Positions 1 to 64,000 of a DNA stretch of 64,000 nucleotides are shown here, piece by piece. The position numbers were made by a program, and so were the translations under genes. Origin of the DNA: Salminus brasiliensis. Its lineage: Eukaryota > Chordata > Actinopteri > Characiformes > Bryconidae. The stretch covers positions 8,252,959 through 8,316,958 of the forward strand of contig NC_132901.1 of NCBI RefSeq assembly GCF_030463535.1. The letters run 5' to 3'. The notes under the pieces are model-generated. The model saw only the letters and a program-made list of their open reading frames with translations, was not told the DNA's origin and made no database searches. Position 1 is the stretch's first letter, and every line of letters begins with the position of its first letter.

Positions 1-229
1 ATAATTTTAATCATTCAAGGCATAGGTAAGTAACAAATGAATACAAAAGTGCTAACAAAAGTGAATGAAAAGCCAGCCGTACTCACTTGTGAATTCGCTT
101 TTTTGATTTTGCTTCTTTAAACGTCTCTGTGGACCAAAAAAAAAAGATTAATTGTTTTACATTTTAACCACACGATGGCATCCACGCTCCATTTACGTAC
201 TATGACCACAGACTTAAAGCTTAGCCCTG
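1..229. other. Stub of an H3-H4 spacer, cut by window edge and a deletion
   Basis: These bases match 7568-7796 of the complete spacer almost exactly, then switch at base 230 to the sequence normally found after H2B (compare 15176 onward). The three bases CTG at 227-229 belong to both parents, so the joint has 3 bases of microhomology. In the coordinates of the next repeat, 7797-15175 is missing (about 7.4 kb), which contains H4 and H2B. Either a real deletion or an assembly joint. Confidence 0.85.
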
Positions 230-2820
230 CATTTAATTGGTATAGTATACTAAGATTCAGGGACAGAGCAGCAAACTAAAATACTGTGCCATACTAACTG
301 TATGGCGTGGGGTTGTAATGCTAAGTGGGATAAATGAAGCTGCACATCACCTGTGAAAGACCAGTCCAGAGGAGATCAGCCTTACAGGTGGGGAATAGTG
401 AGGCAGGAAACCATACTAGGGTTGACTTGAAGCCTAGAACTATACACTTGATCTTTGTAATGAAAGCTGTCTAGTATATATAACCAGGCATACGGTTAGG
501 AAAGAGAGGAAATAAGTATCTCCACAAGCTTTTTTTGTTGGGTCACAGAAGGGTGAAGTTATTCAAAGCCTTAGGTTTATGGTGAGATTTGAGTGAGCAA
601 GAATAGGTTCAGAGCTAGACTTTTGATGTAGAGGGTCGGAGCAAGGCAAAAGGACGAGGGTAGAGTAAGTAAAATAGTATGGCGGTCAAAGGCCTCAGGT
701 TTATGATGAAGGTGGATTGAGTTAAAGTGACCGTGAGCTTAGGCCTTTGCCTTAGGATACAAAGGAAGGTTCAGTAAAAGTGAATTTCAGCATTAGCCAT
801 CAGCCTGATGATTTGGATACACATGGCCTCGGCCTACTGAGGAATGCACATCTAAGTAGAATGGTCATGACTGCATGGAATGGGTTAAATGAAAGTAAAA
901 GTTTAAAAATAATAATTTGGTGTGTTGCTTATTGAGATAGAGGGAGGGATGGGGTTAATTTGTTTTAGTACAAGAATGAAATTGGAGTTGTTTCATGTGA
1001 GAGGTTCGAATGAGGATGGGGAGTGATTTTGTATAATGGTTGGAGGAAGGATGGTGTTATTTCATTTTAGGGTTGGAGAGAGAAGGTCGTGGGGTTTGTA
1101 TTAGAGTATGAATGAAAATGGGTTATTTTATTTTGGGATTAGACGGCGGATGGGGTTATTTGGTTTCATGGTTAGAATGATGTTAAGGTTATGTTGTACT
1201 AGGTTAAGAGGGAGGACAGAGTTATTTTGTATTAGGACTACTTGGTTTGGTCACAAAAAGATGAATTTGGTTGAAGCCTTAGGTTAATGGTGAGATTCGA
1301 GCGAGCAAGAATAGGTTCAGAGCTAGACTTTTGATGTAGAGGGTCGGAGCAAGGCAAAAAGACGAGGGTAGAGTAAGTAAATTTAGGTAGCGTAAGTAAA
1401 AAAGTATGGCGGTGAAAGTGTGTTTAGTGCAGATGTGATCTAGGAAGAGTGAGTAACAGCAGCTTTGTAAACGAGGCCTCAGGTTTATGATGGAGGTGGA
1501 TTGTGTTAAAGTGACTGTGAGCTTAGGCCTTTGCCTTAGGAAGGTTCAGAAAAAGTGAATTTCAACATTGGCCATCAGCCTGATGATTTGGATACACATG
1601 GCCTCGGCCTACTGAGGAATGCACATCTAAGTAGAATGGTCATGACTGCATGGAATGGGTTAAATGAAAGTAAAAGTTTAAAAATAATAATTTGGTGTGT
1701 TGCTTATTGAGATAGAGGGAGGGATGGGGTTAATTTGTTTTAGTACAAGAATGAAATTGGAGTTGTTTCATGTGAGAGGTTCGAATGAGGATGGGGAGTG
1801 ATTTTGTATAATGGTTGGAGGAAGGATGGTGTTATTTCATTTTAGGGTTGGAGAGAGAAGGTCGTGGGGTTTGTATTAGAGTATGAATGAAAATGGGTTA
1901 TTTTATTTTGGGATTAGACGGCGGATGGGGTTATTTGGTTTCATGGTTAGAATGATGTTAAGGTTATGTTGTACTAGGTTAAGAGGGAGGACAGAGTTAT
2001 TTTGTATTAGGACTATTTGGTTTGGTTCACTAACAGATGAATTTGGTTGAAGCCTTAGGTTAATGGTGAGATTCGAGCGAGCAAGAATAGGTTCAGAGCT
2101 AGACTTATGATGTAGAGGGTCGGAGCAAGGCAAAAGGACGAGGGTAGAGTAAGTAAAATAGTATGGCGGTCAAAGGCCTCAGTTTTATGATGAAGGTGGA
2201 TTGAGTTAAAGTGACGGTGAGTTTAAGCCTTTGCTTTAGGATACAAAGGAAGGTTCAGTAAAAGTAAGTTTCAACATTAGCCATCAGCCTGATGATTTGG
2301 ATACACATGGCCTCGGCATACTGAGGAATGCACATCTAAGTAGAATGGTCATGACTGCATGGAATGGGTTAAATGAAAGTAAAAGTTTAAAAATAATAAT
2401 TTGGTGTGTTGCTTATTGAGATAGAGGGAGGGATGGGGTTAATTTGTTTTAGTACAAGAATGAGATTTGAGTTGTTTCATGTGAGGGGTTCGAATGAGGA
2501 TGGAGTGATTTTGTATAATGGTTGGAGGAAGGATGGGGTTATTTTATTTAGGGTTGGAGAGAGAAAATGGTTATTTTCTATTAGGGTTAAAATGAAAAAT
2601 GGGGTTTTAGGGTTTAAATGAGCTTGGGTTTATTTTGTATTGGGGTTAGAGTGAAGGTGCAGTTATTTTGTATTAGGCTTGAAAAAGGGCATGATTGTTT
2701 TATGTTATGTTTAGAATAAGTTTTGTCTTTTTTTTTTTTGTTATTTTGTTTTTTGTGTTTTAGGGTTGGGGGGGTGTATGCAGTTATTTTGTGTTAGGGT
2801 TAGTATGAGATTTTTGGCTA
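230..2820. repeat. H2B-H1 higher-order repeat block of cassette I, three copies
   Basis: A G/T-rich block built from units of about 706-776 bases. The shared landmark GAATAGGTTCAGAGC recurs at 601, 1309 and 2085 (spacings 708 and 776). The longer form carries an extra 70-base piece (about 1381-1480). Inside each unit, for example 940-1260 and 2430-2720, are degenerate monomers of about 33 bases (range 25-36) that typically read GGGTTATTTTGTATTAGG followed by a GA-rich half. The last monomers run directly into the CpG-rich H1 upstream region. No gene is seen. Confidence 0.85.
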
Positions 2821-3299
2821 TGGTATATTGGGTGTGTTACGAGTGCGTATTAGGGGACCTATGGAGAGCCGTTCCGAGTGTGGAAGCGCCGGTGACAAAG
2901 ACGCATCGACGGTGGAAGTCATACTGCGCACACACGGCAACACTGTGCTTTACACACTCCTCAAGGTCGCCTTGCACGACGAGCAAAACAACGCACCCAC
3001 GTCTCGGATGCCCAGCACGCTCTCGACGAGGCTCTCCTCCAACGCACCGGATAACACTCGCCCAGTTCGTGGCACCTTTTGTCGCCGTTTTCCACCGATT
3101 AGCACGCCAAATGCGCCACCGCCCGTTCGGCACGCCGGTAGCGTGGCACGCTTCGGTGAGCGCCGTATTAAACGCGGCGTCGTTACGCTGCCCTTCCCGT
3201 CTTCTCAACACACGGTGGAGCCTCTCGGAGACGAAAGAGCATTTCTACGCTCGCCAAGTTGAGCTTTCACCCATATTTCGCTCGACAAACGCCGAGAGA
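2821..3299. other. CpG-rich H1 upstream block
   Basis: An abrupt change from G/T-rich repeat to GC- and CpG-rich sequence upstream of the H1 promoter. It holds overlapping open frames of 205, 144 (both +) and 124 (-) codons. I do not recognise any product. Four single-base differences among the five copies change the protein 4/4, 2/4 and 3/4 times in these frames, so none looks selected as a protein. More likely an upstream promoter or CpG-island segment. Confidence 0.6.
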
Positions 3300-3384
3300 A
3301 AACACAAGTGCGAGACTGTCGCTGCCACACGGCTGTGCGGCATCGAGCGAGTTGAGTCTACAACGTTCTCATGTGGCTTTTAAG
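3300..3384 (+). promoter_or_regulatory. H1 promoter, cassette I
   Basis: An AAACACA element at 3300-3306 matches the AC box known from vertebrate H1 promoters. A TATA-like TTTTAAG lies at 3378-3384, 84 bases before the end of the leader. GC-rich sequence (GGGCCGGCCCCC) follows the TATA-like element. Confidence 0.7.
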
Positions 3385-3467
3385 GGCCGGCCCCCTCGCT
3401 GCAGCGGGAGGTTCTACAGAACGCTGCAGCAGATTGTGCTCACTCGCGCTCACAGCAAAGCAGAACA

Positions 3468-4091
3468 ATGGCAGAAGTCGCTCCAGCCCCAGCCGCCTCG
3501 GCGCCCGCCAAGGCCCCCAAGAAGAAGGCCGCCGCCCGCCCCAAGAAAGCCGGCCCCAGCGTGGGCGAGCTCATCGTCAAGGCCGTCTCGGCTTCCAAGG
3601 AGAGGAGCGGCGTGTCTCTCGCCGCCCTGAAGAAAGCCCTGGCTGCCGGCGGCTACGACGTCGAGAAGAACAACTCACGCGTTAAGCTCGCCGTCAAGAG
3701 CCTCGTCACCAAGGGCACTCTGGTGCAGACCAAAGGCACCGGCGCGTCGGGCTCTTTCAAGCTTAACAAGAAGCAGACCGAGGCAAAGAAGAAGCCGGCC
3801 GCCAAGAAACCGGCACCTAAAGCTAAGAAGCCGGCCGCCAAGAAACCAGCCGCGGCCAAGAAGCCCAAGAAGGTAGCAGCCAAGAAACCCACTGCGGCTA
3901 AGAAATCCCCCAAGAAGGCCAAGAAGCCCGTCGCGGCCGCTAAGAAGGCAGCGAAGAGCCCCAAGAAGGCCAAGAAGCCGGCGGCTCCCAAAAAGGCGAC
4001 CAAGAGCCCAAAGAAAGCCAAAACGGTCAAGCCTAAAGCAGCTAAGCCCAAGGCGGCGAAGGCGAAAAAGGCTGCCCCTAAGAAGAAGTAA
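3468..4091 (+). CDS. Linker histone H1, cassette I
   Basis: A 207-residue linker histone that binds nucleosomal dyad and linker DNA and compacts chromatin. It has the three-part H1 layout: an Ala/Pro/Lys N-tail (1-28), the winged-helix globular domain (about 29-103, with [20 protein letters not shown] and GSFKL), and a Lys/Ala/Pro C-tail rich in KKPAAKKP units. Three SPKK sites (Ser147, Ser164, Ser180) are the type phosphorylated by cyclin-dependent kinases. The start ATG follows a promoter with AC box and TATA-like element, and a histone stem-loop follows the stop by 44 bases. Intronless, with strong G/C third-position use unlike the flanks. This is the first intact gene in the array; its cassette has no H4 or H2B upstream. 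Confidence 0.97.
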
Positions 4092-4134
4092 ACAGTAACG
4101 CCGTTTACCTTCATGTCTTGTTTCTCTATTCAAC

Positions 4135-4150
4135 GGCTCTTTTAAGAGCC
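4135..4150 (+). terminator. Histone mRNA 3' stem-loop, H1 of cassette I
   Basis: GGCTCTTTTAAGAGCC (6-bp stem, TTTA-type loop) followed by ACCCA. This is the SLBP-bound processing signal of replication-dependent histone mRNAs. An A-rich run with CAGC about 15 bases further on is the likely downstream U7-pairing element. Confidence 0.95.
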
Positions 4151-4514
4151 ACCCACAGTTTCATAAAAAAACAGCTTTTTTCCCCCCTTGTTACTGCATA
4201 ATGAATTGATTGTTAAAAAAAAAAAAAAAAACACTCAACACAAAAATAGCTCTCATTAGTTTCCCCACACAATAATTATATATGATCAATATATATATAT
4301 ATATTTTTGGTTTGGTCATACGTGTTACATTTGAGCGGGAAAGGGAAAGAAAACGCGGGGCACGAGTGGGGGTAAATGTTTCTTTCTTTAACCCGTTTTC
4401 TTTCTTCCTTTCTGTCTCTCGGTCACACAGACACACAGCACGAGAGGAGGGAGGGGGTCGGGTAGGAAAGCGAGCAGAGGTGGGAGGACGCTAGAGTCTG
4501 ACGGCGGAAATGCG
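4151..4514. other. H1-H2A intergenic stretch, cassette I
   Basis: No gene seen. It holds a poly(A) tract (about 4215-4231), a short (AT)n run near 4289, a purine-rich then pyrimidine-rich segment (4330-4440) and G-rich sequence leading into the H2A promoter. Confidence 0.7.
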
Positions 4515-5025
<511 letters not shown>

Positions 5026-5059
5026 ATTGGCGCTCTCCGTTGATTTATCTATACACAAA

Positions 5060-5075
5060 GGCTCTTTTAAGAGCC
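5060..5075 (+). terminator. Histone mRNA 3' stem-loop, H2A of cassette I
   Basis: GGCTCTTTTAAGAGCC then ACCCA. A purine element AAGAAAAGTGCTG follows about 13 bases later and fits a histone downstream element. Confidence 0.95.
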
Positions 5076-5464
5076 ACCCATTTTTTCTAAGAAAAGTGCT
5101 GCTCCTTTACAAACAACACTACATATTCTTCACGTGATTTCCAACTGCATAAAAAAATAATAGCTTTATGAACCGAGTTATTATATAAACACACTGCCAT
5201 GCAATACACAATTGCCCTTTTTCATATATTTCACGTACTGAGATCAACACCCTATGCATATGTGCATGTATACACACATTCTCTCGCTCTCTCTCACACA
5301 CACACACACAGTGTGTTTAATGTTCGCTGTAATGTACAGTACATTGATTAGTTTGATCATATTATTGTTCTTATTATTATATATTCTTTTAATGCTTTTT
5401 TTTTCTTTGTTGTTTTGTATTACAGGAGCCCGCCGTTTTGCTTTTAGGTTTGAAAAGAAGACGC
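5076..5464. other. H2A-H3 intergenic stretch with (CA)n and a splice-acceptor-like site
   Basis: No gene. Contains CT then (CA)8 at 5295-5310, AT-rich sequence, and at 5394-5425 a long pyrimidine tract ending TATTACAG before GAGCCC, which reads like a strong 3' splice site although the flanking genes have no introns. Confidence 0.7.
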
Positions 5465-6034
<570 letters not shown>

Positions 6035-6069
6035 ACAGAGCGCTTCGACGTTTACCTGAAATACCCAAC

Positions 6070-6085
6070 GGCTCTTTTAAGAGCC
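6070..6085 (+). terminator. Histone mRNA 3' stem-loop, H3 of cassette I
   Basis: GGCTCTTTTAAGAGCC followed by ACCTA. A GAAACAGCAAA element lies about 17 bases downstream. Confidence 0.95.
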
Positions 6086-6717
6086 ACCTACCCGTGTCCG
6101 CGCCGAAACAGCAAATGTCCGCCTCACCTCGGTGTTGCGTTTATATAATGTAAGGCTATTATGACGCGCGCGCGCTTCTAAGTTCCATAGGGCTGCGCGA
6201 GCAAAACCAGCCGTAAGACAGTGGTTGTAAAGTTTAGCAAAAAAAACAACAACTAATATATATGTATATATATATTATAACGTTTTGTACAACATTTCAC
6301 ATCAAAATCGCCATATTTAACATGTGTTTTAATACATATTAATACGTTTCTTTAAATACCTATCAATATGATTATACATATTTAATAGTTTGGAAACAGT
6401 TCATTCACCCCAGCAAAAAGTTGAAGCCACTGCTACTTCAGTAGAACACTACACTTTACCCTATGTAGTGTTTAGGCCGGTTTTGGCCTATTACAAACGG
6501 CATTTGACATGGATGGAGCGTGGATCCCACCGCGTGGTGAAACTATACAACTGCAAGCACAGTTTCAGAGAGCAATGTATGTGTATATTTATATAATGAG
6601 AGCTTGATTTTGGGTACCTACGTTTCATACATATGCAAAATGAGTTTGATTCCATAGAGAGTAAGCGAGACCAGCTGTGGGGCCGCAGTAAAGGAGTTAA
6701 GTGTATATTCCGGAGAG
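6086..6717. other. Start of H3-H4 spacer, copy 1
   Basis: No gene seen. It holds an alternating CG run near 6164-6175, AT-rich sequence, a short hairpin ACACTACA/TGTAGTGT near 6449-6474 and, from 6508, a first partial copy of the motif CATGGATGGAGCGTGGAT that also bounds the duplicated element downstream. Confidence 0.6.
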
Positions 6718-7815
6718 GACCACCGTTGTTGTGGGAACGCAGACATATGTCATGGATGGAGCGTGGATGCCATCGTGTGGTCAAACTAGGCAAATGCAAA
6801 CGTTAACTACGTAGATTTATTCGTGTATGTGTGTGAATGTAACAGCTTTTTTCATTTGATAGATGGTTGTGAACTCCAGTACGTCTACTAAATCATTTGT
6901 ATTGCGGTGTTATTTTGGTTAGTGTTTTTTAAAGTACATTTTAAAAAATGTTTCTATTGAAGCATACTTCAGTTCAGGGCATTTTAGTAGCCAGCATGGT
7001 TACCAGTTCTCATGCTGCCAGGCAATGAAATGGAAACTTAATTTAGGGTAATTTTATACACATTAAATATGATTGTTAACTGCACCAACAAATCTAAAAA
7101 GTAATTACGTGTCTTACGTGATGATTTTCGTTTGGGCTTGGGTTTCATTTCAACAATATGCTAACGATAACATACTCCAGACTGTATAATCTCCTTCCAC
7201 AACTAGATAAAATGTCTTGTTTTGAAGAACGCTTGATAGAAGTCTTTAATAAAGGCACTTTATTAGCCATCATGACAACCAAACAGCATGCAGTTATGTA
7301 AAAAGCCACCAATTTACTCACTGCTAGAAGCCATTGAGACAAACTATAGAGTAGTGCACTTCTATGTAGGACCTTTATTTCCTTTTCTTTAGAGCCCTTA
7401 AACTCTGTGTATTAGCTTATATTGAGGTTACCATAATAATCATAAATCAGTAAAAAACACCGCTCATCTGCTATCAAGACCTGACCGAGGAGCTGGAGGC
7501 CAGTGGAGCAAAGCTAAAATATGGAAAAGCATACGCACCCTCAAATTGGTGCAAAAAAAAATAAATAATAATTTTAATCATTCAAGGCATAGGTAAGTAA
7601 CAAATGAATACAAAAGTGCTAACAAAAGTGAATGAAAAGCCAGCCGTACTCACTTGTGAATTCGCTTTTTTGATTTTGCTTCTTTAAACGTCTCTGTGGA
7701 CCAAAAAAAAAAGATTAATTGTTTTACATTTTAACCACACGATGGCATCCACGCTCCATTTACGTACTATGACCACAGACTTAAAGCTTAGCCCTGAAAC
7801 TCCATCAGAAGCCTA
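6718..7815. repeat. Spacer tandem duplication, left copy (spacer 1)
   Basis: About 1.1 kb that repeats, with visible divergence, at 7891-9007 (period 1173). It opens with CATGGATGGAGCGTGGATGC (6751) and ends with nearly the inverted motif, GATGGCATCCACGCTCCAT (7742-7760), so the copy looks like an element with terminal inverted repeats of about 25-35 bases. No open frame of note and no transposase; a nonautonomous DNA element is the likeliest origin. Confidence 0.65.
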
Positions 7816-8530
7816 AAAGACTTGACTAGAGAAGTGCACTTCTGTGTAGTGTATACAGTGTAAGGGATTTAGGAAGTGCCCTATTGCCAACGTCACCGTT
7901 GTTTTGGTATCGTGGATATATGTCATGGATGGAGCGTGGATGCCATCGTGTGGTCAAACTCGCAAATGCAAACGCTAAAAACATAGATGTATACGTGTAT
8001 GTGTGTGAATGTTACAGCTTTTACATATGACAGATGGTTGTGAACTCCAGTAAGTCTACTAAGATCTACCAAGGAACATTTGGGCATTTTAGTAGCCAGC
8101 ATGACAACCAGTTGTCATGCTACCAGGCAATGAAAACTTAATTTAGGGCACTGCAATTTTTATACACATTAAATATGATTGTTAACTGCACCAATACATC
8201 TAAAAAGTCATTACATGTCTTGCGGGATGATTTTTGTTTGGGTTTTAACAATATGCTAATGATAAAGTAGGACAGAATTTTTTTTTACTCCAGACTGTAT
8301 TACCTCCTTCCACAACTCGATCATATGGCTTTAGATAAAGAATCCTTGATAGAAGCATTCTTTATTTAAGGCACTTTTTTATCAGTTAGGTAAAAAGCCA
8401 ACAATTCGCTCACTACTATAAGCCATTGAGACAAACTGTAGAGTAGTGCAATTCTATGAATGACGTTTTTCCCCTCCCCCTTTAGAGCCCTTAAATTCTA
8501 TGCTGTATGGTTATGTGTATGTATGTATGC

Positions 8531-8676
8531 ATCAGCTTATATTGAGGTTAACATAATAATCATAAATCAATAAAGAACACCGCTCATCTGCTATCAAGAC
8601 CTGACTAAGGAGCTAGAGGCCAGTGGAGCAAAGCTACAATTACGAAAAGCATACGCACCATCGGTGCAAAAAAATC
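8531..8676 (+). repeat. 146-base inverted repeat, left arm (spacer 1)
   Basis: Perfect reverse complement of 9404-9549 over all 146 bases, with 727 bases between the arms. The matching segment in the left tandem copy (about 7410-7560) differs at many positions, so the two arms are far more alike than their tandem relatives. Confidence 0.9.
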
Positions 8677-8926
8677 ATTTTAACCTGCCAGGTTTAGGTC
8701 AGAGACTTTCTTCAAGGCATAGGTAAGTAACAAATGAATACAAAAGTGCTAACAAAAGTGTATCAAAAGCCAGCCGTACTCACTTGTGAATTAGCTTTTT
8801 TGTGCTTCTCAAATTGAACTCTTTCTCTTCTTTCTGATTTTGCTTCTTTAAATGTCTCTGTGGACCAAGAAAAAAAATCTAAAAAAAAAGATGAATTGTT
8901 TTATATTTTGCAGATTTACATTTTGA

Positions 8927-8938
8927 CCACCAGATGGC
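8927..8938 (+). promoter_or_regulatory. CTCF-like motif
   Basis: CCACCAGATGGC matches the core of the CTCF consensus as I know it (CCASYAGRKGGC). It forms part of the element's inverted bounding motif, so it may be there only as transposon sequence. Confidence 0.35.
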
Positions 8939-9007
8939 ATCCACGCTCCATTCACGTACTACGACAACAGACTTAAAGCTTAGCCCTGAAACTCCATCAG
9001 AAGCCTA

Positions 9008-9375
9008 AGGGGTAGGTCTAGCCAAACTGCTTCCCCTCACCCTGACTTCATCATGAGCTCTACACTTACTTTGCTTACCACAATGTCTTTCCATATTTCT
9101 TTATCATCCACTAACTGCAACATATGATAAAAGCAACATTACTTAAAGCAACATTAACTCCCTCTGTGTTTATCTAATCTAGCATGACTTTTATTAGAAG
9201 ATGTAAAGCGAGCCTGAGAAATCCAAGGGGTAAACATGTAGTTTTAGTTGGCCTCATTAGGAGCTTTTCCCTTGTATGCAATAATATACCATTTATTCGA
9301 TTTGTGTTTGTTCTTTCTTTCTTTAAATGTCTCTGTGGACACTATATCTTTAACTTGTAGTGTATTAGATTAACG
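9008..9375. other. Spacer stretch after the tandem duplication
   Basis: No gene. Its first 220 bases are related to 10235-10400 (shared CTGACTTCATCATGAGCT and TTTATTAGAAGATGTA), showing a second, older duplication in the spacer. Confidence 0.6.
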
Positions 9376-9394
9376 ACTACAATTCCCATGATGC
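9376..9394 (+). promoter_or_regulatory. ZNF143-like motif, first
   Basis: ACTACAATTCCCATGATGC agrees with the long ZNF143/Staf motif I know (ACTACAAYTCCCAKVRTGC). It lies directly beside the right inverted-repeat arm. Confidence 0.55.
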
Positions 9395-9403
9395 CTAACT
9401 AAA

Positions 9404-9549
9404 GATTTTTTTGCACCGATGGTGCGTATGCTTTTCGTAATTGTAGCTTTGCTCCACTGGCCTCTAGCTCCTTAGTCAGGTCTTGATAGCAGATGAGCGG
9501 TGTTCTTTATTGATTTATGATTATTATGTTAACCTCAATATAAGCTGAT
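9404..9549 (-). repeat. 146-base inverted repeat, right arm (spacer 1)
   Basis: Mirror of 8531-8676, base for base. Includes the small palindrome GCACCGATGGTGC near its outer end. No coding potential seen in either arm. Confidence 0.9.
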
Positions 9550-10141
9550 AAAACCTTGCCAAATAAAATTATTTTTGCACAGATTTAATTGTGTGGGTAT
9601 GAGACATGTTAGTATTATTCCTACATTCACTTCTCATTGGTGAAGATCTTCTCTAATGGCCAATGTCAGTGTTAACACTTTACTGTACATCCTATACATT
9701 TGCACTCCTGGAAACTACTAACACTTTATTATTATTACTTAATAATACAGTGTTATTATTAAATTTTTATGTATCGTCATCTGTCCACTTCATTTCTTAT
9801 TTTTCATAACTGCACTGTCCTTCATCTGCAGTTAGTTTCAAATGCATTTTCACATGTATTCTATTTATCTGTCTATCTATCTATCTTGCAGTGTGGGTTC
9901 TAACTAGACAAAGGACTCCAAAAGTCATGTTTGTGTTTTTAAACCACAGTATTGACTTTGTCCTCATGTAACTCATGTATAGTGTAACTGGGTATCTCAG
10001 TATCTTCACCTGGATTTATTGATCCAAAACTGTAGTTTAGTGATGTCAAGGTTCAAATGTTTAAAGTCATGTCATGTTGAATGTTGTGAGGGAATACGTC
10101 TGAAAATATATGGAACCTGGCCTGGCAGATACATATTCTGA
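9550..10141. other. Spacer stretch, AT-rich with a short (TCTA)n run
   Basis: No gene seen. Contains TTATTATTA tracts near 9728 and a short CTATCTATCTATCT run near 9873-9888. Confidence 0.5.
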
Positions 10142-10153
10142 CCACCAGATGGC
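10142..10153 (+). promoter_or_regulatory. CTCF-like motif, second
   Basis: CCACCAGATGGC again, in the third partial copy of the bounding motif. The matching site in spacer 4 (52317-52328) has lost the final C (GGA). Confidence 0.35.
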
Positions 10154-10463
10154 ATCACTACTCCATTCACGTTCTGCAACTACATAGTCTTAGGGCCTAG
10201 CCCTGAAACTCCATCAGAAGCCTAAGAGGTAGGTCCAGCCGAACTGCTACCACTCATCCTGACTTCATCATGAGCTTTACACTTACTTTGCTCACCACAA
10301 TTTATTTCCTTCCTTTCTCTTCCACTAACTGCTAACCAATATGACTTTAGAAGAAGATTTATTAGAAGATGTATAGTGAAAACCTGAGGAATCCAAATGG
10401 TGTGGGTTTAGTTTAAGTTGGCCTTGTTTTATTTTATGTGCAGAAATATGTCAGTGGTGGTGG

Positions 10464-10600
<137 letters not shown>

Positions 10601-10790
10601 ATGCATACTTATTCAATCTGACAGAAAATACAAACCCTGTACTGGTTTGTGTTTGAGCAATATGTGTTGACAAAGAAAAAAAGAACAAATTACTGGTTGA
10701 ATCTATAAAACACTATGCTTCCTTTAAGTGTGTCTATGTCAATGTGTCAATGACACAATGTGTCTTTATCCTGTAGTGTCAAGATCAAGG

Positions 10791-10809
10791 ACTACAATTC
10801 CCATGATGC
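10791..10809 (+). promoter_or_regulatory. ZNF143-like motif, second
   Basis: Same 19 bases as at 9376. Two CACGTG E-boxes follow at 10836-10841 and 10860-10865, and a CpG-containing stretch with a possible first exon begins about 550 bases downstream. Confidence 0.55.
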
Positions 10810-11369
10810 CTAACTACAAGTTCAGCCTATTGACACACGTGCCATGTATTAGGACTAATCACGTGTTGTTTTAGAACGTTTTCGAAAAGTATAGATGACG
10901 TACAGTGTTTTATTGATTCAACCATTCATGTGATCCGGCTCTTTAATTCTTGAATTTGATTTATTGTTGTACTGGGTTGTTGGCGTTGTATTTTCTAAAC
11001 GTTGCAAACCCTTTGTATGTGGATTTACTTGTTCAATATGTTGTCATGGAGCCTGTCTCTCTCTCTCTATCTCTGTCTATCTCTCTATGTATACATATCT
11101 ATCTACCTACCTACCTTCCTACCTACCACCCTCCCTCTCTTCATCTAATGATGAAATCCGATAACTGCACGTCCAGTCACAGTAAAAAGTAAACCGTGTG
11201 CCATGGTGTACAGTAGTGGGCTGATCTCAGTGTGTGCTTGTTTTATGCTTGCAAGGTCGTAACCCTAGTACTAAATAGCCATTTATGTCATTTATTCAGG
11301 CATTCAGGTGCATTGAGGGAGGACACGTACTCTTGTCGTGTGTGTGTGTGTGAAATAATCGCTACGCAC

Positions 11370-12440
11370 GTTAGAATGGCGTGATGTAGTGTGACTTTGT
11401 TGTATACGAGACCGAGGCGCACATGGCGACAGCCATCAGAGGGGAGTGGACGGCTGACCGAGGTATTTGTCGTGTTAAGACCTATGTTAACTACTTTTAA
11501 TGTTCATACATGTGAAACGTCGTCTTTACATGACGACATGTGAGTCATTACACTTTGCGTTGCTTTGTGGAATAGGCGTGAGCTGGAGACTGGACCTGGT
11601 CAGCTCCGTTGTGTCGCTGTTGGCACGATAACGTTTGCTAACTTGCCAAAAATGAAGTGGATACTGAAATCCGATAAGTCGATTTTGCGGAGAGCCTAAA
11701 GTTGTACACCCAGTCACAGCAAATCGACGTAGAACTGCCGTTGCTGGATCTATGTGTGGAGTTGTACATAGCTTGGAGCCAGCTTAACGATTAGCAGCGT
11801 GGCTAACTCGGCCAGCATAAACAGTAAAGCACAAATATGAGCCTAATTATGAGGGGTCATTATTTATTGACCACAGTGCAGTGCCACATGCGGAGTTGTA
11901 GCATAAAAGTACGCAATACAGCCGTGATTGGTGGCTGTTGAGTGATTTGAGTTAACTTGCTTTTTCAGGTCCACACATGAGCTAACATAGCGATTAGCAT
12001 GCTAGCTAACTCGGATGGTACAAACAATAGCATTACGCCAGCGAGTGTAAATACCTGTCAGATAAATACACACTCGCTCGAGTCAGTCAGGTTTTATTAT
12101 GAAACCGTGTATATAGCTAGCAACATTTTATACGTTTACTGCCGTGGTTGAAATCGAGAAGCCACCTCGGAGAGTAGCATGATGGCTAGGTGTCTAAAAA
12201 TTAATCACAAAAATAACGATATTACGGACACGTGCGTAGTTCTCTATATTGTTATTTGGAGCAAGTGAGGGAGAAACAGTCGTGCTTAAACCCGGCTACC
12301 AGCAGCGTATCTTCTGGTTTTCAGAGCTGGGCGGCCTGTGTAGCTTGCTAGCTAGTGTTTTGTTTACAAAAGATTATTTTCGTTATTAGCTAGTTGCCGA
12401 AACGGCATCGGTCAACCGAAAAAACGAACAAACAAAAAAA
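11370..12440 (+). other. Orphan promoter and first-exon-like stretch in the spacer
   Basis: CpG-containing sequence unlike its AT-rich surroundings. At 11423-11462 an ATG opens 13 codons plus one base (MATAIRGEWTADR) and ends at GAG|GTATTT, a fair 5' splice donor. The sequence after it is full of GCTAGCTAAC and GATTAGCA strings, which I associate with first introns of fish genes. No second exon found before the H4 gene. Present in all four spacers. Could be a captured gene start, or chance. Confidence 0.35.
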
Positions 12441-12541
12441 CAATGCAATTTCGCTCGTTGGCCAATAGTTAAACAGTAAAAAAGCTCAGAAAAAGCTATG
12501 ACATTAGAACCGGAGTTGCACTGTCCAATTCCCAAGCAGCT

Positions 12542-12600
12542 CACTACTCCCTATGGAGTGCACGGTGTCACGAAAAAACGCTGTGCACTAGGGAGTAGTG
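12542..12600. repeat. Short inverted repeat, MITE-like (spacer 1)
   Basis: CACTACTCCCTATGGAGTGC at the left pairs with GTGCACTAGGGAGTAGTG at the right around a loop of about 19 bases; one arm has 4 extra bases. It resembles the inner end of a fish miniature DNA transposon. Confidence 0.55.
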
Positions 12601-12687
12601 GAGTGCGGTTTAGGATCGCCCCAGGTGTACGAAGGAAGACTTCATGCATGGAGCATGGGGTGTCATCCTGTGGTAAAACACGGAAAG

Positions 12688-12689
<2 letters not shown>

Positions 12690-12757
<68 letters not shown>
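12690..12757. repeat. (TA)n microsatellite, spacer 1
   Basis: Pure TA run of about 68 bases; about 63, 60 and 40 bases in the other spacers. Confidence 0.95.
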
Positions 12758-12762
<5 letters not shown>

Positions 12763-13263
12763 TTGGCGTTATTATTGTAGTAATTGATTTTTAGAAAACA
12801 GTGCATAAATGTTTATTTACAAAGGCCACATGGCCCCTATCCACTTCTTACAGTGACTCAAAGTAGGCTCATACACAGCCTCACTAAACAGTTCATCTTA
12901 TGCCTAGGTCACTGAATTGTATGAATTTATTCAGTTATTTATTTATTTAAGATTTCGCCATAAGACCAATCTATTTCAGAAATGATTTTAGCTCTTAATT
13001 GCAGTTTAGGTTACTTCGTCATTATATGGTCAAGCAGGTCTGGAGCTAGGCTGTAGGTTTCAAAGCTAAATCATGTTGAGTTAAAGTATTCACAGTGAAG
13101 GTTATGCATGATCCAAAGTGTGCTGCGTTATTTTGAACATGAGTACATCCAGAGAGAACGGAATTCTGGTTGACTGTATTTTGTATGGCTACCCACTCAG
13201 TGGCTATACAGCAAAACAAGCGTTCTGCACACGTACAGAGTATGAGGCGGAGCTGATGTACTG
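12758..13263. other. End of H3-H4 spacer, upstream of H4
   Basis: No gene seen. The short open frames here are not supported by codon pattern or homology that I recognise. Confidence 0.5.
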
Positions 13264-13694
<431 letters not shown>

Positions 13695-13724
13695 ACGCTC
13701 GGCCTGAACAGCTCTAAACCCAAC

Positions 13725-13740
13725 GGCTCTTTTAAGAGCC
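13725..13740 (+). terminator. Histone mRNA 3' stem-loop, H4 of cassette II
   Basis: GGCTCTTTTAAGAGCC then ACTCA, with CAGCAAAAGAGCC downstream as a clear U7-pairing element. AATAAA at 13924 and 14036 are possible backup polyadenylation signals. Confidence 0.95.
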
Positions 13741-13870
13741 ACTCACAAATCCAGCAAAAGAGCCTGTTTCTAATCTTAGCTTGTTTGTTTCAAATAAGGC
13801 AGTTTCCCGGATACTCTGTATTAAGAATGTAATATATGGGAAGAGTACATATATGTTACTTTGTATATAT

Positions 13871-14320
13871 GTATTGTTTTACACCCCCCCGTATGCGTTG
13901 GTAAAATCAGAACTATACGTCTTAATAAATCCTGATAGTCGCCGTCAACGCCGCTGTGGCGAAAAACAGATTAAGCCCTGTAGATTAAAAATGCGCGGGA
14001 AGGCGAACAAAGAGTTGATCATATTTGTTTGTTTCAATAAAGTCAATGATGGTGGTTATGAATCTCCCGGTTACTTTGTTAAGAAGCTCATTTTCAGGAG
14101 GAAAAAACATAATTTATATATAATATTTATATATATATATGACATTATATTCTTATATAATAATGTGATTATTATATAAGAATACATATTGTTTTCCATT
14201 TACCCCGTTTGCGTTGATTAAATCAGAATTATACAGAACATCGCCGTCAACACCGCTTTGGCGAAAAATAATGTGCCGCCTGCACGGTGGGTACAAATGC
14301 GCGGGTAGGCGAACAAAGAG
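13871..14320. repeat. H4-H2B intergenic duplication with AT palindrome, cassette II
   Basis: Two diverged copies of one segment, 13871-14014 and 14187-14320. Both carry GCGTTG, AAATCAGAA, CGCCGTCAAC, TGGCGAAAAA and AATGCGCGGG, and both end GGCGAACAAAGAG. Between them, 14148-14184 is a perfect palindrome with 16-base arms (TATTCTTATATAATAA) and a 5-base loop. The second copy lies just upstream of the H2B promoter region. A (GGGGA)n run follows near 14359-14378. Confidence 0.8.
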
Positions 14321-14438
14321 AATGCTGCTCAGGGGAGGGGGAAGGGAGCAGGAGAAAAGGGAGGGGAGGGGAGGGGAGGGCAGGGGATGGGAAAAGGGAG
14401 TGTGGGGGGTTGGGAAGAAGCGAGCGGACAATTGTTGT

Positions 14439-14935
<497 letters not shown>

Positions 14936-14965
14936 ATGGTGATAGCGGCGTAATCCAAACCCAAC

Positions 14966-14981
14966 GGCTCTTTTAAGAGCC
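14966..14981 (+). terminator. Histone mRNA 3' stem-loop, H2B of cassette II
   Basis: GGCTCTTTTAAGAGCC then ACCCA; CGAAAGAGCAG downstream is the likely U7-pairing element. Confidence 0.95.
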
Positions 14982-15175
14982 ACCCACGGTTTCTTCGAAA
15001 GAGCAGTTTTATTCAAGAACAAAGTCGCCGATGGTAAGCTATAATACTAATTATTATTATTAATATTATTATTATTTTTTTTTTCCCCCATGAGTGCTTC
15101 TGCAGCCATTATTGTAAAAGGAATGCCCTTCAGTGTATGTATGTATGTAAATCAACTTACTTAGTTGTTTGTCTG

Positions 15176-16987
15176 CATTTAATTGGTATAGTATACTAAG
15201 ATTCAGGGGCAGAGCAGCAAACTAAAATACTGTGCCATACTAACTGTATGGCGTGGGGTTGTAATGCTAAGTGGGATAAATGAAGCTGCACATCACCTGT
15301 GAAAGACCAGTCCAGAGGAGATCAGCCTTACAGGTGGGGAATAGTGAGGCAGGAAACCATACTAGGGTTAACTTGAAGCCTAGAACTATACACTTGATCT
15401 TTGTAATGAAAGCTGTCTAGTATATATAACCAGGCATACGGTTAGGAAAGAGAGGAAATAAGTATCTCCACAAGCTTTTTTTGTTGGGTCACAGAAGGGT
15501 GAAGTTATTCAAAGCCTTAGGTTTATGGTGAGATTTGAGTGAGCAAGAATAGGTTCAGAGCTAGACTTTTGATGTAGAGGGTCGGAGCAAGGCAAAAGGA
15601 CGAGGGTAGAGTAAGTAAAATAGTATGGCGGTCAAAGGCCTCAGGTTTATGATGAAGGTGGATTGAGTTAAAGTGACCGTGAGCTTAGGCCTTTGCCTTA
15701 GGATACAAAGGAAGGTTCAGTAAAAGTGAATTTCAGCATTAGCCATCAGCCTGATGATTTGGATACACATGGCCTCGGCCTACTGAGGAATGCACATCTA
15801 AGTAGAATGGTCATGACTGCATGGAATGGGTTAAATGAAAGTAAAAGTTTAAAAATAATAATTTGGTGTGTTGCTTATTGAGATAGAGGGAGGGATGGGG
15901 TTAATTTGTTTTAGGACAAGAATGAGATTGGAGTTGTTTCATGTGAGGGGTTTGAATTAGGATGGAGTGATTTTGTTTAATGGTTGGAGGAAGGATGGGG
16001 TTATTTCATTTTAGGTTTTGTGAGAGAAGGTGGTGGGGTTTGTATTAGAGTATGAATGGAAATGGGTTATTTTATTTTGGGGTTAGACGGCGGATGGGGT
16101 TATTTGGTTTCATGGTTAGAATGATGTTAAGGTTATGTTGTACTAGGTTAAGAGGGAGGACAGAGTTATTTTGTATTAGGACTATTTGGTTTGGTTCACT
16201 AAAAGATGAATTTGGTTGAAGCCTTAGGTTAATGGTGAGATTCGAGCGAGCAAGAATAGGTTCAGAGCTAGACTTATGATGTAGAGGGTCGGAGCAAGGC
16301 AAAAGGACGAGGGTAGAGTAAGTAAAATAGTATGGCGGTCAAAGGCCTCAGTTTTATGATGAAGGTGGATTGAGTTAAAGTGACGGTGAGTTTAAGCCTT
16401 TGCCTTAGGATACAAAGGAAGGTTCAGTAAAAGTGAGTTTCAACATTAGCCATCAGCCTGATGATTTGGATACACATGGCCTCGGCCTACTGAGGAATGC
16501 ACATCTAAGTAGAATGGTCATGACTGCATGGAATGGGTTAAATGAAAGTAAAAGTTTAAAAATAATAATTTGGTGTGTTGCTTATTGAGATAGAGGGAGG
16601 GATGGGGTTAATTTGTTTTAGTACAAGAATGAGATTTGAGTTGTTTCATGTGAGGGGTTCGAATGAGGATGGAGTGATTTTGTATAATGGTTGGAGGAAG
16701 GATGGGGTTATTTTATTTAGGGTTAGAGAGAGAAAATGGTTATTTTCTATTAGGGTTAAAATGAAAAATGGGGTTTTAGGGTTTAAATGAGCTTGGGTTT
16801 ATTTTGTATTGGGGTTAGAGTGAAGGTGCAGTTATTTTGTATTAGGCTTGAAAAAGGGCATGATAGTTTTATGTTATGTTTAGAATAAGTTTTGTCTTTT
16901 TTTTTTGTTATTTTGTTTTTTGTGTTTTAGGGTTGGGGGGGTGTATGCAGTTATTTTGTGTTAGGGTTAGTATGAGATTTTTGGCTA
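15176..16987. repeat. H2B-H1 higher-order repeat block of cassette II, two copies
   Basis: Landmark copies at 15547 and 16254 (spacing 707). The left edge CATTTAATTGG at 15176 is the point at which cassette I was joined to the spacer stub. Same internal monomers of about 33 bases; a GT-rich tail with TTAGGGTTAG precedes the H1 upstream block. Confidence 0.85.
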
Positions 16988-17466
16988 TGGTATATTGGGT
17001 GTGTTACGAGTGCGTATTAGGGGACCTATGGAGAGCCGTTCCGAGTGTGGAAGCGCCGGTGACAAAGACGCATCGACGGTGGAAGTCATACTGCGCACAC
17101 ACGGCAACACTGTGCTTTACACACTCCTCAAGGTCGCCTTGCACGACGAGCAAAACAACGCACCCACGTCTCGGATGCCCAGCACGCTCTCGACGAGGCT
17201 CTCCTCCAACGCACCGGATAACACTCGCCCAGTTCGTGGCACCTTTTGTCGCCGTTTTCCACCGATTAGCACGCCAAATGCGCCGCCGCCCGTTCGGCAC
17301 GCCGGTAGCGTGGCACGCTTCGGTGAGCGCCGTATTAAACGCGGCGTCGTTACGCTGCCCTTCCCGTCTTCTCAACACACGGTGGAGCCTCTCGGAGACG
17401 AAAGAGCATTTCTACGCTCGCCAAGTTGAGCTTTCACCCATATTTCGCTCGACAAACGCCGAGAGA
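16988..17466. other. CpG-rich H1 upstream block, cassette II
   Basis: Copy of 2821-3299 with one base change (CCGCCG for CCACCG near 17283). No supported gene. Confidence 0.6.
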
Positions 17467-17551
17467 AAACACAAGTGCGAGACTGTCGCTGCCACACGGC
17501 TGTGCGGCATCGAGCGAGTTGAGTCTACAACGTTCTCATGTGGCTTTTAAG
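17467..17551 (+). promoter_or_regulatory. H1 promoter, cassette II
   Basis: AAACACA at 17467-17473 and TTTTAAG at 17545-17551. The leader differs from cassette I by A to T at 17600. Confidence 0.7.
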
Positions 17552-17634
17552 GGCCGGCCCCCTCGCTGCAGCGGGAGGTTCTACAGAACGCTGCAGCAGT
17601 TTGTGCTCACTCGCGCTCACAGCAAAGCAGAACA

Positions 17635-18258
17635 ATGGCAGAAGTCGCTCCAGCCCCAGCCGCCTCGGCGCCCGCCAAGGCCCCCAAGAAGAAGGCCGCC
17701 GCCCGCCCCAAGAAAGCCGGCCCCAGCGTGGGCGAGCTCATCGTCAAGGCCGTCTCGGCTTCCAAGGAGAGGAGCGGCGTGTCTCTCGCCGCCCTGAAGA
17801 AAGCCCTGGCTGCCGGCGGCTACGACGTCGAGAAGAACAACTCACGCGTTAAGCTCGCCGTCAAGAGCCTCGTCACCAAGGGCACTCTGGTGCAGACCAA
17901 AGGCACCGGCGCGTCGGGCTCTTTCAAGCTTAACAAGAAGCAGACCGAGGCAAAGAAGAAGCCGGCCGCCAAGAAACCGGCACCTAAAGCTAAGAAGCCG
18001 GCCGCCAAGAAACCAGCCGCGGCCAAGAAGCCCAAGAAGGTAGCAGCCAAGAAACCCACTGCGGCTAAGAAATCCCCCAAGAAGGCCAAGAAGCCCGTCG
18101 CGGCCGCTAAGAAGGCAGCGAAGAGCCCCAAGAAGGCCAAGAAGCCGGCGGCTCCCAAAAAGGCGACCAAGAGCCCAAAGAAAGCCAAAACGGTCAAGCC
18201 TAAAGCAGCTAAGCCCAAGGCGGCGAAGGCGAAAAAGGCTGCCCCTAAGAAGAAGTAA
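17635..18258 (+). CDS. Linker histone H1, cassette II
   Basis: A 207-residue protein identical to the copy at 3468: N-tail, winged-helix domain about 29-103, C-tail with SPKK at Ser147, Ser164 and Ser180. It sits between a two-copy H2B-H1 repeat block and an intact H2A. The stem-loop after it is intact but its 3' flank reads CCCCA instead of ACCCA, the only such change in the window. Confidence 0.97.
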
Positions 18259-18301
18259 ACAGTAACGCCGTTTACCTTCATGTCTTGTTTCTCTATTCAA
18301 C

Positions 18302-18317
18302 GGCTCTTTTAAGAGCC
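18302..18317 (+). terminator. Histone mRNA 3' stem-loop, H1 of cassette II
   Basis: Stem and loop unchanged. The first flanking base after the stem is C instead of A (18318). Confidence 0.93.
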
Positions 18318-18678
18318 CCCCACAGTTTCATAAAAAAACAGCTTTTTTTCCCCCCTTGTTACTGCATAATGAATTGATTGTTAAAAAAAAAAAAAAAAAA
18401 CACAACACAAAAATAGCTCTCATTAGTTTCCCCACACAATAATTATATATGATCAATATATATATATATTTTTGGTTTGGTCATACGTGTTACATTTGAG
18501 CGGGAAAGGGAAAGAAAACGCGGGGCACGAGTGGGGGTAAATGTTTCTTTCTTTAACCCGTTTTCTTTCTTCCTTTCTCTCTCTCGCTCACACAGACACA
18601 CAGCACGAGAGGAGGAGGGGGTCGGGTAGGAAAGCGAGCAGAGGTGGGAGGACGCTAGAGTCTGACGGCGGAAATGCG
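18318..18678. other. H1-H2A intergenic stretch, cassette II
   Basis: Same layout as 4151-4514, with a slightly different A-tract and a shorter (AT)n run. Confidence 0.7.
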
Positions 18679-19189
<511 letters not shown>

Positions 19190-19223
19190 ATTGGCGCTCT
19201 CCGTTGATTTATCTATACACAAA

Positions 19224-19239
19224 GGCTCTTTTAAGAGCC
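19224..19239 (+). terminator. Histone mRNA 3' stem-loop, H2A of cassette II
   Basis: Unchanged 16-base element with ACCCA flank. Confidence 0.95.
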
Positions 19240-19450
19240 ACCCATTTTTTCTAAGAAAAGTGCTGCTCCTTTACAAACAACACTACATATTCTTCACGTG
19301 ATTTCCAACTGCATAAAAAAATAATAGCTTTATGAACCGAGTTATTATATAAACACACTGCCATGCAATACACAATTGCCCTTTTTCATATATTTCACGT
19401 ACTGAGATCAACACCCTATGCATATGTGCATGTATACACACATTCTCTCG

Positions 19451-19492
<42 letters not shown>

Positions 19493-19644
19493 GTGTTTAA
19501 TGTTCGCTGTAATGTACAGTACATTGATTAGTTTGATCATATTATTGTTCTTATTATTATATATTCTTTTAATGCTTTTTTTTTCTTTGTTGTTTTGTAT
19601 TACAGGAGCCCGCCGTTTTGCTTTTAGGTTTGAAAAGAAGACGC
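19240..19644. other. H2A-H3 intergenic stretch, cassette II
   Basis: As 5076-5464, but the CA run is longer (19459-19490). The acceptor-like pyrimidine tract ending TATTACAG is kept. Confidence 0.7.
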
Positions 19645-20232
<588 letters not shown>

Positions 20233-20245
20233 TGAAATACCCAAC

Positions 20246-20261
20246 GGCTCTTTTAAGAGCC
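20246..20261 (+). terminator. Histone mRNA 3' stem-loop, H3 of cassette II
   Basis: Unchanged element after the frameshifted H3. Confidence 0.95.
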
Positions 20262-23200
20262 ACCTACCCGTGTCCGCGCCGAAACAGCAAATGTCTGCCT
20301 CACCTCGGTGTTGCGTTTATATAATGTAAGGCTATTATGACGCGCGCTCGCTTCTAAGTTCCATAGGGCTGCGCGAGCAAAACCAGCCGTAAGACAGTGG
20401 TTGTAAAGTTTAGCAAAAAAAACAACAACTAATATATATGTATATATATATTATAACGTTTTGTACAACATTTCACATCAAAATCGCCATATTTAACATG
20501 TGTTTTAATACATATTAATACGTTTCTTTAAATACCTATCAATATGATTATACATATTTAATAGTTTGGAAACAGTTCATTCACCCCAGCAAAAAGTTGA
20601 AGCCACTGCTACTTCAGTAGAACACTACACTTTACCCTATGTAGTGTTTAGGCCGGTTTTGGCCTATTACAAACGGCATTTGACATGGATGGAGCGTGGA
20701 TCCCACCGCGTGGTGAAACTATACAACTGCAAGCACAGTTTCAGAGAGCAATGTATGTGTATATTTATATAATGAGAGCTTGATTTTGGGTACCTACGTT
20801 TCATACATATGCAAAATGAGTTTGATTCCATAGAGAGTAAGCGAGACCAGCTGTGGGGCCGCAGTAAAGGAGTTAAGTGTATATTCCGGAGAGGACCACC
20901 GTTGTTGTGGGAACGCAGACATATGTCATGGATGGAGCGTGGATGCCATCGTGTGGTCAAACTAGGCAAATGCAAACGTTAACTACGTAGATTTATTCGT
21001 GTATGTGTGTGAATGTAACAGCTTTTTTCATTTGATAGATGGTTGTGAACTCCAGTACGTCTACTAAATCATTTGTATTGCGGTGTTATTTTGGTTAGTG
21101 TTTTTTAAAGTACATTTTAAAAAATGTTTCTATTGAAGCATACTTCAGTTCAGGGCATTTTAGTAGCCAGCATGGTTACCAGTTCTCATGCTGCCAGGCA
21201 ATGAAATGGAAACTTAATTTAGGGTAATTTTATACACATTAAATATGATTGTTAACTGCACCAACAAATCTAAAAAGTAATTACGTGTCTTACGTGATGA
21301 TTTTCGTTTGGGCTTGGGTTTCATTTCAACAATATGCTAACGATAACATACTCCAGACTGTATAATCTCCTTCCACAACTAGATAAAATGTCTTGTTTTG
21401 AAGAACGCTTGATAGAAGTCTTTAAAAAAAGGCACTTTATTAGCCATCATGACAACCAAACAGCATGCAGTTATGTAAAAAGCCACCAATTTACTCACTG
21501 CTAGAAGCCATTGAGACAAACTATAGAGTAGTGCACTTCTATGTAGGACCTTTATTTCCTTTTCTTTAGAGCCCTTAAACTCTGTGTATTAGCTTATATT
21601 GAGGTTACCATAATAATCATAAATCAGTAAAAAACACCGCTCATCTGCTATCAAGACCTGACCGAGGAGCTGGAGGCCAGTGGAGCAAAGCTAAAATATG
21701 GAAAAGCATACGCACCCTCAAAGTGGTGCAAAAAAAAATAAATAATAATTTTAATCATTCAAGGCATAGGTAAGTAACAAATGAATACAAAAGTGCTAAC
21801 AAAAGTGAATGAAAAGCCAGCCGTACTCACTTGTGAATTCGCTTTTTTGATTTTGCTTCTTTAAACGTCTCTGTGGACCAAAAAAAAAAGATTAATTGTT
21901 TTACATTTTAACCACACGATGGCATCCACGCTCCATTTACGTACTATGACCACAGACTTAAAGCTTAGCCCTGAAACTCCATCAGAAGCCTAAAAGACTT
22001 GACTAGAGAAGTGCACTTCTGTGTAGTGTATACAGTGTAAGGGATTTAGGAAGTGCCCTATTGCAAACGTCACCGTTGTTTTGGTATCGTGGATATATGT
22101 CATGGATGGAGCGTGGATGCCATCGTGTGGTCAAACTCGCAAATGCAAACGCTAAAAACATAGATGTATACGTGTATGTGTGTGAATGTTACAGCTTTTA
22201 CATATGACAGATGGTTGTGAACTCCAGTAAGTCTACTAAGATCTACCAAGGAACATTTGGGCATTTTAGTAGCCAGCATGACAACCAGTTGTCATGCTAC
22301 CAGGCAATGAAAACTTAATTTAGGGCACTGCAATTTTTATACACATTAAATATGATTGTTAACTGCACCAATACATCTAAAAAGTCATTACATGTCTTGC
22401 GGGATGATTTTTGTTTGGGTTTTAACAATATGCTAATGATAAAGTAGGACAGAAATTTTTTTTACTCCAGACTGTATTACCTCCTTCCACAACTCGATCA
22501 AATGGCTTTAGATAAAGAATCCTTGATAGAAGCATTCTTTATTTAAGGCACTTTTTTATCAGTTAGGTAAAAAGCCAACAATTCGCTCACTACTATAAGC
22601 CATTGAGACAAACTGTAGAGTAGTGCAATTCTATGAATGACGTTTTTCCCCTCCCCCTTTAGAGCCCTTAAATTCTATGCTGTATGGTTATGTGTATGTA
22701 TGTATGCATCAGCTTATATTGAGGTTAACATAATAATCATAAATCAATAAAGAACACCGCTCATCTGCTATCAAGACCTGACTAAGGAGCTAGAGGCCAG
22801 TGGAGCAAAGCTACAATTACGAAAAGCATACGCACCATCGGTGCAAAAAAATCATTTTAACCTGCCAGGTTTAGGTCAGAGACTTTCTTCAAGGCATAGG
22901 TAAGTAACAAATGAATACAAAAGTGCTAACAAAAGTGTATCAAAAGCCAGCCGTACTCACTTGTGAATTAGCTTTTTTGTGCTTCTCAAATTGAACTCTT
23001 TCTCTTCTTTCTGATTTTGCTTCTTTAAATGTCTCTGTGGACCAAGAAAAAAAAAACTAAAAAAAAAGATGAATTGTTTTATATTTTGCAGATTTACATT
23101 TTGACCACCAGATGGCATCCACGCTCCATTCACGTACTACGACAACAGACTTAAAGCTTAGCCCTGAAACTCCATCAGAAGCCTAAGGGGTAGGTCTAGC

Positions 23201-24641
23201 CAAACTGCTTCCCCTCACCCTGACTTCATCATGAGCTCTACACTTACTTTGCTTACCACAATGTCTTTCCATATTTCTTTATCATCCACTAACTGCAACA
23301 TATGATAAAAGCAACATTACTTAAAGCAACATTAACTCCCTCTGTGTTTATCTAATCTAGCATGACTTTTATTAGAAGATGTAAAGCGAGCCTGAGAAAT
23401 CCAAGGGGTAAACATGTAGTTTTAGTTGGCCTCATTAGGAGCTTTTCCCTTGTATGCAATAATATACCATTTATTCGATTTGTGTTTGTTCTTTCTTTCT
23501 TTAAATGTCTCTGTGGACACTATATCTTTAACTTGTAGTGTATTAGATTAACGACTACAATTCCCATGATGCCTAACTAAAGATTTTTTTGCACCGATGG
23601 TGCGTATGCTTTTCGTAATTGTAGCTTTGCTCCACTGGCCTCTAGCTCCTTAGTCAGGTCTTGATAGCAGATGAGCGGTGTTCTTTATTGATTTATGATT
23701 ATTATGTTAACCTCAATATAAGCTGATAAAACCTTGCCAAATAAAATTATTTTTGCACAGATTTAATTGTGTGGGTATGAGACATGTTAGTATTATTCCT
23801 ACATTCACTTCTCATTGGTGAAGATCTTCTCTAATGGCCAATGTCAGTGTTAACACTTTACTGTACATCCTATACATTTGCACTCCTGGACACTACTAAC
23901 ACTTTATTATTATTACTTAATAATACAGTGTTATTATTAAATTTTTATGTATCGTCATCTGTCCACTTCATTTCTTATTTTTCATAACTGCACTGTCCTT
24001 CATCTGCAGTTAGTTTGAAATGCATTTTCACATGTATTTTATTTATCTGTCTATCTATCTATCTTGCAGTGTGGGTTCTAACTAGACAAAGGACTCCAAA
24101 AGTCATGTTTGTGTTTTTAAACCACAGTATTGACTTTGTCCTCATGTAACTCATGTATAGTGTAACTGGGTATCTCAGTATCTTCACCTGGATTTATTGA
24201 TCCAAAACTGTAGTTTAGTGATGTCAAGGTTCAAATGTTTAAAGTCATATCATGTTGAATGTTGTGAGGGAATACGTCTGAAAATATATGGAACCTGGCC
24301 TGGCAGATACATATTCTGACCACCAGATGGCATCACTACTCCATTCACGTTCTGCAACTACATAGTCTTAGGGCCTAGCCCTGAAACTCCATCAGAAGCC
24401 TAAGAGGTAGGTCCAGCCGAACTGCTACCACTCATCCTGACTTCATCATGAGCTTTACACTTACTTTGTTCACCACAATTTATTTCCTTCCTTTCTCTTC
24501 CACTAACTGCTAACCAATATGACTTTAGAAGAAGATTTATTAGAAGATGTATAGTGAAAACCTGAGGAATCCAAATGGTGTGGGTTTAGTTTAAGTTGGC
24601 CTTGTTTTATTTTATGTGCAGAAATATGTCAGTGGTGGTGG

Positions 24642-24776
<135 letters not shown>

Positions 24777-26861
24777 ATGCATACTTATTCAATCTGACAG
24801 AAAATACAAACCCTGTACTGGTTTGTGTTTGAGCAATATGTGTTGACAAAGAAAAAAAGAACAAATTACTGGTTGAATCTATAAAACACTATGCTTCCTT
24901 TAAGTGTGTCTATGTCAATGTGTCAATGACACAATGTGTCTTTATCCTGTAGTGTCAAGATCAAGGACTACAATTCCCATGATGCCTAACTACAAGTTCA
25001 GCCTATTGACACACGTGCCATGTATTAGGACTAATCACGTGTTGTTTTAGAACGTTTTCGAAAAGTATAGATGACGTACAGTGTTTTATTGATTCAACCA
25101 TTCATGTGATCCGGCTCTTTAATTCTTGAATTTGATTTATTGTTGTACTGGGTTGTTGGCGTTGTATTTTCTAAACGTTGCAAACCCTTTGTATGTGGAT
25201 TTACTTGTTCAATATGTTGTCATGGAGCCTGTCTCTCTCTCTCTATCTCTGTCTATCTCTCTATGTATACATATCTATCTACCTACCTACCTTCCTACCT
25301 ACCACCCTCCCTCTCTTCATCTAATGATGAAATCCGATAACTGCACGTCCAGTCACAGTAAAAAGTAAACCGTGTGCCATGGTGTACAGTAGTGGGCTGA
25401 TCTCAGTGTGTGCTTGTTTTATGCTTGCAAGGTCGTAACCCTAGTACTAAATAGCCATTTATGTCATTTATTCAGGCATTCAGGTGCATTGAGGGAGGAC
25501 ACGTACTCTTGTCGTGTGTGTGTGTGAAATAATCGCTACGCACGTTAGAATGGCGTGATGTAGTGTGACTTTGTTGTATACGAGACCGAGGCGCACATGG
25601 CGACAGCCATCAGAGGGGAGTGGACGGCTGACCGAGGTATTTGTCGTGTTAAGACCTATGTTAACTACTTTTAATGTTCATACATGTGAAACGTCGTCTT
25701 TACATGACGACATGTGAGTCATTACACTTTGCGTTGCTTTGTGGAATAGGCGTGAGCTGGAGACTGGACCTGGTCAGCTCCGTTGTGTCGCTTTTGGCAC
25801 GATAACGTTTGCTAACTTGCCAAAAATGAAGTGGATACTGAAATCCGATAAGTCGATTTTGCGGAGAGCCTAAAGTTGTACACCCAGTCACAGCAAATCG
25901 ACGTAGAACTGCCGTTGCTGGATCTATGTGTGGAGTTGTACATAGCTTGGAGCCAGCTTAGCGATTAGCAGCGTGGCTAACTCGGCCAGCATAAACAGTA
26001 AAGCACAAATATGAGCCTAATTATGAGGGGTCATTATTTATTGACCACAGTGCAGTGCCACATGCGGAGTTGTAGCATAAAAGTACGCAATACAGCCGTG
26101 ATTTGTGGCTGTTGAGTGATTTGAGTTAACTTGCTTTTTCAGGTCCACACATGAGCTAACATAGCGATTAGCATGCTAGCTAACTCGGATGGTACAAACA
26201 ATAGCATTACGCCAGCGAGTGTAAATACCTGTCAGATAAATACACACTCGCTCGAGTCAGTCAGGTTTTATTATGAAACCGTGTATATAGCTAGCAACAT
26301 TTTATACGTTTACTGCCGTGGTTGAAATCGAGAAGCCACCTCGGAGAGTAGCATGATGGCTAGGTGTCTAAAAATTAATCACAAAAATAACGATATTACG
26401 GACACGTGCGTAGTTCTCTATATTGTTATTTGGAGCAAGTGAGGGAGAAACAGTCGTGCTTAAACCCGGCTACCAGCAGCGTATCTTCTGGTTTTCAGAG
26501 CTGGGCGGCCTGTGTAGCTTGCTAGCTAGTGTTTTGTTTACAAAAGATTATTTTCGTTATTAGCTAGTTGCCGAAACGGCATCGGTCAACCGAAAAAACG
26601 AACAAACAAAAAAACAATGCAATTTCGCTCGTTGGCCAATAGTTAAACAGTAAAAAAGCTCAGAAAAAGCTATGACATTAGAACCGGAGTTGCACTGTCC
26701 AATTCCCAAGCAGCTCACTACTCCCTATGGAGTGCACGGTGTCACGAAAAAACGCTGTGCACTAGGGAGTAGTGGAGTGCGGTTTAGGATCGCCCCAGGT
26801 GTACGAAGGAAGACTTCATGCATGGAGCATGGGGTGTCATCCTGTGGTAAAACACGGAAAG

Positions 26862-26862
<1 letters not shown>

Positions 26863-26925
<63 letters not shown>
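26863..26925. repeat. (TA)n microsatellite, spacer 2
   Basis: Pure TA run of about 63 bases; the following ACAC of spacer 1 is absent. Confidence 0.95.
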
Positions 26926-26926
<1 letters not shown>

Positions 26927-27427
26927 TTGGCGTTATTATTGTAGTAATTGATTTTTAGAAAACAGTGCATAAATGTTTATTTACAAAGGCCACATGGCCC
27001 CTATCCACTTCTTACAGTGACTCAAAGTAGGCTCATACACAGCCTCACTAAACAGTTCATCTTATGCCTAGGTCACTGAATTGTATGAATTTATTCAGTT
27101 ATTTATTTATTTAAGATTTCGCCATAAGACCAATCTATTTCAGAAATGATTTTAGCTCTTAATTGCAGTTTAGGTTACTTCGTCATTATATGGTCAAGCA
27201 GGTCTGGAGCTAGGCTGTAGGTTTCAAAGCTAAATCATGTTGAGTTAAAGTATTCACAGTGAAGGTTATGCATGATCCAAAGTGTGCTGCGTTATTTTGA
27301 ACATGAGTACATCCAGAGAGAACGGAATTCTGGTTGACTGTATTTTGTATGGCTACCCACTCAGTGGCTATACAGCAAAACAAGCGTTCTGCACACGTAC
27401 AGAGTATGAGGCGGAGCTGATGTACTG

Positions 27428-27858
<431 letters not shown>

Positions 27859-27888
27859 ACGCTCGGCCTGAACAGCTCTAAACCCAAC

Positions 27889-27904
27889 GGCTCTTTTAAG
27901 AGCC
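27889..27904 (+). terminator. Histone mRNA 3' stem-loop, H4 of cassette III
   Basis: Unchanged element, ACTCA flank, CAGCAAAAGAGCC downstream. Confidence 0.95.
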
Positions 27905-28034
27905 ACTCACAAATCCAGCAAAAGAGCCTGTTTCTAATCTTAGCTTGTTTGTTTCAAATAAGGCAGTTTCCCGGATACTCTGTATTAAGAATGTAATATA
28001 CGGGAAGAGTACATATATGTTACTTTGTATATAT

Positions 28035-28484
28035 GTATTGTTTTACACCCCCCCGTATGCGTTGGTAAAATCAGAACTATACGTCTTAATAAATCCTGAT
28101 AGTCGCCGTCAACGCCGCTGTGGCGAAAAACAGATTAAGCCCTGTAGATTAAAAATGCGCGGGAAGGCGAACAAAGAGTTGATCATATTTGTTTGTTTCA
28201 ATAAAGTCAATGATGGTGGTTATGAATCTCCCGGTTACTTTGTTAAGAAGCTCATTTTCAGGAGGAAAAAACATAATTTATATATAATATTTATATATAT
28301 ATATGACATTATATTCTTATATAATAATGTGATTATTATATAAGAATACATATTGTTTTCCATTTACCCCGTTTGCGTTGATTAAATCAGAATTATACAG
28401 AACATCGCCGTCAACACCGCTTTGGCGAAAAATAATGTGCCGCCTGCACGGTGGGTACAAATGCGCGGGTAGGCGAACAAAGAG
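28035..28484. repeat. H4-H2B intergenic duplication with AT palindrome, cassette III
   Basis: Copies 28035-28178 and 28351-28484; palindrome 28312-28348. Same as cassette II, including the CAGGGGATGGG interruption of the (GGGGA)n run. Confidence 0.8.
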
Positions 28485-28602
28485 AATGCTGCTCAGGGGA
28501 GGGGGAAGGGAGCAGGAGAAAAGGGAGGGGAGGGGAGGGGAGGGCAGGGGATGGGAAAAGGGAGTGTGGGGGGTTGGGAAGAAGCGAGCGGACAATTGTT
28601 GT

Positions 28603-29099
<497 letters not shown>

Positions 29100-29129
29100 A
29101 TGGTGATAGCGGCGTAATCCAAACCCAAC

Positions 29130-29145
29130 GGCTCTTTTAAGAGCC
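29130..29145 (+). terminator. Histone mRNA 3' stem-loop, H2B of cassette III
   Basis: Unchanged element with ACCCA flank and GAAAGAGC downstream. Confidence 0.95.
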
Positions 29146-29339
29146 ACCCACGGTTTCTTCGAAAGAGCAGTTTTATTCAAGAACAAAGTCGCCGATGGTA
29201 AGCTATAATACTAATTATTATTATTAATATTATTATTATTTTTTTTTTCCCCCATGAGTGCTTCTGCAGCCATTATTGTAAAAGGAATGCCCTTCAGTGT
29301 ATGTATGTATGTAAATCAACTTACTTAGTAGTTTGTCTG

Positions 29340-31154
29340 CATTTAATTGGTATAGTATACTAAGATTCAGGGACAGAGCAGCAAACTAAAATACTGTGCC
29401 ATACTAACTGTATGGCGTGGGGTTGTAATGCTAAGTGGGATAAATGAAGCTGCACATCACCTGTGAAAGACCAGTCCAGAGGAGATCAGCCTTACAGGTG
29501 GGGAATAGTGAGGCAGGAAACCATACTAGGGTTGACTTGAAGCCTAGAACTATACACTTGATCTTTGTAATGAAAGCTGTCTAGTATATATAACCAGGCA
29601 TACGGTTAGGAAAGAGAGGAAATAAGTATCTCCACAAGCTTTTTTTGTTGGGTCACAGAAGGGTGAAGTTATTCAAAGCCTTAGGTTTATGGTGAGATTT
29701 GAGTGAGCAAGAATAGGTTCAGAGCTAGACTTTTGATGTAGAGGGTCGGAGCAAGGCAAAAGGACGAGGGTAGAGTAAGTAAAATAGTATGGCGGTCAAA
29801 GGCCTCAGTTTTATGATGAAGGTGGATTGAGTTAAAGTGACCGTGAGCTTAGGCCTTTGCCTTAGGATACAAAGGAAGGTTCAGTAAAAGTGAATTTCAG
29901 CATTAGCCATCAGCCTGATGATTTGGATACACATGGCCTCGGCCTACTGAGGAATGCACATCTAAGTAGAATGGTCATGACTGCATGGAATGGGTTAAAT
30001 GAAAGTAAAAGTTTAAAAATAATAATTTGGTGTGTTGCTTATTGAGATAGAGGGAGGGATGGGGTTAATTTGTTTTAGTACAAGAATGAAATTGGAGTTG
30101 TTTCATGTGAGAGGTTCGAATGAGGATGGGGAGTGATTTTGTATAATGGTTGGAGGAAGGATGGTGTTATTTCATTTTAGGGTTGGAGAGAGAAGGTCGT
30201 GGGGTTTGTATTAGAGTATGAATGAAAATGGGTTATTTTATTTTGGGATTAGACGGCGGATGGGGTTATTTGGTTTCATGGTTAGAATGATGTTAAGGTT
30301 ATGTTGTACTAGGTTAAGAGGGAGGACAGAGTTATTTTGTATTAGGACTATTTGGTTTGGTTCACTAAAAGATGAATTTGGTTGAAGCCTTAGGTTAATG
30401 GTGAGATTCGAGCGAGCAAGAATAGGTTCAGAGCTAGACTTTTGATGTAGAGGGTCGGAGCAAGGCAAAAGGACGAGGGTAGAGTAAGTAAAATAGTATG
30501 GCGGTCAAAGGCCTCAGTTTTATGATGAAGGTGGATTGAGTTAAAGTGACGGTGAGTTTAAGCCTTTGCTTTAGGATACAAAGGAAGGTTCAGTAAAAGT
30601 AAGTTTCAACATTAGCCATCAGCCTGATGATTTGGATACACATGGCCTCGGCCTACTGAGGAATGCACATCTAAGTAGAATGGTCATGACTGCATGGAAT
30701 GGGTTAAATGAAAGTAAAAGTTTAAAAATAATAATTTGGTGTGTTGCTTATTGAGATAGAGGGAGGGATGGGGTTAATTTGTTTTAGTACAAGAATGAGA
30801 TTTGAGTTGTTTCATGTGAGGGGTTCGAATGAGGATGGAGTGATTTTGTATAATGGTTGGAGGAAGGATGGGGTTATTTTATTTAGGGTTGGAGAGAGAA
30901 AATGGTTATTTTCTATTAGGGTTAAAATGAAAAATGGGGTTTTAGGGTTTAAATGAGCTTGGGTTTATTTTGTATTGGGGTTAGAGTGAAGGTGCAGTTA
31001 TTTTGTATTAGGCTTGAAAAAGGGCATGATAGTTTTATGTTATGTTTAGAATAAGTTTTGTCTTTTTTTTTTTGTTATTTTGTTTTTTGTGTTTTAGGGT
31101 TGGGGGGGTGTATGCAGTTATTTTGTGTTAGGGTTAGTATGAGATTTTTGGCTA
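29340..31154. repeat. H2B-H1 higher-order repeat block of cassette III, two copies
   Basis: Landmarks at 29711 and 30420 (spacing 709). Shares the second-unit variants GGTCGTGGGG and GGGATTAGACGG with cassette I rather than with the neighbouring cassette II. Confidence 0.85.
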
Positions 31155-31633
31155 TGGTATATTGGGTGTGTTACGAGTGCGTATTAGGGGACCTATGGAG
31201 AGCCGTTCCGAGTGTGGAAGCGCCGGTGACAAAGACGCATCGACGGTGGAAGTCATACTGCGCACACACGGCAACACTGTGCTTTACACACTCCTCAAGG
31301 TCGCCTTGCACGACGAGCAAAACAACGCACCCACATCTCGGATGCCCAGCACGCTCTCGACGAGGCTCTCCTCCAACGCACCGGATAACACTCGCCCAGT
31401 TCGTGGCACCTTTTGTCGCCGTTTTCCACCGATTAGCACGCCAAATGCGCCGCCGCCCGTTCGGCACGCCGGTAGCGTGGCACGCTTCGGTGAGCGCCGT
31501 ATTAAACGCGGCGTCGTTACGCTGCCCTTCCCGTCTTCTCAACACACGGTGGAGCCTCTCGGAGACGAAAGAGCATTTCTACGCTCGCCAAGTTGAGCTT
31601 TCACCCATATTTCGCTCGACAAACGCCGAGAGA
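31155..31633. other. CpG-rich H1 upstream block, cassette III
   Basis: One base differs from the consensus of the copies (CACATCTC for CACGTCTC near 31336). Confidence 0.6.
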
Positions 31634-31718
31634 AAACACAAGTGCGAGACTGTCGCTGCCACACGGCTGTGCGGCATCGAGCGAGTTGAGTCTACAACGT
31701 TCTCATGTGGCTTTTAAG
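31634..31718 (+). promoter_or_regulatory. H1 promoter, cassette III (drives the fusion)
   Basis: AAACACA at 31634-31640 and TTTTAAG at 31712-31718 are intact upstream of the H1-H2A fusion. Confidence 0.7.
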
Positions 31719-31801
31719 GGCCGGCCCCCTCGCTGCAGCGGGAGGTTCTACAGAACGCTGCAGCAGATTGTGCTCACTCGCGCTCACAGCAAAGCAGAAC
31801 A

Positions 31802-32350
31802 ATGGCAGAAGTCGCTCCAGCCCCAGCCGCCTCGGCGCCCGCCAAGGCCCCCAAGAAGAAGGCCGCCGCCCGCCCCAAGAAAGCCGGCCCCAGCGTGGGC
31901 GAGCTCATCGTCAAGGCCGTCTCGGCTTCCAAGGAGAGGAGCGGCGTGTCTCTCGCCGCCCTGAAGAAAGCCCTGGCTGCCGGCGGCTACGACGTCGAGA
32001 AGAACAACTCACGCGTTAAGCTCGCCGTCAAGAGCCTCGTCACCAAGGGCACTCTGGTGCAGACCAAAGGCACCGGCGCGTCGGGCTCTTTCAAGCTTAA
32101 CAAGAAGCAGACCGAGGCAAAGAAGAAGCCGGCCGCCAAGAAACCGGCACCTAAAGCTAAGAAGCCGGCCGCCAAGAAACCAGCCGCGGCCAAGAAGCCC
32201 AAGAAGGTAGCAGCCAAGAAACCCACTGCGGCTAAGAAATCCCCCAAGAAGGCCAAGAAGCCCGTCGCGGCCGCTAAGAAGGCAGCGAAGGTGGTGTGCT
32301 GCCCAACATTCAGGCTGTACTGCTGCCTAAGAAGACCGAGAAGACTGTGA
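31802..32350 (+). pseudogene. H1-H2A deletion fusion, 182-residue open frame
   Basis: Residues 1-163 are H1: complete N-tail, whole winged-helix domain and the first part of the Lys/Ala/Pro C-tail, with SPKK at Ser147 only (Ser164 and Ser180 are lost). At 32288-32290 (AAG, shared by both parents) the sequence passes into the last part of H2A but out of frame, adding 19 residues with four Cys, and stops at 32348-32350. The H2A-frame stop lies at 32359-32361. Compared with cassette I, 998 bases are missing: the H1 end and stem-loop, the H2A promoter and most of H2A. It keeps an H1 promoter and the H2A stem-loop, so it could make a mature histone mRNA for a short H1. Cassette III thus has no intact H1 or H2A. 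Confidence 0.93.
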
Positions 32351-32395
32351 AGACAAAGTAAATTGGCGCTCTCCGTTGATTTATCTATACACAAA

Positions 32396-32411
32396 GGCTC
32401 TTTTAAGAGCC
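32396..32411 (+). terminator. Histone mRNA 3' stem-loop, from H2A, behind the fusion
   Basis: Unchanged H2A-type element 45 bases after the fusion stop, followed by the H2A-type downstream purines. Confidence 0.95.
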
Positions 32412-32622
32412 ACCCATTTTTTCTAAGAAAAGTGCTGCTCCTTTACAAACAACACTACATATTCTTCACGTGATTTCCAACTGCATAAAAAAATAATAGC
32501 TTTATGAACCGAGTTATTATATAAACACACTGCCATGCAATACACAATTGCCCTTTTTCATATATTTCACGTACTGAGATCAACACCCTATGCATATGTG
32601 CATGTATACACACATTCTCTCG

Positions 32623-32668
<46 letters not shown>

Positions 32669-32820
32669 GTGTTTAATGTTCGCTGTAATGTACAGTACAT
32701 TGATTAGTTTGATCATATTATTGTTCTTATTATTATATATTCTTTTAATGCTTTTTTTTTCTTTGTTGTTTTGTATTACAGGAGCCCGCCGTTTTGCTTT
32801 TAGGTTTGAAAAGAAGACGC
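32412..32820. other. H2A-H3 intergenic stretch, cassette III
   Basis: As in the other cassettes, with the longest CA run (32631-32666) and the acceptor-like TATTACAG. Confidence 0.7.
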
Positions 32821-33390
<570 letters not shown>

Positions 33391-33425
33391 ACAGAGCGCT
33401 TCGACGTTTACCTGAAATACCCAAC

Positions 33426-33441
33426 GGCTCTTTTAAGAGCC
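33426..33441 (+). terminator. Histone mRNA 3' stem-loop, H3 of cassette III
   Basis: Unchanged element with ACCTA flank. Confidence 0.95.
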
Positions 33442-36400
33442 ACCTACCCGTGTCCGCGCCGAAACAGCAAATGTCCGCCTCACCTCGGTGTTGCGTTTAT
33501 ATAATGTAAGGCTATTATGACGCGCGCGCGCTTCTAAGTTCCATAGGGCTGCGCGAGCAAAACCAGCCGTAAGACAGTGGTTGTAAAGTTTAGCAAAAAA
33601 AACAACAACTAATATATATGTGTATATATATATTATAACGTTTTGTACAACATTTCACATCAAAATCGCCATATTTAACATGTGTTTTAATACATATTAA
33701 TACGTTTCTTTAAATACCTATCAATATGATTATACATATTTAATAGTTTGGAAACAGTTCATTCACCCCAGCAAAAAGTTGAAGCCACTGCTACTTCAGT
33801 AGAACACTACACTTTACACTATGTAGTGTTTAGGCCGGTTTTGGCCTATTACAAACGGCATTTGACATGGATGGAGCGTGGATCCCACCGCGTGGTGAAA
33901 CTATACAACTGCAAGCACAGTTTCAGAGAGCAATGTATGTGTATATTTATATAATGAGAGCTTGATTTTGGGTACCTACGTTTCATACATATGCAAAATG
34001 AGTTTGATTCCATAGAGAGTAAGCGAGACCAGCTGTGGGGCCGCAGTAAAGGAGTTGTTGTGGGAACGCAGACATATGTCATGGATGGAGCGTGGATGCC
34101 ATCGTGTGGTCAAACTAGGCAAATGCAAACGTTAACTACGTAGATTTATTCGTGTATGTGTGTGAATGTAACAGCTTTTTTCATTTGATAGATGGTTGTG
34201 AACTCCAGTACGTCTACTAAATCATTTGTATTGCGGTGTTATTTTGGTTAGTGTTTTTTAAAGTACATTTTAAAAAATGTTTCTATTGAAGCATACTTCA
34301 GTTCAGGGCATTTTAGTAGCCAGCATGGTTACCAGTTCTCATGCTGCCAGGCAATGAAATGGAAACTTAATTTAGGGTAATTTTATACACATTAAATATG
34401 ATTGTTAACTGCACCAACAAATCTAAAAAGTAATTACGTGTCTTACGTGATGATTTTCGTTTGGGCTTGGGTTTCATTTCAACAATATGCTAACGATAAC
34501 ATACTCCAGACTGTATAATCTCCTTCCACAACTAGATAAAATGTCTTGTTTTGAAGAACGCTTGATAGAAGTCTTTAAAAAAAGGCACTTTATTAGCCAT
34601 CATGACAACCAAACAGCATGCAGTTATGTAAAAAGCCACCAATTTACTCACTGCTAGAAGCCATTGAGACAAACTATAGAGTAGTGCACTTCTATGTAGG
34701 ACCTTTATTTCCTTTTCTTTAGAGCCCTTAAACTCTGTGTATTAGCTTATATTGAGGTTACCATAATAATCATAAATCAGTAAAAAACACCGCTCATCTG
34801 CTATCAAGACCTGACCGAGGAGCTGGAGGCCAGTGGAGCAAAGCTAAAATATGGAAAAGCATACGCACCCTCAAATTGGTGCAAAAAAAAATAAATAATA
34901 ATTTTAATCATTCAAGGCATAGGTAAGTAACAAATGAATACAAAAGTGCTAACAAAAGTGAATGAAAAGCCAGCCGTACTCACTTGTGAATTCGCTTTTT
35001 TGATTTTGCTTCTTTAAACGTCTCTGTGGACCAAAAAAAAAAGATTAATTGTTTTACATTTTAACCACACGATGGCATCCACGCTCCATTTACGTACTAT
35101 GACCACAGACTTAAAGCTTAGCCCTGAAACTCCATCAGAAGCCTAAAAGACTTGACTAGAGAAGTGCACTTCTGTGTAGTGTATACAGTGTAAGGGATTT
35201 AGGAAGTGCCCTATTGCAAACGTCACCGTTGTTTTGGTATCGTGGATATATGTCATGGATGGAGCGTGGATGCCATCGTGTGGTCAAACTCGCAAATGCA
35301 AACGCTAAAAACATAGATGTATACGTGTATGTGTGTGAATGTTACAGCTTTTACATATGACAGATGGTTGTGAACTCCAGTAAGTCTACTAAGATCTACC
35401 AAGGAACATTTGGGCATTTTAGTAGCCAGCATGACAACCAGTTGTCATGCTACCAGGCAATGAAAACTTAATTTAGGGCACTGCAATTTTTATACACATT
35501 AAATATGATTGTTAACTGCACCAATACATCTAAAAAGTCATTACATGTCTTGCGGGATGATTTTTGTTTGGGTTTTAACAATATGCTAATGATAAAGTAG
35601 GACAGAAATTTTTTTTACTCCAGACTGTATTACCTCCTTCCACAACTCGATCAAATGGCTTTAGATAAAGAATCCTTGATAGAAGCATTCTTTATTTAAG
35701 GCACTTTTTTATCAGTTAGGTAAAAAGCCAACAATTCGCTCACTACTATAAGCCATTGAGACAAACTGTAGAGTAGTGCAATTCTATGAATGACGTTTTT
35801 CCCCTCCCCCTTTAGAGCCCTTAAATTCTATGCTGTATGGTTATGTGTATGTATGTATGCATCAGCTTATATTGAGGTTAACATAATAATCATAAATCAA
35901 TAAAGAACACCGCTCATCTGCTATCAAGACCTGACTAAGGAGCTAGAGGCCAGTGGAGCAAAGCTACAATTACGAAAAGCATACGCACCATCGGTGCAAA
36001 AAAATCATTTTAACCTGCCAGGTTTAGGTCAGAGACTTTCTTCAAGGCATAGGTAAGTAACAAATGAATACAAAAGTGCTAACAAAAGTGTATCAAAAGC
36101 CAGCCGTACTCACTTGTGAATTAGCTTTTTTGTGCTTCTCAAATTGAACTCTTTCTCTTCTTTCTGATTTTGCTTCTTTAAATGTCTCTGTGGACCAAGA
36201 AAAAAAAAACTAAAAAAAAAGATGAATTGTTTTATATTTTGCAGATTTACATTTTGACCACCAGATGGCATCCACGCTCCATTCACGTACTACGACAACA
36301 GACTTAAAGCTTAGCCCTGAAACTCCATCAGAAGCCTAAGGGGTAGGTCTAGCCAAACTGCTTCCCCTCACCCTGACTTCATCATGAGCTCTACACTTAC

Positions 36401-37794
36401 TTTGCTTACCACAATGTCTTTCCATATTTCTTTATCATCCACTAACTGCAACATATGATAAAAGCAACATTACTTAAAGCAACATTAACTCCCTCTGTGT
36501 TTATCTAATCTAGCATGACTTTTATTAGAAGATGTAAAGCGAGCCTGAGAAATCCAAGGGGTAAACATGTAGTTTTAGTTGGCCTCATTAGGAGCTTTTC
36601 CCTTGTATGCAATAATATACCATTTATTCGATTTGTGTTTGTTCTTTCTTTCTTTAAATGTCTCTGTGGACACTATATCTTTAACTTGTAGTGTATTAGA
36701 TTAACGACTACAATTCCCATGATGCCTAACTAAAGATTTTTTTGCACCGATGGTGCGTATGCTTTTCGTAATTGTAGCTTTGCTCCACTGGCCTCTAGCT
36801 CCTTAGTCAGGTCTTGATAGCAGATGAGCGGTGTTCTTTATTGATTTATGATTATTATGTTAACCTCAATATAAGCTGATAAAACCTTGCCAAATAAAAT
36901 TATTTTTGCACAGATTTAATTGTGTGGGTATGAGACATGTTAGTATTATTCCTACATTCACTTCTCATTGGTGAAGATCTTCTCTAATGGCCAATGTCAG
37001 TGTTAACACTTTACTGTACATCCTATACATTTGCACTCCTGGACACTACTAACACTTTATTATTATTACTTAATAATACAGTGTTATTATTAAATTTTTA
37101 TGTATCGTCATCTGTCCACTTCATTTCTTATTTTTCATAACTGCACTGTCCTTCATCTGCAGTTAGTTTCAAATGCATTTTCACATGTATTCTATTTATC
37201 TGTCTATCTATCTATCTTGCAGTGTGGGTTCTAACTAGACAAAGGACTCCAAAAGTCATGTTTGTGTTTTTAAACCACAGTATTGACTTTGTCCTCATGT
37301 AACTCATGTATAGTGTAACTGGGTATCTCAGTATCTTCACCTGGATTTATTGATCCAAAACTGTAGTTTAGTGATGTCAAGGTTCAAATGTTTAAAGTCA
37401 TGTCATGTTGAATGTTGTGAGGGAATACGTCTGAAAATATATGGAACCTGGCCTGGCAGATACATATTCTGACCACCAGATGGCATCACTACTCCATTCA
37501 CGTTCTGCAACTACATAGTCTTAGGGCCTAGCCCTGAAACTCCATCAGAAGCCTAAGAGGTAGGTCCAGCCGAACTGCTACCACTCATCCTGACTTCATC
37601 ATGAGCTTTACACTTACTTTGCTTACCACAATTTATTTCCTTCCTTTCTCTTCCACTAACTGCTAACCAATATGACTTTAGAAGAAGATTTATTAGAAGA
37701 TGTATAGTGAAAACCTGAGGAATCCAAATGGTGTGGGTTTAGTTTAAGTTGGCCTTGTTTTATTTTATGTGCAGAAATATGTCAGTGGTGGTGG

Positions 37795-37919
<125 letters not shown>

Positions 37920-40004
37920 ATGCATACTTATTCAATCTGACAGAAAATACAAACCCTGTACTGGTTTGTGTTTGAGCAATATGTGTTGACAAAGAAAAAA
38001 AGAACAAATTACTGGTTGAATCTATAAAACACTATGCTTCCTTTAAGTGTGTCTATGTCAATGTGTCAATGACACAATGTGTCTTTATCCTGTAGTGTCA
38101 AGATCAAGGACTACAATTCCCATGATGCCTAACTACAAGTTCAGCCTATTGACACACGTGCCATGTATTAGGACTAATCACGTGTTGTTTTAGAACGTTT
38201 TCGAAAAGTATAGATGACGTACAGTGTTTTATTGATTCAACCATTCATGTGATCCGGCTCTTTAATTCTTGAATTTGATTTATTGTTGTACTGGGTTGTT
38301 GGCGTTGTATTTTCTAAACGTTGCAAACCCTTTGTATGTGGATTTACTTGTTCAATATGTTGTCATGGAGCCTGTCTCTCTCTCTCTATCTCTGTCTATC
38401 TCTCTATGTATACATATCTATCTACCTACCTACCTTCCTACCTACCACCCTCCCTCTCTTCATCTAATGATGAAATCCGATAACTGCACGTCCAGTCACA
38501 GTAAAAAGTAAACCGTGTGCCATGGTGTACAGTAGTGGGCTGATCTCAGTGTGTGCTTGTTTTATGCTTGCAAGGTCGTAACCCTAGTACTAAATAGCCA
38601 TTTATGTCATTTATTCAGGCATTCAGGTGCATTGAGGGAGGACACGTACTCTTGTCGTGTGTGTGTGTGAAATAATCGCTACGCACGTTAGAATGGCGTG
38701 ATGTAGTGTGACTTTGTTGTATACGAGACCGAGGCGCACATGGCGACAGCCATCAGAGGGGAGTGGACGGCTGACCGAGGTATTTGTCGTGTTAAGACCT
38801 ATGTTAACTACTTTTAATGTTCATACATGTGAAACGTCGTCTTTACATGACGACATGTGAGTCATTACACTTTGCGTTGCTTTGTGGAATAGGCGTGAGC
38901 TGGAGACTGGACCTGGTCAGCTCCGTTGTGTCGCTTTTGGCACGATAACGTTTGCTAACTTGCCAAAAATGAAGTGGATACTGAAATCCGATAAGTCGAT
39001 TTTGCGGAGAGCCTAAAGTTGTACACCCAGTCACAGCAAATCGACGTAGAACTGCCGTTGCTGGATCTATGTGTGGAGTTGTACATAGCTTGGAGCCAGC
39101 TTAGCGATTAGCAGCGTGGCTAACTCGGCCAGCATAAACAGTAAAGCACAAATATGAGCCTAATTATGAGGGGTCATTATTTATTGACCACAGTGCAGTG
39201 CCACATGCGGAGTTGTAGCATAAAAGTACGCAATACAGCCGTGATTTGTGGCTGTTGAGTGATTTGAGTTAACTTGCTTTTTCAGGTCCACACATGAGCT
39301 AACATAGCGATTAGCATGCTAGCTAACTCGGATGGTACAAACAATAGCATTACGCCAGCGAGTGTAAATACCTGTCAGATAAATACACACTCGCTCGAGT
39401 CAGTCAGGTTTTATTATGAAACCGTGTATATAGCTAGCAACATTTTATACGTTTACTGCCGTGGTTGAAATCGAGAAGCCACCTCGGAGAGTAGCATGAT
39501 GGCTAGGTGTCTAAAAATTAATCACAAAAATAACGATATTACGGACACGTGCGTAGTTCTCTATATTGTTATTTGGAGCAAGTGAGGGAGAAACAGTCGT
39601 GCTTAAACCCGGCTACCAGCAGCGTATCTTCTGGTTTTCAGAGCTGGGCGGCCTGTGTAGCTTGCTAGCTAGTGTTTTGTTTACAAAAGATTATTTTCGT
39701 TATTAGCTAGTTGCCGAAACGGCATCGGTCAACCGAAAAAACGAACAAACAAAAAAACAATGCAATTTCGCTCGTTGGCCAATAGTTAAACAGTAAAAAA
39801 GCTCAGAAAAAGCTATGACATTAGAACCGGAGTTGCACTGTCCAATTCCCAAGCAGCTCACTACTCCCTATGGAGTGCACGGTGTCACGAAAAAACGCTG
39901 TGCACTAGGGAGTAGTGGAGTGCGGTTTAGGATCGCCCCAGGTGTACGAAGGAAGACTTCATGCATGGAGCATGGGGTGTCATCCTGTGGTAAAACACGG
40001 AAAG

Positions 40005-40006
<2 letters not shown>

Positions 40007-40066
<60 letters not shown>
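40007..40066. repeat. (TA)n microsatellite, spacer 3
   Basis: Pure TA run of about 60 bases. Confidence 0.95.
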
Positions 40067-40069
<3 letters not shown>

Positions 40070-40570
40070 TTGGCGTTATTATTGTAGTAATTGATTTTTA
40101 GAAAACAGTGCATAAATGTTTATTTACAAAGGCCACATGGCCCCTATCCACTTCTTACAGTGACTCAAAGTAGGCTCATACACAGCCTCACTAAACAGTT
40201 CATCTTATGCCTAGGTCACTGAATTGTATGAATTTATTCAGTTATTTATTTATTTAAGATTTCGCCATGAGACCAATCTATTTCAGAAATGATTTTAGCT
40301 CTTAATTGCAGTTTAGGTTACTTCGTCATTATATGGTCAAGCAGGTCTGGAGCTAGGCTGTAGGTTTCAAAGCTAAATCATGTTGAGTTAAAGTATTCAC
40401 AGTGAAGGTTATGCATGATCCAAAGTGTGCTGCGTTATTTTGAACATGAGTACATCCAGAGAGAACGGAATTCTGGTTGACTGTATTTTGTATGGCTACC
40501 CACTCAGTGGCTATACAGCAAAACAAGCGTTCTGCACACGTACAGAGTATGAGGCGGAGCTGATGTACTG

Positions 40571-41001
<431 letters not shown>

Positions 41002-41031
41002 ACGCTCGGCCTGAACAGCTCTAAACCCAAC

Positions 41032-41047
41032 GGCTCTTTTAAGAGCC
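41032..41047 (+). terminator. Histone mRNA 3' stem-loop, H4 of cassette IV
   Basis: Unchanged element with ACTCA flank. Confidence 0.95.
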
Positions 41048-41177
41048 ACTCACAAATCCAGCAAAAGAGCCTGTTTCTAATCTTAGCTTGTTTGTTTCAA
41101 ATAAGGCAGTTTCCCGGATACTCTGTATTAAGAATGTAATATACGGGAAGAGTACATATATGTTACTTTGTATATAT

Positions 41178-41634
41178 GTATTGTTTTACACCCCCCCGTA
41201 TGCGTTGGTAAAATCAGAACTATACGTCTTAATAAATCCTGATAGTCGCCGTCAACGCCGCTGTGGCGAAAAACAGATTAAGCCCTGTAGATTAAAAATG
41301 CGCGGGAAGGCGAACAAAGAGTTGATCATATTTGTTTGTTTCAATAAAGTCAATGATGGTGGTTATGAATCTCGGTTACTCCGGTTACTTTGTTAAGAAG
41401 CTCATTTTCAGGAGGAAAAAACATAATTTATATATAATATTTATATATATATATGACATTATATTCTTATATAATAATGTGATTATTATATAAGAATACA
41501 TATTGTTTTCCATTTACCCCGTTTGCGTTGATTAAATCAGAATTATACAGAACATCGCCGTCAACGCCGCTTTGGCGAAAAATAATGTGCCGCCTGCACG
41601 GTGGGTACAAATGCGCGGGTAGGCGAACAAAGAG
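41178..41634. repeat. H4-H2B intergenic duplication with AT palindrome, cassette IV
   Basis: Copies 41178-41321 and 41501-41634; palindrome 41462-41498. A small extra duplication (CGGTTACTCCGGTTACT near 41374) is unique to this cassette, and the (GGGGA)n run is uninterrupted. Confidence 0.8.
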
Positions 41635-41742
41635 AATGCTGCTCAGGGGAGGGGGAAGGGAGGAGGAGAAAAGGGAGGGGAGGGGAGGGGAGGGGAAAAG
41701 GGAGTGTGGGGGGTTGGGAAGAAGCGAGCGGACAATTGTTGT

Positions 41743-41809
41743 CCAAAGGTCGTACGACGGCATTCTAAAGGCGGTACCTTCTTGTATTAGAATGCCAGAG
41801 TCTAAATAA
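41743..41809 (+). promoter_or_regulatory. H2B promoter with mutated CCAAT box, cassette IV
   Basis: The CCAAT box reads CCAAA (41743-41747); the TATA-like CTAAATAA (41802-41809) is kept. The leader also has GTGTGAGC for GTGGGAGC. Confidence 0.65.
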
Positions 41810-41816
41810 TGTGTGA

Positions 41817-42239
<423 letters not shown>

Positions 42240-42269
42240 ATGGTGATAGCGGCGTAATCCAAACCCAAC

Positions 42270-42285
42270 GGCTCTTTTAAGAGCC
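42270..42285 (+). terminator. Histone mRNA 3' stem-loop, H2B of cassette IV
   Basis: Unchanged; GAAAGAGC downstream is kept and lies before the local deletion. Confidence 0.95.
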
Positions 42286-42403
42286 ACCCACGGTTTCTTC
42301 GAAAGAGCAGTTTTATTCAAGAACATTTATTCAGCCATTATTGTAAAAGGAATGCCCTTCAGTGTATGTATGTATGTAAATCAACTTACTTAGTTGTTTG
42401 TCT

Positions 42404-44995
42404 GCATTTAATTGGTATAGTATACTAAGATTCAGGGGCAGAGCAGCAAACTAAAATACTGTGCCATACTAACTGTATGGCGTGGGGTTGTAATGCTAAG
42501 TGGGATAAATGAAGCTGCACATCACCTGTGAAAGACCAGTCCAGAGGAGATCAGCCTTACAGGTGGGGAATAGTGAGGCAGGAAACCATACTAGGGTTGA
42601 CTTGAAGCCTAGAACTATACACTTGATCTTTGTAATGAAAGCTGTCTAGTATATATAACCAGGCATACGGTTAGGAAAGAGAGGAAATAAGTATCTCCAC
42701 AAGCTTTTTTTGTTGGGTCACAGAAGGGTGAAGTTATTCAAAGCCTTAGGTTTATGGTGAGATTTGAGTGAGCAAGAATAGGTTCAGAGCTAGACTTTTG
42801 ATGTAGAGGGTCGGAGCAAGGCAAAAAGACGAGGGTAGAGTAAGTAAATTTAAGTAGCGTAAGTAAAAAAGTATGGCGGTGAAAGTGTGTTTAGTGCAGA
42901 TGTGATCTAGGAAGAGTGAGTAACAGCAGCTTTGTAAACGAGGCCTCAGGTTTATGATGGAGTTGGATTGTGTTAAAGTGACTGTGAGCTTAGGCCTTTG
43001 CCTTAGGAAGGTTCAGAAAAAGTGAATTTCAACATTGGCCATCAGCCTGATGATTTGGATACACATGGCCTCGGCCTACTGAGGAATGCAGATCTAAGTA
43101 GAATGGTCATGACTGCATGGAATGGGTTAAATGAAAGTAAAAGTTTAAAAATAATAATTTGGTGTGTTGCTTATTGAGATAGAGGGAGGGATGGGGTTAA
43201 TTTGTTTTAGTACAAGAATGAGATTGGAGTTGTTTCATGTGAGAGGTTCGAATGAGGATGGGGAGTGATTTTGTATAATGGTTGGAGGAAGGATGGTGTT
43301 ATTTCATTTTAGGGTTGGAGAGAGAAGGTCGTGGGGTTTGTATTAGAGTAAGAATGAAAATGGGTTATTTTATTTTGGGGTTAGACGGCGGATGGGGTTA
43401 TTTGGTTTCATGGTTAGAATGATGTTAAGGTTATGTTGTACTAGGTTAAGAGGGAGGACAGAGTTATTTTGTATTAGGACTATTTGGTTTGGTTCACTAA
43501 AAGATGAATTTGGTTGAAGCCTTAGGTTAATGGTGAGATTCGAGCGAGCAAGAATAGGTTCAGAGCTAGACTTTTGATGTAGAGGGTCGGAGCAAGGCAA
43601 AAGGACGAGGGTAGAGTAAGTAAAATAGTATGGCGGTCAAAGGCCTCAGTTTTATGATGAAGGTGGATTGAGTTAAAGTGACGGTGAGCTTAAGCCTTTG
43701 CCTTAGGATACAAAGGAAGGTTCAGTAAAAGTGAGTTTCAACATTAGCCATCAGCCTCATGATTTGCATACACATGGCCTCGGCCTACTGAGGAATGCAC
43801 ATCTAAGTAGAATGGTCATGACTGCATGGAATGGGTTAAATGAAAGTAAAAGTTTAAAAATAATAATTTGGTGTGTTGCTTATTGAGATAGAGGGAGGGA
43901 TGGGGTTAATTTGTTTTAGTACAAGAATGAGATTGGAGTTGTTTCATGTGAGAGGTTCGAATGAGGATGGGGAGTGATTTTGTATAATGGTTGGAGGAAG
44001 GATGGTGTTATTTCATTTTAGGGTTGGAGAGAGAAGGTGGTGGGGTTTGTATTAGAGTATGAATGAAAATGGGTTATTTTATTTTGGGGTTAGACGGCGG
44101 ATGGGGTTATTTGGTTTCATGGTTAGAATGATGTTAAGGTTATGTTGTACTAGGTTAAGAGGGAGGACAGAGTTATTTTGTATTAGGACTATTTGGTTTG
44201 GTTCACTAAAAGATGAATTTGGTTGAAGCCTTAGGTTAATGGTGAGATTCGAGCGAGCTAGAATAGGTTCAGAGCTAGACTTATGATGTAGAGGGTCGGA
44301 GCAAGGCAAAAGGACGAGGGTAGAGTAAGTCAAATAGTATGGCGGTCAAAGGCCTCAGTTTTATGATGAAGGTGGATTGAGTTAAAGTGACGGTGAGTTT
44401 AAGCCTTTGCCTTAGGATACAAAGGAAGGTTCAGTAAAAGTGAGTTTCAACATTAGCCATCAGCCTGATGATTTGGATACACATGGCCTCGGCCTACTGA
44501 GGAATGCACATCTAAGTAGAATGGTCATGACTGCATGGATTGGGTTAAATGAAAGTAAAAGTTTAAAAATAATAATTTGGTGTGTTGCTTATTGAGATAG
44601 AGGGAGGGATGGGGTTAATTTGTTTTAGTACAAGAATGAGATTTGAGTTGTTTCATGTGAGGGGTTCGAATGAGGATGGAGTGATTTTGTATAATGGTTG
44701 GAGGAAGGATGGGGTTATTTTATTTAGGGTTGGAGAGAGAAAATGGTTATTTTCTATTAGGGTTAAAATGAAAAATGGGGTTTTAGGGTTTAAATGAGCT
44801 TGGGTTTATTTTGTATTGGGGTTAGAGTGAAGGTGCAGTTATTTTGTATTAGGCTTGAAAAAGGGCATGATAGTTTTATGTTATGTTTAGAATAAGTTTT
44901 GTCTTTTTTTTTTTGTTATTTTGTTTTTTGTGTTTTAGGGTTGGGGGGGTGTATGCAGTTATTTTGTGTTAGGGTTAGTATGAGATTTTTGGCTA
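42404..44995. repeat. H2B-H1 higher-order repeat block of cassette IV, three copies
   Basis: Landmarks at 42776, 43552 and 44261 (spacings 776 and 709). The first interval is the long unit form with the extra piece from TAAGTAGCGTAAG. Confidence 0.85.
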
Positions 44996-45474
44996 TGGTA
45001 TATTGGGTGTGTTACGAGTGCGTATTAGGGGACCTATGGAGAGCCGTTCCGAGTGTGGAAGCGCCGGTGACAAAGACGCAACGACGGTGGAAGTCATACT
45101 GCGCACACACGGCAACACTGTGCTTTACACACTCCTCAAGGTCGCCTTGCACGACGAGCAAAACAACGCACCCACGTCTCGGATGCCCAGCACGCTCTCG
45201 ACGAGGCTCTCCTCCAACGCACCGGATAACACTCGCCCAGTTCGTGGCACCTTTTGTCGCCGTTTTCCACCGATTAGCACGCCAAATGCGCCGCCGCCCG
45301 TTCGGCACGCCGGTAGCGTGGCACGCTTCGGTGAGCGCCGTATTAAACGCGGCGTCGTTACGCTGCCCTTCCCGTCTTCTCAACACACGGTGGAGCCTCT
45401 CGGAGACGAAAGAGCATTTCTACGCTCGCCAAGTTGAGCTTTCACCCATATTTCGCTCGACAAACGCCGAGAGA
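44996..45474. other. CpG-rich H1 upstream block, cassette IV
   Basis: One change from the other copies (GCAACGACGG for GCATCGACGG near 45080). Confidence 0.6.
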
Positions 45475-45559
45475 AAACACAAGTGCGAGACTGTCGCTGC
45501 CACACGGCTGTGCGGCATCGAGCGAGTTGAGTCTACAACGTTCTCATGTGGCTTTTAAG
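45475..45559 (+). promoter_or_regulatory. H1 promoter, cassette IV
   Basis: AAACACA at 45475-45481 and TTTTAAG at 45553-45559. Confidence 0.7.
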
Positions 45560-45642
45560 GGCCGGCCCCCTCGCTGCAGCGGGAGGTTCTACAGAACGCT
45601 GCAGCAGTTTGTGCTCACTCGCGCTCACAGCAAAGCAGAACA

Positions 45643-46266
45643 ATGGCAGAAGTCGCTCCAGCCCCAGCCGCCTCGGCGCCCGCCAAGGCCCCCAAGAAGA
45701 AGGCCGCCGCCCGCCCCAAGAAAGCCGGCCCCAGCGTGGGCGAGCTCATCGTCAAGGCCGTCTCGGCTTCCAAGGAGAGGAGCGGCGTGTCTCTCTCCGC
45801 CCTGAAGAAAGCCCTGGCTGCCGGCGGCTACGACGTCGAGAAGAACAACTCACGCGTTAAGCTCGCCGTCAAGAGCCTCGTCACCAAGGGCACTCTGGTG
45901 CAGACCAAAGGCACCGGCGCGTCGGGCTCTTTCAAGCTTAACAAGAAGCAGACCGAGGCAAAGAAGAAGCCGGCCGCCAAGAAACCGGCACCTAAAGCTA
46001 AGAAGCCGGCCGCCAAGAAACCAGCCGCGGCCAAGAAGCCCAAGAAGGTAGCAGCCAAGAAACCCACTGCGGCTAAGAAATCCCCCAAGAAGGCCAAGAA
46101 GCCCGTCGCGGCCGCTAAGAAGGCAGCGAAGAGCCCCAAGAAGGCCAAGAAGCCGGCGGCTCCCAAAAAGGCGACCAAGAGCCCAAAGAAAGCCAAAACG
46201 GTCAAGCCTAAAGCAGCTAAGCCCAAGGCGGCGAAGGCGAAAAAGGCTGCCCCTAAGAAGAAGTAA
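45643..46266 (+). CDS. Linker histone H1 with Ala52Ser, cassette IV
   Basis: A 207-residue H1 with one substitution, Ala52 to Ser ([10 protein letters not shown]), inside the winged-helix domain near the start of its second helix. Ser here is mild and similar residues occur in other H1 proteins. All three SPKK sites are kept. Promoter and stem-loop are intact. Confidence 0.97.
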
Positions 46267-46309
46267 ACAGTAACGCCGTTTACCTTCATGTCTTGTTTCT
46301 CTATTCAAC

Positions 46310-46325
46310 GGCTCTTTTAAGAGCC
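46310..46325 (+). terminator. Histone mRNA 3' stem-loop, H1 of cassette IV
   Basis: Unchanged element with ACCCA flank. Confidence 0.95.
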
Positions 46326-46685
46326 ACCCACAGTTTCATAAAAAAACAGCTTTTTTCCCCCCTTGTTACTGCATAATGAATTGATTGTTAAAAAAAAAAA
46401 AAAAACACTCAACACAAAAATAGCTCTCATTACTTTCCCCACACAATAATTATATATGATCAATATATATATATATTTTTGGTTTGGTCATACGTGTTAC
46501 ATTTGAGCGGGAAAGGGAAAGAAAAAGCGGGGCACGAGTGGGGGTAAATGTTTCTTTCTTTAACCCGTTTTCTTTCTTCCTTTCTCTCTCTCGCTCACAC
46601 AGACACACAGCACGAGAGGAGGAGGGGGTCGGGTAGGAAAGCGAGCAGAGGTGGGAGGACGCTAGAGTCTGACGGCGGAAATGCG
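46326..46685. other. H1-H2A intergenic stretch, cassette IV
   Basis: Same layout as 4151-4514, with small differences in the A-tract and (AT)n lengths. Confidence 0.7.
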
Positions 46686-47196
<511 letters not shown>

Positions 47197-47230
47197 ATTG
47201 GCGCTCTCCGTTGATTTATCTATACACAAA

Positions 47231-47246
47231 GGCTCTTTTAAGAGCC
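47231..47246 (+). terminator. Histone mRNA 3' stem-loop, H2A of cassette IV
   Basis: Unchanged element. Confidence 0.95.
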
Positions 47247-47457
47247 ACCCATTTTTTCTAAGAAAAGTGCTGCTCCTTTACAAACAACACTACATATTCT
47301 TCACGTGATTTCCAACTGCATAAAAAAATAATAGCTTTATGAACCGAGTTATTATATAAACACACTGCCATGCAATACACAATTGCCCTTTTTCATATAT
47401 TTCACGTACTGAGATCAACACCCTATGCATATGTGCATGTATACACACATTCTCTCG

Positions 47458-47488
<31 letters not shown>

Positions 47489-47641
47489 TGTGTTTAATGT
47501 TCGCTGTAATGTACAGTACATTGATTAGTTTGATCATATTATTGTTCTTATTATTATATATTCTTTTAATGCTTTTTTTTTCTTTGTTGTTTTGTATTAC
47601 AGGAGCCCGCCGTTTTGCTTTTAGGTTTGAAAAGAAGACGC
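47247..47641. other. H2A-H3 intergenic stretch, cassette IV
   Basis: CA run of 22 bases (47466-47487) and the acceptor-like TATTACAG. Confidence 0.7.
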
Positions 47642-48206
<565 letters not shown>

Positions 48207-48241
48207 ACAGAGCGCTTCGACGTTTACCTGAAATACCCAAC

Positions 48242-48257
48242 GGCTCTTTTAAGAGCC
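48242..48257 (+). terminator. Histone mRNA 3' stem-loop, H3 of cassette IV
   Basis: Unchanged element with ACCTA flank. Confidence 0.95.
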
Positions 48258-51200
48258 ACCTACCCGTGTCCGCGCCGAAACAGCAAATGTCCGCCTCACC
48301 TCGGTGTTGCGTTTATATAATGTAAGGCTATTATGACGCGCGCGCGCTTCTAAGTTCCATAGGGCTGCGCGAGCAAAACCAGCCGTAAGACAGTGGTTGT
48401 AAAGTTTAGCAAAAAAAACAACAACTAATATATATGTGTATATATATATTATACCGTTTTGTACAACATTTCACATCAAAATCGCCATATTTAACATGTG
48501 TTTTAATACATATTAATACGTTTCTTTAAATACCTATCAATATGATTATACATATTTAATAGTTTGGAAACAGTTCATTCACCCCAGCAAAAAGTTGAAG
48601 CCACTGCTACTTCAGTAGAACACTACACTTTACACTATGTAGTGTTTAGGCCGGTTTTGGCCTATTACAAACGGCATTTGACATGGATGGAGCGTGGATC
48701 CCACCGCGTGGTGAAACTATACAACTGCAAGCACAGTTTCAGAGAGCAATGTATGTGTATATTTATATAATGAGAGCTTGATTTTGGGTACCTACGTTTC
48801 ATACATATGCAAAATGAGTTTGATTCCATAGAGAGTAAGCGAGACCAGCTGTGGGGCCGCAGTAAAGGAGTTAAGTGTATATTCCGGAGAGGACCACCGT
48901 TGTTGTGGGAACGCAGACATATGTCATGGATGGAGCGTGGATGCCATCGTGTGGTCAAACTAGGCAAATGCAAACGTTAACTACGTAGATTTATTCGTGT
49001 ATGTGTGTGAATGTAACAGCTTTTTTCATTTGATAGATGGTTGTGAACTCCAGTACGTCTACTAAATCATTTGTATTGCGGTGTTATTTTGGTTAGTGTT
49101 TTTTAAAGTACATTTTAAAAAATGTTTCTATTGAAGCATACTTCAGTTCAGGGCATTTTAGTAGCCAGCATGGTTACCAGTTCTCATGCTGCCAGGCAAT
49201 GAAATGGAAACTTAATTTAGGGTAATTTTATACACATTAAATATGATTGTTAACTGCACCAACAAATCTAAAAAGTAATTACGTGTCTTACGTGATGATT
49301 TTCGTTTGGGCTTGGGTTTCATTTCAACAATATGCTAACGATAACATACTCCAGACTGTATAATCTCCTTCCACAACTAGATAAAATGTCTTGTTTTGAA
49401 GAACGCTTGATAGAAGTCTTTAATAAAGGCACTTTATTAGCCATCATGACAACCAAACAGCATGCAGTTATGTAAAAAGCCACCAATTTACTCACTGCTA
49501 GAAGCCATTGAGACAAACTATAGAGTAGTGCACTTCTATGTAGGACCTTTATTTCCTTTTCTTTAGAGCCCTTAAACTCTGTGTATTAGCTTATATTGAG
49601 GTTACCATAATAATCATAAATCAGTAAAAAACACCGCTCATCTGCTATCAAGACCTGACCGAGGAGCTGGAGGCCAGTGGAGCAAAGCTAAAATATGGAA
49701 AAGCATACGCACCCTCAAATTGGTGCAAAAAAAAATAAATAATAATTTTAATCATTCAAGGCATAGGTAAGTAACAAATGAATACAAAAGTGCTAACAAA
49801 AGTGAATGAAAAGCCAGCCGTACTCACTTGTGAATTCGCTTTTTTGATTTTGCTTCTTTAAACGTCTCTGTGGACCAAAAAAAAAAGATTAATTGTTTTA
49901 CATTTTAACCACACGATGGCATCCACGCTCCATTTACGTACTATGACCACAGACTTAAAGCTTAGCCCTGAAACTCCATCAGAAGCCTAAAAGACTTGAC
50001 TAGAGAAGTGCACTTCTGTGTAGTGTATACAGTGTAAGGGATTTAGGAAGTGCCCTATTGCAAACGTCACCGTTGTTTTGGTATCGTGGATATATGTCAT
50101 GGATGGAGCGTGGATGCCATCGTGTGGTCAAACTCGCAAATGCAAACGCTAAAAACATAGATGTATACGTGTATGTGTGTGAATGTTACAGCTTTTACAT
50201 ATGACAGATGGTTGTGAACTCCAGTAAGTCTACTAAGATCTACCAAGGAACATTTGGGCATTTTAGTAGCCAGCATGACAACCAGTTGTCATGCTACCAG
50301 GCAATGAAAACTTAATTTAGGGCACTGCAATTTTTATACACATTAAATATGATTGTTAACTGCACCAATACATCTAAAAAGTCATTACATGTCTTGCGGG
50401 ATGATTTTTGTTTGGGTTTTAACAATATGCTAATGATAAAGTAGGACAGAATTTTTTTTTACTCCAGACTGTATTACCTCCTTCCACAACTCGATCAAAT
50501 GGCTTTAGATAAAGAATCCTTGATAGAAGCATTCTTTATTTAAGGCACTTTTTTATCAGTTAGGTAAAAAGCCAACAATTCGCTCACTACTATAAGCCAT
50601 TGAGACAAACTGTAGAGTAGTGCAATTCTATGAATGACGTTTTTCCCCTCCCCCTTTAGAGCCCTTAAATTCTATGCTGTATGGTTATGTGTATGTATGT
50701 ATGCATCAGCTTATATTGAGGTTAACATAATAATCATAAATCAATAAAGAACACCGCTCATCTGCTATCAAGACCTGACTAAGGAGCTAGAGGCCAGTGG
50801 AGCAAAGCTACAATTACGAAAAGCATACGCACCATCGGTGCAAAAAAATCATTTTAACCTGCCAGGTTTAGGTCAGAGACTTTCTTCAAGGCATAGGTAA
50901 GTAACAAATGAATACAAAAGTGCTAACAAAAGTGTATCAAAAGCCAGCCGTACTCACTTGTGAATTAGCTTTTTTGTGCTTCTCAAATTGAACTCTTTCT
51001 CTTCTTTCTGATTTTGCTTCTTTAAATGTCTCTGTGGACCAAGAAAAAAAAAACTAAAAAAAAAGATGAATTGTTTTATATTTTGCAGATTTACATTTTG
51101 ACCACCAGATGGCATCCACGCTCCATTCACGTACTACGACAACAGACTTAAAGCTTAGCCCTGAAACTCCATCAGAAGCCTAAGGGGTAGGTCTAGCCAA

Positions 51201-52638
51201 ACTGCTTCCCCTCACCCTGACTTCATCATGAGCTCTACACTTACTTTGCTTACCACAATGTCTTTCCATATTTCTTTATCATCCACTAACTGCAACATAT
51301 GATAAAAGCAACATTACTTAAAGCAACATTAACTCCCTCTGTGTTTATCTAATCTAGCATGACTTTTATTAGAAGATGTAAAGCGAGCCTGAGAAATCCA
51401 AGGGGTAAACATGTAGTTTTAGTTGGCCTCATTAGGAGCTTTTCCCTTGTATGCAATAATATACCATTTATTCGATTTGTGTTTGTTCTTTCTTTCTTTA
51501 AATGTCTCTGTGGACACTATATCTTTAACTTGTAGTGTATTAGATTAACGACTACAATTCCCATGATGCCTAACTAAAGATTTTTTTGCACCGATGGTGC
51601 ATATGCTTTTCGTAATTGTAGCTTTGCTCCACTGGCCTCTAGCTCCTTAGTCAGGTCTTGATAGCAGATGAGCGGTGTTCTTTATTGATTTATGATTATT
51701 ATGTTAACCTCAATATAAGCTGATAAAACCTTGCCAAATAAAATTATTTTTGCACAGATTTAATTGTGTGGGTATGAGACATGTTAGTATTATTCCTACA
51801 TTCACTTCTCATTGGTGAAGATCTTCTCTAATGGCCAATGTCAGTGTTAACACTTTACTGTACATCCTATACATTTGCACTCCTGGACACTACTAACACT
51901 TTATTATTATTACCTAATAATACAGTGTTATTATTAAATTTTTATGTATCGTCATCTGTCCACTTCATTTCTTATTTTTCATAACTGCACTGTCCTTCAT
52001 CTGCAGTTAGTTTCAAATGCATTTTCACATGTATTCTATTTATCTGTCTATCTATCTATCTTGCAGTGTGGGTTCTAACTAGACAAAGGACTCCAAAAGT
52101 CATGTTTGTGTTTTTAAACCACAGTATTGACTTTGTCCTCATGTAACTCATGTATAGTGTAACTGGGTATCTCAGTATCTTCACCTGGATTTATTGATCC
52201 AAAACTGTAGTTTAGTGATGTCAAGGTTCAAATGTTTAAAGTCATGTCATGTTGAATGTTGTGAGGGAATACGTCTGAAAATATATGGAACCTGGCCTGG
52301 CAGATACATATTCTGACCACCAGATGGAATCACTACTCCATTCACGTTCTGCAACTACATAGTCTTAGGGCCTAGCCCTGAAACTCCATCAGAAGCCTAA
52401 GAGGTAGGTCCAGCCGAACTGCTACCACTCATCCTGACTTCATCATGAGCTTTACACTTACTTTGCTCACCACAATTTATTTCCTTCCTTTCTCTTCCAC
52501 TAACTGCTAACCAATATGACTTTAGAAGAAGATTTATTAGAAGATGTATAGTGAAAACCTGAGGAATCCAAATGGTGTGGGTTTAGTTTAAGTTGGCCTT
52601 GTTTTATTTTATGTGCAGAAATATGTCAGTGGTGGTGG

Positions 52639-52639
<1 letters not shown>

Positions 52640-52727
<88 letters not shown>
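52640..52727. repeat. (GT)n(GA)n microsatellite, spacer 4
   Basis: The shortest copy, about 88 bases, ending GAAAGAG. Confidence 0.95.
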
Positions 52728-54816
52728 CTTGATGCATACTTATTCAATCTGACAGAAAATACAAACCCTGTACTGGTTTGTGTTTGAGCAATATGTGTTG
52801 ACAAAGAAAAAAAGAACAAATTACTGGTTGAATCTATAAAACACTATGCTTCCTTTAAGTGTGTCTATGTCAATGTGTCAATGACACAATGTGTCTTTAT
52901 CCTGTAGTGTCAAGATCAAGGACTACAATTCCCATGATGCCTAACTACAAGTTCAGCCTATTGACACACGTGCCATGTATTAGGACTAATCACGTGTTGT
53001 TTTAGAACGTTTTCGAAAAGTATAGATGACGTACAGTGTTTTATTGATTCAACCATTCATGTGATCCGGCTCTTTAATTCTTGAATTTGATTTATTGTTG
53101 TACTGGGTTGTTGGCGTTGTATTTTCTAAACGTTGCAAACCCTTTGTATGTGGATTTACTTGTTCAATATGTTGTCATGGAGCCTGTCTCTCTCTCTCTA
53201 TCTCTGTCTATCTCTCTATGTATACATATCTATCTACCTACCTACCTTCCTACCTACCACCCTCCCTCTCTTCATCTAATGATGAAATCCGATAACTGCA
53301 CGTCCAGTCACAGTAAAAAGTAAACCGTGTGCCATGGTGTACAGTAGTGGGCTGATCTCAGTGTGTGCTTGTTTTATGCTTGCAAGGTCGTAACCCTAGT
53401 ACTAAATAGCCATTTATGTCATTTATTCAGGCATTCAGGTGCATTGAGGGAGGACACGTACTCTTGTCGTGTGTGTGTGTGAAATAATCGCTACGCACGT
53501 TAGAATGGCGTGATGTAGTGTGACTTTGTTGTATACGAGACCGAGGCGCACATGGCGACAGCCATCAGAGGGGAGTGGACGGCTGACCGAGGTATTTGTC
53601 GTGTTAAGACCTATGTTAACTACTTTTAATGTTCATACATGTGAAACGTCGTCTTTACATGACGACATGTGAGTCATTACACTTTGCGTTGCTTTGTGGA
53701 ATAGGCGTGAGCTGGAGACTGGACCTGGTCAGCTCCGTTGTGTCGCTGTTGGCACGATAACGTTTGCTAACTTGCCAAAAATGAAGTGGATACTGAAATC
53801 CGATAAGTCGATTTTGCGGAGAGCCTAAAGTTGTACACCCAGTCACAGCAAATCGACGTAGAACTGCCGTTGCTGGATCTATGTGTGGAGTTGTACATAG
53901 CTTGGAGCCAGCTTAGCGATTAGCAGCGTGGCTAACTCGGCCAGCATAAACAGTAAAGCACAAATATGAGCCTAATTATGAGGGGTCATTATTTATTGAC
54001 CACAGTGCAGTGCCACATGCGGAGTTGTAGCATAAAAGTACGCAATACAGCCGTGATTTGTGGCTGTTGAGTGATTTGAGTTAACTTGCTTTTTCAGGTC
54101 CACACATGAGCTAACATAGCGATTAGCATGCTAGCTAACTCGGATGGTACAAACAATAGCATTACGCCAGCGAGTGTAAATACCTGTCAGATAAATACAC
54201 ACTCGCTCGAGTCAGTCAAGTTTTATTATGAAACCGTGTATATAGCTAGCAACATTTTATACGTTTACTGCCGTGGTTGAAATCGAGAAGCCACCTCGGA
54301 GAGTAGCATGATGGCTAGGTGTCTAAAAATTAATCACAAAAATAACGATATTACGGACACGTGCGTAGTTCTCTATATTGTTATTTGGAGCAAGTGAGGG
54401 AGAAACAGTCGTGCTTAAACCCGGCTACCAGCAGCGTATCTTCTGGTTTTCAGAGCTGGGCGGCCTGTGTAGCTTGCTAGCTAGTGTTTTGTTTACAAAA
54501 GATTATTTTCGTTATTAGCTAGTTGCCGAAACGGCATCGGTCAACCGAAAAAACGAACAAACAAAAAAACAATGCAATTTCGCTCGTTGGCCAATAGTTA
54601 AACAGTAAAAAAGCTCAGAAAAAGCTATGACATTAGAACCGGAGTTGCACTGTCCAATTCCCAAGCAGCTCACTACTCCCTATGGAGTGCACGGTGTCAC
54701 GAAAAAACGCTGTGCACTAGGGAGTAGTGGAGTGCGGTTTAGGATCGCCCCAGGTGTACGAAGGAAGACTTCATGCATGGAGCATGGGGTGTCATCCTGT
54801 GGTAAAACACGGAAAG

Positions 54817-54818
<2 letters not shown>

Positions 54819-54858
<40 letters not shown>
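54819..54858. repeat. (TA)n microsatellite, spacer 4
   Basis: Pure TA run of about 40 bases, the shortest copy. Confidence 0.95.
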
Positions 54859-54861
<3 letters not shown>

Positions 54862-55362
54862 TTGGCGTTATTATTGTAGTAATTGATTTTTAGAAAACAG
54901 TGCATAAATGTTTATTTACAAAGGCCACATGGCCCCTATCCACTTCTTACAGTGACTCAAAGTAGGCTCATACACAGCCTCACTAAACAGTTCATCTTAT
55001 GCCTAGGTCACTGAATTGTATGAATTTATTCAGTTATTTATTTATTTAAGATTTCGCCATAAGACCAATCTATTTCAGAAATGATTTTAGCTCTTAATTG
55101 CAGTTTAGGTTACTTCGTCATTATATGGTCAAGCAGGTCTGGAGCTAGGCTGTAGGTTTCAAAGCTAAATCATGTTGAGTTAAAGTATTCACAGTGAAGG
55201 TTATGCATGATCCAAAGTGTGCTGCGTTATTTTGAACATGAGTACATCCAGAGAGAACGGAATTCTGGTTGACTGTATTTTGTATGGCTACCCACTCAGT
55301 GGCTATACAGCAAAACAAGCGTTCTGCACACGTACAGAGTATGAGGCGGAGCTGATGTACTG

Positions 55363-55793
<431 letters not shown>

Positions 55794-55823
55794 ACGCTCG
55801 GCCTGAACAGCTCTAAACCCAAC

Positions 55824-55839
55824 GGCTCTTTTAAGAGCC
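55824..55839 (+). terminator. Histone mRNA 3' stem-loop, H4 of cassette V
   Basis: Unchanged element with ACTCA flank. Confidence 0.95.
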
Positions 55840-55969
55840 ACTCACAAATCCAGCAAAAGAGCCTGTTTCTAATCTTAGCTTGTTTGTTTCAAATAAGGCA
55901 GTTTCCCGGATACTCTGTATTAAGAATGTAATATACGGGAAGAGTACATATATGTTACTTTGTATATAT

Positions 55970-56420
55970 GTATTGTTTTACACCCCCCCCGTATGCGTTG
56001 GTAAAATCAGAACTATACGTCTTAATAAATCCTGATAGTCGCCGTCAACGCCGCTGTGGCGAAAAACAGATTAAGCCCTGTAGATTAAAAATGCGCGGGA
56101 AGGCGAACAAAGAGTTGATCATATTTGTTTGTTTCAATAAAGTCAATGATGGTGGTTATGAATCTCCCGGTTACTTTGTTAAGAAGCTCATTTTCAGGAG
56201 GAAAAAACATAATTTATATATAATATTTATATATATATATGACATTATATTCTTATATAATAATGTGATTATTATATAAGAATACATATTGTTTTCCATT
56301 TACCCCGTTTGCGTTGATTAAATCAGAATTATACAGAACATCGCCGTCAACGCCGCTTTGGCGAAAAATAATGTGCCGCCTGCACGGTGGGTACAAATGC
56401 GCGGGTAGGCGAACAAAGAG
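55970..56420. repeat. H4-H2B intergenic duplication with AT palindrome, cassette V
   Basis: Copies 55970-56114 and 56287-56420; palindrome 56248-56284. The (GGGGA)n run is the longest of the four copies. Confidence 0.8.
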
Positions 56421-56540
56421 AATGCTGCTCAGGGGAGGGGGAAGGGAGGAGGAGAAAAAAGGGAGGGGAGGGGAGGGGAGGGGAGGGGAGGGGAAAAGGG
56501 AGTGTGGGGGGTTGGGAAGAAGCGAGCGGACAATTGTTGT

Positions 56541-57037
<497 letters not shown>

Positions 57038-57067
57038 ATGGTGATAGCGGCGTAATCCAAACCCAAC

Positions 57068-57083
57068 GGCTCTTTTAAGAGCC
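57068..57083 (+). terminator. Histone mRNA 3' stem-loop, H2B of cassette V
   Basis: Unchanged element; the following bases read CACGGCTTTTTCG instead of CACGGTTTCTTCG, before the same GAAAGAGC. Confidence 0.95.
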
Positions 57084-57280
57084 ACCCACGGCTTTTTCGA
57101 AAGAGCAGTTTTATTCAAGAACAAAGTCGCCGATGGTAAGCTATAATACTAATTATTATTATTATTAATATTATTATTATTTTTTTTTCCCCCCATGAGT
57201 GCTTCTGCAGCCATTATTGTAAAAGGAATGCCCTTCAGTGTATGTATGTATGTAAATCAACTTACTTAGTTGTTTGTCTG

Positions 57281-60200
57281 CATTTAATTGGTATAGTATA
57301 CTAAGATTCAGGGGCAGAGCAGCAAACTAAAATACTGTGCCATACTAACTGTATGGCGTGGGGTTGTAATGCTAAGTGGGATAAATGAAGCTGCACATCA
57401 CCTGTGAAAGACCAGTCCAGAGGAGATCAGCCTTACAGGTGGGGAATAGTGAGGCAGGAAACCATACTAGGGTTGACTTGAAGCCTAGAACTATACACTT
57501 GATCTTTGTAATGAAAGCTGTCTAGTATATATAACCAGGCATACGGTTAGGAAAGAGAGGAAATAAGTATCTCCACAAGCTTTTTTTTGTTGGGTCACAG
57601 AAGGGTGAAGTTATTCAAAGCCTTAGGTTTATGGTGAGATTTGAGTGAGCAAGAATAGGTTCAGAGCTAGACTTTTGATGTAGAGGGTCGGAGCAAGGCA
57701 AAAGGACGAGGGTAGAGTAAGTAAAATAGTATGGCGGTCAAAGGCCTCAGGTTTATGATGAAGGTGGATTGAGTTAAAGTGACCGTGAGCTTAGGCCTTT
57801 GCCTTAGGATACAAAGGAAGGTTCAGTAAAAGTGAATTTCAGCATTAGCCATCAGCCTGATGATTTGGATACACATGGCCTCGGCCTACTGAGGAATGCA
57901 CATCTAAGTAGAATGGTCATGACTGCATGGAATGGGTTAAATGAAAGTAAAAGTTTAAAAATAATAATTTGGTGTGTTGCTTATTGAGATAGAGGGAGGG
58001 ATGGGGTTAATTTGTTTTAGGACAAGAATGAGATTGGAGTTGTTTCATGTGAGGGGTTTGAATGAGGATGGAGTGATTTTGTTTAATGGTTGGAGGAAGG
58101 ATGGGGTTATTTCATTTTAGGTTTTGTGAGAGAAGGTGGTGGGGTTTGTATTAGAGTATGAATGGAAATGGGTTATTTTATTTTGGGGTTAGACGGCGGA
58201 TGGGGTTATTTGGTTTCATGGTTAGAATGATGTTAAGGTTATGTTGTACTAGGTTAAGAGGGAGGACAGAGTTATTTTGTATTAGGACTACTTGGTTTGG
58301 TCACAAAAAGATGAATTTGGTTGAAGCCTTAGGTTAATGGTGAGATTCGATCGAGCAAGAATAGGTTCAGAGCTAGACTTTTGATGTAGAGGGTCGGAGC
58401 AAGGCAAAAAGACGAGGGTAGAGTAAGTAAATTTAGGTAGCGTAAGTAAAAAAGTATGGCGGTGAAAGTGTTTAGTGCAGATGTGATCTAGGAAGAGTGA
58501 GTAACAGCAGCTTTGTAAACAAGGCCTCAGGTTTATGATGGAGGTGGATTGTGTTAAAGTGACTGTGAGCTTAGGCCTTTGCCTTAGGAAGGTTCAGAAA
58601 AAGTGAATTTCAACATTGGCCATCAGCCTGATGATTTGGATACACATGGCCTCGGCCTACTGAGGAATGCAGATCTAAGTAGAATGGTCATGACTGCATG
58701 GAATGGGTTAAATGAAAGTAAAAGTTTAAAAATAATAATTTGGTGTGTTGCTTATTGAGATAGAGGGAGGGATGGGGTTAATTTGTTTTAGTACAAGAAT
58801 GAAATTGGAGTTGTTTCATGTGAGAGGTTCGAATGAGGATGGGGAGTGATTTTGTATAATGGTTGGAGGAAGGATGGTGTTATTTCATTTTAGGGTTGGA
58901 GAGAGAAGGTCGTGGGGTTTGTATTAGAGTATGAATGAAAATGGGTTATTTTATTTTGGGGTTAGACGGCGGATGGGGTTATTTGGTTTCATGGTTAGAA
59001 TGATGTTAAGGTTATGTTGTACTAGGTTAAGAGGGAGGACAGAGTTATTTTGTATTAGGACTATTTGGTTTGGTTCACTAAAAGATGAATTTGGTTGAAG
59101 CCTTAGGTTAATGGTGAGATTCGAGCGAGCAAGAATAGGTTCAGAGCTAGACTTTTGATGTAGAGGGTCGGAGCAAGGCAAAAGGACGAGGGTAGAGTAA
59201 GTAAAATAGTATGGCGGTCAAAGACCTCAGGTTTATGATGAAGGTGGATTGAGTTAAAGTGACGGTGAGCTTAAGCCTTTGCCTTAGGATACAAAGGAAG
59301 GTTCAGTAAAAGTGAGTTTCAACATTAGCCATCAGCCTGATGATTTGGATACACATGGCCTCGGCCTACTGAGGAATGCACATCTAAGTAGAATGGTCAT
59401 GACTGCATGGAATGGGTTAAATGAAAGTAAAAGTTTAAAATAATAATTTGGTGTGTTGCTTATTGAGATAGAGGGAGGGATGGGGTTAATTTGTTTTAGT
59501 ACAAGAATGAGATTTGAGTTGTTTCATGTGAGGGGTTCGAATGAGGATGGATTGATTTTGTATAATGGTTGGAGGAAGGATGGGGTTATTTCATTTTAGG
59601 GTTTGTGAGAGAAGGTGGTGGGGTTTGTATTAGAGTATGAATGGAAATGGGTTATTTTATTTTGGGGTTAGACGGCGGATGGGGTTATTTGTTTTCATGG
59701 TTAGAATGATGTTAAGGTTATGTTGTACTAGGTTAAGAGGGAGGACAGAGTTATTTTGTATTAGGACTATTTGGTTTGGTTCACTAAAAGATGAATTTGG
59801 TTGAAGCCTTAGGTTAATGGTGAGATTCGAGCGAGCAAGAATAGGTTCAGAGCTAGACTTATGATGTAGAGGGTCGGAGCAAGGCAAAAGGACGAGGGTA
59901 GAGTAAGTAAAATAGTATGGCGGTCAAAGGCCTCAGGTTTATGATGAAGGTGGATTGAGTTAAAGTGACCGTGAGCTTAGGCCTTTGCCTTAGGATACAA
60001 AGGAAGGTTCAGTAAAAGTGAATTTCAGCATTAGCCATCAGCCTGATGATTTGGATACACATGGCCTCGGCCTACTGAGGAATGCACATCTAAGTAGAAT
60101 GGTCATGACTGCATGGAATGGGTTAAATGAAAGTAAAAGTTTAAAAATAATAATTTGGTGTGTTGCTTATTGAGATAGAGGGAGGGATGGGGTTAATTTG

Positions 60201-62759
60201 TTTTAGGACAAGAATGAGATTGGAGTTGTTTCATGTGAGGGGTTCGAATGAGGATGGAGTGATTTTGTTTAATGGTTGGAGGAAGGATGGGGTTATTTCA
60301 TTTTAGGTTTTGTGAGAGAAGGTGGTGGGGTTTGTATTAGAGTATGAATGGAAATGGGTTATTTTATTTTGGGGTTAGACGGCGGATGGGGTTATTTGGT
60401 TTCATGGTTAGAATGATGTTAAGGTTATGTTGTACTAGGTTAAGAGGGAGGACAGAGTTATTTTGTATTAGGACTACTTGGTTTGGTCACAAAAAGATGA
60501 ATTTGGTTGAAGCCTTAGGTTAATGGTGAGATTCGATCGAGCAAGAATAGGTTCAGAGCTAGACTTTTGATGTAGAGGGTCGGAGCAAGGCAAAAAGACG
60601 AGGGTAGAGTAAGTAAATTTAGGTAGCGTAAGTAAAAAAGTATGGCGGTGAAAGTGTTTAGTGCAGATGTGATCTAGGAAGAGTGAGTAACAGCAGCTTT
60701 GTAAACAAGGCCTCAGGTTTATGATGGAGGTGGATTGTGTTAAAGTGACTGTGAGCTTAGGCCTTTGCCTTAGGAAGGTTCAGAAAAAGTGAATTTCAAC
60801 ATTGGCCATCAGCCTGATGATTTGGATACACATGGCCTCGGCCTACTGAGGAATGCAGATCTAAGTAGAATGGTCATGACTGCATGGAATGGGTTAAATG
60901 AAAGTAAAAGTTTAAAAATAATAATTTGGTGTGTTGCTTATTGAGATAGAGGGAGGGATGGGGTTAATTTGTTTTAGTACAAGAATGAAATTGGAGTTGT
61001 TTCATGTGAGAGGTTCGAATGAGGATGGGGAGTGATTTTGTATAATGGTTGGAGGAAGGATGGTGTTATTTCATTTTAGGGTTGGAGAGAGAAGGTCGTG
61101 GGGTTTGTATTAGAGTATGAATGAAAATGGGTTATTTTATTTTGGGGTTAGACGGCGGATGGGGTTATTTGGTTTCATGGTTAGAATGATGTTAAGGTTA
61201 TGTTGTACTAGGTTAAGAGGGAGGACAGAGTTATTTTGTATTAGGACTATTTGGTTTGGTTCACTAAAAGATGAATTTGGTTGAAGCCTTAGGTTAATGG
61301 TGAGATTCGAGCGAGCAAGAATAGGTTCAGAGCTAGACTTTTGATGTAGAGGGTCGGAGCAAGGCAAAAGGACGAGGGTAGAGTAAGTAAAATAGTATGG
61401 CGGTCAAAGATCTCAGGTTTATGATGAAGGTGGATTGAGTTAAAGTGACGGTGAGCTTAAGCCTTTGCCTTAGGATACAAAGGAAGGTTCAGTAAAAGTG
61501 AGTTTCAACATTAGCCATCAGCCTGATGATTTGGATACACATGGCCTCGGCCTACTGAGGAATGCACATCTAAGTAGAATGGTCATGACTGCATGGAATG
61601 GGTTAAATGAAAGTAAAAGTTTAAAAATAATAATTTGGTGTGTTGCTTATTGAGATAGAGGGAGGGATGGGGTTAATTTGTTTTAGTACAAGAATGAGAT
61701 TTGAGTTGTTTCATGTGAGGGGTTCGAATGAGGATGGAGTGATTTTGTATAATGGTTGGAGGAAGGATGGGGTTATTTCATTTTAGGGTTTGTGAGAGAA
61801 GGTGGTGGGGTTTGTATTAGAGTATGAATGGAAATGGGTTATTTTATTTTGGGGTTAGACGGCGGATGGGGTTATTTGTTTTCATGGTTAGAATGATGTT
61901 AAGGTTATGTTGTACTAGGTTAAGAGGGAGGACAGAGTTTTGTATTAGGACTATTTGGTTTGGTTCACTAAAAGATGAATTTGGTTGAAGTCTTAGGTTA
62001 ATGGTGAGATTCGAGCGAGCAAGAATAGATTCATAGATATTTTTTTGATGTAGAGGGTCGGAGCAATGCAAAAGGACGAGGGTAGAGTAAGTCAAATAGT
62101 ATGGCGGTCAAAGGCCTCAGTTTTATGATGAAGGTGGATTGAGTTAAAGTGACGGTGAGCTTAAGCCTTTGCCTTAGGATACAAAGGAAGGTTCAGTAAA
62201 AGTGAGTTTCAACATTAGCCATCAGCCTCATGATTTGGATACACATGGCCTCGGCCTACTGAGGAATGCACATCTAAGTAGAATGGTCATGACTGCATGG
62301 AATGGGTTAAATGAAAGTAAAAGTTTAAAAATAATAATTTGGTGTGTTGCTTATTGAGATAGAGGGAGGGATGGGGTTAATTTGTTTTAGGACAAGAATG
62401 AGATTGGAGTTGTTTCATGTGAGGGGTTCGAATGAGGATGGGGAGTGATTTTGTATAATGGTTGGAGGAAGGATGGGGTTATTTTATTTAGGGTTGGAGA
62501 GAGAAAATGGTTATTTTCTATTAGGGTTAAAATGAAAAATGGGGTTTTAGGGTTTAAATGAGCTTGGGTTTATTTTGTATTGGGGTTAGAGTGAAGGTGC
62601 AGTTATTTTGTATTAGGCTTGAAAAAGGGCATGATAGTTTTATGTTATGTTTAGAATAAGTTTTGTCTTTTTTTTTTTGTTATTTTGTTTTTTGTGTTTT
62701 AGGGTTGGGGGGGTGTATGCAGTTATTTTGTGTTAGGGTTAGTATGAGATTTTTGGCTA
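57281..62759. repeat. H2B-H1 higher-order repeat block of cassette V, seven copies
   Basis: Landmarks at 57653, 58359, 59133, 59839, 60545, 61319 and 62023 (spacings 706, 774, 706, 706, 774, 704). The pattern 706+774+706 occurs twice, so a super-unit of about 2186 bases (57653-59838 and 59839-62022) has been duplicated. Private variants recur at that period: GATTCGATCGAGC at about 58345 and 60531, and TTGTTTTCATGG at about 59690 and 61876. No gene is seen. Confidence 0.9.
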
Positions 62760-63238
62760 TGGTATATTGGGTGTGTTACGAGTGCGTATTAGGGGACCTA
62801 TGGAGATCCGTTCCGAGTGTGGAAGCGCCGGTGACAAAGACGCATCGACGGTGGAAGTCATACTGCGCACACACGGCAACACTGTGCTTTACACACTCCT
62901 CAAGGTCGCCTTGCACGACGAGCAAAACAACGCACCCACGTCTCGGATGCCCAGCACGCTCTCGACGAGGCTCTCCTCCAACGCACCGGATAACACTCGC
63001 CCAGTTCGTGGCACCTTTTGTCGCCGTTTTCCACCGATTAGCACGCCAAATGCGCCGCCGCCCGTTCGGCACGCCGGTAGCGTGGCACGCTTCGGTGAGC
63101 GCCGTATTAAACGCGGCGTCGTTACGCTGCCCTTCCCGTCTTCTCAACACACGGTGGAGCCTCTCGGAGACGAAAGAGCATTTCTACGCTCGCCAAGTTG
63201 AGCTTTCACCCATATTTCGCTCGACAAACGCCGAGAGA
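62760..63238. other. CpG-rich H1 upstream block, cassette V
   Basis: One change (GGAGATCCG for GGAGAGCCG near 62807). Confidence 0.6.
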
Positions 63239-63323
63239 AAACACAAGTGCGAGACTGTCGCTGCCACACGGCTGTGCGGCATCGAGCGAGTTGAGTCTAC
63301 AACGTTCTCATGTGGCTTTTAAG
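63239..63323 (+). promoter_or_regulatory. H1 promoter, cassette V
   Basis: AAACACA at 63239-63245 and TTTTAAG at 63317-63323. Confidence 0.7.
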
Positions 63324-63406
63324 GGCCGGCCCCCTCGCTGCAGCGGGAGGTTCTACAGAACGCTGCAGCAGATTGTGCTCACTCGCGCTCACAGCAAAGC
63401 AGAACA

Positions 63407-64000
63407 ATGGCAGAAGTCGCTCCAGCCCCAGCCGCCTCGGCGCCCGCCAAGGCCTCCAAGAAGAAGGCCGCCGCCCGCCCCAAGAAAGCCGGCCCCAGCG
63501 TGGGCGAGCTCATCGTCAAGGCCGTCTCGGCTTCCAAGGAGAGGAGCGGCGTGTCTCTCGCCGCCCTGAAGAAAGCCCTGGCTGCCGGCGGCTACGACGT
63601 CGAGAAGAACAACTCACGCGTTAAGCTCGCCGTCAAGAGCCTCGTCACCAAGGGCACTCTGGTGCAGACCAAAGGCACCGGCGCGTCGGGCTCTTTCAAG
63701 CTTAACAAGAAGCAGACCGAGGCAAAGAAGAAGCCGGCCGCCAAGAAACCGGCACCTAAAGCTAAGAAGCCGGCCGCCAAGAAACCAGCCGCGGCCAAGA
63801 AGCCCAAGAAGGTAGCAGCCAAGAAACCCACTGCGGCTAAGAAATCCCCCAAGAAGGCCAAGAAGCCCGTCGCGGCCGCTAAGAAGGCAGCGAAGAGCCC
63901 CAAGAAGGCCAAGAAGCCGGCGGCTCCCAAAAAGGCGACCAAGAGCCCAAAGAAAGCCAAAACGGTCAAGCCTAAAGCAGCTAAGCCCAAGGCGGCGAAG
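63407..64000 (+). CDS. Linker histone H1 with Pro17Ser, cut by window end, cassette V
   Basis: The first 198 of an expected 207 codons; the last nine and the stop lie beyond the window. The protein matches cassette I except Pro17 to Ser (AKASKKK, TCC for CCC) in the N-tail, outside the winged-helix domain. All three SPKK sites are present. The leader has A at 63372, the variant shared with cassettes I and III. Confidence 0.96.

Follow-up and report, generated by a model that had tools for sequence, protein, structure and literature searches.

A deletion of about 1 kb has fused an H1 gene out of frame to the tail of H2A in one unit of the tandem histone array that fills the window, by which we mean the whole stretch of 64,000 nucleotides of Salminus brasiliensis DNA that was analysed. 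The result is a single open reading frame set between an H1 5' flank and an H2A stem-loop. We consider it likely that this gene arose through a single joint in a redundant array and that it persists as a near-neutral variant without a selected job, transcribed in S phase and giving rise to an H1 that is either weaker than its intact counterparts or cleared. As a lesion, the fusion is of an ordinary kind for an array and is not surprising, although its expression signals are unusually complete. The features on which this account is built are collected in Table 1.

Table 1. Features of the fused H1-H2A gene and its flanks, in window positions.
Feature	Position	Strand	Remarks
H1 5' flank (promoter region and leader)	31402..31801	+	400 bases; differences to the four other H1 genes 1, 1, 1 and 0
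AAACACA motif	31634-31640	+	offset -168 in 5/5 H1 genes
TTTAAG motif	31713-31718	+	offset -89 in 5/5 H1 genes
Fusion open reading frame, 182 aa	31802..32350	+	H1 residues 1-163 plus 19-residue tail; TGA stop at 32348-32350
Linker-histone globular domain, residues 30-100, unchanged	31889..32101	+	PF00538, 81.5 bits in the fusion and in cassette I H1 alike
Deletion joint, shared AAG (3-base microhomology)	32288..32290	+	slide of exactly three bases
H2A remnant (final 23 codons plus TAA), in a different frame from the fusion	32288..32361	+	no substitutions relative to cassette II across the downstream BLAST match; frame translations
Neo-tail, 19 residues	32291..32347	+	H2A read in another frame
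H2A histone stem-loop GGCTCTTTTAAGAGCC	32396..32411	+	within Rfam RF00032 (Histone3) match 32391-32436
Purine-rich stretch AAGAAAAGTGCTG, histone-downstream-element-like	32425..32437	+	same in cassette I H2A

Array context of the fused gene

Genes throughout the array follow the order H4-H2B-H1-H2A-H3, all on the + strand, in units of about 14 kb; we take this order to be that of trout and salmon. The array looks vertebrate, and its histone sequences and gene order suggest a bony fish. H1 start codons lie at window positions 3468, 17635, 31802, 45643 and 63407, and the cassettes are numbered I-V, the last being cut by the end of the window. Over aligned columns, cassettes II, III and IV are mutually 99.5-99.7% identical and cassette I is 98.9-99.0% identical to these; across all ten cassette pairs, six are at least 99% identical and the others 98.6-98.9%, values that come from a whole-unit alignment which is rough within the variable H2B-H1 spacer.

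The fusion belongs to cassette III and accounts for one of the five H1 genes of the window, the other four being free of the lesion. Among these four, the H1 of cassette V is judged only up to the window end, which it reaches 105 bases beyond the position of the joint while remaining identical to cassette I throughout. Intact H2A genes are present in cassettes I, II and IV. In the four complete cassettes, a standard full-length gene is missing at 3 of 20 gene places, namely H1 and H2A of cassette III and H3 of cassette II, and internal stops are found in none of the 20 gene frames. Besides the fusion, the sole shifted frame is the H3 of cassette II (19804-20235), where a 4-base deletion with two shared bases has led to the loss of H3 sequence after residue 80 and to a predicted product of 143 residues; H3 is intact in the window's other three H3 genes. 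This frameshifted H3 shows that broken copies are tolerated in the array.

Structure of the deletion joint

Counted from the ATG, the H1 of cassette III matches those of cassettes I and II at 489 of 489 bases, with one mismatch to cassette IV, after which the BLAST match passes to H2A. The joint is clean, and the sequence on either side of it matches the other units as closely as is usual within the array. The deletion in cassette III amounts to 998 bases when measured against cassette I, 995 against II and 994 against IV. A sequence-only reading of the window had described a 998-base deletion relative to cassette I that joins H1 codon 163 out of frame to H2A at three shared bases; our alignment returned the same length, the base-by-base matches and frame translations placed the join at the same codon and in the same relation of frames, and the overlapping AAG was located where the two sides meet. 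In terms of cassette I, H1 has lost codons 164-207, its stop and the 3' end that carries its stem-loop; H2A has lost its promoter and 105 codons; and the spacer between the two genes is missing as well. Searches with Rfam recovered stem-loops after the H1 genes of cassettes I, II and IV and at the H2A 3' ends of cassettes I, II, III and IV, while in cassette III the scan returned no H1 stem-loop ahead of that of H2A.

At least three shared bases occur in 1.7-2.0% of random breakpoint pairs (distinct products; three choices of region). The AAG microhomology is somewhat above chance, mildly so and in a single event, and as such it is compatible with end joining or slippage. Cassette III has a further private deletion, of 29 bases and again with three shared bases, at 34054, about 1.8 kb downstream of the joint; together with the 4-base H3 deletion of cassette II and its two shared bases, this deletion indicates that similar mutations occur in the array. 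The attribution of the joint to microhomology repair thus stood in part: the AAG is there, and the repair route is possible but unproven, a joint formed between cassettes being an alternative.

Expression signals

The fused gene retains both ends of a histone transcription unit, as had been proposed from the letters alone. Over the 400 bases upstream of the start codon it shows 0-1 differences to each other H1 gene, and the start-codon context is identical across all five. Two motifs at fixed offsets in this flank are AAACACA, which we take to be H1-box-like, and TTTAAG, which is presumably TATA-like; CCAAT, ATTGG and TATA strings are absent from the 400 bases upstream of any of the five H1 genes. 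At the other end, the H2A processing signal gives an RF00032 match of 42.9 bits, equal to the score of the three intact H2A genes, and its stem-loop lies 45 bases past the fusion stop, as compared with 43 bases in H1 and 34 in H2A of cassette I. The purine-rich stretch that follows presumably plays the role of a histone downstream element.

An intronless histone unit with a short 3' end should be transcribed and processed normally, and it should not be an obvious target of nonsense-mediated decay. Since both ends of the transcription unit are intact and the distance from stop to stem-loop is normal, expression of the fusion is plausible, and on these sequence features the gene is probably transcribed. 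Its stem-loop near the stop and its uninterrupted, single-exon open frame of 549 bases behind a histone promoter region are those of a putative replication-dependent histone gene. With regard to pseudogene status, the H2A gene is lost and the tail of H1 has changed; the open frame and both signals remain.

Properties of the predicted protein

Residues 1-163 of the fusion are identical to those of cassette I H1, and the best PDB sequence match is a Histone H1.4 chain (E 3.2e-41). Much of what the sequence-only reading had said of the protein was recovered here: the globular domain is intact, scoring as it does in cassette I H1; two of the three SPKK motifs are lost (those at 164 and 180, with the one at 147 retained); and translation of the open frame yields a new tail of 19 residues with four Cys. 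All four Cys of the fusion lie in this neo-tail, compared with none in cassette I H1. The C-tail counted from residue 102 is 81 residues long with a net charge of +30, as against 106 residues and +45 in cassette I H1, the neo-tail itself contributing a net charge of +5. With its Cys and shortened tail, the fusion falls outside the description of a linker histone H1 as having, like H1 of cassette I, a long Lys-rich C-tail, SPKK motifs and no Cys; with 8 Arg against 43 Lys among its 182 residues, it also lacks the arginine-rich composition of a protamine or protamine-like protein.

The neo-tail has an Arg-containing end, RRPRR, and two Cys pairs. The hypothesis that this tail is special was not supported by simulated joins between the cassette I H1 C-tail and H2A, of which 7,380 out of 123,264 (6.0%) share the last eight residues, CLRRPRRL, and 11,870 (9.6%) have at least four Cys. 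Zero substitutions over the 549 bases of the open frame have a probability of about 0.18 at the divergence between cassettes II and III; the identity is therefore no sign of constraint, the divergence being too small to give the test power.

In hydrophobicity the new end departs markedly from the old, with a GRAVY of 0.26 for the neo-tail versus -1.51 for the lost H1 tail, and the peak hydrophobic 13-residue stretch of the fusion begins at residue 164. Elevated hydrophobicity of the C-terminal tail induces proteasomal degradation (Kesner and colleagues, as cited in passages of PMC12863090), and degradation of the fusion protein through its hydrophobic C-terminus is possible. Such an outcome is not assured, since over the last 30 residues the hydrophobicity of the fusion (GRAVY 0.03) is about that of intact H2A (-0.01), the value for intact H1 being -1.49.

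Origin of the joint and fate of the product

In the account that we consider likely, end joining or replication slippage at the 3-base AAG would have removed about 1 kb and left behind a histone transcription unit, the observed structure of which consists of an H1 5' flank, an open frame and an H2A stem-loop. The fusion would be transcribed in S phase and processed as an ordinary histone mRNA, and the protein made from it would combine a normal globular domain with a C-tail charge of +30 rather than +45. Such a protein would bind chromatin more weakly than H1, in the manner of the frameshifted H1.4 of Rahman syndrome, or else be cleared because of its hydrophobic, Cys-rich end. Being only one of several or many copies, the fusion would be tolerated and near-neutral, such tolerance being explained by the redundancy of array copies, and turnover of the array would in time lose it or spread it.

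A plain deletion within one unit does not predict a switch of variants around the joint, and the presence of such a switch counts against this account. At sites dividing cassettes I-IV two against two, cassette III goes with I at six of eight between 2.15 kb before the H1 ATG and the joint (the six lie between 30090 and 31767; of the remaining two, farther to the left, one sides with IV and the other with II). To the right of the joint, as far as 8.9 kb beyond H3, it goes with I at none of nine sites, siding with II at four and with IV at five. The partner of cassette III changes between 31767 and 32932, an interval that contains, and so brackets, the joint. This mosaic pattern is suggestive, though not decisive, of a joint that linked the I-like H1 of one cassette or sister chromatid to the II- or IV-like H2A of another, either through unequal joining based on microhomology or through template switching, and perhaps at the cost of whole units; for the Drosophila array, unequal sister chromatid exchange has been proposed (passages of PMC12400953). 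We regard this route as a real possibility that falls short of probable, given that partners also change elsewhere without any deletion (II and IV alternate to the right, and IV, II and I succeed one another to the left), so that the switch near 32288 may be unrelated to the joint. Moreover, five of the six sites on the left fall within or close to the subrepeated spacer, a region that aligns less reliably, and the sole informative site within 1 kb of the ATG is that at 31767. A between-unit origin is in any case compatible with a near-neutral lesion of a redundant array, and this conclusion does not depend on the route. An artefact is a further reading: template switching during library preparation uses short homology, and a chimera would likewise yield a variant switch around the joint. 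Near-identical units assemble with difficulty, and for the Drosophila histone array, passages of PMC12400953 describe assemblies that were collapsed and broken; an intact cassette III could in principle have been concealed by a read that was chimeric or bore a deletion, or by the mis-joining of a repeat copy. We think this unlikely. Cassette III has SNPs of its own, five over the 8.9 kb that follow H3 (compared with ten in IV, eight in I and seven in II) and another at 31335, and its CA repeat is the longest among the four complete cassettes; together with its private 29-base deletion, these features argue that cassette III was resolved as a unit of its own and is no simple blend of its neighbours. 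The lack of internal stops in the 20 gene frames, with only the H3 of cassette II shifted besides the fusion, also speaks against an artefact. Indirect evidence from the sequence thus favours a real unit.

A further reading is that the fused gene has been kept as a functional short H1, valued for a Cys- and Arg-containing tail in, for example, germ cells. The open frame, the two signals, the RRPRR end and the two Cys pairs would suit such a role, the arginine clusters of protamines may contain cysteine, and H1-related protamine-like proteins have been described in the sperm of some vertebrates (passages of PMC12216123 and PMC4584325, respectively). We nevertheless judge this to be very improbable, because the tail appears to be a by-product of reading frame whose last eight residues recur among the simulated joins, because Lys so far outnumbers Arg that the protein is not arginine-rich, because the fusion is present in only one of the five H1 genes, and because the identity of its open frame is uninformative on constraint. 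A selected function of the fusion has no support. Still more improbable in our estimation is that a new linker-histone variant was made in one step, in which the signals of two neighbours would have been combined with a disulfide-capable tail of Cys pairs and Arg as a possible first move from H1 towards a protamine-like protein.

Comparison with known systems

If made, the protein encoded by the fusion would, by analogy, most resemble the frameshifted H1.4 of Rahman syndrome. In the H1.4 (HIST1H1E) alleles of that syndrome, as here, the globular domain is intact, the frame is lost within the Lys-rich C-tail, and the tail is shorter with its positive charge reduced (passages of PMC13385758 and PMC6947958). 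Frameshifted H1.4 is described as stable, nuclear, chromatin-binding and more mobile; it has a weaker compacting effect on arrays and, when mixed with wild-type H1, disturbs the latter, and the Rahman-type tails share 38 acid-enriched residues (passages of PMC13385758). This last feature is lacking in the fusion, which otherwise shows the loss of frame in the C-tail, the retained globular domain and the reduced charge. The analogy is thus partial: Rahman alleles are small indels in one H1 gene, whereas here a 998-base deletion runs into H2A within a multi-copy array, and a tail of 38 acid-enriched residues stands against one of 19 residues, positively charged and with four Cys. Because the tail of the fusion is basic and those of the Rahman proteins are enriched in acidic residues, a milder effect than that of the Rahman proteins is likely.

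A likeness to protamines lies in the change of frame, by which Lys codons of the AAG type become AGA codons for Arg, and in the presence of Cys, as in some protamines; a frameshift argument has reportedly been made in the protamine literature. The fusion differs from them in its short tail, in its 8 Arg versus 43 Lys and in being a gene of the replication-dependent type. A parallel at the level of the array is the Drosophila histone cluster, where unique deletions, insertions or SNPs in individual units are treated as landmarks (passages of PMC12400953). In both systems a single unit of a homogeneous array is marked by a private deletion; the two differ in that units here are of about 14 kb and in that no H1-H2A fusion unit appears in those passages. 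Among the titles and abstract openings listed by our searches of open-licence papers we recognised no description of an H1-H2A fusion gene, which is a weak negative, and the same listings showed no paper on a fish H4-H2B-H1-H2A-H3 repeat.

If real, the fusion offers a clean example of a tandem histone array making a fused gene with the signals at both ends intact, and it would constitute a multi-copy natural counterpart to the human C-tail frameshifts of H1.4. Its joint would also provide a unit-specific landmark for tracking turnover of the array. Views of histone biology are left unchanged unless the product proves to be expressed and kept.

Further variation among the cassettes

Differences between units are also found at other genes and spacers of the array. 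Residue 74 of H2B is Val in cassette I (14561-14935) and Gly in the other three. In cassette III coordinates, H1 has a private SNP at 31850 in cassette V and one at 31955 in cassette IV. In the H1 of cassette II (18302-18322), the base right after the stem-loop is C and not A (CCCCA versus ACCCA), and this stem-loop has an Rfam score of 38.5 bits, compared with 44 for the H1 genes of cassettes I and IV. Over 14 bases of the H2A-H3 spacer upstream of H3 (equivalent to 32835-32848 in cassette III), cassette IV alone shows seven substitutions and has lost five bases, a cluster which looks like one complex mutation. An identical 16-base stem-loop follows all four H3 genes, at 6070, 20246, 33426 and 48242, with none of the four reaching the gathering score in the Rfam scan. 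The H2B-H1 spacers (29639-30647 and those of the other cassettes) contain direct subrepeats about 709 bases apart, the number of which seems to differ between cassettes. The spacing from H3 to the next H1 is 11,601 bases from cassette I to II, 11,589 from II to III, 12,253 from III to IV and 15,201 from IV to V, and the longer III-IV and IV-V spacers are probably due to the number of subrepeats in the H2B-H1 spacer.
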